DNA from: Amphibalanus amphitrite
Taxonomy: Eukaryota > Arthropoda > Thecostraca > Balanomorpha > Balanidae
DNA: 64,000 bases
Assembly (NCBI RefSeq): GCF_019059575.1
Contig: NW_024882772.1
Span: 124,001 to 188,000 of the forward strand
Direction of reading: 5' to 3'
The notes beneath the pieces were generated by a model. The model worked only from the letters and a program-made list of their open reading frames with translations. It searched no databases and was not told where the DNA came from. Made by a program: the position numbers and the translations under genes. Shown here in pieces: positions 1 to 64,000 of this stretch; position 1 is the first letter of the stretch, and each line of letters opens with the position of its first letter.

Positions 1-329
1 TCCTTGGATGAGAGGGAGCCCCCCGAGAATCTGGTGAGGTCCCTGCGGAGGCCTTCGTCGCAGCATTCAAGCAGCTGGATGACGCAGTCTGTATCGGTGA
101 GTCCGGTGGCTTTCTTGTACTCCGTCCATCGGCTGGTGAAATACTCCCAGTCCTCGCTGGATCCGGCAGCTGTCACGCGCGGTCTGGTGACCTTTTCGGC
201 AGTAATGCTCACTGTAGGCCGGGTATGGGCCTCGGACTGGTGCATTTGAAGAAGTTGTACGACCACGATAGGTGCGGTATCTGCAGCGACGACGTATTCA
301 CAGCCGCTGAATGGGCAGGCTGTTGCCAT
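1..329 (-). mobile_element. 5' part of a retrotransposon gag reading frame (runs off left edge)
   Basis: An open frame reads leftward from an ATG at 329 to the window edge without a stop, about 109 codons. It opens with MATACPFSGCEYVV, then a hydrophobic/His segment, then a gag-like helical stretch containing SSEDWEYFTSRWTEYK and a downstream CVIQLLECCDEGLRRDL. This W/Y-rich pattern (a tryptophan-led helix followed by a Leu-rich helix with a Cys pair) is typical of the N-terminal capsid/gag region of Ty3-like retroelements of marine invertebrates. The element body (protease, RT, integrase) would lie left of the window. No LTR could be delimited to the right. I infer a retroelement rather than a host gene from composition only. 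Confidence 0.6.
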
Positions 330-373
330 GGTTCGAGGCTCGGGTTTCGACGTTATGCTTGATTGCAAATTAA

Positions 374-449
374 GATATGTCCAACATAGATAGGCATGCG
401 CGCCATTTCGATATTCTGTATTCGGAATTCAGTGAATGTTGGACATATC
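374..449. repeat. 14-bp perfect inverted repeat next to the gag frame
   Basis: GATATGTCCAACAT at 374-387 is repeated exactly in inverted form (ATGTTGGACATATC) at 436-449, separated by 48 bases. It lies 45 bp upstream of the gag ATG. It could mark an LTR edge or a small foldback. The rest of 450-1470 holds nothing I can recognise. Confidence 0.5.
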
Positions 450-1471
450 TAGTCCTGCGGACGAGACAGAAACAATGTTACAGAGGGAAGGCACTGCATA
501 CATGTCTACAAGTCGCACCTGTTCTGACATAGCGAGGATCATTCGCTTAATTAAGAGTCGCATGCGATGTGCATAACAAGGACCAGACAGCCCAATGACA
601 ATCACATGCTTCGCATGTGGTCGTCCCAATCACATGGCGCGGTCCAGATGGCCTTGATCCAGAAGACACTGTGATTGTTTGAGCCTCGAATGAGGCCCTC
701 AGTGACGATCCGACTGCGAAAGCTGCGTGTGTTGAACGAGGAGTGGTTGGCCGCTTGAGGTCATAAGTGAGCGACGACGCCGGTGGCCACGATTGTCGGA
801 AACTCTGCCTTTAGTTTCACAAGAGCCACGGCTATGTATCACTGTCAGATTATGTAAATAAACGTTTGTTATTTGCGCCGCATTTGCAGTGGCATGACAT
901 TAATTTGTAGGAATCTTATTCCCAGGCGCTGATGGTAGGTAAAAGAATAAATTGCACTAGACCTACGGTAAACCTGTCAAAAAGTTAAGTTATTCATCGC
1001 CACTTAGCGCTCACCTACATCTATGTAGGTATATATTTATAGTTATATAGCTTTTATCCGCAAAAATGCATCACCTTTCATGCCTTGCTGCTTGTCTTCT
1101 CACTTTGAATATCAAGAAACTTCCCAAAAAGGGCTTCCTGCTCTATTCACTGCCTAAAAATGCTTATTGGTGTCATTTAATATCTGCACAAACCTTCAAG
1201 AACGTTCAAAAAGTTGAACACTGTTCAACTTTTTGGCGACCTCACCAACCAACCAACATGGGGAGCAAACTTTCAAAACCTTACAAATGCCTCCAACCGA
1301 AAACACGTGTCAAATACCCGGTTCCCACCACCACCGGCAGAGATCGTAAAAATGCATGATGTGATTTTGCCGATCTTGCCGGTTTTCTCCCGTTATTTTA
1401 CTTTACGATGTTGAACGGTCGTAGTGGGAACGCGGCTTAACCCGCGCCCGGCTGGGGGTCCTGGATTTCCA

Positions 1472-2607
1472 CGCCCTGCTGGGGGGGGGGGGTGTTTGAA
1501 CACCCCCCCTTGTAACTCGGCTCCTGGGCCACGTAGCGATACGCGGAAGGCGGCGTTCGAAAGAGCGTCAAAAATAATGACGAAATCACTTCGGTCAATT
1601 TTTTGGTCAGGTCAAAGGTCAGGTCACCAGAGGTCATTGAAGGCAAAATTTCGCCGATTTTCAGGTCGAATGTCGAAAATTTCCAAGAAGCCAATGCATA
1701 ACTCGAGAACCAATAGAGTTACAGCGCCGCGGAAAAGAGCATTCGATAGCCCTATTAAAGCCCTTTCTGATTAATTCTCTCAGATTTGACCTAACGTCAA
1801 CGGTTTTGCCTGCAGGGGGCAAAAATTGCAAAAATAGCCGATTTTTTCGGAAACAGTTTTTCTGCAATAACTATTGACTCAAGCCTTGTACGAGCTTACT
1901 TTTACCGGCATTGTGTTCCTCTCGTCAAGACGCATCGAATGAACTATAAGTTGACCTTGAAAGGTCAACTTGAAAATTTGACCTCAGGTCAAGGTCATGA
2001 CCTGACCGGAAAGGGTCATGTTGCATATCAGTCGATCCGTATCGTCAAGCTGAACACATCTAAGGCGTTTTCATCGCTCTAGCATGCCTCTATCAAAAGT
2101 TATTTGCGAAAAACTGTTAGATACCATTCGTGACCTAAGATGACCTCAGGGCATAAACAAGGGTCACTGACACCATTTTCATGTTCAGTGTGTCTGAACC
2201 ACTTGTAATTCGGTGTTTGGGAGTGTTTATAATGTCTTTTGTCCAAAAGAGGCGCATTTCAATTTTCTCCCATTGACTTATAATGGGGAGGTCGCAAAAT
2301 TGACCTGACCTTAGGTCATCGATATCAAAATTCTGAGATATACATTTTGTACATGCTATTGCTCTTAGCAATCGCTGAAAGTTTCAAAGCGATCGGTCAC
2401 TCGGTGTAGCTATGACAGACATTGAAACTTTTTATGAGGTGATGTCACTTCAAGTGACCTGGTGACCTGACCTTGAATGACCTTGGTCTGAAATTTTCAC
2501 AACATGTGTAGAATTGATGTACGATAAGGTGGCGCCGCCGTTTTTGAGATATTCGCGAAAAACCACAAGGGGGGTGTTCAAACACCCCCCCCCCCCCCAG
2601 CAGGGCG
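1472..2607. mobile_element. MITE-like element, TIR with poly-G tract, AGGTCA-rich core
   Basis: The left end (CGCCCTGCTGG, a run of G, then GTGTTTGAACACCCCCC) is repeated inverted at 2563-2607. There is no coding capacity. The interior has an inverted-repeat core around 1920-2060 with many AGGTCA/TGACCT hexamers and the segment ACGCATCGAATGA. The same core occurs in the elements at 5771-6916 and 16043-17282, although their ends differ. It ends about 200 bp before the EOGT start codon. The target-site duplication is not clear. Confidence 0.65.
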
Positions 2608-2805
2608 CGGGTATGCGATGGGTAGTCTTGGGATTCGAGACGAGAATCTTGGGAAATTCTGGTCGAGATCTTGGGATGGAGCAAAAATGTGGATGGCATC
2701 ACTGTACCCTGAGCCAGAACAGCAACCGGCACAAAACAACACAAAAACAACGTGCGATTTTGTTTTCTTGCCGGCGGATGGTCATATCCCCCGATGGTAT
2801 ATTCG

Positions 2806-5800
2806 ATGAGGGCTGTTTTGCTGTTTATTTTTTTAATTGTGATATCTATTCAATGCAAGGGAAACATTGTTTCCGAGCTTGCCCTTCCACCAGAGCATGT
2901 ACCATTTTATGTTAATTCCCACCAGCGGTTCTCGGACGGTTGCAGGAGGAACAGTAGCTGCGAACTGAAGGTAAGCCAATTTATAATTTATTTTTCCTAC
3001 CAAGATTCCGTTCTTACAGCTTTGGTACCTCATGATGCATTTTGCAGAAGATTTGTAGTGGTGGATCCAGAAATTAGTTGAAGTTGTGTGGGATGCATTG
3101 CATACCTACCTATCTACCTATCTACGTATCAATATTTAGGTATTCCCAGGGCCCTGTTTCACTGCACTGCATTACAGCATGCTGCGAATATCTGTGTATT
3201 AGGTTTCCATGGAAACATCAAACTGATGCTCGCAATGTGGGAGCATCTAGCTGCATTGGTCTCAAACACCACACTAATACAGCAAGCGCGCTGCAGCGTC
3301 TGGCCATGAAACAGGGCCCTGAACGGTGCTCACAACTTTTAAAACTCTTGTGCTTACTTTCCCTGCTGTGCAATTCAAAATAAACTTTTTATTTTTAAAT
3401 TGTCTAGTTCTTGTCCTTAGAAGAAAATGGTGATATTTTGTCAGTTTCTGTTGCTTTGGGAGAGGCTAATTCTTTGGAAATGCCTCCTGCCCCCTCTGCT
3501 ATTGGATTTGTGTTGTCATGAGTGGCTTTCTGTGTGCTTCATTGATATTGTAAGCATTGGCTCTGTTTCTGTGTACCTACCTATACACAGTCAGACTTAT
3601 AATTCATTCTCTTTTGTATTGTATCTACTGTGAATGATAAAGCCTGTTTCATTTTCAGCCATATCTGGACCAAGGGTTATGCTGGGGATATGAAGAGAAC
3701 TGTCCTATTTTTAAGTCCTACTTGGTTCCTGAGTGTGATGGCAAAAGTAAAGGATGGGCAGCCACAAAAACTAGTCAGTTGGAGATGTATTATGAACAAG
3801 CAGACTTTGGGTACATCAAAAGGAGGATGAAGACAATGTTCCCATTATGCTCCCCTATAGATAGTAGCTTGGTGAGTGTCCCATTTTCAATGGGCAGTTT
3901 TACCATTATTGTGTGATTATGATGATTTTGGAAACAGTTTTACCAATATGAAAAGTGTCAAGTCACCTGGTGCTGATTATTGATATCTGCATCTCTATGT
4001 TTAAGATAAACAAATAATTTTTATTTTTGTGAACACTCAAAATGCAGATTTGATGCTTAGGTGTATCATCTAGTTGATGTGGGATTTCATCAACAGGAAG
4101 CATCTGCTCTCAATTGCTCCTCAAAGATGGAGTTCTGCAGAGGCCGCAACATCAGACTCGACTTCCGAGAGCTGACAAAGCGGCGGGGCGAGCTGCTGCG
4201 GTACAAAATGGACGTGCTGAAGCCTGGCCAGATAGCTGGGCACTGCCGGTGAGTCCCACTCCACGAGTGGGAGCTTTGTCCCCACCACACACATGTTCTG
4301 GTAATGTCCAATTTGGTGCCTTCTTTATTAGGGGAATCCATAACTTCAGTTGACTTACTGGTGAAGCAAATCATTCTGATGAATGTTGTACGAGTGTATT
4401 AAAGTCTATTCCATTTAAATGTATATGATATCTATCTGACATATAAAATAGCATAAATGATGGTCTGTCAGCACCCAGCGATTGTGCATGCTCGCCCTCG
4501 CACCATGCTTACGATCGTCTCCACGAGTAGGGTCCACATTATGCCGTGACCGTTCCGCTCCCATACCCCGCAGCGTGGACCGTGACCGGCTGTCGTCCGA
4601 GCTGGAGTTCATGAGTGCGCTGCAGTCGTGGTCGCCCGAGATCCAGCACCTGACGCAGGCGGATAGACCGCTAACCGGTCGGCCAGAGTGCGACCGGGTC
4701 GTCACCACGCCCACCTACATCATGAAACTCGACGCCTGTGAGCCCTAGTAGCACACAACATTGATACAACATTGAGATATGTTGAAATCAGGTTGATTGT
4801 CAATATTGGTGCTTCAACACGAATTCAACATTGATTCAACGTTGATATCACGTTGATATTTGGTTGTGCTTTGTCGAATCTTGGTTGAAGTTCAACATTG
4901 TAGTTCAACATCGATACAACATTGTCCCAATGTTGAGTTCACAATATCGACAGAGGTAGAATTTCAACGTTGTAATTCAACATTGATACAACATTGGCAC
5001 GATGTTGATTTCACAATATTGATAAAAGTAGAGTTCCAACATTGTGATTTAATTGCTATATTGCCCCGCAGTTGTGTTGACACTTGACAGCATCAAAGGG
5101 GGCAAATGCCCCCTCGGGTGTAAGGGGTCCCATGGACTGGCTCGACAGGTCCTAAGGCGTCTATCGGACTTAAAGGGTGGGATCACTGAGGTTCCAAATA
5201 GACGAATATGGTCGTATAGAAATAGTACCTATTGGTATCTTATATAGGCATATGCGTCTTGAATATGATATATAGAGAGTTATAAAGTGAATCGATCCTT
5301 AAATGAAGATAGCTCCACTTCATAAAATCCTTTTATAACATCCTCAACCTACGTTGAATTAAGCAGCATTATTGTATCGGCATTATTTTATTCGGGTGCC
5401 ACTGCACCGGTGCCATTCAAGTATCACGGTAGTTAGTGCCTTGGTCCCCTCCCACCAGTCGTGCGCTGTGCTCTTTCAGAGACCGTACCGACTGGAATCT
5501 AGCGACCGCTGACCGTTTTGAAGACTGTACGCGGCCGGCAGCGGGCGGTCCCATCCTCGCCTCCGGCTAGAGAGGGGGAGACCGCGACAGGGGACCGCGC
5601 GTCCCCCGTCCCGTTGTGCCGGCTCGCAGAGTGCGGACGGGTGTGTTGAGTGTGTTGTGTCCAGTGTCGTCTGGCGTCTCCTCTTTCGATCCGACCATGT
5701 AGGTTTCCGCCAGTTTCTGCTGTGTGACAATCAGTGCATTTATCCAAGTTATTGCAGTGATAAGTTTAACCTTCGCCCCAGTGGGGGGGGGGGCATATGT

Positions 5801-8800
5801 TACCACCCTGTCGCGTTTTTTGCGTATAAATAAAAAACCGCGGCGCGTAGCGCCGCGCCGCTTGGCATAGCTTTTTGTTCATCAATTTTGGGTAATGTGT
5901 GAAGTTTTTGACCACAGGTCATGTCAGGTCAGGTCACCAGGTCAAGTTAACTGACCAAGCCTAAAAAAAGTTTGCAATCATATCCAGCCTGCAGTGTTTG
6001 TCAGAAAGGTTTGAAACTTGGTGGATTGCATGCTGTTATGGGCGCCTACAATTTGTATATCTCGGATTTTTTATATCCGTGACCTAAGGTCAGGTCAGTG
6101 GCGTGACCTTTCCATTACAGGTCAATGGAGAAAAATGAAAATGCCTCTAGATCCGTGTGTACGCATCGGAACAGTCCAAATATTTCAGAATCACAATGAT
6201 TTAGTCCACTCGTGATGACCAAGGTGTCATTTTTGCTGATAGCCTCTAGACAGGTCATCTGAGGTCACTTGAGGCTACAAACAGTTTTTTGCCAATAACT
6301 CGCGATTGGAAAGAGATAGAACGCTGGGGATGGTCTCATTGTGTTTGTCTTGTTGAGACGCATCGAATGATATGCAACATGACCTTTGCCGGTAAGGTCA
6401 TGACCTTGACCTGAGGTCAAATTTTCAAGTTGACCTTTCGAGGTCAAATTATAGTTCATTCGACGCGTCTCGGCTAGGGGAACACGATTCTGGCAATAGA
6501 AATGTCGTAGCTTTTTGTAGTCGAAAGTTATTGTCGAAAAACACTTTTCGTAAAAACAGCTATTTTTGGAGTTTTTGCCCTCTGCAGGCTAAACCGTTGA
6601 CCTGAGGTCAATATTGATAATGACCTTTTCAAAAGAAGAGTTCAAAAGCTATCGTTTGCACTTCCATCCGTTTTTCTAGCTACCATAGTTCCTGAGATAG
6701 CGGCATGTTTTCTGAGAAATATAATGACAATTGGCAAATTTTGACCTTTGGTGACCTCTGGTGACCCCAATATTGCTCTAAGGTGAAAAATGACCGAAAT
6801 ACTTTCAAACGTACGCATTGAGAGCTATCGACTGCTTTTTACCGCGTCTTTCTAGCCCTCTTAATTTTTGAGTTAGAGGTGGGTGGTAACATATGCCCCC
6901 CCTCACTAGGGCGAAGTTGGCTGAGACCGCCACTGGGGCGCGGGTTAAAAAACTCACGCTGAAACGTTCTCTTCAAAATGGTGGCGATCACCGTCGTCAC
7001 TCACTTGCCTGCGGCAAAGAGAAAAAGTGCTGCCGGTGGCGTCATGTAGCGTCATGACTTGAAACAGGGCCCGGTAAGTACATATAAAAGAATAGATTCA
7101 TGGTAGTAAGACGTATAGGTACATGCGTGATGCTAAATGCACTTACATAAATATCTATTATCTTTGCTGAAAATGACTGAACTGAATTTACTCAAAGGCC
7201 CAATTTATTACCGTTGTTACATAGGAATCTCCGCTTTGTTACAGAAGTGCGAGGCTCGACAGGCGACTCAACCCCCACGGCCCTACTCAACCGCTCAAGA
7301 TGTGAAGCTGGCGGAGACTGAGCGGCGGCCGAGGTTGTGTGACGTGATATGTGAAGTGTAACTGACTCGAAAAAAGTGAAGAGCTGTGCATATATCATGG
7401 AAATACATTTTGCCCCGAACATTGACTGTGACGGTGACGCTGGAATATTTTAGGTAATTACGGGATCCTAAGGGATTTCGTACACGTATAGGTCTGTCCA
7501 CAACAACATCGAGACAATGTTGTATCAACATCGAGACAATGTTGAATCAACCAAGAATCAGCATCGAGACAATGTTGTATCAACATCGAGACAATGTTGA
7601 ATCAACCAAAAATCAACATCGAGACAATGTTGTATCAACATCGAAACAATGTTGTACAATGTTGTCCTGTCAATATTGATACGATGTCGAAATTCAACAT
7701 CGTATCAATGTCGAAAGTGGCTAACAGAATTACATCGATACAACATTGTTGTCAATATTGATACAACATCGATACAATATTGATGTGCTACTAGGGAGTC
7801 GAGTAGCAATAAGTAATGTCCTTTTTGGACGCTATTTGAGTTTTTATCGTCGAAATGCGGTAGGTATATGAGTTGCGACGCCAGAACTTGTGACCAATGC
7901 TATCAAGCTATTATAAGAACTCTCTGCCCTGCTAACTTTTATTTGAAGCACGGACCTCTACATACCTCTGGAGACTTTGGCATATGAAGGGATGCATACT
8001 TGTAGAACACGTCTTATCGTTGTTCGCTGACCGCTTTATGCCGTATTTGCGACTCGTAGCTCCCTCATTGACTGCAAGTCTTTTCGTCGACCACAGCGGT
8101 CAGCATGTACCACCACTTCTGCGACTTTTTCAACCTGTACGCCAGTCAGCACCTGAACGACTCGATGGACGGCGACCACCCGGGCTCGTTCCACCGCGAC
8201 AAGCAGATCCTCATCTGGGAGAATGTGCCCTACCGGTCCGCCTTCGCGCCCATGTTCCAGGTGGGCTGGTCTTGGTGGGGGTGGATGTTTTTCGTGCAGT
8301 CTGATTTTAACCTGGGCAGGCGTTAGAGTGTGTGGTGTTTATGAAATGTTGTTGGCTAATTTACTTAAAGGTAGTGTGCCAGCTTTCTTGGACCGTATGG
8401 AGTTAATGGCCCAGATAAGGAGAACCGGATTTTTAGAACTTATCCATACCTTCAAAACTCATGGAAACGTCTTAAATTCTTCAAATTTTGAGTACCCCAG
8501 TGCGAAATTCGCCCCGACGGGTTGTCGGTCGTACCCCAACCACATTTCACACCACTATGAACAATAAATGCACACACTGAAATCGCTATTACCGATATGC
8601 TCATCCAATCAAGTTTCGATAAACCCGTTCATCATCATCTCCTGCGGTTTCGAACACGCCTGTTAGGTGGCTTCTGATGCTCGTCGAGGTCGGAATTTCC
8701 AAATACGCGTGGTGCGTCGGGCCGCGCGCTCTGACTTCGGCCAAGAAAAATGCGTCAGCTGATCATTGTCATTTCTGCCACTTGCGTGTGGTGAAATGGG

Positions 8801-11276
8801 GTCATAACTTATAAGACGGCTTTTTCATATCAATTATTTTACATAAAATCATATTTCAAACCATAAATAATGTTCGACAGCCAAATAAAAGAAACAATAC
8901 AATACGGGCTTACAGTTTAAGGCTCGACATTGTGTTGTATACGATTAGACAGCTGATAACTCATTCCCGTACGTCGTATGGTCGTAACACTATAATGACC
9001 TTTGCTTATTGTCACAAGTGCACCGCATTCGCGATTGTTGCCCGACGCCTGTTTGCAGGTGAGCCCACTACAGTTGTTATACATATCTAAAAACCGAAAA
9101 ACTTTTAGGCGAAAAAGGCACTATTCCAGGCCCATTTTTGATTTTTTTGCGATATTAGGTAAAAACAGAAGCTTCTTATCCTAGGAAAAATAAAATGGGA
9201 AATCTTTCAAAGGTGGCACACTACCTTTAAAAATCTGACAACTCCGAAACTGATCGTGAAGTAGATGAATTATTCACTTGTAGGCGTTCGTCGACTTGCG
9301 TAAATAAAAGCATATCTGTGTTAAAAGTACGCAAATCGGCAAGCCCACTGTGTCCGGTATTTTCGTTTACATTCCTTTTAAAAAAAGTTTATTTAAAGCA
9401 TGGCTTTAGTGCACTCATACTAATGGACGTTTCTTGTTCCACAGGTGTTCTCCAGCCGTCCCATTTGGTCTCTGAATGACGTCATTGGCCAGCGGGTCTG
9501 CTTTAGGGACGTGGTGTTCCCACTGCCGCCCAGGATGATATTCGGGCTGTTCTACAACACACCGCTGGTGAGGCGCCGTGTGGTGCCAGTGTCCAGTCAC
9601 GGTCCAACCTACGTAGCACGTAGCCGTGTGTGCCGCGTGCTTAAGGTCGCAACTAACACTGACTGCTGCGACGTTCAATGCCGTGTGTGACGTCCAGTGA
9701 GGCCATGTCTGTTGTTTGTGACACCTATTTTACTGACACCTCGTGTGTCGGCACTGAACTGTCTGCGTAATGGCCTGTCTTATGCCCCGATTATTTAATT
9801 ATTTTTATTTTATTTTATTAATTTATTCCAATCATTTGATTTAATTTACCTGTAGTGCCGATAAGCGATGCAGCCTTGACGCTCCTAACACCAATGAATC
9901 ATAATCATGATTAACTTCCTGAGTAATTTCCTCCCCTCCAGGTTCCTGGCTGCCGCCAGAGCGGTCTGTTCCACGCCTTCCAGCGGCACGTCCTGCACCG
10001 GCTGGGTCTGCCGCTGCGGCGAACCGTCCCCGACGACACGGTGCGCGTGGTATGGATCTCGCGCCAGTCGCGACACAGGCGGGTGCTGAACGAGGCGCGT
10101 ATCCTGAAGGCGCTCAGAAAACAGCAGGGGGTCGAGGTGGTCAAGGTGGGTCACAGAGGGGACAAGAGGAGACGTGGGGTGGTCAGCGTGGAATGTGAAA
10201 TGCTCTGGGGATGGTTTCTTGCAAGTTGTTGCTGGGTTGGGCTGGGTTGCGATTTCTCGTCTCTTGATGGCAGATTATTTCCCGTAGGATAGTTTATTTC
10301 CCCCGACTCCGGTAATGGTGCGTTTTCTCGCCGGGCCGACTTTCTACCCTCTCCTTGCTGTCGCCCTCTTCGGTCCTTGCTGACGCTCTACCCCCCCCCC
10401 CCCCTTACTGACGCTCTACCCCCCCCCTTACTGACGCTCTACCCCCCCCCCCCCTTACTGACGCTCTACCCCCCCTTACTGACGCTCTACCCCCCCCCCC
10501 CTACTGACGCTCTACCCCCCCCCCCCTACTGACGCTCTACTCCCCCTTACTGACGCTCTACCCTCCCCGTGCTGACTACCCCTCCGTGCTGAGTCCTCAT
10601 CTCCGTGCTGACTCTCCCATCTCCATGCTGACTCTCCCCTCTCCGTGTTCCAGGCGGCGTTCACGCACGCCACCCCGTTCGTGGACCAGGTGCGGCTGGT
10701 GTCCGGCTCAGACGTATTAGTCGGTCTGCACGGCGCCGGCCTCACCCACATGCTCCTGCTGCCCGACTGGGGTGCCGTGTTTGAGCTCTACCACTGCCAG
10801 GACCCCGACTGCTACAGCGACCTGGCGCGGCTCCGAGGGCTGTCCTACACGACCTGGGAGAAACCCGAGCTCATCACCCCGCAGAACCAGGTTCGTACGC
10901 CTTAGAAACTTTTAAATAATGTTTCATTAATTCCCTTGGTTTGTCAACTAGTCACCCAGCCAACCTTATGTGGTACGGCTCTCTTATTGACAGTAACTCT
11001 GTCGTTAGTCTGCACTGGTACTCATCTGACCCTGATCTGTGATGCTTCTGTCGGTGAGTGAGCCGGTTGATCGTCAAACGCTGACACCTTTGTCTTCCCC
11101 AGGGCGAGCACCCGGAGCTGGGCGCCCACGAGAAGTTTACCAACTACACTCTGGACGTGGCAGAGACAGTACGCCTGGTACTTCACTCGGTGGCGCAGGT
11201 CCGCGCCCACCCCCGGTACAGAAGTGCCAGGCAGGCCCACGAGGCGCTCCAGCGGCCAGCCAGGGACGAGCTGTGA
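2806..11276 (+). CDS. EOGT: EGF domain-specific O-GlcNAc transferase (GT61 family), complete, 9 coding exons
   Basis: ER-lumenal enzyme that transfers GlcNAc from UDP-GlcNAc to Ser/Thr of folded EGF repeats (Notch, extracellular matrix proteins). Exons: 2806-2970, 3659-3871, 4097-4248, 4574-4737, 8097-8260, 9445-9567, 9942-10145, 10654-10890, 11103-11276. All introns are GT-AG and phases match; the product is 531 aa, close to human EOGT (527). The start chosen gives a signal peptide (MRAVLLFIFLIVISIQCKG). Diagnostic stretches are LDQGLCWGYEENCPIFKSYL in exon 2, MYHHFCDFFNLYASQH in exon 5, FGLFYNTPL in exon 6, and the GT61 motif HGAGLTH at residues 421-427 followed by LLPDWGAVFELY. N-glycosylation sequons include NSS, NCSS and NYT. 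The C-terminus is RDEL, an ER-retrieval signal. An upstream in-frame ATG (2752) would add 18 residues before the signal peptide. No canonical AATAAA was found downstream. Confidence 0.95.
3147..3321. mobile_element. 175-bp MITE in EOGT intron 1
   Basis: A perfect 15-bp terminal inverted repeat, CAGGGCCCTGTTTCA at 3147-3161 and TGAAACAGGGCCCTG at 3307-3321, bounds a non-coding interior. The CAGGG start resembles hAT-type ends. A lone copy of the same end (TGAAACAGGGCCCG) lies near 7061. No clear target-site duplication. Confidence 0.6.
5771..6916. mobile_element. MITE-like element nested inside the 4743-7796 transposon
   Basis: The ends CTTCGCCCCAGTG, a G run and CATATGTTACCACC are repeated inverted at the right, with one mismatch in the outer 12 bp. 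It is non-coding. The core around 6350-6470 is itself an inverted repeat (GAGACGCATCGAATGA against TTCATTCGACGCGTCTC) and is rich in AGGTCA. It shares this core with 1472-2607 and 16043-17282. Confidence 0.65.
5916..5944 (+). promoter_or_regulatory. cluster of four AGGTCA half-sites (DR4 and DR2 spacing)
   Basis: AGGTCA occurs at 5916-5921, 5926-5931, 5931-5936 and 5939-5944. The first two are a direct repeat with 4-bp spacing and the last two have 2-bp spacing, as bound by RXR-type nuclear receptor dimers. It sits in a transposon, so a function is only a possibility. Confidence 0.35.
8369..9226. mobile_element. piggyBac-like non-autonomous element in EOGT intron 5
   Basis: TTAA at 8365-8368 and at 9227-9230 flanks terminal inverted repeats beginning AGGTAGTGTGCCA. 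TTAA duplication is the hallmark of piggyBac insertion. The 858-bp interior has no transposase. Confidence 0.75.
10380..10625. repeat. poly-C minisatellite in EOGT intron 7
   Basis: At least eight copies of a unit of about 20-30 bp, TTACTGACGCTCTA followed by 5 to 16 C. It degrades into related CCGTGCTGACT units toward exon 8 and ends about 30 bp before that exon's acceptor. Length is likely variable between individuals. Confidence 0.85.
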
Positions 11277-11356
11277 TTGGTCAGTGACGTCAGCCGAGCG
11301 CGCTGTGATTGGTCAGACGTACAGTGACGTCAGAAACCCGTTGTGATTGGCCAGGA
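11271..11356 (+). promoter_or_regulatory. CCAAT/CRE cluster overlapping the EOGT stop codon
   Basis: TGTGATTGG (inverted CCAAT box) occurs three times, at about 11272, 11301 and 11341. The first two are followed by TGACGTCA (CRE) at 11285-11292 and 11325-11332. This looks like promoter sequence, but no transcript start is visible nearby. It may be a short tandem duplication. Confidence 0.4.
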
Positions 11357-11417
11357 GAGTTAAGGGGTGCAGTTACTGTTGCTGTTACTAGTCCTGAGTC
11401 AGTGGTGCAGGAACCAA

Positions 11418-11565
11418 CCCCGCGTTCGATGTCTCTCGGACGACGAAGATTCTACGTCGTCCGGCCAATCGCGTTCAAGGTCAGCGGGGGCTCGGCTGCG
11501 GTTATGGAACTTGATTGGCCGGACGGCGTAGAATCTTCGCCGTCCGAGAGACATCGAACGCGGGG
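11418..11565. mobile_element. 148-bp foldback MITE
   Basis: A perfect 25-bp terminal inverted repeat begins CCCCGCGTTCGATGTCTCTC. The interior also folds back (GATTCTACGTCGTCCGGCC against GGCCGGACGGCGTAGAATC). A fragment of the same family lies at 24031-24063. Confidence 0.8.
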
Positions 11566-12344
11566 CAAGTCTTCCCGGTGATCCCCGTGCCTTTTTAATC
11601 GGGCCGTGATAAGTGAATCTCACGCGGCGTTGAGTGACGCCTCCACGGGTCCCTTACTGGCGCTCTTTCGGCTGTCCATTTGCGGGTACCTACAATGAGA
11701 GGGCTGTCTTGTTGGCCGTTTGTTCTTCGGTCTTTGGTATAACACATTCCTGGTTCTCTTCGTCGTGCGTTGTTAGTGCCTAGTGGTCTCATAACTGTTA
11801 CTCATTATGCTCACCTTGCTCAGTGCTCATTCATATTTACATCTCGTTTAGTTGTTTGTTGTCGAAACATTACCTGTTTGTAGCAATAATCAACCGTTGC
11901 GCATTTGTCGCCCTACTGTCGTTACATTGCATATGATATCAGAGTTCTCTGTGGACACGTTCGGGCTATAAATTACACCGGTGCAGCAGGCGCTGGCCGT
12001 GGGGCCCCGCTTTCAGTCCGGTGCCTAAGCTTTCGCTGTAATTTAGAGTACAGTGCCTTACCATTCGAGCTAACTTTTTAACCAATAACCGTAACATTTT
12101 CCGAACATGCGCGAAGTACGGCAGGATATGACAGTGAATTCATATTCTCGGCTCTAAATTTCAATGTATGCCGAGGTTATATCCGGAATGTCCACCATAC
12201 CAATGTCTCGAGCAGTGTCACAATACATGTTTTGTAATTTGCCTTATTTTGTTAAAGCAGTTTAGCATAAACATGGTTTAAGATCGACCTTTGACATCAA
12301 TTATCGGTAATGCTTCAGTGCCAGCAAATGTTTCACATACGTCA
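11566..12344. other. intergenic spacer between convergent EOGT and LRPPRC
   Basis: No gene, RNA or repeat is recognised. No AATAAA for EOGT is present on the plus strand here. Confidence 0.6.
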
Positions 12345-12350
12345 TTTATT
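12345..12350 (-). terminator. polyadenylation signal for LRPPRC
   Basis: AATAAA on the minus strand about 147 bases past the LRPPRC stop. It supports that the gene ends here, although the encoded protein is shorter than expected. Confidence 0.55.
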
Positions 12351-12496
12351 TCACGTTTATATATAATAAGTGAACCATTCTAGAACAACATCAAATCAAC
12401 GGATAACTATAACAGCCTGCGACACGATACGACGGTACACACGTCCTGTACCGCCTATAGCACCATATGACGGCGACCTGACTCCGCCGGCGGCTG

Positions 12497-15400
12497 TCAC
12501 CGGGACCGCAGCCGCTCGGCCAGCCGGCGGGCGTGGGCGACAATTTTCCCGGTGAGCAGCTCGTCCTCCTGCAGTCGGCTGAGCACGTCCTCCACAGAGG
12601 CCAGGTCCTCGGTCCGCTCTACCGGGCAGAGAGCGGAGGAAACACGTCAGAGGGACCACGAAACGAGGCCAATTACACTGACAAAACACGTTCCGTCGAG
12701 ACGGAACAGCAATTAAATGTCCACAGCCATTAACCATTCCTGTTAGCAAGACTACAACTTAATATCGTCGGTAAGACAACGAATACGTCGTCAGAGGGCA
12801 TCATCAACAAAAGCGCGGATGGCACAGTCTAGTCGGACCACAAATACTTATCGTCAGGAAAGCCGCACATGCGTCGCGATGGCTATTTTCCAAGGCATAT
12901 TCCCGCGAGGACTGAAATGTACGATTGCCATTATCACTCAACACCCAGCACAGCCTACCAGTTCAGCCAATCAGTTCCAACACAACCATCTCAGTCGTCC
13001 CACCACAGCCGTCCCACCATCCCACCACACAGTCGTCCCATCGCCCCACCAACCCACCACCCACCATAAGCATTGAGCAGGGCCCAGTAGACTGCCTGGC
13101 GTGCCTCCTTGTGTGGCACCGCCTGCAGCAGCGTGACCAGCGCGTCCGAGTCGCCGGCGCGCGCCAGCCGACTGCAGTGCCGCTTCAGCCGGTCACCCGA
13201 GAAGTGCGCGCTCCGGCCCAGTGTCTGCAGGGGCAGGGGGAGGTAGAGAGTGAGGGGTCAACGGTGATAGGACTGACACGATACACTGAGACGGCTGTCA
13301 CCCTGGTCCGGGGGCCAGCTGCACTCGAACAACAGCTAGTCCTAGTTTAGCTGCCAAGCTGCTCATAGCTTGTGTATTTCACGTCTCTGCAGCAGCCATG
13401 ATCGTAATTAACAACGCTGTTCGGTATGTAAATAATAAACGAGAGCCCCTGGAATGAAGATCACTCATATTGGAACAGCGAGCTACCCTCTCGCGGGAGC
13501 ACATATGATTTATGTGCCGTCGTCAGTTATTGTTCTACCGTCTACGCTCGACGGCATTGATTGTCGCGACCCACGGACCTTTGATTCCGTGTGGCTTGAG
13601 TTGAGCGTCACCCCCTCGCCCTTACCTGCATAACGCGTCGCGCCTGGACCACGTGACCTGCCTCGGCGAGCGCCAGCGCCAGCTCATACTGGGCGGCGTC
13701 GGCGCCGTGCAGCTTGGCCAGCTGAGGGCGTACAGCGGTGGAGGGGGTCAGGTCAGAGTCAGAGACAACTGGTACTGGGCGGCGTGCAGCTTCGCCAGCT
13801 GTGGAAAACAGCGGAGAAGGCCAGGCGTCGGCACGGCGGAGGATCGGTCAGGTCCTGCCATGGCGGGGAACAGGTCAGGGCCTGTGATCACAGGATCTGA
13901 ACTGGTCAGTCTCACGTGTCACAACTGCGCTCCCAATCCCCGCCCCGACCAACACCATCACCCTTTCCGTCAGTGACGGCGCCCCTGCTCTACCAGTTCA
14001 CTCCCACAGTTGGAGCTCTCACTCCCACTTCTCCCTTACAGTCTCAGACCTCTGTGCCCCTCCCTGCCGCCAGTCCCAGTGCCCACCTGTTGCGCCACGT
14101 CGTCCAGCAGTTGGTGCCGCCGGTCCGAGTTTTCCAGCCGGGCCACCTCCACCATCAGACCGTGCGAGTAGGCGGCCAGCCGGTGGTCGCGGGCACACCG
14201 ACAAAACTGCTCCACCGCACCCGCCACGTCGCCGCTGCGGGCGGGCACGGGCCGGTCCGTCAGTTCAGTTAGCGCCTTCTGATGTAAAACGCAGCTATTG
14301 AGAGGCCTCGGCTAAGGTAAATGCAAGCTATATTTCTGACAAATCGCATACAAACAAAAGTACAAAGTACATAGCACGGTCTGCCCACGAAGAAACAAGG
14401 CGTATCTATTACAATTGAAAAAGCATGATCGAACTAATATGGCTACGAATATAGCTCGAGCGCTCTAGCCCCACGGCGTGCAATAAAAAGCGTAGGTAAC
14501 GTCAATTGTTTATCAATTGTTTGTCAATTGTAGGTAACGCACGATTGTTTATCAAACGTCCAAGACGTCAACCAGCCGGCCATACCATTTGCACAGCGGT
14601 CTTTCCCCAGACCTCACGCCCATTTCATCGTCATCCTGCTCTCCCGGCACCTCGGTTTCCCCACCACTCATCTAACATTCATAGCATTCGTCTAACATTC
14701 CAATTTGATTACACACTTTGACCACTGTGTCTTGAATACGAATGCGGTTTCTAAATGTAATCTGCAGCCTTCTCACTTCCATTTTCTCTCCTCTGGGGCA
14801 CGCGATCTTCTCTGCGCCAAACTCGTTATCAACCGGCACTATCCCGTGTCAAGCGCTGGTATAAATCTGCACACAGTCCTGGAACCTCCTCCAGTAGCCA
14901 GATGTGTCCGCCGTCAGAGAGCAGTCGGGCGCGCCGTACCGATGAATCCGTGCAAAGTCGGCACAGGTCAGTCGGTCGTCCCCGTCACAGTCGCGGGCGT
15001 TACGCTCCATGTACTTCCTGATGGTCAGCGCAGCACAGAACGGGTCCCCGGCGCACGACTCATGCGTTTCATCGCTGAAATCCGGCTCGTCGCCTATCCT
15101 GGCGTCCTCAAAATAGGGGAGCGTGATGCCAAACGGGCCGAGGGCGCCACTCGCGTTCAGGCCGGGCGACAGGTTACACCCGCTGGTGGCGACACAAATA
15201 CAGCCGATACACTCGGGGGTCACATCCACGGCCGCTGCCGGGAGCACGGCGAGAACGGCTAGCACGGTGCGGTACGGCTCCATCGCCGCGTCCACACTCA
15301 CTCTGCAGCCGGGCACAGGGTCGGGGGAGCTCGGGGCGGCCGCTATCGGCACCGCTTCCTTCCGCGGCGCCGCCGGATGGTGAGTAATGTGAACGCACAG

Positions 15401-18400
15401 ACGCAGACGAGTCACCGGCGGCGGCCGGCGTCGAACGGACAGCGAGCCACGGGAACCACAGTTGAACAGACGCGCGGCAATCGGACCCTAACGCGGTTAG
15501 GATACGGAGTAGCAATCGCAGTTACACCAGCCGCGCTTGTATGTGTTGGTGAATGACGCATCTTTGACAGGCGGAAGTCAGTGCAAGAGCCCTCTTTATC
15601 AACCATCCCTGCACCAATGACCCAAACATCTCACCTGAGTATCACCCGGGGGCTCCCCGTGATAACCAACTGACCTCAGCTCAGCACCGCCCCGAGGGCG
15701 CCGGGCGCCGGGCACTCACCTGACGAGGTGCGCCCGGACCATCTGTCCCCGGTGGTGAGCGGTGGGCGCCACCACACCCCTGGTCTCCAGCAGACGCAGC
15801 AGTCGGCCGGTGAGCTCCGGATCGCCCCAGTCGGCGGCGGCCGCTAGCAAGCGCCAGCAGCCCATCGACAGCCGAGACCGGTCGTCCTCCGGTTCCAGGC
15901 GCTCCAGCAGAGACACCGCGTCTGCAACATGGAACGGCGAGGGGGAGACGTTAGTCAGAGGCGGAGACGGGGAGTGACGCAAGATAGGAGACGAGGTGAC
16001 GTCAGACAGGGATGTCAGACTAGGGATAAGTGGCGGAAAGTAGGGGAGAGTGGGGTAATTTGGCCGGTGGTGTAAATTGGCCGCCCCCACCTGTACGAAA
16101 GCTGATAAAAGTGAATGAAATAACTTAAGTCTCTATTCCTTTGTCATCGGCAGAACTAACTCGAGAACAAATGTCAAAACTTTCCCCCTCTTAGTTTTAT
16201 TCAAAATTAATAAAAGGTGAATTACGTTAGAAAATGGTAACTTTTACTTCCGTTTAAAAATTTGTATAACATGTAGTATTTGGGCTGTAAACGAATTAAA
16301 ACATTATAGCGCTATTTTTGAGGGTGTTCAGCGGTTCCAAGAGCAATTTCATCTAGTTCTGTAAAGCCATGACGACTTCATAGACAAAATTTTTCAGAAT
16401 GGCAATGTGGGGTTATTTGGCCGGGACTAGCGGGGCAACTTGGCCGGTGCGCTCAGAGTCACTATGCTGGGACGGCCGAGTTGTCGTGGTCAATTATACC
16501 ATAAAAGACATAATTCATGACCAACTTTGACTACCTTGATGCCATATTTCCTATTGGACAGCTGTAAGGGCATGTGACGTCATCAAAGGTTACCTAACGC
16601 TTTTTTGCTAATAAATACTTACCGAAAAAAGATACAGCCGCGCAAATGGTCTCATTGTGTTCAGCTCGTCAAGGCGCATCGAATGATATACATGATGACC
16701 TTGAACTCACGTAACCTTGAGATCAAGCGACCTGAGGTAACATGACCTGAAGCCAACCTTGACCTTGACCTTGACCTCTCGAGGTCAACACATACATGTT
16801 TCGATGCGGAATGACGAGAGAATTACGATGGTGTTTTTAGTTTTGGCCTAACTTGATTACTTCAAAAGTTATTCGTAAAAAAACTGTCATCGCATCTAGA
16901 GCCGCTAATTTTGACTTTTCGACCCCTGTGACGGCTGAGTCAACCTCCAAAATGCTTCAAATGCGTCGTAGGACACGCATCATTGCTGAATGTGAAGCTG
17001 ACTCGCCTATAACAAAAATCATGGCCTCAAACTAACACCGGCCAAATTGTCCCACACCCCCGGCCAAATAACCCTGCTAGTGGGGCAATTTGGCCGCTTT
17101 GCAGACCCTCGTAATACGCCACAATTTCAATATAAGTAGTTACTCAATCATTTCAAGTTTACTGTCCAAGAAAGTAAAATGTATGCCACACCTGTCAGCG
17201 TTGAGAAAATGCAGAAATGTGTTGTCGATTTTTAGTTACATCGTTTTCTAAAAAAAAGCGGCCAAATTACCCCACTCTCCCCTAAAGGAAATGTGACTTC
17301 AGACGGGAATGGCGGTGATCTCGAACAGAGGACGAAAGCTGACGATATGGGAGTGACCTAAATGGAAAAACAGCACCGCACATACCAACTCGACAAGACA
17401 CTGAACTCTGAGGTTGCAGGAGAGAAGACGTACCCCGTCATGTCAGAACCGCACAGCATACCACAGGGTGAATAACTATTTGGGCAGAAACTACAAACAT
17501 ACATTGCACCATCGTCGGGCTGGAGGAGGCAGGACGCACGCCAGTCAAAATGAAAACACAAACACAAACGAGACACGCCTTCGCCACTTCTCCCTTCCAA
17601 ATCCCTTTGCATCTCTCCCTATCACCGCAACACTTCTCTTTTCGTCTCATTCAAGCCCCCGCCACCCGACCACCGCGCCCCTCTATCTCCCATCCTCTCT
17701 CACCGTCCGAGTGGCCGCGGCGCATCAGCAGCGCGGCCAGGTCGAGACGTTTGAACTGGTCCAGGAACCGGCCGGCGCCGGGACTCCGCTCCAGGCGGCG
17801 CTGGTAGTCCAGCGCCCCCTCCAGCCGGCCGTGGTGGACGTGAACGGCCAGCAGGGCGGATAGCACGCCCGGGGTGAGCGGCTCACCATCCGCGGCCGGC
17901 CCACTGACCCGGGACAGTTCCTACCGGGCGGAGGGGAGGTGAGAGGGGCGCCGTCCGCGCCCGGCTCACTGACACGGGACAGCTCCTAGCGGGCGGAGGG
18001 GAGGGTCAAAGGGGCGCCGTCCGCGCCCGGCTCACTGACCCGGGAGAGTTCCTACCGGGCGGAGGGGAGGGTCAAACGGCTCACCGTCCGCGCCCGGCTC
18101 ACTGACACGGGAGAGTTCCTACCCGGGCGGAGGAGAGGGTCAGAGGGGCGGGAGCAGAGGCTCGCGGTCCGCGGCCGGCTCACTGACCCGGGAGAGTTCC
18201 TGACGGCGGAGGGGAGGGTCAGAGCAGCGGGTTAGACGGTAGGCTGAGAGGGGGTTGGAGAAATAGGGATAGAGGGCGCGCAGATAACATAGTTGAGCAG
18301 AATATCAGGTTCACTGGCAAAGCTCACCGGTGAAAACCACAGGGCGAGATCACCAGGTCAGGAGTCTTACCTCTTCCAGCTCAACGGCTCGCTCTAGGTT

Positions 18401-21400
18401 GTGTTTTCGGCAGTGCATAAGGATGAGTTTCCTGAGTATCCCTCGCGTGTTTCCGCCCTTCTTGGTGAGCTCCACCAGGTGGTCCTCCAGGTCGTCCACA
18501 GAGGCGTCCTGTGGCTGAGGCAAACCATAAACGGTGTCACCGACAGTACGAGCTATAGTAAAGTCATGTCTAAATGGGTACAAGAATGATTTGGTAGCCC
18601 ACTTTGGTAGCAATAACAACTGGAAAATACACAAATCGAGCCCATCTGGCAATGAATCTAACGCTGACATCACCAAATGCTGACCCAGTCGCTTCATAGA
18701 CGTTCCACTAGTCGCCCCCTGTCAATGTCGGGAGTGGAGTGTCACCATCCGCGGTCTCACCAGTCCGGCGCCGGCGTCGGTGTTCTCCCAGGGCTGGGAG
18801 CTGACGGCTGCGTCAGCCAGCCGCTGTAGCGCCGACTGGAGGTCCGCCAGCTCGGCCGGCGGCAGCCGCTCACACGCCAGCTCGGCGGCTGCTGGGGACA
18901 TTCGCAGCCCGGCCGGACCCGCCGCCTGTGTCGGACGGAGGGGACAGTCAGTGTCAGAGGCGCAGCCGCTAGGCGCCTGTGTCGATCAAGGGGTGTCATG
19001 GACGGGAATGTCAAAGACTTCATGAACAAGTCCAAGAACGAATTATGTGTCATATTACCATATTATCATGTAGTGGACGGGAATGTCAAAGACGTCTTCA
19101 TGAACAAGTCCAAGAACGAATTATGTGTCATATTACCCTGACAATGGAATGACGCATTAAGTCAGGAAGTGACGAGCACTGCTATCAAACAGGTGGCTTA
19201 GAGCAAAGATGTGCTAAAATATTTTTAGAATGTTCACAATATGCTACAAAACATCAGTGCAAGAGCATACGGCAATGTCAGCTAAGACAAAGACACCGCT
19301 TCATTCAGACTCAGCTAAACCCGCTGTTGTCTGCCAGCCCGTCCATCCCTTCTCGTTCGCTCCTACCTGCACTAGCTGCCGCAGCAGGGCGGCCTGTCGG
19401 GGGGAGCGCGCCGCCGTCTGGCTCAGCTCCACAAATACCGCCCCCACCGGGTCCTCGTGGGCGGCCCGCCGGTCCAGGGCGCAGCGCAGCAGGCGGGCAC
19501 AGGCGTCGGCGGGCACCGCGGGCCCGGCCGGCTGCTGCGCGGAGTAGAGTATGGCCGGTATCAGCACTGCTACAGAGACTGAGGAGGCGTACCGCTCACC
19601 TGGAGAGAGCGGGGAGTGGAAGGTTATGTTAGCAGAGGGGAGGGTTTGGTCAGTTAGAGGAGGGCCATTGCGGCGAATCCGGTAAGTTAGGGGACGGGTA
19701 CGGTCAGTCATTGGGGTCCCATCAGTCATGGGGCGGGACCTGCCTGTCCCAGTCAGTCGGGTTCGGGGTTAGGGTGCTCCTTGTCTCGTCGTCAGTCGGG
19801 TCACTCAGATGAAACGTTTGATGAATACAGACTACACAAAGTCTCCACGAACTGACCGAAATGGCGATAACGCGTGACGACTGTGGTGACTGTGCCGGGC
19901 ACAGTATGCCCTAACCAGGACCCAGTATGCCCATTACCCAGCACCCCTACCACTCACAGGCAGCAGCCGCCTTGTGCCAGTGTCCGCTGGCCAACAGACG
20001 GGCCACCAGCGCGTCAGCCGCCGCCGCCGCCGTCAGCCCGGCCTCCTTCAGGTGCTGTACCACCCGCTCGGGCGGCGGCCACGCGTCCCGTTCGTAAACG
20101 GGGAGGGCGTACTCTCGGAGCGTCTCCAGGCCGGGCGGCGCGCCCGCGGACACCATCTCGGACAGGGTGTCACGCACACCTGGCGGCGGACGGCGGCGCA
20201 GGAGTTACATACGAGTCGGAACGGTACGGTAACATGAGAGAAACACAAGGCAAATGCAACTTCGCTGTGAAGGGGTTTCGCAAACGTGCCTCTCTGACGA
20301 GATGAGAGAAGGTATTGCAGATACACGCTATCAGCTCCAGCAAAAATGTTAAGCTATTCCGTGAAAGTTTCTCCCAACCACACCACTCATACCCCCCCCC
20401 CTCCACGGCGTTCAGTGCTCCCAACTCCACCTTGTCCGTCCCCGCCCACTGCACCGCCCTGTTCCCCGCGGTACTCTCTCCCACCGGCCACCCGTCACCT
20501 ACCCTCCACACTGCCCTCCCTGGCCTGCTGCAGCAGCGCCGGCCAGAACAGGTGCTCTCTGAGCGGCAGGCCGGCGCGGCGGGCGGCCAGCAGCACCTCC
20601 AGCGCCGCCTTCCACCGTCCGACCCGGTACAGTACCTCGGCGGCACTAAACCAGGCGGTGGGCAGGAGGGGGCCGTCGTGCAGCGCGGCGCACACCTCTC
20701 CGATCGCGGACACCGGCTGGGAGCGGAGAGAGGGAGGGGACAGGGGTGTCAGGGACAGCGGCTGGGGCCGGGCTGTGTATTGTGTAAGAGACACGCCCGG
20801 ATGGCGACATTACAACAGATTTGTATGTCGAGAAGCTTTGAAACGAGAATCATGGCACTGCTTAGTGGGCAAATGATAACAACAGAAAGCAGACATAATT
20901 AGCCAAAAACCCGGATAATTGATATACGTACCTATTATGCCTTAAAACGACTCCAAGTGGCCGTCGAAAATAAACATGCGAGCGGTCGCTAATCTGCCAC
21001 CGAGTGCAGTGTCTACTGAGGTGATGGCGTATCCGCTCGGTCTGTGGGTAAAACCCCACCTGAAAGCATAGTACGGCAGTGGGCAGCTCACCTGATCGGT
21101 GACGGCCATCTCCGTGAGCAGCGCGCGGGCCAGCCGGGCCAGCTCGCGCTCCGAGCCGCCGTAACTCAGTGCCGTGTTGAGCAGCAGCAGCGCGGCGCGG
21201 TGCTGGCCGAGCCGCACCAGCCGCCGCTGCAGGCGGACACAGCCGCCCCAGTGGTGGCCCCAGCGCGGCCACGGCACCAGCGGCACCACCTGTCGGCGGC
21301 ACGCGCCAAGCGGTCAAATAGAGGTCACACTGTACAGCAGCCTACAGTTGTCAGATCCAGCCATCGGATAGTCAGCGCTAACCTCACAGTGTGCCTTTTT

Positions 21401-23554
21401 TTTTGCCCACTCAAAAACTACTGATGGTCCACACCTAAAGAGTTTATTCTGTATCTTCTTTTTCATATCCATGATGTTCAAAAAGTTATGAATCACGTAA
21501 AAACGGCAAATTGACAAGAATTTTACTGACACTGATCAGTGATTTTAAATTGCTCAGTCCCAAGACCACCGTTGATAGGGCTTCTGCAGGGGTTTCACCG
21601 TGAGACCATCCCCCCGGCCGCAGCTGATGCAGCGGCTCACCTGCTGCAGCTGCTCCAGCTGGCCGCTGCTGACCAGCTGTCCCAGCAGCGACACGCCCTG
21701 TCCGAGCGTCAGCTGTCCGCGCTGCTGGTACCAGCGGGACAGCAGCGCGGCCAGCGGGCCCGGCCGGCGCGCCGCGATGTAGACTCGCATCAGCAGCAGC
21801 TGGTGGTCTGAGTCGTCCTCAGAGGCTGCCGGGAGCAGCGCCTGAGCCATGTCCCGCGCCGTGTCCAGGTCACTGGTGGAGACCGACGGGACGAGCGTCA
21901 CAAGCGGGCTCAGCCTCAGGTCATTTGTAAAGATAGAAAGGGGTCAGGTCACTTGGAGAGGTAGACAGGGGTCAGGTCACTAGGGGAGGTAGATAGGGGT
22001 CACTGGTCAGGTCAACCGGCATAGACGGAAAACGTTATCACCGTCACCGGTGACACCCTTAAATCGCACCCGCAGCTCCCTCCCCGTCCTCATACCGCCA
22101 TCTCACCCGTCGGCGGCGTGCGCCACGATGACGGCGTGCAGGGCGTCCAGCGGCGGCTGGTGACCGGCGCCGCGCAGCCGCTCCAGCAGTGGCGCAGTGT
22201 CGGCCAGCCGGCCGGCGGCGCACAGGCAGCGCACCAGGTGTCCGACCGACTCCGGCTCGGCGCGAGCCGCCACGGCGTCTGTCAGAGGCGCCGGCGGCGG
22301 CAGCGCCGCGTCCCGGTACAGTTGCAGCCACAGCAGCTCGGCCTCCGCGGACGGCGCACCCCCGCCTGCCGGAGCGGGCAGGTGAAGAGACAGCAGGGTG
22401 AGGTATCCGAGGGTGGATTGGAAGCTAATAACACGCGTGAACACACGAGTCTCAAGATTAGCTAGTGGTCTGAGACTGAGCTCAGGCTAAAATTGTTAAC
22501 AGATGATAAAAATGCATAAGATGTGGTGGCAAACTAACGTACAAAAAGCCGTAGTTTCCCAAATATTTGTAAAATCTTGAAGACATCGTAAAAAAAACGC
22601 GCAAGCTTTCGATATCACTGAAAAAATCGCTGATATGCATCCATAAAAGCAGCTGTAAGGGAGCATAAGCTGTCTCATGACGGAGAATCACATCGTGGCT
22701 CATACTCACCTTCCTCTGTAACCAGATTCCAGAGTTGCTCTAGATGTTCTGAGGTGGCTCCGCGACCTCCGGCCACCGAACGGAAGGCGCCCAAAATCGA
22801 CAAACAGTTCCTTACGCGGTCCTCCGGGTCTGAAATTCGATATTGGGCGTAATCGTCGATCATGTGCTAGCATAAGAAATACATATTCACTTCAGTACCA
22901 ATCTAAGATAGAGTTGAATAAGCTGTTTGTTTGTTTGTTGGGGGTTAGGGGCGCGCCGAATGCGAGGTCATTTTGCGCCCATGAATGTGCTGTTTCCCAA
23001 CTGTTTCCCAATGGCAAATTAAAATCACATATTCTTCGACAGAGGAAGATGCATACCTGTGTCTTTGAGAGCTGACAGTAAGCTATCGATAGGTCTGAAG
23101 TGCCAGTCCCTCTGGCGAGAGGAGAACCTCCGCACCACCTCCTCGACTGACTGCTGCTCCGGTCTGACACTGTCTGTAAGTGGTGGCGTGGCCGTGCTGA
23201 AGTGGACGCAACTCGCCAGTGTCCTATCGACCAGAAGCAAAGAAACACCTCAGATTAAGCTCCACATCCTACCTGGGCATCTTCTAACAATTCTGAATCT
23301 GATATTAACCAGAATACCCAATTAGGTACCTACAAGTCTGGTAGAGACTGGACAACAGAAAGAGAAAATGTTAGAGATAACTTAGGCATCACAAAGATGT
23401 GTAAATGCTGTAAAGCTAGCACATACCTGAGTCTGACAGTGGGTATGTTGTTCAGATGAAATTTTCTTGAAGGGAAGGCATAGGAAGCTCCCCTGACTTC
23501 CCTTGATCTGATCACCAAATGTCTCAAAACTCTTCTGCATAGTGAAGACAGCAT
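12497..23554 (-). CDS. LRPPRC: LRPPRC (bicoid stability factor) orthologue, mitochondrial PPR protein, 17 coding exons
   Basis: Binds and stabilises mitochondrial mRNAs in the matrix, in animals with SLIRP. Exons (high to low): 23427-23554, 23057-23223, 22710-22829, 22107-22365, 21641-21914, 21092-21289, 20503-20716, 19958-20179, 19367-19599, 18761-18925, 18371-18508, 17704-17920, 15720-15921, 14087-14234, 13626-13721, 13065-13224, 12497-12618. All are GT-AG and in phase; the product is 1020 aa. It starts with an Arg-rich mitochondrial presequence (MLSSLCRRVLRHLVIRSREV) and continues as degenerate helical PPR repeats. Key matches to human LRPPRC, from memory, are REHLFWPALL (human PHYFWPLLV), the segment LEDHLVELTKK to LRKLILMHCRKHNLERAVEL, and exons 16-17, which align with the human region ending near LRLLAEILREGN. 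The human protein (about 1394 aa) continues well past that point; this one stops at RLAERLRSR. The exon 5 acceptor (after CCTGAG) and exon 14 acceptor are the least certain. Confidence 0.88.
13772..13800. repeat. partial duplicate of LRPPRC exon 15
   Basis: TACTGGGCGGCGTGCAGCTT and the bases after it repeat the 13690-13722 part of exon 15 with an internal 9-bp deletion. It lies in the intron just upstream of that exon and is probably non-functional. Confidence 0.6.
14849..15283 (-). CDS. i-type (destabilase) lysozyme-like protein, intronless, nested in an LRPPRC intron
   Basis: A single 144-codon frame. The start was chosen at the ATG (15283) that opens a signal peptide (MEPYRTVLAVLAVLPAAA); the frame is open upstream to 15415, so a longer N-terminus is possible. 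The destabilase domain follows: CIGCICVATSGCN, a GPFGI turn, DPFCAALTIRKYM, DCDGDDRLTCADFARIH and a final YWRRFQDC. Ten cysteines suit the disulfide-rich secreted fold. In muramidase-active family members a Glu sits in the CIC-x-x-E-S-G-C motif and an Asp about 12 residues later. Here the Glu position is Thr and no Asp is present, as in many insect paralogues, so cell-wall hydrolysis is unlikely; isopeptidase or immune-recognition roles remain possible. It lies between LRPPRC exons 13 and 14 on the same strand. Confidence 0.85.
   Translation of the reverse strand: MEPYRTVLAVLAVLPAAAVDVTPECIGCICVATSGCNLSPGLNASGALGPFGITLPYFEDARIGDEPDFSDETHESCAGDPFCAALTIRKYMERNARDCDGDDRLTCADFARIHRYGAPDCSLTADTSGYWRRFQDCVQIYTSA
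16043..17282. mobile_element. MITE with TA target duplication in LRPPRC intron 12
   Basis: Terminal inverted repeats GGGGAGAGTGGGGTAATTTG (continuing GCCG) are flanked by TA at 16041-16042 and 17283-17284, as for Tc1/mariner-type insertion. The interior carries further GGCCAAAT/ATTTGGCC copies and the AGGTCA-rich core (16660-16815) shared with two other elements here. No transposase. Confidence 0.75.
17881..18230. repeat. minisatellite made of the LRPPRC exon 12 acceptor region
   Basis: About five tandem copies of a 62-70 bp unit. Each contains GCCCGGCTCACTGAC.CGGGA and AGTTCCTACCGGGCGGAGG, that is, the first 40 bases of exon 12 plus its 3' splice site. The copy nearest the coding body (17881-17926) is used in the gene model. 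Confidence 0.8.
18999..19138. repeat. tandem duplication of about 75 bp in LRPPRC intron 9
   Basis: GGACGGGAATGTCAAAGAC, then a stretch ending ATTATGTGTCATATTACC, occurs twice in direct order. The second copy has an extra GTC insertion. Confidence 0.8.
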
Positions 23555-23923
23555 GACTTTCTTGAACAAAATGAATGTATATCTTAAATCTGTGGACAGC
23601 ATGCAATTAAGCAAGCAGTTAACACCAAATGTGTCAAATGAGTGGTCGGGAAGGATAAAGCAGTATTGTGTAACTGTAATACTCCAGGCTAAGGACACTA
23701 GGCCACCTAGTACCTACTGAGGTGGTGCTCCTGTTGTCATTCTAGAACAATGAGACCTTCATAACTAGTAACTATTCAAATCGAAAGCTCACTTCACAGT
23801 ACTGATCAAAAGTGTGAATAACCTAGCATATCAAAAGCGTCAAGACAAATACAATAAACCACATCTTCACATTCATCATTATGAAAGCAATTGCAATTTG
23901 CAGTCAATTATTAGTTGCAAGTC

Positions 23924-23995
23924 TGATAGCTCAGTTAGTAGAGCATTGAACTCCCAGGCCAGTTGTGAGCAGTGAGCATGGGTTTGTTAGCAATC
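23924..23995 (+). repeat. tRNA-like sequence, probable SINE head remnant
   Basis: GATAGCTCAGTTAGTAGAGC matches the D-arm and A box of a tRNA. The expected B box is degenerate and no cloverleaf forms, so this is not a working tRNA gene. Confidence 0.4.
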
Positions 23996-24030
23996 CAGAG
24001 AACAGCAGCACAGCACTCTATAAAGCATAA

Positions 24031-24063
24031 CCCTGCATTCGATGTCTCTCGGACACCGTAGAA
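24031..24063 (+). mobile_element. fragment of the 11418-11565 MITE family
   Basis: CCTGCATTCGATGTCTCTCG and the following bases match the terminal repeat of the foldback MITE at 11418 with two changes. Only one end is present. Confidence 0.6.
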
Positions 24064-24305
24064 TCTGTGACACAGGGTAAATCGAATCTGACAGTGATTT
24101 TTGGACATCATCTGATCATCAGTTTGTGGGAGCAGCTGCAATCAGTTGAATCGGTTGCAAAAGCCTGTTACGTGGGACAGGCCATGTCTGGTTTTGTTGA
24201 GCATGCTTTTAACTTAGGCATCTATGTTCCAGGGTGGATGGCCCGATTTCACGACACACCGCTGTTTGATGCTTTCATAGAAACCAACCACTAGTGCACA
24301 TCAGA

Positions 24306-24552
24306 GGGGTGTTCACGGGCACCGCACACTGCTGCGTGCGCTGTGTGCGGAGCGTCCAGCAGGCGTGGGGGTAGGGGATGGGTAGGCGGCTCTGACGTCA
24401 CGGCTGCGTGCGGTGGACGGTTTTCTGTGGCCGGTCCCGACCGGCCACAGCGTTCGCTGTGTGCGGTGACGGAAGGCTGACGTAGGGATGCAGTGGGCGG
24501 AGCTTGGAGGCTGTGTGCGGTCCGACCGCACACAGGGCCCGTGAACAGCCCT
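24306..24552. mobile_element. 247-bp MITE upstream of LRPPRC
   Basis: GGGTGTTCACGGGC at the left is mirrored by GCCCGTGAACAGCCC at the right (one mismatch). The interior has several copies of CCGCACACA/TGTGTGCGG and one CRE (24393-24400). The remainder of 23555-26640 has no gene. Confidence 0.65.
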
Positions 24553-25535
24553 CAGGTAATGACATGCTCTGAAAAAGGGCCCAGTGGTTGGGATTGAAGG
24601 GATTGTTGGGAATGAATTGGGTTTGTGCACTATGCAGCCTTGGATTGAACATACGCCAACAAGTTCTGCTTAGATTGGGCCCCAGTTGTTAAATCTGTTG
24701 ATACAAACACCTGGGCAAAAAATAAAAATAAACTGAAAGATATAGGTAGTCATTTGCGTGATCCCACATTCCACAAACACTTTGACTTCAACTTCAACTT
24801 AGTGCCTCAGCTCAGAAGGGATTTAAGGTCAGGGTGAATCATTTTGCCTTGCATTTTGCGCTCCATATTCCAGTTGATTCGCATCAAAACTAATTAAGAA
24901 ATCACGCCCTGGAAATCACCATAAGGTAAGCCGCATAAGCCAAGAAATATTTAATTTTACACCTACCTTACAAAATGTATACAAGCGGCCTGCACGTTTG
25001 CACGCGGTTTTGTCGGCATATCTTGCGCAGGTAGGACATTCAAACTGGTGCTCGGTTCGTGCTCGGTAAAATATTATTTTAGCCCACATATTACGTCAGA
25101 TGGTCCTATTAGGAACTTTTTATGCATTTTTGTTAGCTAAAGCTATATCTACTCTTCTTTTTCCTCACTTTATATAGATTCTGATATTCCTAATTCACAG
25201 ACTGGCCTTCAGATTATTTAACAGCAACTAAGAACTTAATTCAAAATCGGTATACGTAATTTAGAGCCACAATTAGCGTTTCCCTGGTTAGAAGACAAAG
25301 CAGCAAAATTATTTTGCATACGATGCAATGAATAAATTACGTTTTTACCGGACTACAGGTGCATTCCCTGATGAAGCGAGAAGTATAACTTGGCTCAACA
25401 ACCGAGCAACATTGCTGTTTTTGTAACGACACATATTACAGTCTGGCCAGGTGACAGGCGCGTTGACGTCCCTCGCGATGCTTGCACTCTATATACCCTG
25501 CTTGCACTAGCCTGCCACCAATATTTTTAGTCAGG

Positions 25536-25827
25536 GCTGCGGAGTCGGAGTCGGAGTCGGAGTCGGAGTCGGTCGGAGTCGACAGTTGTGACCGGAGTCG
25601 GAGTCGGAGTCGATTTTAGAAACCCGAGCCGGAGTCGGAGTCGGAGTCACCGAGAATCTGTCGACTCCACAGCCCTGCTAGGTCTGCGGAGTCGGAGTCG
25701 GGAGTTGGAGTCGGTCGGAGTCGACAATGCTGCCCGGAGTCGGAGTCGGAGTTGGAGCTGGTTTTTGAGAGCCGGAGTCGGAGTCGGAGTCGGAGTCGCC
25801 GAAAATCCATCGACTCCGCAGCCCTGA
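25536..25827. repeat. two GGAGTC hexamer arrays bounded by inverted ends
   Basis: Two blocks (25536-25680 and 25683-25827) of tandem GGAGTC. Each opens with CTGCGGAGTCGGAGTC and closes with CGACTCC.CAGCCCTG, so each block is a hexamer array inside a short inverted repeat. This suggests a transposable or amplifiable unit rather than a plain microsatellite. Confidence 0.85.
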
Positions 25828-26640
25828 ATTTCTTACAGATGCATGCCACACTGAGCATGGGTGATGGGAGCGCAACGAGTACAGCTGAGGTAGCAGCGAT
25901 GATAGCTCGGTCGGCTCCATGTTCAAACGGTCGACTGCAGGCGGTAGACGCAGAGTAGCTTGTCCCGTGGGCCGTGACCCACATATGCTTGACATAACAT
26001 GTCAAGTGTTCCCTGCAGAGGTGATAGACTCGATGCAGTGTTACCCCCTCTCGAACGCCCCCCCCCCCCCTCATTCGTACAAAACACCGTCCTCTCGCTC
26101 CCACAAAAACACGCGGCAGCTAGGCTTTCAGTTCATTTCACATCGGTAAACAGGCACAAGCGTTCCGTTCCGTTCAGTTGACAGAAGAAGACGTACAGAC
26201 AGCGCACAACTCGCGTCGTATTAGTTCATAGCGGCCGAACCTAGGCGCGGAGCCACTCGTCAACACCAGCGCGTAACCACCAATAGGCACTTTTGGGCTT
26301 ACCGTCTTATATGTATAGATAATTCCTCCAATCCAACAATAAAATTGTTACATGAATTGGCGTGCTGGGGCTATATACACAAAGGCACAAGCATACGCGC
26401 ACAAGCATCCATTTCGCGCGGGCTGCGGACGGTCGGGCTGGGACGGGGCCGACGGCGCTGCCCGGTCCCGGCGCCGGCAGGGCGCCTCACTGGGGTACCA
26501 CCGCACCCCCCCCCCCCCGTCCACCCACGCACACACACCCCGGCCGCAGCTCTGCGGGCCCAGGTGTCCTCTCTCTCTCTCTCCGCAGCGCCCACCGCAC
26601 CGCTCTCTCGTCTCTCTCCCTCCCGCTCCCTCGGCAACGT

Positions 26641-29600
26641 TCACAGGTCCACCGGTTCGACGTAGTTGGCCGGCAGCATGCCGCGCTGTCCGGTGCGCTG
26701 GTTGGTGCCCGTCATCCAGCCGTCGTCGATCGGCTGACATGCCACCAGGAGGTCGCCGTCGCGGAACGATATCTCGTCGTGGTCGGCCGCGTCGTAGTCG
26801 TACATGGCGCGGTAGCAGCGCTGCAAATACGGAGCACGTGTCAGTGTGGCGAATAAGAGACGATTGTGGGTCGGTAATGGGTGTGCTACGAATACCAGAC
26901 TTGAGGCGCAGCACCAACGCTACATGTTCAACCCAAAAAGGTCCCCCAGTTTCAACCAATGCAATATAACATACACGATCAAACTGAAAATGACCAAAGG
27001 TATGCCACCTGAATGATCTCTATGAATCGCAAAAATATGCGGCAATATTAGTCATAAAAAATAAAATATCCAGCTAGAGGAAAATTAACATTTCTGAAAT
27101 ATCAAAAATATTCTTGTATATAGTCGCAAATGCAATCGATAAGGCGCATATGGCATGGAGGTCGTGAGAAAGTGGCACAAAAATCAGCTTCCTTGTCACG
27201 CAATCCTAGAATCTCCAGCAGGTCGAGGACAGAGCCCGCAAACAGCGCGGCACAGGTGGCATGCAGTCTTACACCTATCGCGAGGGCTACACACGCCATT
27301 AGCCGATGGGCCCGGCCTTCCGTGTCAGCTGTGCGGCACCAGCACGGCGTCTGGCATGCAACGCGGATATTACAAGTAGCTACGCCAGGTGCCGATCACG
27401 CATTCCTGCAGTCCCGTCGCCGTGTGTGACTGGCCTTGATAGCTCAGTGGTTCCTGGCATTATCGTGTACTAGATGCGTATGACCTTGAGTCGGTATTTC
27501 CAGGTTGGCAGGCTATTCCGAGTCATCGGTGAGGACACCAATCGCCCCCTACCCTGCATTGAGTCTTACCCCGTCTGAGAGGCAAACAGGCCCCGGTCCC
27601 TTCCCATCGCAACACACTGTCTAAAGCAGCATTGTGTTCTACCCATAACACATGCTCGGGCTGCGACGTGCACAAGCAATGTTTGGTGCCAGCAGCTCGC
27701 AGCCCTATATGGTTTATCTCCTCTAAGCCTAAGGGCGGATGACCCTGTCCGCTGTCCCACTCCCCAGAAGCCGAGTCGCCCGTCTCACCCCTGACGCGGC
27801 CGGCGGCGCCCTCTGCGGCTGCGCCTGCGGCTGGTGGTGGTGCTGCGCCTGCTGTTGGTGGTGGTGCTGCGCCTGCTGCTGGTGATGGTGCTGCGCCTGC
27901 TGCTGGTGGTGCTGCGGCTGGTGATGGTGCTGAGTCTGGTGGTGCGGCTGTTGCTGCGGCTGCGCCTCCGACCGGTACGTCTGTCCGGCGGCCGGGCGCG
28001 GTTAGGGCGGCACATCCGGACACGGTTAGAGCGGCACATCCGGACACGGTTAGAGCGGCACACTCGAGCATGGTTAGGGCGGCACACTCGGGCAAGGTTA
28101 GAGCGGCACACTTGGAAAGAAATTGTCCACGGAGCGACAAATCACATGCCATGGATCGGACATGCCTGATAATATACTGTTACAAGACCATTCAACGCCA
28201 CAAATAAGTTAAATCAAAAGCTTAAAACCGTGTCAATTACATGCATAGAAGAGTCATGAGAGACAATAAACGCCTTTTAGACCTCGAAAACACATAAATC
28301 ACTCAACAACAGAAAATGCATTCAATGTTAGATATGTCAAAAGGACAAACCACATTACAATGCCAATGCCAATGTCGGCAGTCTCGCTCAAGCTCTCAGC
28401 CGATCCTACACTCCAAGTCTCACCTGCTGGGAGCGGTACCCTCCGTGTTGTTCGGGTCGGTATCCGTACTGCTGCTGCTGCTGCGGCTGCTGCTGCTGCT
28501 GCGGAGGCTGCTGCTGGTACTGCTGCTGATAGCCGCCGTACTGCTGCTGCGGCGGCTGCTGGTGGTGGTGGTACTGCTGCGGCGGCTGCTGCTGGTGGTG
28601 GTGCTGGTACCCGCCGTACGGCTGCTGCTGCTGCGGCGGCGGCTGGTAGTGCTGCTGGGGCGGCGGCGCCTGCTGCTGCGGCTGCCCGTAGCGCGCCGCC
28701 TGAGCCACAGAGCCGTACTGCTCGTTGAGAGGGTCGTAGTCGCGGATGGAGCCCACCTTCTGTGTGGGCGCCGCGTTCACTGGGGACCGAGCGGCGGGGA
28801 CCGTCAGAGAGAGACACTCAGAGAGGGGCGGGAACTATTAGAGAACGGCGAGGACCGTCAGAGATCAGCGGTGACCGTCAGAGAGCGGTGAGGACCATCA
28901 GAGAGGAGGGGACCACCAGAGAGAGGCGGGAAGCACTAGAGAGGGGTGGGAACCATTAGAGAATGGCGGAGACTGACGACCAGCGGCGAGGACCGTCAGA
29001 TAGCAGCAGTATGGAACGGACCGGCTGGTCGTAGGAGAGTGACAGGACAACTGCAGGGAGAGCACGAGCGGGGGAGGGCGGACAGGAAAGCCGGAAGACG
29101 ATAGACAGAGAGGACAGGCAGAAGTAGATGGGTGAGAGACGAGCAGGAGCTGGTGGACAAGGAAAACACAGACTAACCAAAAAATGACGGATAGAGATTA
29201 GAAAGACAGCAATGGTGACGTAACAAACCCTCAGCAGAAACCGCGATGATGAGCAATTGTCTATGCTACTTTGCTGATCGGTGGCTATTGTAAATTGCTC
29301 AGACTACTGATTGCTTAGAATGCAGAGTGCCGAGATTTTCTAGGCAAGATCGGTTCAACGCAATGAGTAAACGGATCACAAACCACATTTACCATGAGCA
29401 GCACTGGTCACACACATTTAGCGGAGGAAAAGCAGTTACTGGAAATGCAAGCATTAGGAAAAGCTGGTAAGTGTTGAAATAACGCATCGAAACTACAAAT
29501 AAGAAAGACAAATAATCGCTGAAAATAAAGGGAATGTTCACATTAACATTTTCACATAAATATGTCCGCACGTAAGCAAAAAAAGACGAAAAAAACATGA

Positions 29601-32600
29601 TTAGTTGGGAACGATATCCAAGTCCTGTTTGGTGAAATCCATGATGATGGGGTCAACAAAACACAACTGTGTAAAATCAGCAGGTATAACACACAAAATA
29701 ACACGGCTGGGCGTCGACAGGGACGCAGTGACGCGGCGTTCGCTGTGGACACCCGGCGCCCCCGTGACGTCCCAGTTCAAGGGGGCGGCGCGGCGCCCGT
29801 TAGAGAGGTTAGTCTCCGCTCTGAGTCCGTTCAGCGGCCGGCGGAGCCGTGTGTCCCGTGTCAGTCACCCTCCGGTCAAACCCGGTCACACGGGTGGTCA
29901 GTGGAACACCTCACACGGCCGGCCGGCACCGCGGCCAGACGCACCTGTGGGCCGCACCAGGTCTGGCCAGATCAGATACTCCACCTCGGGGCGCGGCTCT
30001 GTAACACAACACTGGTCCGTCAGCCGACTGCGCCGCAGCTGAGAGTCCAGGCTCCACTGACCGGAGAGTGAGCCAGTCCGGCGGGACGGCAGGGAGCGCA
30101 GGAGGACGGGTGGAGGGAGCAGAGCGCCGAGGGATGGGGAGGACATCAGGTGATCCGAGCCACTGCGAACGGCATCAGCCACGGTTATACCACATCTCCG
30201 GCGCTGGAGAAGGGCGGCCAGGATTAGATAAAGATACTAGTACAGCAATACTTTTAAAACGTTTAGAAGGTTTGTAGGCGGCGACGTTTGCCTTTAATTG
30301 TGCAGCAGCACAATGAGTTTATATTGAACATGAGGTTAGAGTATAAATGTTGCCAGGCAGGTCAGCGGAGGATTCGGACGACGACTAGTCACATTCTCTC
30401 ACCTGCGAGATACCGTTCGCCCAGTGCTCCCAGTCTGACCGACTTACCTGGCGCTCTGTGACACCCGATCAAACCTGCCCGCCCGCACCGCAGGCTGGCT
30501 CCACTCCGACCCACCAATACCAGAATTCGATGATATACTGACGATTAACCCCCATCAGAGGCTGCCCCTGTGGTGGAGCCGACCAGTCCCTGCCCGTTGT
30601 CTCAGCGTCTGTCGCCCTCCGTCAGCCTACCTGCGCCGTGCTCCGATGTATAGATCACCGTCGACGCCTGGGCTGTGCGGGCCGAGTGCGGTGACGCACC
30701 CATTCCCAAACCGCCGCCGCCACCGCCGCCGCCGCCACCGCCGCCATAGTTGTTGTTGCCCAGCCGCGCCATTTGCGGGTGGTGGTGGCTGGCGGGGGCG
30801 GGGGCGGCGGCGGCGGCGGCGGGGGGCCGCTCCTGGCGCGGGACGGCCTGCGAGCCGGCCGGCTGGGCAGAGGCTGCAGGGCACACACGGGGCGGCGAGC
30901 CGGAGAGCCGTCAGGCCAGACACGCACACACAGAGACAGCACACCGAGCGGGGACGGCACAGCAGACAGCTCACAGACAGCCGCGGCGGGCGGGAGCCGC
31001 TCAGAACGACCCGCAAGCGAAGGCAGCCAGAAAACAACACTACATCAACGGTTAGCCCAGAGGTCAATCTACAATTACGGTTTTAGTTCTACATGCTAAC
31101 TGTCGTGTAAGCATTTTAAAGTGTTAAACTCCGATCTTGTGTGACTCCTGATCGGTTAAAAAAAAAATGTAAGCACAGCACACAGCAATAAACAACGCTG
31201 ATGACAGGACGCCGGATCACTACAGGAAATAGAGGGATGCACCACCAAACCAGGAACTGGGAAACTGAGGAGACAAGCCGGGGCAGACGGAGACATACGA
31301 AATAAAGCTTCGCTACAGTCCTAACATCAACCCACACCGTAGAGAAGCAATCACTAGCAGAAACACGCTCTACGCGGTCATGAAATAATAAAAGGGGGGA
31401 GCTCTAGCACGGCAACAGACTGGCGCGCCAGCTCATACGCCAAAAGAAGCACATGCCAGATACCAACCAGCCAATAGGAGAGCCGTCACCGGAGCGCACT
31501 GCTCACAGCCGCCGGCCGACCCTCTAGGAAGCATCTAGTCTGCGCCGCGGCTCGGGACCGGAGGCGACCGGCCCGGCCGAGACACGCTAGTACGGGGCAT
31601 TCAGAAGCGGCGGCGGCCTACAGGCTATATTGGCACCGTCCCCGTCAGCCCAGCGGCGGCACATGGCAAACACCGAGCGGCCGACAGCGGCCATTTACCT
31701 CTGCGTCTCTCACGCGCCGCACAGGCGGGCCGCTAGAACAGAGCGGGGGCCTCAGGCACGAGCCGGGCAGCGCGGCGGGCGCTCTCAGCCCCAGCCGCGG
31801 TCGGCAGCGGACCCCACTATCACAGGCCGTCAGTCGGTCAGAGGACCGGACACAGCGCAGGACCAAGGCACACAGACACATATAAACGTGCCGTCCTGTT
31901 ACCCAACACAACCCGACACCCACCGGACCGTCCGTAACATACAGACACCCATCGGACCGTCCGTAACATACAGACACTCCGTCGGACTGTCCGCAACACA
32001 GCCTTCGTCCCTGCCGAAAGTTACATGCGCGACAGGATAGAGAAAGAAAAGCGAATAGTACAGCACCACGCCCCACACAGCTAGAAAGATGACCTCAAAG
32101 ATACAGCAAGAGACAAGCGTCACCAGAGAAGACCTTAGAGCACCGTATTAGCAGGATCCACCACCACCCCCAGGCGCACAGAGAGTGAAAGAGCACATCA
32201 CGGGAGCAAGAGCCGCAGCTAGCGGTCAGGATGAGGCGGCGGTCGCCGAGCCAGCGCTCGGACCCGCGGAGACACGCCGTGGGCCGGGCGGGAAACGCGA
32301 GCGAGCGAGCGAGAGCGGAGCGAGCCGAGTCGAGCCAGTGGACCAAACCCTCCCTCCTTCTATCCCTCCCCTCAGTCGGGTTCTGTCAATTCCTCCTCCT
32401 CCCCGTCCCATAAGTCATCGTCATCAAAGCTGAAGATGACGTGGTTTCGCCGCGACCCGAACACACCCAGCAGCAGGGGCAGCAGCTGCTGGCCGTCCGG
32501 GCAGCCGGCGGTGGCGGACAGTATCTCATCGAGACAGGCGCCGCACGGGTGCGGTCCGGCCAGCTGCGGGTAGTCGAACACGGGCCGCAGCTGCTCCTCG

Positions 32601-35600
32601 GGCCCGTCCTCGGCCAGCTCCTCGGCCTCGTCCTCCGTGTCCAGCTCCTGCTCCTCCTCCTCCTCTAACAGGTGGGCGCCGATGCCGTACTTGCTCTGCA
32701 TCCGGCGCAGGAGTCGCTCGCGCTGCGCACTGCGCCGCTGCGCCTCAGAGGTAGTGTCCTCGTCCTCCCCAGGGCGGGGCACGCCGCGCTGCACCTGATC
32801 CACGTCCTCCAATAGAGCGTCACTGTGGGTGCGCGTGAACTTTCGGCGGCGAGCTGCGGCGCCGTGGCGGACTCCGTTCCTCCCGGCCCGGCTCCCGCCC
32901 CGGTTCTCCTCCCCACCCATTGACTCCTCCCACTCCCCATTCCCAAACTCAGCGGCGTCGGACGGCATATCCCCGACCCGACGCACCCCATCCACCCCAC
33001 CTGTCTCATCCCACTCCCCGTCCACCTCCCCAGGATAATCCCCGAGGTGCATCCCATTCGCGGCACGCCAGGTGAGGCCGCCTCCCATCTTCCCCTCCGA
33101 CTCCCCAGCCTCCCCAGCATCCCCGTTCGGTAGCCTACATCCCCTCCGCCGCCGCGGACCGTCCGGCCCGTCCTCCCCAGTTCCCCAGTTCGGCATTTGG
33201 AGTCTGCCCGGCGGCGGCCGGGCGGTATCAGCCTGTTCGGGATCAGGCCGCGCCCGGTCACCGTCCACGGTAGTCAGTCGCACCAGCTCGACCCTCTCGA
33301 GCTGGTGGCGGCGACCGTCCTGCCGCTCCAGCCGCGTGTCCGTCACGCTGATGCTCTCACTGACTGTGGCGCCTGCCTCGCCGTATGTGAGCAGACTGCT
33401 CAGCTGCCGGCGGTCGAGCGCGGCGCCGCCGGCGCGGCGCGCCTCCCGCAGCATCACCTGGCGCTGGGTGACGCCGTCCAGGTCCTGGATGACGTGCCGC
33501 CGGTAGCTGACCCGGTCCGGCTCGGCCGTCTCCTCAGTGCAGTCCTGGATGGTGAGCCGGCGCCGCGGCCGCGCAGTCGGACGCCGGCGCCGCTCCTGCG
33601 CCTGGATGCGCTGCCAGGTCTCGCGGACGCGCGCCGCGTTACATCGGCTGGCCTTCCAGTCGTCCAGTGACATGGTCTCCAGACGGGAGGCGACGCTCTC
33701 CGTCAGCTCGCCCACCAGACTACGTTTGGCCACACCGAGCGTCCAGCGCTTCAGACCGTCCTCTCTGCGCGCCTTCAGCCGCCGTCGCCGCCCAGTCGCC
33801 CCCTCCACCCCTGTCCCCGGCCCTGACTCCGTCCCCGGCTCGGCCCCCGGCTCCAGCTCGACCTCACGCTCCGCTCTCGCCGCCTCGCGTTTGCGTTTGG
33901 CCCGCTCGGCCATGGCCAGAATCTCGTCCTGGCCTCGCGTCAGGTAAGCGTTGAGCGTGTTTAACTTGCGCGCCAGCCGACTGTTGTGAGAGAACCGGTA
34001 TCTACCTGCGTCTCCGTTCTGTCCGGTCAGGTGCCGCCGCTGGTCCATGTCGGCCTTCTTCTCCAGCTCTCCGTGGTAGGCGGCGTTACTGTCGGCAAAG
34101 GGTCATCAAGGTCATACAGAGGCCACACAGCTCTCCGTGGTAGGGGGCGTCACTGAGAGAAAAGGGTCATGAGGTCTAAGAGGTCCCGCACGAATCATAC
34201 AGAGGTCACTCACACAGGAGTCAAACAAATATTGGAACGAATCACACAGAAGTCCGGCGTAGATCGCATGAATGACTGTCTCCTAATCTCAACTGGCATG
34301 CCATCATAAAGGTGACGCTCTGTCACATACACACCAACTGCTGTTAAAAATCGACTAGCCACAGCCAGAGACCCTGAACATATTCGGAGGCAGCGGCCTG
34401 GACTGGCGGCCGGCGAGCGGTCTGCCCCGGTGTGCCAGGGCCGGTAACCCGACTCTCTGTGTTCGCGTACTAACGGGGCGAGCGGGGGGCGCTGCCAGCG
34501 GCACACCCGCCTGGAATAGGGCCACACCAATGTTGACGATAGCGCCTACGATAATATCAGCCCCGCTGGGAGCGGTATCGGCAGCCGGCGCCAGACAGAA
34601 GGCGGACTAATGACTGGTCAAACAGTGGTAATATCCATCAGAGTTGGCAGCAGCCATGACGGTAGGAAACGGAAACCAGTGACCTTTTAATGTTTATCAA
34701 TCAATGATGAGTAAACACATTTCACTTTCCAGTAATGACACGACACGCAGACGCAGCGATGGGGAAGGAGTAAAACGAAAGTCGCTAGAAGCGGCCCGTG
34801 AGAGTGGGTGGCTGTAAATACCTGATGATCTTGGTGTTTTGTTTGATACGTAGCGTCTCTGGGTCGTCTGCCACCGTCGTGAATTTCCCCTTGGCAGCCT
34901 CGAACTCGGCATGGTATTTGACCTGGCGAATACAAAGGTGCGAGTCAGCGAACACTTAAAGGGTGAGGCGGTATCAGTGTGACAGTCATGGTATCAAACA
35001 CAAGCAAAAGATCTTAGAACAATAAAGAGAAAACGTGACAACAAGAGGTTGCATATTTAGATGTGAATCATGGTCTCTCAGATAACAACACAAAAACAAT
35101 GACACAATAGCACCTAATCTGTTATTCTGCGGTCATCTTCCGGTGCGCAATCTGCATGGTTATTTTACTCGTGCACAGCGTAGCTCCTGTCCCCTTCAGC
35201 AGTACAAACGCGCACAATCACATGCATGATATACCCAGCAGTTTCGCCACTGTCCGCCGTCCCTGAGTGGGGCCGGTAGCTCGGTTAAGGACACCTCTCC
35301 GCGGCCGTCCTGAAGGCCCCTCAGCGCGGCACCCAGCGGCGGGCCCTCTGCTGCGCCACCATCGGTATGCACCAAATACGGCGGCCGCGCGGCCAACTCG
35401 TTTGCGAATCAAATGAGACGCTCTGCGACCGCCGAGCGCGTCTAGGACGGGGTGAGGTGTCCGCGGCGCGCCACCTCCCCCCCCCCCCCCCCACACACAC
35501 ACACTCACTCAGTGGTTAGATGTTGAGCTGGCGGCGCAGTCACGGCGGGGGGGGCTGCCGGAGCTGCACATTGTTTGTCCGCGCGCGCAGGGTGAATCAT

Positions 35601-38600
35601 CGTTACAGGGAGCACTACCGGGAAACGCGTCTGAGCTATGTGTTTGAGCTGGTCCGAGCTTATCAACAATCCCAGTGTGGACAGATGACAAACAGTAACG
35701 CGCTGTGGCATGTCAGTTTTCACGCAATTTGAGAATGTGGATCGTTCATGATTGTTCAATACAAGACAATACAATAGTGATGGCTGTGGCTGGTTAACGG
35801 TTAGAGGTTAATATCGCATCACCCCACCCATCAGCGCAGCATCACTCGAGAGTCGAGACCCCACTGATCACCCTCCATCCCGGCCCCGCGCCCCATCCCT
35901 CCCACCCGAGTAAACGGACACCTAACGGGGCGGGCCAGCCCCCGGCCCCCGCGCCAGACACCTGAACAACGGCCCAGACACCGGAGCACATTCACTGGCT
36001 GGCAGCAGACCCACCCCACCGCCAGCAGACTCCGGCGTCCGCCCGGGCCCTGCCACGCCCGCTCTTGCAGCACTTTGTAGGAAACAAACGCCATCGAACG
36101 TTGTATGCAGATCGCTGGTTCAGACACGTCCCAGGCCCGGAATTCACTAGGTTCCTTTCACACATAAACCGACCCCTACTGCCACCGATTATTTCCAGAC
36201 TTCAGAGACCGTGATATACAGTCAGTCCTAACCACAAACGACAGTCCACGGTATACAAACGAAATCTACGCGTTCCACTCCTCGGGTATACGAACGCCAC
36301 TTCCCACGGGCATCTGATCATCATTGGTGTAAGAATGAACCTTTATAATGCCTACCATCCCGCTGTATCCTCTCTACACGCACGCAGTCGTGTCGTATCG
36401 TGCCGGCAGACGGCAGCGCTCCTCGGCTCAGCCGCAGCGCTCAGGGTCGCTGCGAAGCGCGGAACGGTGCGTGCGTGTGCACCGACGGACAAAGGCCGTA
36501 TCGACCACTGCGGCAGACAAAATCAACTCGCGCCTCAGAGGAAGCTGAGGGGCTGGTCAGCGAGGCATGACTCACGCAAGTGACGCCCCCAACTGTAAAG
36601 TAACAGTCACACCATGACTGTACGAGTCACAGTCACACGCGAAGTCATAGCGCACCATGCTTCTGTAAGTCACTCTGCCTTACGCCCCAACACATCATCT
36701 TGTCCCGCCCACCATAGTCAGCCTCTGTCATACGATCTGGTATGTCTCCGCCAAACGCCTTTCCATGCCTGCTAACTCAACCAAGGGAAGTTCGGATCTC
36801 AGCATCTGAGTGCAAAACATCTGTAGGTCCGAACTGCCCGTTCCTTCAACGTCCCATTCAAGCGTAAATGAGCATAAGTTTTCGTCATCACCACATGAGC
36901 CCTGACAGCCTAAAGCAATCTACCCGCATGTGACCTCTGCGACCCCAGTGACCTCCGAGCAGCAATGCCGGCGCGGCGTGTCCATGTCCAATCATCCCCT
37001 GCACTGCCATGGAGCCGCCAGGCACGCCGTGCACAGAGTGAGAGTGAGAGTGGGAGTGAGAGTGGCTCGGCTGCGGCCATATACGGTGCCGGCCGCGGCT
37101 GCCGGCGGCTCCGGCCGGGCCCGTAGGTGGGCGAACCGCCGGGGAACAGCCGCCGGGGAGCGGATCGGCCACGCCGCCCAGCGGGCGCGTGCCAACTGCC
37201 AGCACGCCGGCGGTCGCAAAAATACCCGTCCACGGCGGCTGACCGGGCCGCTGGCGATGAGTCAGAGCCGTTCGGATCGGGGCGGGCCGCTCTTCCGGGC
37301 CGGTGGGCGAGCCGACGGAGAGCGGCCGTCGAGTCGGACCGTCGAGCCGCCGCCGCTCACCGCCCGGCCCGGCCACTTTCTCTTTCGGCCGGGCGCGTGC
37401 CAGCAGCCAGCCGGGGCCGGCCTGGCGCGGTTGGCCAGAGGAGCCGCCCCCAGCTCTGAGGGAGACTGGGAGCGCGGTATCTACAGCTGGCAGCGAGGTA
37501 GCTCAGTGACGTGTGAACCACAGCACGCGGACGGGTGGGTGGGTCGGCATGTGGAGTGAAGACAGCCGGTCGGAACGGAAAAAAAGGGTGTGAGAGGGGG
37601 CAAAATGAGGGGGTTTGAAGGAATATAACAACGTAAAATATATGTCAGACATTATTCATCTTGCGATACGCATTCGCCTCTATCACGATAAGGCCATGGC
37701 CAAATTGAATATAATTGTTCTAGATAGCTATTAATTTAGCTGTTTCCACAGGCTTGCCATTACAAATGTCGATGCATGAAACACCATTCTTCGCAATGCA
37801 GCACCCGACTGAGGAGTGGGCACGGATGAATCACCGTCAGATTCACACTCCGACCGTCCAGCCAGCTCAGCGGACGGCGGAGACACTCCCCAACTGTCCC
37901 CCCACCCTTCCCAGCTCGGTGGGCGTCCTATCGGCCATGTACCGCCGGCGGAAGCCGGGATGGAGTTGCATCAGAAGCAGCATCCGTGGCGGCTCGACCG
38001 CCGACGTCCGGCAGTGGCATCTCGGTGAGCCACAGGCGACTCGACCCAAGCCGTCAGCTGGATATAGGTCTCTGCAGTATGTGCCTTACATTCAAGTGGT
38101 GAAGTAACTTATACATCTATTGTCAACAAATAAACCCTATCCTCATTTGTATGTTCTGATCGGGGAAATCATTGACGATCACCGATGATCACGCCCAGCG
38201 TCACACAGCGATACCAAACACGGCGCTCATTCGCCGAGCCGGGCGTCTGCCCAGGTAATGCAGCGATATCCGACAACAGGCCAGCCGACAGACCCACAGG
38301 AATCCGGCCCGACCCGAGCCAGCCCACCGGCAGTTCACCCGGCGCCGGTGTCAGGTTCACGTGTCAGGGTGGCGTCTCACGGCGCCCTGGCGTCCGAGCC
38401 GAGCCACTGCGGCACCAAAGACGGCCATTTCCAGGGCAATCGGGGCGGCGGATCGGCCGCCGGCGAGCGCCAATGGAATCGGAATGGAGGGGACGCTGAT
38501 TGTTCGAGCCTTGGAGGTGTGATGTGGTGTAATACGACCGCAAATGGGATATGGGCCGCAAGACGGCCATCGCGATAACGCCTGAGGTCTTCACTTGACG

Positions 38601-41600
38601 GTTCACTTCACTTCGCATTGACCAGGACACATTGGAGAGTCATGGAGCTGATAGCCAGTGATCTGCGAAGTCCATCGTTGAGGCTTTGGGAGGTTAAGTC
38701 AGCTGGGCTCTGGAAGGACTCCAAAGCCACCTGTGTGCACTGCTGCAACGGGGTTTGTATACAGAGCGGCCGGGCATATGTGGACGGAGAGCACTGTCGG
38801 TGTTTACACTTTGTGAGCAGCGGCGGCAGCGGACCCGACCCTCGGCCCTGGCGAGCAGGGGGCTTGGCCGAGCGGGTCGGTGTGAGAGGGGCAACCTTGG
38901 CCGACAGCCGGGGCGCTGAATCGGGCAACAAACACAGCTCACGGAGCTCATCAGCATATCAGCGGCGATCGCAGCGCGCGTGGCGCTCCGGAGGGCAGTG
39001 CCGAGGGGCGTGTTCGTGTCACAAACCGGTGCAGCTTTTACCCGGAACACTGGGGAGAGATTTCAAGTCAACGTGAACGGTCAACCATTCGTGTTGGTTT
39101 GGATGAGACTGAGAGAGCCGTACAAGGTAGTTATTAAAGCAAGCAATGCTCCGGGCAGTGACCACGTTATGAGCAGTCATAATTATGGACGGTCTCCGTC
39201 TTCATAAACTGAAAAGTGTCTGCCCTCTCAGTCTCATCCGTTGAGTTTGTGTGTGGTCGGTGGCTACTATCCAGTGGTCGGCCTTCCAATGGTCCAAGCA
39301 TTGCTTGCTTTAATAACGGGGGCAAAATGAGGGGGTTTGAAGGAATATAACAACGTAAAATATATGTCAGACATTATTCATCTTGCGATACGCATTCGCC
39401 TCTATCACGATAAGGCCATGGCCAAATTGAATATAATTGTTCTAGATAGCTATTAATTTAGCTGTTTCCACAGGCTTGCCATTACAAATGTCGATGCATG
39501 AAACACCATTCTTCGCAATGCAGCACCCGACTGAGGAGTGGGCACGGATGAATCACCGTCAGATTCACACTCCGACCGTCCAGCCAGCTCAGCGGACGGC
39601 GGAGACACTCCCCAACTGTCCCCCCACCCTTCCCAGCTCGGTGGGCGTCCTATCGGCCATGTACCGCCGGCGGAAGCCGGGATGGAGTTGCATCAGAAGC
39701 AGCATCCGTGGCGGCTCGACCGCCGACGTCCGGCAGTGGCATCTCGGTGAGCCACAGGCGACTCGACCCAAGCCGTCAGCTGGATATAGGTCTCTGCAGT
39801 ATGTGCCTTACATTCAAGTGGTGAAGTAACTTATACATCTATTGTCAACAAATAAACCCTATCCTCATTTGTATGTTCTGATCGGGGAAATCATTGACGA
39901 TCACCGATGATCACGCCCAGCGTCACACAGCGATACCAAACACGGCGCTCATTCGCCGAGCCGGGCGTCTGCCCAGGTAATGCAGCGATATCCGACAACA
40001 GGCCAGCCGACAGACCCACAGGAATCCGGCCCGACCCGAGCCAGCCCACCGGCAGTTCACCCGGCGCCGGTGTCAGGTTCACGTGTCAGGGTGGCGTCTC
40101 ACGGCGCCCTGGCGTCCGAGCCGAGCCACTGCGGCACCAAAGACGGCCATTTCCAGGGCAATCGGGGCGGCGGATCGGCCGCCGGCGAGCGCCAATGGAA
40201 TCGGAATGGAGGGGACGCTGATTGTTCGAGCCTTGGAGGTGTGATGTGGTGTAATACGACCGCAAATGGGATATGGGCCGCAAGACGGCCATCGCGATAA
40301 CGCCTGAGGTCTTCACTTGACGGTTCACTTCACTTCGCATTGACCAGGACACATTGGAGAGTCATGGAGCTGATAGCCAGTGATCTGCGAAGTCCATCGT
40401 TGAGGCTTTGGGAGGTTAAGTCAGCTGGGCTCTGGAAGGACTCCAAAGCCACCTGTGTGCACTGCTGCAACGGGGTTTGTATACAGAGCGGCCGGGCATA
40501 TGTGGACGGAGAGCACTGTCGGTGTTTACACTTTGTGAGCAGCGGCGGCAGCGGACCCGACCCTCGGCCCTGGCGAGCAGGGGGCTTGGCCGAGCGGGTC
40601 GGTGTGAGAGGGGCAACCTTGGCCGACAGCCGGGGCGCTGAATCGGGCAACAAACACAGCTCACGGAGCTCATCAGCATATCAGCGGCGATCGCAGCGCG
40701 CGTGGCGCTCCGGAGGGCAGTGCCGAGGGGCGTGTTCGTGTCACAAACCGGTGCAGCTTTTACCCGGAACACTGGGGAGAGATTTCAAGTCAACGTGAAC
40801 GGTCAACCATTCGTGTTGGTTTGGATGAGACTGAGAGAGCCGTACAAGGTAGTTATTAAAGCAAGCAATGCTTGGACCATTGGAAGGCCGACCACTGGAT
40901 AGTAGCCACCGACCACACACAAACTCAACGGATGAGACTGAGAGGGCAGACACTTTTCAGTTTATGAAGACGGAGACCGTCCATAATTATGACTGCTCAT
41001 AACGTGGTCACTGCCCGTAATGTTGAAGCCAACCATATGGATAAAACCCACATGAAGAGCGCCCTAATTACAAACACTGCCATCATAGCCCATTCAGAGA
41101 CCCGTCACGCCGAGTCTTGCCCTCCCTCCCACCAACTCCCCGGCACGACGCAAAATAGATGGGTAGTGATAACGACAGACTGTCACTAAAACATTCGCAG
41201 TACGGCCCACAGTATACCCACGACCCAGCCAGCCCTGATGTTCGAACAACGCCAACTAGCTCAGCAGCCCACACTGGGTCACCGCTCCGGAACTGTGACG
41301 TCATCAAACCGCAGCTATGACGTCAACGGATCTAACTAGCGACAGCGAGAGAGCCGCAGCGGCGCCGGGTCTGTGACAAGGCCGCCGAGAGTCGCGGAGG
41401 CCGCGCAAGGCCACGGATCGGCCAGGCCACTGTCACCAGTTCCACCACACGGCAGCGAGGCCCTCAGCCGGCCGGCGCGGGGCCATTATCCAGACATCCG
41501 GCCGGCTCATACCGGGAGCTAACACCTGTCGGCGACAGGTGAAACCGCCGCCGGCGCTCGCCGCCTGGCGTCCGCGGAGACCGTCCAACGCAGGCCAGTT

Positions 41601-44600
41601 TCTCCGGCGGACGGGTGGGCAGCGCCGCAGTGACACTCGGTTTCGGCGGACGGGTGGGCCATGCCGCAGCGACACTCGGTTTCGGCTGCTCCAGATCGGA
41701 GCGGGGGCCGACACTGGCACAGGGCCCGCCCGGTGCCGAGGCAGAGGGCGGACGAGGGTCGAGGTGGAGGGATGGACGGGGCGCGCAAGCTCCCGAGAAC
41801 GAATGGTGGGCACGGGACAGGAGGCCCATTCAGCGGGAAGAAGAACCCCATATGGGACTACCGCAGTACTGCATAGAAAGCCTGTGATGATGAATTTGAC
41901 TTCACCGATCATGCAATGCATCGGTAATCGGCAACCACATCGGGACCCGTTTGCTGTCTCCCCGTTCCCCAGTCCAGTGCCTCAGTCGTGTCGGTCCCGT
42001 GTTCCCCGGGTCCTCTAACGGCTGCCAGCCAGATTCCCGGTCCTGTCTGCCGGCGGCACGCCATTGACAGTCGGTTGCCCGGACCCGACTGTGTCACCGG
42101 CCGCAGCCAGCGGAGGGAGTCACGCAACCGCGGCAGGCGGCGCGGCCGGGACGAGCGCCGCCGCTGACCGTATAAGGAGAACGGAGCGGCGCGCCGCTGA
42201 CCGGCCGGCCGACGGCCCGATACGGCTGATACGGCTCCGGCCCCGGCCCCGGATGGCCTGCGTGCTCCGGCACAGCCCAGAGAACGACCGGTTAGAGGTG
42301 CACACGAGGCGGTCAACCCGCGAGTGGCAGCGTGCCTCTGCATTACGAGAGGTGCAGCACTGGTGTAAGAACTAAACAACAGTAAAATTCATAAGAACTA
42401 GCCTGGATGGAGATTGGAGATGCTTTGTCTCATTAATCGTTCAATCAAATTTATCAGATAGCTATTGAGTCCTACGAATGTGATGGAGCTTATTACCTGC
42501 TTTTCAATTGAATTATTTTCCCGCCAATTCAGCATAATAATGCTGGCAGCAGATTTCTATTGACATTGGTTGCTTTGGAAATAAAAGCGAAGTACGAGTA
42601 AGTCAGATCATATGGCCAAGTTTTACTAGCATTATCACGGACGCGACAATACGCTAAGATCGATCAGAAACGAAAACGACTGTCATTGATGTACCTACAA
42701 ATAAAAGAGAAACCGAGCCTGCGCACGCATTCCACAGGCGGCAACTCTCGCTGGTCTCTGGCCACGGTTCAAAACGCCAAGAACCGCCGGCGTGACCGAA
42801 AATCACAAAACTATAAAACCATAAAACCATTTAACCACAACCCAACAGCCAGAGCCTTACAAGCTAACGTTATCGTTTGATCACATTTAGCCCACAAAAT
42901 CGGTCCATTGTGACATAAATTTTCGGCCCCGAGGGCAACCATTGGATCTAAAAATCTCACAATTCCGGTCACTGTCCAAACGCCGGAGCTCGAAATAGGA
43001 CGGCGACAACGTACACGTCAGCTGGGCGGAGGACATGACCGCAGCAGTGCAGTGTTGTATGTATCACGGATCGGTGGAATGCGGTGGAGCCCCTCCCTCC
43101 CTCGGTGCAGCGGAGTGGCCCGGTGTGCCGCCAGCCGCCGAGCCGGGCCGGACGGGAAGGTGCGCCCCAGCCTGACCCAGCGCTACGACTGGACGGGCGG
43201 ACGGGGGTGCAGAAGGAGTCAGTAGCTACCGAGGCAGTGGGCGCTGCTGCTGGGCACACTGAGAAATGGAACGCCCCAGATTCCTAGTTAAAATATAGCA
43301 TACCGCTTCCAGGAATACGGTGGGTCAGATCAAAGGAGCTGGACTTCAAAGAGCTCCCATTTCTCAGCTCAACATCATCAGCAGACGTTATGTTATTCCA
43401 GTATTCCACTGTACTGTTATCCAGTGCAGTGTGACCTACAGTGCCACTGCAGTGGTCAGCACTGTCCCACCTGACCCTATAAACAGTACCCACCTCAGGC
43501 GGTCGGTGCTGACCCACATACCCATTCCAGTCACGGAGTTGGTCCGGCCCCAGCCCCGTGGGTTAGCAGAGACGGGAGAGGTGCTGATCCCTTCACTCTC
43601 CCTTTAGTCGACCCATGCGCTGCCGAGGTCGAGTTTTTCCTCGTGAAGGCTGCTCACCTAGAGCCACATGCCACGTGCCAAACACAAGGCCAGTTCATAC
43701 CATGCCACTCGGCAGCCGCGCTGGGTACCCTAACAGATATCTAGTAAAAACCCCTACCACAGCGACCTCAGCTCAGTAAGACTCTTACCAGGTCACCGAC
43801 AGTGAATGCCCGAGATCCATCGTTTCCTGGCCCGCCCGAACTCATGCACCACCTCAAATTCATATCGTCCTCTCCAAGATTTACACTGTCTAGGTTGGCC
43901 TGTCCTATCAGACACCTGTTCTGTCCCACCCAAATTATTCTATCCAGCCCGAACTATGTCCTGCATTGTCTTTGACCCCCGTCCCGTCTTTGCACCCTGA
44001 GTTTGGCAATCGACATTCGGTGCACGTTTGCCATGTGTCACCGCTGCCCCAAAGCCCAGCCACCGCTGCCCCAAAGCCCATCCCACATTCCCCTGCTTGC
44101 ACCTTGTTGTTAAAAAAAGCCCACGCTCCCATATTGCTGGCAGTCTCCATCTCCAGACGGATCCGCAGAGTAATGTCGGGGACGGTAGCCCCACTCACAT
44201 TGCTCTGGATTTTGGTGTTCTCGGCGATCCTGGCCAGCTCGGGAGTCTCCGCAACGGTCGTCGCCTTCGGCTTGGGTATGTGCCTGCAACAACAGGAAGT
44301 CGCCATGTCAGACGCTGTGTAATGGAGGCTATTCGTGGCCGGGCCGCAGGGTTACCGACCCGGCCTTGCCACCCGCCAGTCGGCCCGTCATAACGTCACG
44401 CATTGACACGGTCCAGCTATACGCCGGTATGTCCCTATTCATCACCACGCAGCCGGCCACCGGTGACGTCACCTGTCCTCCAGTGACGTCATTAAACGGC
44501 CACCGTCGCAGCCGTCACTGGCCGACCGTTAACGATGAGCTGCGAAGGCCGGTCGGCGCCCTTCCGGCTGTAATTGTCGCAGGAGGGGCGGGGAGGCGCG

Positions 44601-47600
44601 GCGGAGGTGGGGCGACGGTCCAGTCGCGGCGCCGCGCAGCACCCCGGCCGGCGACTGAGGTCCACTGCAAAAACAGCCGCCGACCAAGGTCCAGCGGCAT
44701 CGCAGGCAGGGCAGTAGGTGCAGGGGAGGCCGTTATGTGGGCAGAGTGGCGTCTCAAAGCTGGGCTCAGAACCAAATTGAGAGGGGAGAAGGGACGATAA
44801 AAGTTAACAGCTTCGACTGTTTATTGGCGCATAAAATACCTTGCTATCTAAGAACAAGGACATTCAAAGCAGTACATTTTAACTACTTACAGAGCAGTTG
44901 TTACGCCAAACACGATTAAGGAAAAGGAGGCGCACACATCGGAACGCGATATTTCGGAGGAAAATAAGTCCCAGACACGCGGCTTACCTCTAGGAAAATG
45001 ATGACACGATGACAAGGACATCGCCACAGAACTACCACGAATTATAACGACTATTTTTGATAGCAAGATGTAGGTATGATAGGTAGCCGAGGATGAGGTA
45101 GAGTTCCTTCTTCCAACGCCAATGCGACGCACTGTAGTGTGCTATGAGACAAAAACGGCGACCGGCGTCTGCCATCGGCTCGTGACGACCTGCTTTCTCT
45201 CGTTAAAATGACAAAGGTAATTGGTGTCAAATAACATCGGAAGTGGACCACAAAAAGGGAGAGTAAACGTTCCGAATTGACCTCTGGAAAACATTAGCGA
45301 CGGCACAAACACTGGCGAGTGGAGTGGTGATGCAACTCTCGACACCACTGGTGACGCTGATCTTCAGAGAGGGACGGCAAGCTGTTCCCTCAAGCTTTCA
45401 GATAAATCAGATCCAAATGACTCCGCATCGATATTTTGGCGGAGGAGGAAAACTCACACCCGTCAAGATATGTCGTGTAGCGCGCCTAGACTAGCATCTG
45501 TGTCTCCTACGAGCCTGGAGGTACCACAGCCTCCGCAGACCACAGGCAGCCAGGAGCCCTGACCTCGGTCACTAAATTGATCAGCGAGCCAGCCGATGAC
45601 ACATCGAGATCAGATCAGACGTGGCACGCTTCGGACGCTGCCAGACCGGCCAGTGACGTCACGTGTCGTCGGGCCGATGACGTCATGTGTCACCGGGTCA
45701 TTCGTAAGGTGTCGTCGGCCGGCAGCTCCTGGCAGGCGACCAGACCCGACCCGACACCGTCTACCGACCCAGACAGACATACAGGCAGTTGGCCAGACTG
45801 CCGTCAGAGGCGGTCCCGCGCCGATCACAAGTGGACGGCACCGAAGCCAATTGAGAGGTCGAGCCAAGCAAATTATTACACTGCACAGTTTATCATCCGT
45901 GTGACTCGCTGGTAGTGCATCTGACATATCACCTCACTGGTATGAGCGCCGCATAAAAATAGTGACGGCACTATTACCCGAGCGGCTAACGAGACGCAAT
46001 AAACAAGGATTGCGGCAATGGTGGCGCTGTTCCGCGCCGCCGTCTCGGTGCGCGGCGGATGCACCACTTTCACTTTCGTGCCGCCATGCCGCCTGGCCGA
46101 ACATCTCGGCTATGGTCACAAGTGGCGTGGCCTACAAACGTCGAGGAAATTGTCATGGCGATGCACGGCGCTGGCGGCACAAATGCACCAATTGCTGTGT
46201 CGGAGGGTTGACATGGTGTGGTCACACTGCTCTCTGGCGCGTGCAAATAGCGGTAGTGTCTGAATGCCGGGTATACCTAAGGGAAGAGAAAGAGAAGTCT
46301 GGAACAGAAATGAGGATAATGTTGCCGCCTTGGATGCCATGATTTAGGCTGATTATCGTTCAGACTGGGTACGATCATGGTTCGTATGATGGCACTGTGC
46401 CACTTGCCAGTGCGTTCGGACGCAGCCAGGAACTCGCTGCTGTTCGCAGGGAGGTCACCCAGCCTATCCGTCGGCGTGGACTGTGTGCCCGGTGCCGTCA
46501 ACAGAAACTCCACACTTCCATCAGCTATCCACCCAAAACCGTACGTGTCAAACAAAGTAAGTCAGTGTAATGAACAGTAAGTTAGATTGGCAGTTCCATA
46601 TGCCCAATAAAGATGAAGATAGTTAGAAAAGCTGCCAAACCAAACACTACCCACACCGGCCACACCTACTCTGGTCACGCCCACCACTAGGTCCCACTCA
46701 GTCTCTCCGTGTGGGCGACGCGTATGGATTCGGCGGGCGGCCGCGATAGCCCCGCTCACACACCGCCGACCACACACAGATAGCGCACTAATGAGATCGG
46801 CGCCGACCAGATAGCGCAGTGTCCGCCGCCGCCCTGACACCCGCCTATCACAGCGATCCTGCTCGAACGGCGCACGCTGGGCGCCGACACGGGGACCAGA
46901 GGGCAGGTTTGTCACCTCGTAACAGGAGTGACAGCGGAGAGCAGACGGCGACCCTGCTCAGCAGAGGCCACGGCCGTTAGGCAGCAGCGGCCGGATCGCT
47001 CGGACGGCCGAGACCGCGTGCGCTGCCGCGTTTGTTTACTGTCCGGCCGCGTATATCCGTCCACGGCCGTTGCAGTCCTCCACGGCGGCGAGTGCAGCCG
47101 AGCGTGGACGTGCGCGGCGCCGCCCGAAATTCTGCACCGGGCTGACAGCGGACTGCCGGGGAGCGGGCTCCGGACCGAGACTGGACGGACTCAAGACCGA
47201 GACTGGACGGACTCATGACGCGTTTCATGGCCATAACCACTTTTCAGTGCAGCTCTTCAATTGTCATGGTTGCCTGCTTCAATTGCCTGCTTTGATGCTC
47301 TACACAGCCACATACGAGTAAAACGGCATGGCTGCTTAGTGCTTACCATGCTCATCTCGAATGGTCCACGATTACAGTCGCGGTCAAAGCAAGCCAGTTT
47401 CGGTCAGTGGTGCGTGGTTTCAGTCTGGGTTAGCGCGAGGCTAATTCCCCATACGGACTACCAGCGCGGCCGGAATGTCGACGGATGGGCGACACTCATA
47501 CAGCGGTAGTCAGCCTGTCCCCACGGGCCGGTCCACCCGCCCGACGTCAGGCGAGTGATGACGTCACTGGCATGTGACACCGCCTGCATTGAACAGGCGG

Positions 47601-50600
47601 ACACATGGAGCGGGTCGGTGCACCGGCCAGTGCAGCGGCCACTGCCCTGCTTACTGACCGTGTCAGGTAGCGGCGAACCGGGCCGGTCCGGGCGGGCCGT
47701 GTTTAGACTGGAGTCCACTCAAGGACGGCAATTCAACGAGCGCACCACCTGACCGACGGCCTCTGAGGCTCCGAAGGCCCCACCCCGGAGCTGAGCGGGA
47801 CGGCTGATAAACAGTCACCGGCCAAAGAGCGGCAGCTGGTGGCTTTGAGATGGAAGGTGTGGTTGGCCTCAACAATAGTAACAGCGCCCACTGATCTCCG
47901 ACGCCCTACGATAGTAACCAGACAGCTTTGTTTCTTCACGTCAGTCACAAGTGTCATTTAAAATCCATTTAAAGGGAGATAATGACCTTTTTCCACAAAA
48001 TCTGAGTTAGGATCATTTTCTGACAAAACACAACAAGTTATAATGTAAATTAAAACCATTTTGCTCAATGCGGTACCTTGCCGCAAATATCTCAACTTGA
48101 AGTCACGTAAGCGGGGAGCGCTGAAAATGACCGTTGAATAAGTACTTACATCACTTTTTGGTACTTGCATGTAATTTTGTAAAATGAGCGTATTCCTTAC
48201 ATTTGATCTTCATCACATCTAGTTAGTTAATGGTCGTCTATAGTGCCTTCAAAAGATATTCATGGTTTGGGGGTGGTTTATGTCTAAATTTACGCAACTA
48301 TTTTTCCTGTTCATCATCTGAGGCCATATGCTGCTATTTTAGTAGCAACGACTCAATTTTGAATCGGTCCCGCCGACTGCACAATAAAAGAAGATAGATA
48401 CAACACTTTTGCGGCATCACTGAAAAACTTATGCAGTACTGTCATCAAAATTCTCATAACACCGTTCGACAAACCTGAAGTCTTTTTGAAATAAATATGC
48501 TTGTATTTTTCGCTTCAGGCTCTGAGGCCAAAATAATGAATTTCGTAGTCGCAATCGCAAGATTTGGCTGCGTTTCTGGCGCATGCCGTTCATTTGTGGC
48601 GCAAAAAAATATTTGGAAACAAAGAAGAGTAGGCACTATGTACGAATCTAATTAATTCTAAACCGAATTAACTCTAATTCAAATTAGAATCCTTACAACC
48701 AAGCAACGACAAGGCGATAACATAAACAAAAACCCAAGCGTCGCTGTTTGGAACAAAAGCGCCATATACTGCGACTTTTTTATAGAGAAGGACAACGCAT
48801 TTCGGTGGGTGTTACAAGTACTGCAAGTACTGCTTCTTTTTTGCAAAAATAAAAACCTTTTTCACATACGAAAATGTGCTAGGAAATTTTCATATTTTAT
48901 AGAAACTACAGTAGAAATAGTATAGATGTCGAGTAATTTTTATTAAAGAAAAAAGAAAGCTCATTATCTCCCTTTAACTATGCACTAGCCATTTACATCA
49001 TCGTAACACCCGAGCTGCTCCCGAGTTGCTGAGTGAACAGCGGCAGGAGCAGCTTCGCTATAAACACCATGGGAAATCGGCTGCGAATTCCATGGGCCCC
49101 ACCAGTCTGTCCTCTGCAGCGCTCGGCCCTCCGTTGCGGCGGCGGAGGCCCCACTGCGTGGGCGGCGGTCGCGGTCGAGCGTTTGTTGATACAGCGCCAC
49201 AAACACGATGGCCGGTCGGCGACACAGACGGCCCGAGAGTGACCCGGCGGACCCCACGGGATGCCCCTACCGCTCCTCTCTCCTCCACCGGATATTACGC
49301 TGTCCAGCCGGCACCAGATGTCAGGTGCTGGGTGACGATCGGCGAGAATTGTGGCATTATCTGCAATATTTACTGAATGGTTGTCTCTAGGGCTTGCAAT
49401 GAAGTCATAATTCGTAAAAAAGTACACCATAACCATTCATTATATACCGAAAGACCATTTTTCAACTACGGCCGGGCCATAAATGACCTCTCAGCTTCAA
49501 TTATCTACAATCCTGGCGCTGCACTAGATCCATCAACAGCCAGCCACAGTGAGCTGCAGCGCGGTGCAAGGCGTCACCAGCTCGCAGAGTCACCCCCACG
49601 AGCACACCCCAGCTGTCCTGCCCAGCTGCGGCCCAGCTTCAGCCGGCGTTCGGTCGGCACCCATGCATACTGCGCAGCGCGCTGCAGTGCAATGCCACTC
49701 AGACGAACCACCGAACCATGTGCAGACCATTATATAAATGTTTAGAAAGATGCCGTTATTCCAATATAAGACAACAGTTTGCACGTTAGTTAACAAGAAA
49801 ATAAAAATAAAGCATAGAAAAAGGTTACACCAAATTGTCTAAAACGATCGTCCACCTGACCAGCCACTGGTGACAAGTGGGTCCAGTAAGTGACGTGCAA
49901 ACCCCACGGATCACAGGCGAGACTCCGGAGGGAGAGGGGGTAAGGGCGGCGCAGGGGAGTGGGGAGTGGGTGAGCGAGGAGCGGCGGCACCCGTGACCCA
50001 GTAAGAGCGAGCGAGTGAGCGAGCCGATCGCTGACACTCGGCCAGCGCTGGCAGACTGGCCCGGTTGGCAGCTGAACTAGCACCCCCGTTCGGTGGAACT
50101 GGCGCGGGGCTGGTCGGACGACCTGACGTGCTTCCGACAGCAGCTGGCGCGCGCGCGAGGCAGTCGGGTCACCCCGAGCACTGACCACGGCACCAACTGG
50201 GTCACCCCGAGCACTAACCACGGCACCAACTGGGTCACCAACCACTGACCACAGCACCAACGACCACCAACCGGGTCAGTGGTCACTATCCACTGACCTA
50301 TTCAATGGTAGATCTGGCCTTGGATTTTTTGGGGGGAGGACAAGTCATGGTCAATAGTTTGGCAAATAACGTTTCTCAGGGGTGGGTTAATGGGTTTATA
50401 ATTTGTAGTGATCACATGATTTATTGAAAAAGGAGGGTGTGGCAGCATTCAAATGGCAGAAAGAGCTATTGAGCGATGAGTGTGTGGGGGGGGAGGGGCT
50501 CTCTTAGCACTGCAAGAACCTAGACCTAAGGTTTGGGCTAAACATATCTACAGCCTTTGGGACTTGGGAGGTCTATTATCTCAGTTTCAGATCTTTTGGA

Positions 50601-51756
50601 TGTCAAGACTCTGATGCCCAGGGGCTAGGATCCACCTCTCAATTCATTCCTTAGTAGAAGCACACATGCCGTCTACAAAAAAAACACTAATTCATTAGAA
50701 CTAGAAGTTCAGCTGAGCATACTGGATGGAGTGTTTGCCCACCATTATCAAAAAGGATTTAAAATTTCATCAGATGACCTTATTTGTTGGAGTTATTGTC
50801 CAATTGAAGAAAATATTCAACATCATGGGTATGTAACGACAATACGCATGCAATTTGCAGTGATGTTGGGGTACTTACGCTTCACAGTATGGCAGTTTGT
50901 TGAATCCCTTGTATGTCCTCATGTTCAGTGCCATTCCACACTCCCAGCACCGGAAGCAGCCTTTGTGCCATGACTGAAAGAGAACAGACACCAGTGTCAA
51001 TTGACAAAAGCATGGGAAATGTGTCACAGGTGTCAAGCATGTCAAACTCGCCCACTTGATTCTGATAGGAAGCTCAAGGTTCTCTGCTGGCATGCATCAG
51101 CATATAATTGGCAGTCCTAAAATGTTAGGGCAATAAGCATATAATGCCTTTTCTATTGCATGTGATCTAAAAGTTGTCAAATGCACAATTTTGTTCTTTT
51201 AAATTTTTACTGATAAGGTAGCAATCTCTTCTGGAGCAACCAAAGGGGAGGGCATTTGAGCATTTGTCCCTCATGCAGCACCTAAATTTGATAAAATTTT
51301 GTTGTCCTACCATTGACAAAAATTAAACTTCTGGAAGATTACTTTTGCACAGCTGTCAATTAAATCACCAGAAAACAAAATAGCATTGGCTATTTTGAAG
51401 AATAAAAATGGGAGATAATGAAACTCAGCACAAACAACTTTCTGGGTCTCGCAATGATTCATCCTTCACATGCTGAGCAATTAACATCTGCATTTTCTGG
51501 GCATTGTAACTACAAAAAGTCAGTCAGTGGTTCAAACATTGATCAAGTGGGCACATTAGAATTGAACATGGTGGGAGTAATCCCTAATCAGGATGGTTTA
51601 CCAATTTTTGAGTAGCTCAATTAAATGCAATGCAGAAGCAGACATTCAACATCATTCACATGCACCATACTTGATACTTGCACTTACTTTGTCTAAGCAC
51701 TTCAGCTCTTCTGTAGGATATACAGTTTTCGTACACTTTCCACACTTTTTATTCAT
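26641..51756 (-). CDS. Lasp: LIM and SH3 domain protein Lasp, 10 coding exons (SH3 isoform, 485 aa)
   Basis: Actin-binding adaptor of muscle, adhesion sites and germ-line actin structures. Exons (high to low): 51688-51756, 50879-50973, 44199-44283, 34822-34922, 34006-34088, 30631-30873, 29945-29998, 28424-28779, 27789-27980, 26641-26820; all GT-AG and in phase. Residues 1-56 are a complete LIM domain (C5, C8, H26, C29, C32, C35, C53, H56). Residues 57-120 are two nebulin repeats ([19 protein letters not shown], then [20 protein letters not shown]). The linker has a Gly run, a short TVIYTSE motif, [19 protein letters not shown], then Gln/Pro/Tyr- and Gln/His-rich tracts, as in Drosophila Lasp. 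The C-terminal SH3 (427-485) has AMYDYDA, GWMTG and MLPANYVE. The 54-nt exon at 29945 is phase-symmetric, so it can be skipped. Introns 2 and 3 are 6.6 and 9.3 kb. Confidence 0.93.
27436..27510 (+). repeat. tRNA-like sequence, possible SINE remnant in a Lasp intron
   Basis: TTGATAGCTCAGTGGTTCCT resembles a tRNA A-box arm, and GAGTCGGTATTTCC sits at about the B-box distance. Too degenerate for a functional tRNA. Confidence 0.3.
28001..28115. repeat. 28-bp minisatellite just upstream of Lasp exon 9
   Basis: About four copies of GCGGCACA.(T/C)C.GG(A/C)CA.GGTTA. The array ends about 20 bp from the exon 9 acceptor (27981), so it occupies the branch-point region. Confidence 0.75.
31919..32005. repeat. 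31-bp minisatellite in Lasp intron 5
   Basis: Three copies of a unit containing CGGACCGTCCGTAACATACA followed by GACAC. Nothing else is recognised between the long alternative exon and exon 6. Confidence 0.75.
32372..34088 (-). CDS. Lasp: alternative long 3' exon of Lasp: extends exon 5 past its donor to a separate stop
   Basis: Exon 5 (34006-34088) encodes the end of the second nebulin region ([19 protein letters not shown]) and has a good donor, CAG|GTAGAT. If that donor is not used, the frame stays open for 545 more codons to a TGA at 32372, giving a 688-aa LIM-nebulin protein without the Q-rich linker and SH3. The tail has a basic/acidic helical start ([20 protein letters not shown], then K/R/E-rich), a central Arg-rich part, a Glu-run ([16 protein letters not shown]) and an acidic end ([15 protein letters not shown]). 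No known domain is recognised. GC-rich DNA makes long open frames easier by chance, but this one is far longer than any other in the gene and is in phase with exon 5. No minus-strand AATAAA was seen in the next kilobase. Confidence 0.55.
34129..34170. repeat. partial duplicate of the Lasp exon 5 start, with its own splice acceptor
   Basis: CTCTCCGTGGTAGG.GGCGT.ACTG with AAAGGGTCAT repeats the 5' end of exon 5 about 64 bp upstream of it. On the minus strand it offers a strong acceptor (TTTTCTCTCAG|TGACGCC). Its use would read SDAPYHGEL, then run to a TAA exactly at the authentic acceptor. Confidence 0.6.
37025..37070. repeat. GAGAGT/GTGGGA microsatellite in Lasp intron 3
   Basis: GTGAGAGTGAGAGTGGGAGT and following bases. 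Flanking GC-rich sequence is without a recognised gene. Confidence 0.8.
37596..39150 (+). repeat. 1555-bp duplicated segment, copy 1 (Lasp intron 3)
   Basis: Identical as far as I could compare with 39318-40872, at an offset of exactly 1722 bp. It contains no recognised gene; open frames in it are short and occur in all frames. Confidence 0.9.
39151..39317 (-). repeat. inverted copy of the sequence that follows duplicate copy 2
   Basis: Reverse complement of about 40853-41017. It separates the two 1555-bp copies, giving the order A, S-inverted, A, S. Confidence 0.9.
39318..40872 (+). repeat. 1555-bp duplicated segment, copy 2 (Lasp intron 3)
   Basis: Second copy of 37596-39150, followed directly by the forward-oriented S segment (to 41017). 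Confidence 0.9.
41296..41325. promoter_or_regulatory. paired CRE palindromes in Lasp intron 3
   Basis: TGACGTCA at 41296-41303 and 41318-41325, start-to-start 22 bp. These are CREB/ATF-type sites by sequence; activity is unknown. Confidence 0.4.
44464..44491. promoter_or_regulatory. paired CRE palindromes in Lasp intron 2
   Basis: TGACGTCA at 44464-44471 and 44484-44491, 20 bp apart, about 180 bp upstream (in the gene's direction) of exon 3. Confidence 0.4.
45654..45685. promoter_or_regulatory. paired CRE palindromes in Lasp intron 2
   Basis: TGACGTCA at 45654-45661 and 45678-45685, 24 bp apart, each followed by a (C/A)(G/T)TGT motif. Confidence 0.4.
47973..48973. mobile_element. 1.0-kb piggyBac-like non-autonomous element in Lasp intron 2
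   Basis: TTAA at 47969-47972 and 48974-48977 flanks a perfect 13-bp inverted repeat, AGGGAGATAATGA / TCATTATCTCCCT. The AT-rich interior contrasts with the GC-rich surroundings and has no transposase. Confidence 0.8.
50160..50280. repeat. minisatellite in Lasp intron 2
   Basis: Three to four copies of GGGTCACC(CCGAG)CACTGACCACGGCACCAACT-type units, about 38 bp, the last ones degenerate. Confidence 0.75.
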
Positions 51757-53436
51757 AATTCTCGTCTATAATCGTATGGCACAGGGTTCACTTTCCTCCT
51801 CGTCCACTGCGCGTGGCAAGAGGGGCGCGACTGCCCGCCTCGAAGCAACAGCTTAAGTATGTTTAGTCAGAAGCACTGTCACCCGTTTAGCTGATAGTAA
51901 CCACACGTAAATAAATGCATTTAACCAGCGCACACAATCACATATCCGATCCAAGCGGACGTGACAGACCACCCGCGCTCGTAACCGCAAATGGGCGCGT
52001 CGCGTCGGAGAGGACGCAGTGCTCATCTACTGGTTCAAGGTTCGTAAAATTACCTACACGTTTTCTGGTAGAGTTGGTAGAGTCAGTCTGCGATCGAGTT
52101 TCTAGTCTGGATGACGTCAAGACTGTGATGATGTCATTGGAGTACTTGGGAAAGAAATGGAATTATTGGAATTTGGAAATATATTACAAAAATTCAATTA
52201 TTTCAAACGCACCAATGATCATACTTATTCCATTTAACACTGGCATCATAAGCTACCGCGCACCCAGCATCGAGAGCATCCTATTCCTGACTTGTTCTCG
52301 GTTTCCCAAATCGGAACATTGCCTAACCGGTATTCATCGCCTTGGCCTAACCGGGCCTGACCATTATTTTCGCAATGACAGTTTTCTTAGACAATCGCGC
52401 TCTTGCTTAGTTCTGAGCATTCAAATGCATAAACAACGGTAGGACTGATCAGAAGCGCAATTTTTAGGCTCCGTCCTAGTGGAAGTCTCCGCGCGGGGGC
52501 AAACTTTGCAAAGGTGAGTGGCCAAAATTGCCATCGGCATCGACTCCAATGCCGTGAGAGATGAAATGACGTAAATCGCGCAAACAGGCGCTTGACAGCT
52601 CTCAATGATTCGTTGCTACAAAACCAAATTAGTCATAGTTTGCTCAATGACCTCTGTACTCTAAGGTGATGGGTCTATGATTCTGTCTATGACTATCGAT
52701 GGTATAGTTACCGAGGGTTATGGCTCAGGTCAAGAAATAGACAGACGGCCCCAGCTAGACGGGTCCCGGTCATAAAATAGAAATGTCTACTTACACTAGT
52801 GACTAGGGACACATCCAGAGGTGTCCAGGATTGCAGTCCTAAGAAATGGCTAGACAAGGGGCCCAGTCATAAACGGGACCCGGTTCTAAAAATGCCTTCT
52901 CAAAGGGCGAAGGCCCCGATGACTCTAAGAACGTCTAGACACAAGACCCCGGTCGAAAGGGTCCCGTCCCTAAAAAAAAATATATATATATATATATATA
53001 ATTACCTAGACACAGGGGACCCGGTCTGGTGGATTCCGTTCCTAAGATCTGCATTATCTTCTCGCAAATACCCTCTCAAAAAAATTGCACCCATGTTGAG
53101 CGGGACCTTTTTGATTAAACGTCGTGGTCCGTTGGAGCCAGTGCCAACGGGTCTGGCCCTGGGCCAGGTTTTGCTAATACGTCATTTGGCCAATCAGGAC
53201 CCCAGTGACAGCTTCAACGCATCCATAGATGCGATGCCATCTATAGATGCGATGCGTATATCTTCATTAATCATTTTACCGTGTTATATTTTTCCGAATA
53301 ACCTGCACAAAATTACACGCTTGACGCGATATGTTGAGAATGGATATGCATGCAGACAAAGCGCGATTCAGACCACAAACAAATTGTCTTCCTGTTTTTT
53401 GGTCAGTCAAAACGCACCCAGTAGGTATAACAAACT
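51757..53436. other. region upstream of the Lasp start codon
   Basis: No coding gene is recognised. It holds one CRE (52112-52119), degenerate repeats with the theme TAGACA...GGGACCCGGTC (about 52740-53050), and a (TA)n tract near 52980. The Lasp promoter and 5' UTR should lie here but could not be pinned down. Confidence 0.5.
53428..53436. repeat. 9-bp target-site duplication, left copy
   Basis: TAACAAACT immediately before the left terminal repeat. An exact direct copy follows the right terminal repeat at 62964-62972. Confidence 0.9.
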
Positions 53437-53851
53437 ATGTAACGGAAGTTAGCAGGGATTCAGCAGGGGTTCAGCAGGGATTCAGCAGGGATCGACGGCC
53501 CCTACGATTTCGCTGAATTTTGGTGTAGAGATGCAGAATGGTGTCCTCTATCGAAAATCCTAGTGCCAAAATGCGGGGAATCCATCAGGGGGGCCACAAA
53601 TCCCAAAAAACAGTATGCCCTCAGGGCACAATCGACGAACTTTGAAAACCCTACTTCTAGCCGTCAAAACAGCTAAAAATGCACGTCATTCGAAAGAGGA
53701 CAAAACTTTACGTACAACGGTACCAAATTTAGGGGGCTAGCGCCCCCCTGAACCGAACAAAACAGCTTCAAATATATGGGCCCGGGAGTATGCCCTCGGG
53801 GCATAAATAAACGTTTTCAACCATTTCAGGCCTATAACATCGACAAAATCC

Positions 53852-56800
53852 AGCAATATGCACATCATTGGAAAGAGCGTAATTTCCCAAACAAAAAACC
53901 CAAGTAACATTTTTCGATGGGGCCCACCTGGGGCCCACGGGACCCAATTGAAATTTGGGGCCCAATGGGGCGGCCCCTACGATTTTCTTCAAAATTTGCA
54001 CAGACACTCTCCTGGGCCCCCTCTTCAATCTGGCTGAAGAAACCTACCGGGGAATCCAAAGGAAGGGGCCCAAAGAGGGCCCCAAAGAGGCCCTTTCTAA
54101 GTATTGCCCCTAATATCGCGACCAACCCCGGCAATATGCACATCATTGGAAAGAGCGTAATTTCCCAAACAAAAAACCCAAGTAACATTTTTCGATGGGG
54201 CCCACCTGGGGCCCACGGGACCCAATTGAAATTTGGGGCCCAATGGGGCGGCCCCTACGATTTTCTTCAAAATTTGCACAGACACTCTCCTGGGCCCCCT
54301 CTTCAATCTGGCTGAAGAAACCTACCGGGGAATCCAAAGGAAGGGGCCCAAAGAGGGCCCCAAAGAGGCCCTTTCTAAGTATTGCCCCTAATTTCGCGAC
54401 CAACCCCGGCAATATGCACATCATTGGAAAGAGCGTAATTTCCCAAACAAAAAACCCAAGTAACATTTTTCGATGGGGCCCACCTGGGGCCCACGGGACC
54501 CAATTGAAATTTGGGGCCCAATGGGGCGGCCCCTACGATTTTCTTCAAAATTTGCACAGACACTCTCCAGGGCCCCCTCTTCAATCTGGCTGAAGAAACC
54601 TACCGGGGAATCCAAAGGAAGTGGCCCAAATAGGGCCCCAAAGAGGCCCTTTCTAAGTATTGCCCCTAATTTCGCGACCAACCCCGGCAATATGCACATC
54701 ATTGGAAAGAGCGTAATTTCCCAAACAAAAAACCCAAGTAACATTTTTCGATGGGGCCCACCTGGGGCCCACGGGACCCAATTGAAATTTGGGGCCCAAT
54801 GGGGCGGCCCCTACGATTTCCTTCAAAATTTGCACAGACACTCTCCTGGGCCCCCTCTTCAATCTGGCTGAAGAAACCTACCGGGGAATCCAAAGGAAGG
54901 GGCCCAAAGAGGGCCCCAAAGAGGCCCTTTCTAAGTATTTCCCTAATATCGCGACCAACCCCGGCAATATGCACATCATTGGAAAGAGCGTAATTTCCCA
55001 AACAAAAAACCCAAGTAACATTTTTCGATGGGGCCCACCTGGGGCCCACGGGACCCAATTGAAATTTGGGGCCCAATGGGGCGGCCCCTACGATTTTCTG
55101 CAAAATTTGCACAGACACTCTCCTGGGCCCCCTCTTCAATCTGGCTGAAGAAACCTACCGGGGAATCCAAAGGAAGGGGCCCAAAGAGGGCCCCAAAGAG
55201 GCCCTTTCTAAGTATTGCCCCTAATATCGCGACCAACCCCGGCAATATGCACATCATTGGAAAGAGCGTAATTTCCCAATAAAAAACCCAAGTAACATTT
55301 TTCGATGGGGCCCACCTGGGGCCCACGGGACCCAATTGAAATTTGGGGCCCAATGGGGCGGCCCCTACGATTTTCTTCAAAATTTGCACAGACACTCTCC
55401 TGGGCCCCCTCTTCAATCTGGCTGAAGAAACCTACCGGGGAATCCAAAGGAAGGGGCCCAAAGAGGCCCCCAAAGAGGTCCTTTCTAAGTATTGCCCCTA
55501 ATTTCGCGACCAACCCCGGCAATATGCACATCGTTGGAAAGAGCGTAATTTCCCAAACAAAAAACCCAAGTAACATTTTTCGATGGGGCCCACCTGGGGC
55601 CCACGGGACCCAATTGAAATTTGGGGCCCAATGGGGCGGCCCCTACGATTTTCTTCAAAATTTGCACAGACACTCTCCTGGGCCCCCTCTTCAATCTGGC
55701 TGAAGAAACCTACCGGGGAATCCAAAGGAAGGGGCCCAAAGAGGGCCCAAAGAGGCCCTTTCTAAGTATTGCTCCTAATATCGCGACCAACCCCGGCAAT
55801 ATGCACATCATTGGAAAGAGCGTAATTTCCCAAACAAAAAACCCAAGTAACATTTTTCGATGGGGCCCACCTGGGGCCCACGGGACCCAATTGAAATTTG
55901 GGGCCCAATGGGGCGGCCCCTACGATTTTCTTCAAAATTTGCACAGACATTCTCCTGGGCCCCTTCTTCAATCTGGCTGAAGAAACCTACCGGGGAATCC
56001 AAAGGAAGGGCCCAAAGAGGGCCCCAAAGAGGCCCTTTCTAAGTATTGCCCCTAATTTCGCGACCAACCCCGGCAATATGCACATCATTGGAAAGAGCGT
56101 AATTTCCCAAACAAAAAACCCAAGTAACATTTTTCGATGGGGCCCACCTGGGGCCCACGGGACCCAATTGAAATTTGGGGCCCAATGGGGCGGCCCCTAC
56201 GATTTTCTTCAAAATTTGCACAGACACTCTCCTGGGCCCCCTCTTCAATCTGGCTGAAGAAACCTACCGGGGAATCCAAAGGAAGGGGCCCAAAGAGGGC
56301 CCCAAAGAGGCCCTTTCTAAGTATTGCCCCTAATATCGCGACCAACCCCGGCAATATGCACATCATTGGAAAGAGCGTAATTTCCCAAACAAAAAACCCA
56401 AGTAACATTTTTCGATGGGGCCCACCTGGGGCCCACGGGACCCAATTGAAATTTGGGGCCCAATGGGGCGGCCCCTACGATTTTCTTCAAAATTTGCACA
56501 GACACTCTCCTGGGCCCCCTCTTCAATCTGGCTGAAGAAACCTACCGGGGAATCCAAAGAAAGGGGCCCAAAGAGGGCCCCAAAGAGGCCCTTTCCAAGT
56601 ATTGCCCCTAATATCGCGACCAACCCCGGCAATATGCACATCATTGGAAAGAACGTAATTTCCCAAACAAAAAACCCAAGTAACATTTTTCGATGGGGCC
56701 CACCTGGGGCCCACGGGACCCAATTGAAATTTGGGGCCCAATGGGGCGGCCCCTACGATTTTCTTCAAAATTTGCACAGACACTCTCCTGGGCCCCCTCT

Positions 56801-57960
56801 TCAATCTGGCTGAAGAAACCTACCGGGGAATCCAAAGGAAGGGGCCCAAAGAGGGCCCCAAAGAGGCCCTTTCTAAGTATTGCCCCTAATATCGCGACCA
56901 ACCCCGGCAATATGCACATCATTGGAAAGAGCGTAATTTTCCAAACAAAAAACCCAAGTAACATTTTTCGATGGGGCCCACCTGGGGCCCACGGGACCCA
57001 ATTGAAATTTGGGGCCCAATGGGGCGGCCCCTACGATTTTCTTCAAAATTTGCACAGACACTCTCCTGGGCCCCCTCTTCAATCTGGCTGAAGAAACCTA
57101 CCGGGGAATCCAAAGGAAGGGGCCCAAAGAGGGCCCCAAAGAGGCCCTTTCTAAGTATTGCCCCTAATATCGCGACCAACCCCGGCAATATGCACATCAT
57201 TGGAAAGAGCGTAATTTCCCAAACAAAAAACCCAAGTAACATTTTTCGATGGGGCCCACCTGGGGCCCACGGGACCCAATTGAAATTTGGGGCCCAATGG
57301 GGCGGCCCCTACGATTTTCTTCAAAATTTGCACAGACACTCTCCTGGGCCCCCTCTTCAATCTGGCTGAAGAAACCTACCGGGGAATCCAAAGGAAGGGG
57401 CCCAAAGAGGGCCCCAAAGAGGCCCTTTCTAAGTATTGCCCCTAATATCGCGACCAACCCCGGCAATATGCACATCATTGGAAAGAGCGTAATTTCCCAA
57501 ACAAAAAACCCAAGTAACATTTTTCGATGGGGCCCACCTGGGGCCCACGGGACCCAATTGAAATTTGGGGCCCAATGGGGCGGCCCCTACGATTTTCTTC
57601 AAAATTTGCACAGACACTCTCCTGGGCCCCTTCTTCCATCTGGCTGAAGAAACCTACCGGGGAATCCAAAGGAAGGGGCCCAAAGAGGCCCCCAAAGAGG
57701 CCCTTTCTAAGTATTGCCCCTAATTTCGCGACCAACCCCGGTAATATGCACATCATTGGAAAGAGCGTAATTTCCCAAACAAAAAACCCAAGTAACATTT
57801 TTCGATGGGGCCCACCTGGGGCCCACGGGACCCAATTGAAATTTGGGGCCCAATGGGGCGGCCCCTACGATTTTCTTCAAAATTTGCACAGACACTCTCC
57901 TGGGCCCCCTCTTCAATCTGGCTGAAGAAACCTACCGGGGAATCCAAAGGAAGGGGCCCT
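53852..57960 (+). repeat. left arm: tandem array of about 15 units of 277-278 bp
   Basis: Each unit contains GCAATATGCACATCATTGG, CAAGTAACATTTTTCGATGG, a GGGGCCC-rich segment, CCTACGATTTTCTTCAAAAT and CTTTCTAAGTATTGCCCCTA. Units begin at regular 278 or 277-bp steps and differ at few sites (for example TAATATCGCG versus TAATTTCGCG). Confidence 0.95.
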
Positions 57961-57992
57961 TCGAAAGGAAGGAAGGAAGGAAGGAAGGAAGG
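57961..57992. repeat. GGAA hinge at the centre of the palindrome
   Basis: A run of about six GGAA units after TTCGAAA. The left array breaks off at GGGGCCC and the right array starts within a different part of the unit (GAAATTTCAATTGGGTCCCG), so the two arms meet out of register. Confidence 0.9.
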
Positions 57993-60900
57993 GGAAATTT
58001 CAATTGGGTCCCGTGGGCCCCAGGTGGGCTCCATCGAAAAATGTTACTTGGGTTTTTTGTTTGGGAAATTACGCTCTTTCCAATGATGTGCATATTGCCG
58101 GGGTTGGTCGCGTAATTAGGGGCAATACTTAGAAAGGGCCTCTTTGGGGCCCTCTTTGGGCCCCTTTCTTTGGATTCCCCGGTAGGTTTCTTCAGCCAGA
58201 TTGAAGAGGGGGCCCAGGAGAGTATCTGTGCCAATTTTGAAGAAAATCGTAGGGGCCGCCCCATTGGGCCCCAAATTTCAATTAGGTCCTGTGGGCCCCA
58301 GGTGGGCCCCATCGAAAAATGTTACTTGGGTTTTTTGTTTGGGAAATTACGCTCTTTCCAATGATGTGCATATTGCCGGGGTTGGTCGCGAAATTAGGGG
58401 CAATACTTAGAAAGGGCCTCTTTGGGGCCCTCTTTGGGCCCCTTCCTTTGGATTCCCCGGTAGGTTTCTTCAGCCAGATTGAAGAGGGGGCCCAGGAGAG
58501 TGTCTGTGCAAATTTTGAAGAAAATCGTAGGGGCCGCCCCATTGGGCCCCAAATTTCAATTGGGTCCCGTGGGCCCCAGGTGGGCCCCATCGAAAAATGT
58601 TACTTGGGTTTTTTGTTTGGGAAATTACGCTCTTTCCAATGATGTGCATATTGCCGGGGTTGGTCGCGAAATTAGGGGCAATACTTAGAAAGGGCCTCTT
58701 TGGGGCCCTCTTTGGGCCCCTTCCTTTGGATTCCCCGGTAGGTTTCTTCAGCCATATTGAAGAGGGGGCCCAGGAGAGTGTCTGTGCAAATTTTGAAGAA
58801 AATCGTAGGGGCCGCCCCATTGGGCCCCAAATTTCAATTGGGTCCCGTGGGCCCCAGGTGGGCCCCATCGAAAAATGTTTCTTGGGTTTTTTGTTTGGGA
58901 AATTACGCTCTTTCCAATGATGTGCATATTGCCGGGGTTGGTCGCGAAATTAGGGGCAATACTTAGAAAGGGCCTCTTTGGGGCCCTCTTTGGGCCCCTT
59001 CCTTTGGATTCCCCGGTAGGTTTCTTCAGCCAGATTGAAGAGGGGGCCCAGGAGAGTGTCTGTGCCAATTTTGAAGAAAATCGTAGGGGCCGCCCCATTG
59101 GGCCCCAAATTTCAATTGGGTCCCGTGGGCCCCAGGTGGGCCCCATCGAAAAATGTTACTTGGGTTTTTTGTTTGGGAAATTACGCTCTTTCCAATGATG
59201 TGCATATTGCCGGGGTTGGTCGCGAAATTAGGGGCAATACTTAGAAAGGGCCTCTTTGGGGCCCTCTTTGGGCCCCTTCCTTTGGATTCCCCGGTAGGTT
59301 TCTTCAGCCATATTGAAGAGGGGGCCCAGGAGAGTGTCTGTGCAAATTTTGAAGAAAATCGTAGGGGCCGCCCCATTGGGCCCCAAATTTCAATTGGGTC
59401 CCGTGGGCCCCAGGTGGGCCCCATCGAAAAATGTTTCTTGGGTTTTTTGTTTGGGAAATTACGCTCTTTCCAATGATGTGCATATTGCCGGGGTTGGTCG
59501 CGAAATTAGGGGCAATACTTAGAAAGGGCCTCTTTGGGGCCCTCTTTGGGCCCCTTCCTTTGGATTCCCCGGTAGGTTTCTTCAGCCAGATTGAAGAGGG
59601 GGCCCAGGAGAGTGTCTGTGCCAATTTTGAAGAAAATCGTAGGGGCCGCCCCATTGGGCCCCAAATTTCAATTGGGTCCCGTGGGCCCCAGGTGGGCCCC
59701 ATCGAAAAATGTTACTTGGGTTTTTTGTTTGGGAAATTACGCTCTTTCCAATGATGTGCATATTGCCGGGGTTGGTCGCGAAATTAGGGGCAATACTTAG
59801 AAAGGGCCTCTTTGGGGCCCTCTTTGGGCCCCTTCCTTTGGATTCCCCGGTAGGTTTCTTCAGCCAGATTGAAGAGGGGGCCCAGGAGAGTGTCTGTGCC
59901 AATTTTGAAGAAAATCGTAGGGGCCGCCCCATTGGGCCCCAAATTTCAATTGGGTCCCGTGGGCCCCAGGTGGGCCCCATCGAAAAATGTTACTTGGGTT
60001 TTTTGTTTGGGAAATTACGCTCTTTCCAATGATGTGCATATTGCCGGGGTTGGTCGCGAAATTAGGGGCAATACTTAGAAAGAGCCTCTTTGGGGCCCTC
60101 TTTGGGCCCCTTCCTTTGGATTCCCCGGTAGGTTTCTTCAGCCAGATTGAAGAGGGGGCCCAGGAGAGTGTCTGTGCAAATTTTGAAGAAAATCGTAGGG
60201 GCCGCCCCATTGGGCCCCAAATTTCAATTGGGTCCCGTGGGCCCCAGGTGGGCCCCATCGAAAAATGTTACTTGGGTTTTTTGTTTGGGAAATTACGCTC
60301 TTTCCAATGATGTGCATATTGCCGGGGTTGGTTGCGAAATTAGGGGCAATACTTAGAAAGGGCCTCTTTGGGGCCCTCTTTGGGCCCCTTCCTTTGGATT
60401 CCCCGGTAGGTTTCTTCAGCCAGATTGAAGAGGGGGCCCAGGAGAGTGTCTGTGCCAATTTTGAAGAAAATCGTAGGGGCCGCCCCATTGGGCCCCAAAT
60501 TTCAATTGGGTCCCGTGGGCCCCAGGTGGGCCCCATCGAAAAATGTTACTTGGGTTTTTTGTTTGGGAAATTACGCTCTTTCCAATGATGTGCATATTGC
60601 CGGGGTTGGTCGCGAAATTAGGGGCAATACTTAGAAAGGGCCTCTTTGGGGCCCTCTTTGGGCCCCTTCCTTTGGATTCCCCGGTAGGTTTCTTCAGCCA
60701 GATTGAAGAGGGGGCCCAGGAGAGTGTCTGTGCAAATTTTGAAGAAAATCGTAGGGGCCGCCCCATTGGGCCCCAAATTTCAATTGGGTCCCGTGGGCCC
60801 CAGGTGGGCCCCATCGAAAAATGTTACTTGGGTTTTTTGTTTGGGAAATTACGCTCTTTCCAATGATGTGCATATTGCCGGGGTTGGTCGCGAAATTAGG

Positions 60901-62548
60901 GGCAATACTTAGAAAGGGCCTCTTTGGGGCCCTCTTTGGGCCCCTTCCTTTGGATTCCCCGGTAGGTTTCTTCAGCCAGATTGAAGAGGGGGCCCAGGAG
61001 AGTGTCTGTGCCAATTTTGAAGAAAATCGTAGGGGCCGCCCCATTGGGCCCCAAATTTCAATTGGGTCCCGTGGGCCCCAGGTGGGCCCCATCGAAAAAT
61101 GTTACTTGGGTTTTTTGTTTGGGAAATTACGCTCTTTCCAATGATGTGCATATTGCCGGGGTTGGTCGCGAAATTAGGGGCAATACTTAGAAAGGGCCTC
61201 TTTGGGGCCCTCTTTGGGCCCCTTCCTTTGGATTCCCCGGTAGGTTTCTTCAGCCAGATTGAAGAGGGGGCCCAGGAGAGTGTCTGTGCAAATTTTGAAG
61301 AAAATCGTAGGGGCCGCCCCATTGGGCCCCAAATTTCAATTGGGTCCCGTGGGCCCCAGGTGGGCCCCATCGAAAAATGTTACTTGGGTTTTTTTGTTTG
61401 GGAAATTACGTTCTTTCCAATGATGTGCATATTGCCGGGGTTGGTCGCGAAATTAGGGGCAATACTTAGAAAGGGCCTCTTTGGGGCCCTCTTTGGGCCC
61501 CTTCCTTTGGATTCCCCGGTAGGTTTCTTCAGCCAGATTGAAGAGGGGGCCCAGGAGAGTGTCTGTGCAAATTTTGAAGAAAATCGTAGGGGCCGCCCCA
61601 TTGGGCCCCAAATTTCAATTGGGTCCTGTGGGCCCCAGGTGGGCCCCATCGAAAAATGTTACTTGGGTTTTTTGTTTGGGAAATTACGCTCTTTCCAATG
61701 ATGTGCATATTGCCGGGGTTGGTCGCGAAATTAGGGGCAATACTTAGAAAGGGCCTCTTTGGGGCCCTCTTTGGGCCCCTTCCTTTGGATTCCCCGGTAG
61801 GTTTCTTCAGCCAGATTGAAGAGGGGGCCCAGGAGAGTGTCTGTGCAAATTTTGAAGAAAATCGTAGGGGCCGCCCCATTGGGCCCCAAATTTCAATTGG
61901 GTCCCGTGGGCCCCAGGTGGGCCCCATCGAAAAATGTTACTTGGGTTTTTTGTTTGGGAAATTACGCTCTTTCCAATGATGTGCATATTGCCGGGGTTGG
62001 TCGCGAAATTAGGGGCAATACTTAGAAAGGGCCTCTTTGGGGCCCTCTTTGGGCCCCTTCCTTTGGATTCCCCGGTAGGTTTCTTCAGCCAGATTGAAGA
62101 GGGGGCCCAGGAGAGTGTCTGTGCCAATTTTGAAGAAAATCGTAGGGGCCGCCCCATTGGGCCCCAAATTTCAATTGGGTCCCGTGGGCCCCAGGTGGGC
62201 CCCATCGAAAAATGTTACTTGGGTTTTTTGTTTGGGAAATTACGCTCTTTCCAATGATGTGCATATTGCCGGGGTTGGTCGCGAAATTAGGGGCAATACT
62301 TAGAAAGGGCCTCTTTGGGGCCCTCTTTGGGCCTCTTCCTTTGGATTCCCCGGTAGGTTTCTTCAGCCAGATTGAAGAGGGGGCCCAGGAGAGTGTCTGT
62401 GCAAATTTTGAAGAAAATCGTAGGGGCCGCCCCATTGGGCCCCAAATTTCAATTGGGTCCTGTGGGCCCCAGGTGGGCCCCATCGAAAAATGTTACTTGG
62501 GTTTTTTGTTTGGGAAATTACGCTCTTTCCAATGATGTGCATATTGCT
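57993..62548 (-). repeat. right arm: inverted tandem array of about 17 units of 278 bp
   Basis: Same unit as the left arm, in the opposite orientation, with the first copy truncated. Many neighbouring units alternate between GTGCAAATTTTG and GTGCCAATTTTG, giving a 556-bp dimer pattern that the left arm lacks. Confidence 0.95.
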
Positions 62549-62963
62549 GGATTTTGTCGATGTTATAGGCCTGAAATGGTTGAAAACGTTTATTCATGCC
62601 CCGAGGGCATACTCCCGGGCCCATATATTTGAAGCTGTTTTGTTCGGTTCAGGGGGGCGCTAGCCCCTTAAATTTGGTACCGTTGCATGTAAAATTTTGT
62701 CCTCTTTCGAATGACGTGCATTTTTAGCTGTTTTGACGGCTAGAAGTAGGGTTTTCAAAGTTCGTCGATTGTGCCCTGAGGGCATACTGTTTTTTGGGAT
62801 TTGTGGCCCCCCTGATGGATTCCCCGCATTTTGGCACTAGGATTTTCGATAGAGGACACCATTCTGCACCTCTCCACCAAATTTCAGCGAAATCGTAGGG
62901 GCCGTCGATCCCTGCTGAATCCCTGCTGAACCCCTGCTGAATCCCTGCTAACTTCCGTTACAT

Positions 62964-62972
62964 TAACAAACT
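62964..62972. repeat. 9-bp target-site duplication, right copy
   Basis: TAACAAACT directly after the right terminal repeat, identical to 53428-53436. Confidence 0.9.
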
Positions 62973-63190
62973 TGCGACCAGGCAAAAACTAAATATCGAA
63001 ACTCGTACGTATACCTATGTAAACTGGCTGACAATTATGTTGCCTATTCATCCACTGTGTTCTGCAAATCGCAAGGCACAAATCATACCCTGTCAATGCT
63101 GTATCGACTGTCAACATCTCAATGCATCTCTCAGCAACCCTTTATCGCAGTTAAGCCAATCCAGCGTGGGTAACACAAGCCTATGCAGCG

Positions 63191-63938
63191 CTACACCGAG
63201 TTGAGGAACAGGTTCATCAGCACGTCCGTGTAGGTGGCGAGCTGGACCATGCCGTAGGTGGGCTCAGCGGACTGCCCCAGCGCGCGGTTCACCAGGTCGA
63301 TGGGGATGCCGAGGTTGTAGATGGTGTTGTAGCTCTCCGTGATCCGTCCCACCTCGTCAGGAGCCAGGTACCCTGCCGGAGGGACGGTAGTTAAACGGTT
63401 TTATATAACGATTATTTTCATAACAATTTATCCTCTCAGATACGATCGTATAGCCAATGGGGAAGAGAGGCGTTATACAATAGGTAAGGCACAATCCGCT
63501 ATCCTACGTCCTCTGAAGTAAAAAAAAACTACTGTTATCCATCGTGGCGTGTGTTCAATTACATAAGCTTCATTTAAATGATTTATTCGAGCCTTCGAGT
63601 TGGCGGGCCCTGTCGAGCCACAAACGGGTCCGTAACTGGGCCCTTCGGCCAACAGACCCGGCCAGTGTCGTTTTTCCCGATTGGCGGACCAGCTGTTACG
63701 CTCGGCCGGCCGCTCACCTCCGTCCTCTGCGCCGCTGAGGCCCAGTGTGGTGACCAGGTGCTGATAATCCGCCATCCACTGGTCGCGGTCAAACTCGGGG
63801 GTCGGTGGCGACGGCGGGTAGGCGGTGTCGTACGGTATCGCCCCGGCACTCTCCGGCCGAGCTGAGTTCTCCGGAACGCCTTCCGGCTCCTGCGGCAGTG
63901 TCGGTGGAATGGGGTAGTTTGGGAACGGCTCAACATCG
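63191..63938 (-). CDS. last two exons of an unrecognised protein (5' part beyond right edge)
   Basis: Exons 63718-63938 (acceptor TCTGTTAG) and 63191-63372 (acceptor CCGGCAG) join in phase and end at TAG. The readable C-terminus is about 134 residues. It has a Pro/Glu-rich low-complexity part (VEPFPNYPIPPTLPQEPE), then a helical part with DRDQWMADYQHLVTTLGL, then LAPDEVGRITESYNTIYNLG and VQLATYTDVLMNLFLN. I do not recognise the family. There is no signal, zinc or catalytic motif in the visible part. It is transcribed in the same direction as Lasp, with the foldback element between them. Confidence 0.7.
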
Positions 63939-64000
63939 CTAACAGAGACACACACACCATAACAGCGGACTAAGCATGAGTGAGAGCGGAATGAATAAAT

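Follow-up and report, generated by a model that had tools for sequence, protein, structure and literature searches.

The window analysed here, a stretch of 64,000 nucleotides from Amphibalanus amphitrite (contig NW_024882772.1, positions 124,001 to 188,000), contains a palindromic element of 9,527 bp, which very probably represents a non-autonomous DNA transposon of the foldback type that receives its transposase in trans, acquires its hinges through break repair and turns over its repeat arrays. The family to which it belongs is a non-autonomous foldback element of an already known kind, and it is large, young and widespread in the A. amphitrite genome.

The first-pass annotation had described a 9.5-kb near-perfect palindrome of 278-bp repeats, arranged in two inverted arms around a hinge of about 30 bp and closed by 415-bp inverted repeats. 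The palindrome was confirmed by TRF (Table 1) and by self-comparison, in which 53437..57959 matched 62963..58436 in inverted orientation with 98.7% identity over 4,528 columns. Each arm is composed of the terminal repeat, which at about 415-420 bp agrees with the earlier description, and of whole 278-bp tandem units (14 in one arm and 16 in the other). The hinge was corrected to 35 bp, and since the arms are unequal in length (4,523 vs 4,969 bp) the symmetry of the palindrome is close, not exact. A single ORF of at least 150 aa lies fully within the element (61099-61701) and had no Pfam match at E 0.1, while another of this class (52799-53452) overlaps the element by 16 bases only.

Table 1. 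Features of the foldback element, in window coordinates
Feature	Position	Strand	Evidence
Whole element, between the two TAACAAACT copies	53437-62963		
Left target-site duplication, TAACAAACT	53428..53436	+	Exact match to 62964-62972; present once at the C86 empty site
Left terminal inverted repeat, ~415 bp, starting ATGTAACGGAAGTTAGCAGG	53437..53852	+	20-bp end has 193 perfect copies genome-wide
11-bp AGCAGGGATTC repeat, 3.8 copies, inside left terminal repeat	53451-53492		TRF
Left array, 14 full 278-bp units and a partial at each edge	53853..57959	-	TRF, 14.8 copies, 98% matches; unit orientation and count
Hinge, 35-bp spacer TTCGAAAGG(AAGG)n, joining unit positions 164 and 1	57960..57994	.	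Junction reading
(AAGG)7 run between the arrays	57965-57992		TRF
Right array, 16 full 278-bp units and one partial	57995..62547	+	TRF, 16.4 copies, 99% matches; unit orientation and count
Right terminal inverted repeat	62548..62963	-	98.1% to the left repeat over a 420-bp alignment; 8 mismatches/413
Right target-site duplication, TAACAAACT	62964..62972	+	Exact match to left copy

It was also proposed that the element, flanked by an exact 9-bp duplication, had arrived as one transposed unit. The duplication is present as described, the chance of such a 9-of-9 flank match being ~4e-6 from base composition, and the empty site was found on another contig (C86), where both flanks are contiguous. 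C86 is collinear with the contig of the window copy at 87-95% (92% between C1275:156000-158400 and C86:814696-817077), and the insertion site matches C86 near 796,510. Among the 18 contig copies that were read at both ends, an exact 9-bp duplication was seen in 12 and a 10-bp duplication in one, with none in the remaining five by a strict rule; of these five, L048 has a 9-bp repeat offset by 5 bp, L013 and L014 show none, and L021 (C1009) and L022 (C938) are suspected chimaeras. The 12 target sites compared had an A+T-rich centre, and a strong motif was not found among them. Long inverted termini built of subrepeats, a duplication with its empty site, and multiple dispersed copies were thus all observed, as in FB-like foldback elements, and together they support insertion as a single unit. 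As the arms are 278-bp tandem arrays, and as diverged 278-bp units (91.5%) lie beyond the left end of copy L007 on contig C1745, a satellite array carrying a chance inversion, with no transposon involved, was also considered; this reading was already disfavoured and is extremely improbable given the discrete ends, the exact duplications at 12 of 18 copies and the empty site.

An absence of further copies of the terminal repeat had been named as grounds for rejecting the foldback reading, and many copies were in fact found at other sites. The 20-bp end occurs in 193 perfect copies in 807 Mb (control, 0), and the 192 ends listed form 62 closed inverted pairs with a median of 9.0 kb, a count that includes the suspected chimaeras on C1009 and C938 and of which 18 pairs were read end to end. 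The left and right 413-bp repeats are identical in 7 of 16 elements, and between elements these repeats differ by a median of 4 mismatches. The plan of the window copy recurs in the copies read elsewhere, and up to 25 whole units were counted in one arm.

Foreign DNA was found in four elements, in each case interrupting a unit, and is therefore nested. The element L019+L020 carries a 5.3 kb insert with identical 246-bp LTRs, which from its reading frame appears to be a Ty3/gypsy-like element; that on C92 carries a 6.2-kb insert with its own 26-bp inverted ends, and L009 and L025 carry inserts of 1.2 kb and ~0.5 kb. As each of the four breaks a unit, they were ruled out as the gene region of an autonomous partner. 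Two further pairs were read from one side: the C142 pair holds at least 3.4 kb of other DNA, with no frame above 165 aa, and the C138 pair at least 2.4 kb, which starts within the right terminal repeat of L027 and has no frame above 116 aa.

The palindrome might instead be a product of assembly, through a collapsed repeat or chimaeric foldback reads. Contigs C1275, C1009 and C938 share a common element (99.6-99.7%) and its right flank behind three different left flanks, and C1275 and C938 both terminate ~11.6 kb to the right, at one and the same sequence. Of 68 unpaired ends, 12 have a contig start less than 10 kb away in the direction of the missing partner, and copies L024 and L028 are cut off by contig ends. 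Nonetheless, both flanks of the window copy match the empty site, with the 9-bp duplication, the plan is the same at other sites, and two hinge classes recur over nine sites in all, so that an artefactual palindrome is improbable. The joins on C1009 and C938 of the window element's right flank to foreign left flanks are suspected to be assembly chimaeras. Transduction of the right flank to these contigs was set aside, though not disproved, because C1275 and C938 stop at a common sequence, the stretches read there carry neither terminal repeat nor unit, and C1009 and C938 lack the duplication. The arm lengths and hinges were read from an assembly that is evidently broken, and probably misjoined, at these repeats; such elements can break and misjoin assemblies, a warning that this family makes plain.

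The 24 contig copies represent 22 loci and fall into 15 hinge classes, of which class A was found at 5 loci, class B at 4, and the other 13 at one locus each. This was the least expected outcome. With 15 junctions across 22 loci, two of them recurring, the mirror line appears to have arisen or been renewed on many occasions, probably through the repair of breaks. Elements with the same hinge had closer units, the divergence being 1.73% vs 2.34% for class A (5 elements) and 1.27% vs 1.93% for class B (3 of 4 elements). BLAST overlaps had pointed to microhomology at the hinges, but by a strict count of the 15 joints microhomology of at least 2 bp was present at only 3, with filler of 1-35 bp at 10 and blunt joints at 2; the joint count thus bears out a repair model only partly. 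Positional kinship of units within hinge lineages was not consistent, as one of eight tests was clear and one borderline (L027, a class A element, and L053, of class B, were omitted), and units of the two arms of the window copy showed no clear mirror pairing, with a mean of 3.6 at offset 0 vs 3.8 for all cross pairs. Homogeneity of units within an element is not universal, since in L051, and marginally in L048, units diverge more within the element than from those of other elements.

These observations are consistent with the following course of events. The element, made up of two inverted arms of terminal repeat and tandem 278-bp units with nothing besides, would move by cut and paste through a transposase supplied in trans, which would make the 9-bp duplications. 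A break in or between the arms, whether it follows excision or results from cleavage of the extruded palindrome, may then be filled by copying from each end and closed by end joining, which would create a new junction, and some of the repaired products would transpose again and found lineages with a common hinge. In the window copy, the (AAGG)n spacer would fit short filler from such joining, and arm lengths and unit divergence suggest that arrays grow, shrink and turn over within an element. We give an even chance to the stronger proposal that the mirror line is not inherited and is remade repeatedly, each hinge being the scar of one break-repair event in a palindrome, with some scars spread by transposition, so that a hinge could serve as the "birth certificate" of a lineage. 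If true, the family would be a natural record of the breakage and rejoining of multi-kilobase near-perfect palindromes in a eukaryote. To our knowledge, neither the origin of all-repeat foldback elements nor the survival of long palindromes in eukaryotic genomes has been settled; a young family of many copies, with exact ends and 15 distinct hinges, offers joints that are directly readable in long reads, and the variety of joins along the mirror line gives a hint of how such elements originate.

The enzyme would most likely be of the Mutator/Rehavkus group, a candidate assignment in which the 9-bp duplication falls within the 8-11 bp of Mutator-like elements and outside the 7-8 bp of Galileo and the P superfamily. 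A search for a Mutator-like transposase gene sharing the ends of the element had been suggested, and none was found in the searches made, which covered MULE-match loci and their distances to ends and were not exhaustive. Mobilisation by an ordinary MULE, of Phantom type or other, is a tentative possibility that falls below an even chance: the duplications are of 9 bp, at least 111 MULE-domain matches are present in the genome (150 of 204 candidates scored), several in intact frames and some FLYWCH-like, and there is a precedent in Tm1 of root-knot nematodes, described as a foldback family whose duplications are of 9 bp and whose enzyme is of Phantom type (PMC3169594). However, the foldback end was absent at the 12 MULE loci read of the 111, the best candidate having 6 mismatches in 20, and no match of the 111 lay less than 25 kb from any of the 192 listed ends, the nearest being at 45 kb. 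At the FLYWCH-like loci, so labelled by reading of the translation, inverted repeats composed of short repeated motifs were observed. That the family derives from a Rehavkus transposon, a type with 9-bp duplications, inverted termini that contain satellite arrays and a PHD-bearing transposase, by loss of its gene comes close to an even chance. Duplications of 9 bp (exact in 12 of 18) and a satellite within the inverted termini were both found here, a plan like that described for Rehavkus-1_TC, yet no transposase with these ends was seen, and the 150 PHD matches obtained by scoring 150 of 916 candidates all lay outside the listed pairs, 18 of 62 of which were read end to end; the nearest match was 4.2 kb away.

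The element was also said to lie upstream of a cytoskeletal gene, which is plausible. A LIM-type exon on the minus strand (50878-50985) matched Pfam LIM with E 0.0014 and 19.3 bits, under the cut-off of 22.9, and PDB CRP1 with E 1.7e-5. A 23-residue minus-strand stretch with a putative ATG at 51756 appears to resemble the start of Lasp-type LIM-SH3 proteins; with this ATG as the start codon, the element would lie ~1.7 kb upstream of it. Pfam searches of six frames of 40.0-53.4 kb returned nothing besides the weak LIM match, those of 10 frames of the window a single match under its cut-off, and scanning the window for Rfam families and tRNAs yielded no hits.

In plan, the nearest known elements are, by their descriptions, Rehavkus-1_TC and Tetris. 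Rehavkus-1_TC of Tribolium castaneum resembles the window element in its 9.5 kb length, the 9-bp duplications listed for its group and the tandem satellite monomers of its inverted termini; its monomers are of 164 bp, in arrays mostly of 5 and 8 (PMC10218199), as compared with 278-bp units here, up to 25 whole units per arm. A 9-bp duplication and a PHD finger are tabulated for the Rehavkus group (PMC6446971), and the listed members have a PHD-finger transposase, whereas the copies read here are without such a gene. Tetris of Drosophila virilis is, like the element here, described as foldback and non-autonomous; its terminal repeats contain ~220-bp tandem repeats, its duplications are of 8-10 bp and its autonomous partner was not found. 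It is described from three structurally complete copies, in contrast to 62 closed pairs here, of which 18 were read end to end, and to 15 hinge junctions. Tm1 of Meloidogyne shares foldback terminal repeats and duplications mostly of 9 bp, but has short (~14-bp) subrepeats and a known transposase-bearing member (PMC3169594). Galileo of Drosophila also has long inverted termini built of repeats (PMC4168063), and differs in belonging to the P superfamily with 7-8-bp duplications. The earlier view that the element is unusual for its size is less well supported, as the published descriptions include a D. willistoni Galileo copy without transposase with repeats of 4,246 and 4,680 bp (PMC4168063) and the 9.5 kb Rehavkus-1_TC (PMC10218199).

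The window element is 9,527 bp long (53437-62963). In each arm a terminal repeat of ~415 bp leads into tandem units of 278 bp, of which 14 are whole in the left arm and 16 in the right. The inverted arms align at 98.7% over 4,528 columns and are separated by a spacer of 35 bp, chiefly AAGG. The left-arm units are related as a star, and mirror pairing between the arms gave no clear signal. When the assembly (807.6 Mb, 2,644 contigs) was searched, the left flank of the element was found to match one other contig, C86 (89 and 95%), and a window stretch 20 kb further left also matches C86 (92%), with the order kept and the spacing similar. Because of this second, collinear match C86 is probably the other haplotype of the locus; it may also be a close paralogue. 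On C86 both flanks are contiguous with one TAACAAACT between them, and neither terminal repeat nor unit was found in the 4 kb read there. This shows that the window element was inserted as one unit with a 9-bp duplication, bearing out the proposal of the first-pass annotation that it had arrived as a single transposed unit with an exact duplication.

The insertion is upstream of a LIM-domain gene on the minus strand, ~1.7 kb from its putative start codon. Exon-like stretches of this gene were found at window 50878-50985 (-) and, with an ATG, at 51756 (-), and the latter looks like the opening exon of a Lasp-type LIM-SH3 gene. To the right of the element, after 1.5 kb, comes a high-copy interspersed repeat of ~2.4 kb (C1275:188454-190861, or L031:555-2962, on the contig of the window), which matches more than 30 places, mostly at 93-97%. 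A palindromic motif of the CAACATCGAGACAATGTTGAA type is tandemly arrayed at window 7504-7656, 4883-5049 and 7737-7784.

Target-site duplications of the window element, recurrent and window hinge classes, and nested insertions
Feature	Position	Characteristics
Left target-site duplication, TAACAAACT	53428-53436	same 9-mer right of element
Right target-site duplication, TAACAAACT	62964-62972	same 9-mer left of element
Hinge class A	unit positions 145/124	five loci
Hinge class B	unit positions 209/138	14-bp spacer; four loci
Window hinge class	unit positions 164/1	AAGG repeats; one locus
Ty3/gypsy-like element	L019:4024 into L020 (C10)	identical 246-bp LTRs, 1,525-aa open frame; nested in unit of foldback arm
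6.2-kb insertion	C92:330458-336690 (L058, L052, L059)	own 26-bp inverted ends (CGTAGCGCCCAG...), 585-aa open frame; nested in foldback unit

Two other contigs, C1009 and C938, carry copies that are 99.6-99.7% identical to the window element. The right flank of the window element is identical over 2.95 kb on C1009 and 99.6% identical on C938, differing by gaps only; the left flanks of both contigs show no similarity to that of the window element or to one another, and no target-site duplication was found at either copy. At ~11.6 kb to the right, C1275 and C938 come to an end in one and the same sequence, whereas C1009 continues. A repeat that served as a shared graph node in the assembly would produce such a pattern, and of the three joins only that of C1275 has the duplication and the empty site in its favour; the C1009 and C938 joins are suspect, yet may be real rearrangements.

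Other copies of the terminal repeat with 9-bp duplications, for which the first-pass annotation had proposed to look, were found. The 20-bp end has 193 perfect copies in the 807.6-Mb assembly (101 after C or G and 92 after A or T) and its reversed control none; with up to two mismatches the counts were 210 and 1. Of the 192 listed ends 68 are unpaired, and the others make up 62 closed, inverted pairs, whose lengths run from 2,128 to 21,757 bp with a median of 9.0 kb. The 62 take in the C1009 and C938 copies, and allelic copies may count double among them. Both ends were read in 18 of the closed pairs: exact 9-bp duplications are present in 12, one has 10 bp and, by the strict rule, five have none (L048, C1009, C938, L013 and L014); in L048 a 9-bp repeat is present, shifted by five bases, and in L013 and L014 the duplication is plainly absent. 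In 7 of 16 elements the terminal repeats of the two sides do not differ at all. Those of the window copy (8 differences in 413) are the least alike except for L048, where the count of 134 is taken to reflect an indel.

In the 17 elements measured the number of whole units per arm runs from 0 to 25 and may be unequal within one element, as in L016 (5 and 25), and the right arm of L049 has incomplete units only. The copies that were read through, among them a minority of the large ones, showed no coding segment between their arms. Unit divergence is 1.33% inside an arm, 1.35% from arm to arm in the same element and 1.96% from element to element, which suggests that units are homogenised or amplified inside an element; the trend is opposite in L051 and, marginally, in L048. 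Directly outside the left end of one element (L007:141-1012, C1745) lie diverged 278-bp units (91.5%), which are an older nested copy or a free array. In four elements (L019+L020, C92, L009 and L025) foreign DNA splits a unit, which shows it to be nested; two more pairs, on C142 and C138, contain foreign DNA seen from one side only, which in the C138 pair starts within the right terminal repeat.

The turn of orientation was placed in 24 contig copies, or 22 loci with the three contigs carrying the window element counted once; no turn was found within the stretch read in L023, L024, L028, L054 and L057. These loci have 15 different hinge junctions, twelve of them, besides the classes tabulated, each at a single locus. 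Classes A and B were found again on different contigs and in either orientation, and the flanks differ among their loci (all flanks read, L053 of class B left out). It is thus unlikely that these two hinges are assembly products, and they appear to have travelled by transposition. Elements with the same hinge also have units more alike than those of other elements. By strict count, the 15 joints show overlap of at least 2 bp in three cases, blunt ends in two and filler of 1-35 bp in ten, which we read as a palindrome centre remade repeatedly by break repair. A new hinge could arise if an excision gap were copied abortively and then repaired, or if an extruded palindrome were cut and then repaired, and the data fit both routes alike.

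With 150 of 204 candidates scored, 111 MULE-domain matches were obtained in the genome, none of them closer than 25 kb to any of the 192 listed ends (the nearest at 45 kb), and the 12 of these loci that were read contain no foldback end. Likewise, no PHD match was found inside a closed pair among 150 of 916 candidates, the nearest being 4.2 kb outside a pair. Since none of the MULE and PHD matches so examined is tied to the ends, we infer the mobilising enzyme from the 9-bp duplication only. Three MULE elements (L043, L044 and L045), with a start that we read as FLYWCH-like, have inverted repeats of short TTTGGTCTAGT-type motifs, which adds a further foldback-like design to this genome. Many PHD matches are near-identical and stand in open frames of several hundred amino acids, and a repetitive PHD-bearing family would seem to be present; as such matches are paired on contig pairs C827/C189, C130/C94 and C54/C96, the assembly may hold both haplotypes.

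A limited literature search returned no title about hinges that form repeatedly within one family of foldback elements. The window element is of a kind already known, and several other foldback elements have termini built of tandem repeats. In the published accounts, Tetris has units of ~220 bp and 8-10-bp duplications, its autonomous partner not having been found (PMC4079207), a Galileo copy has repeats of 4.2 and 4.7 kb without transposase (PMC4168063), and the duplications of Tm1 are mostly 9 bp (PMC3169594). The Rehavkus group is listed with 9-bp duplications (PMC6446971), and Rehavkus-1_TC, of 9.5 kb, carries satellite monomers in its inverted termini (PMC10218199). Among the systems so described, Rehavkus-1_TC is the closest in plan to the window element, which may belong to the Rehavkus group.
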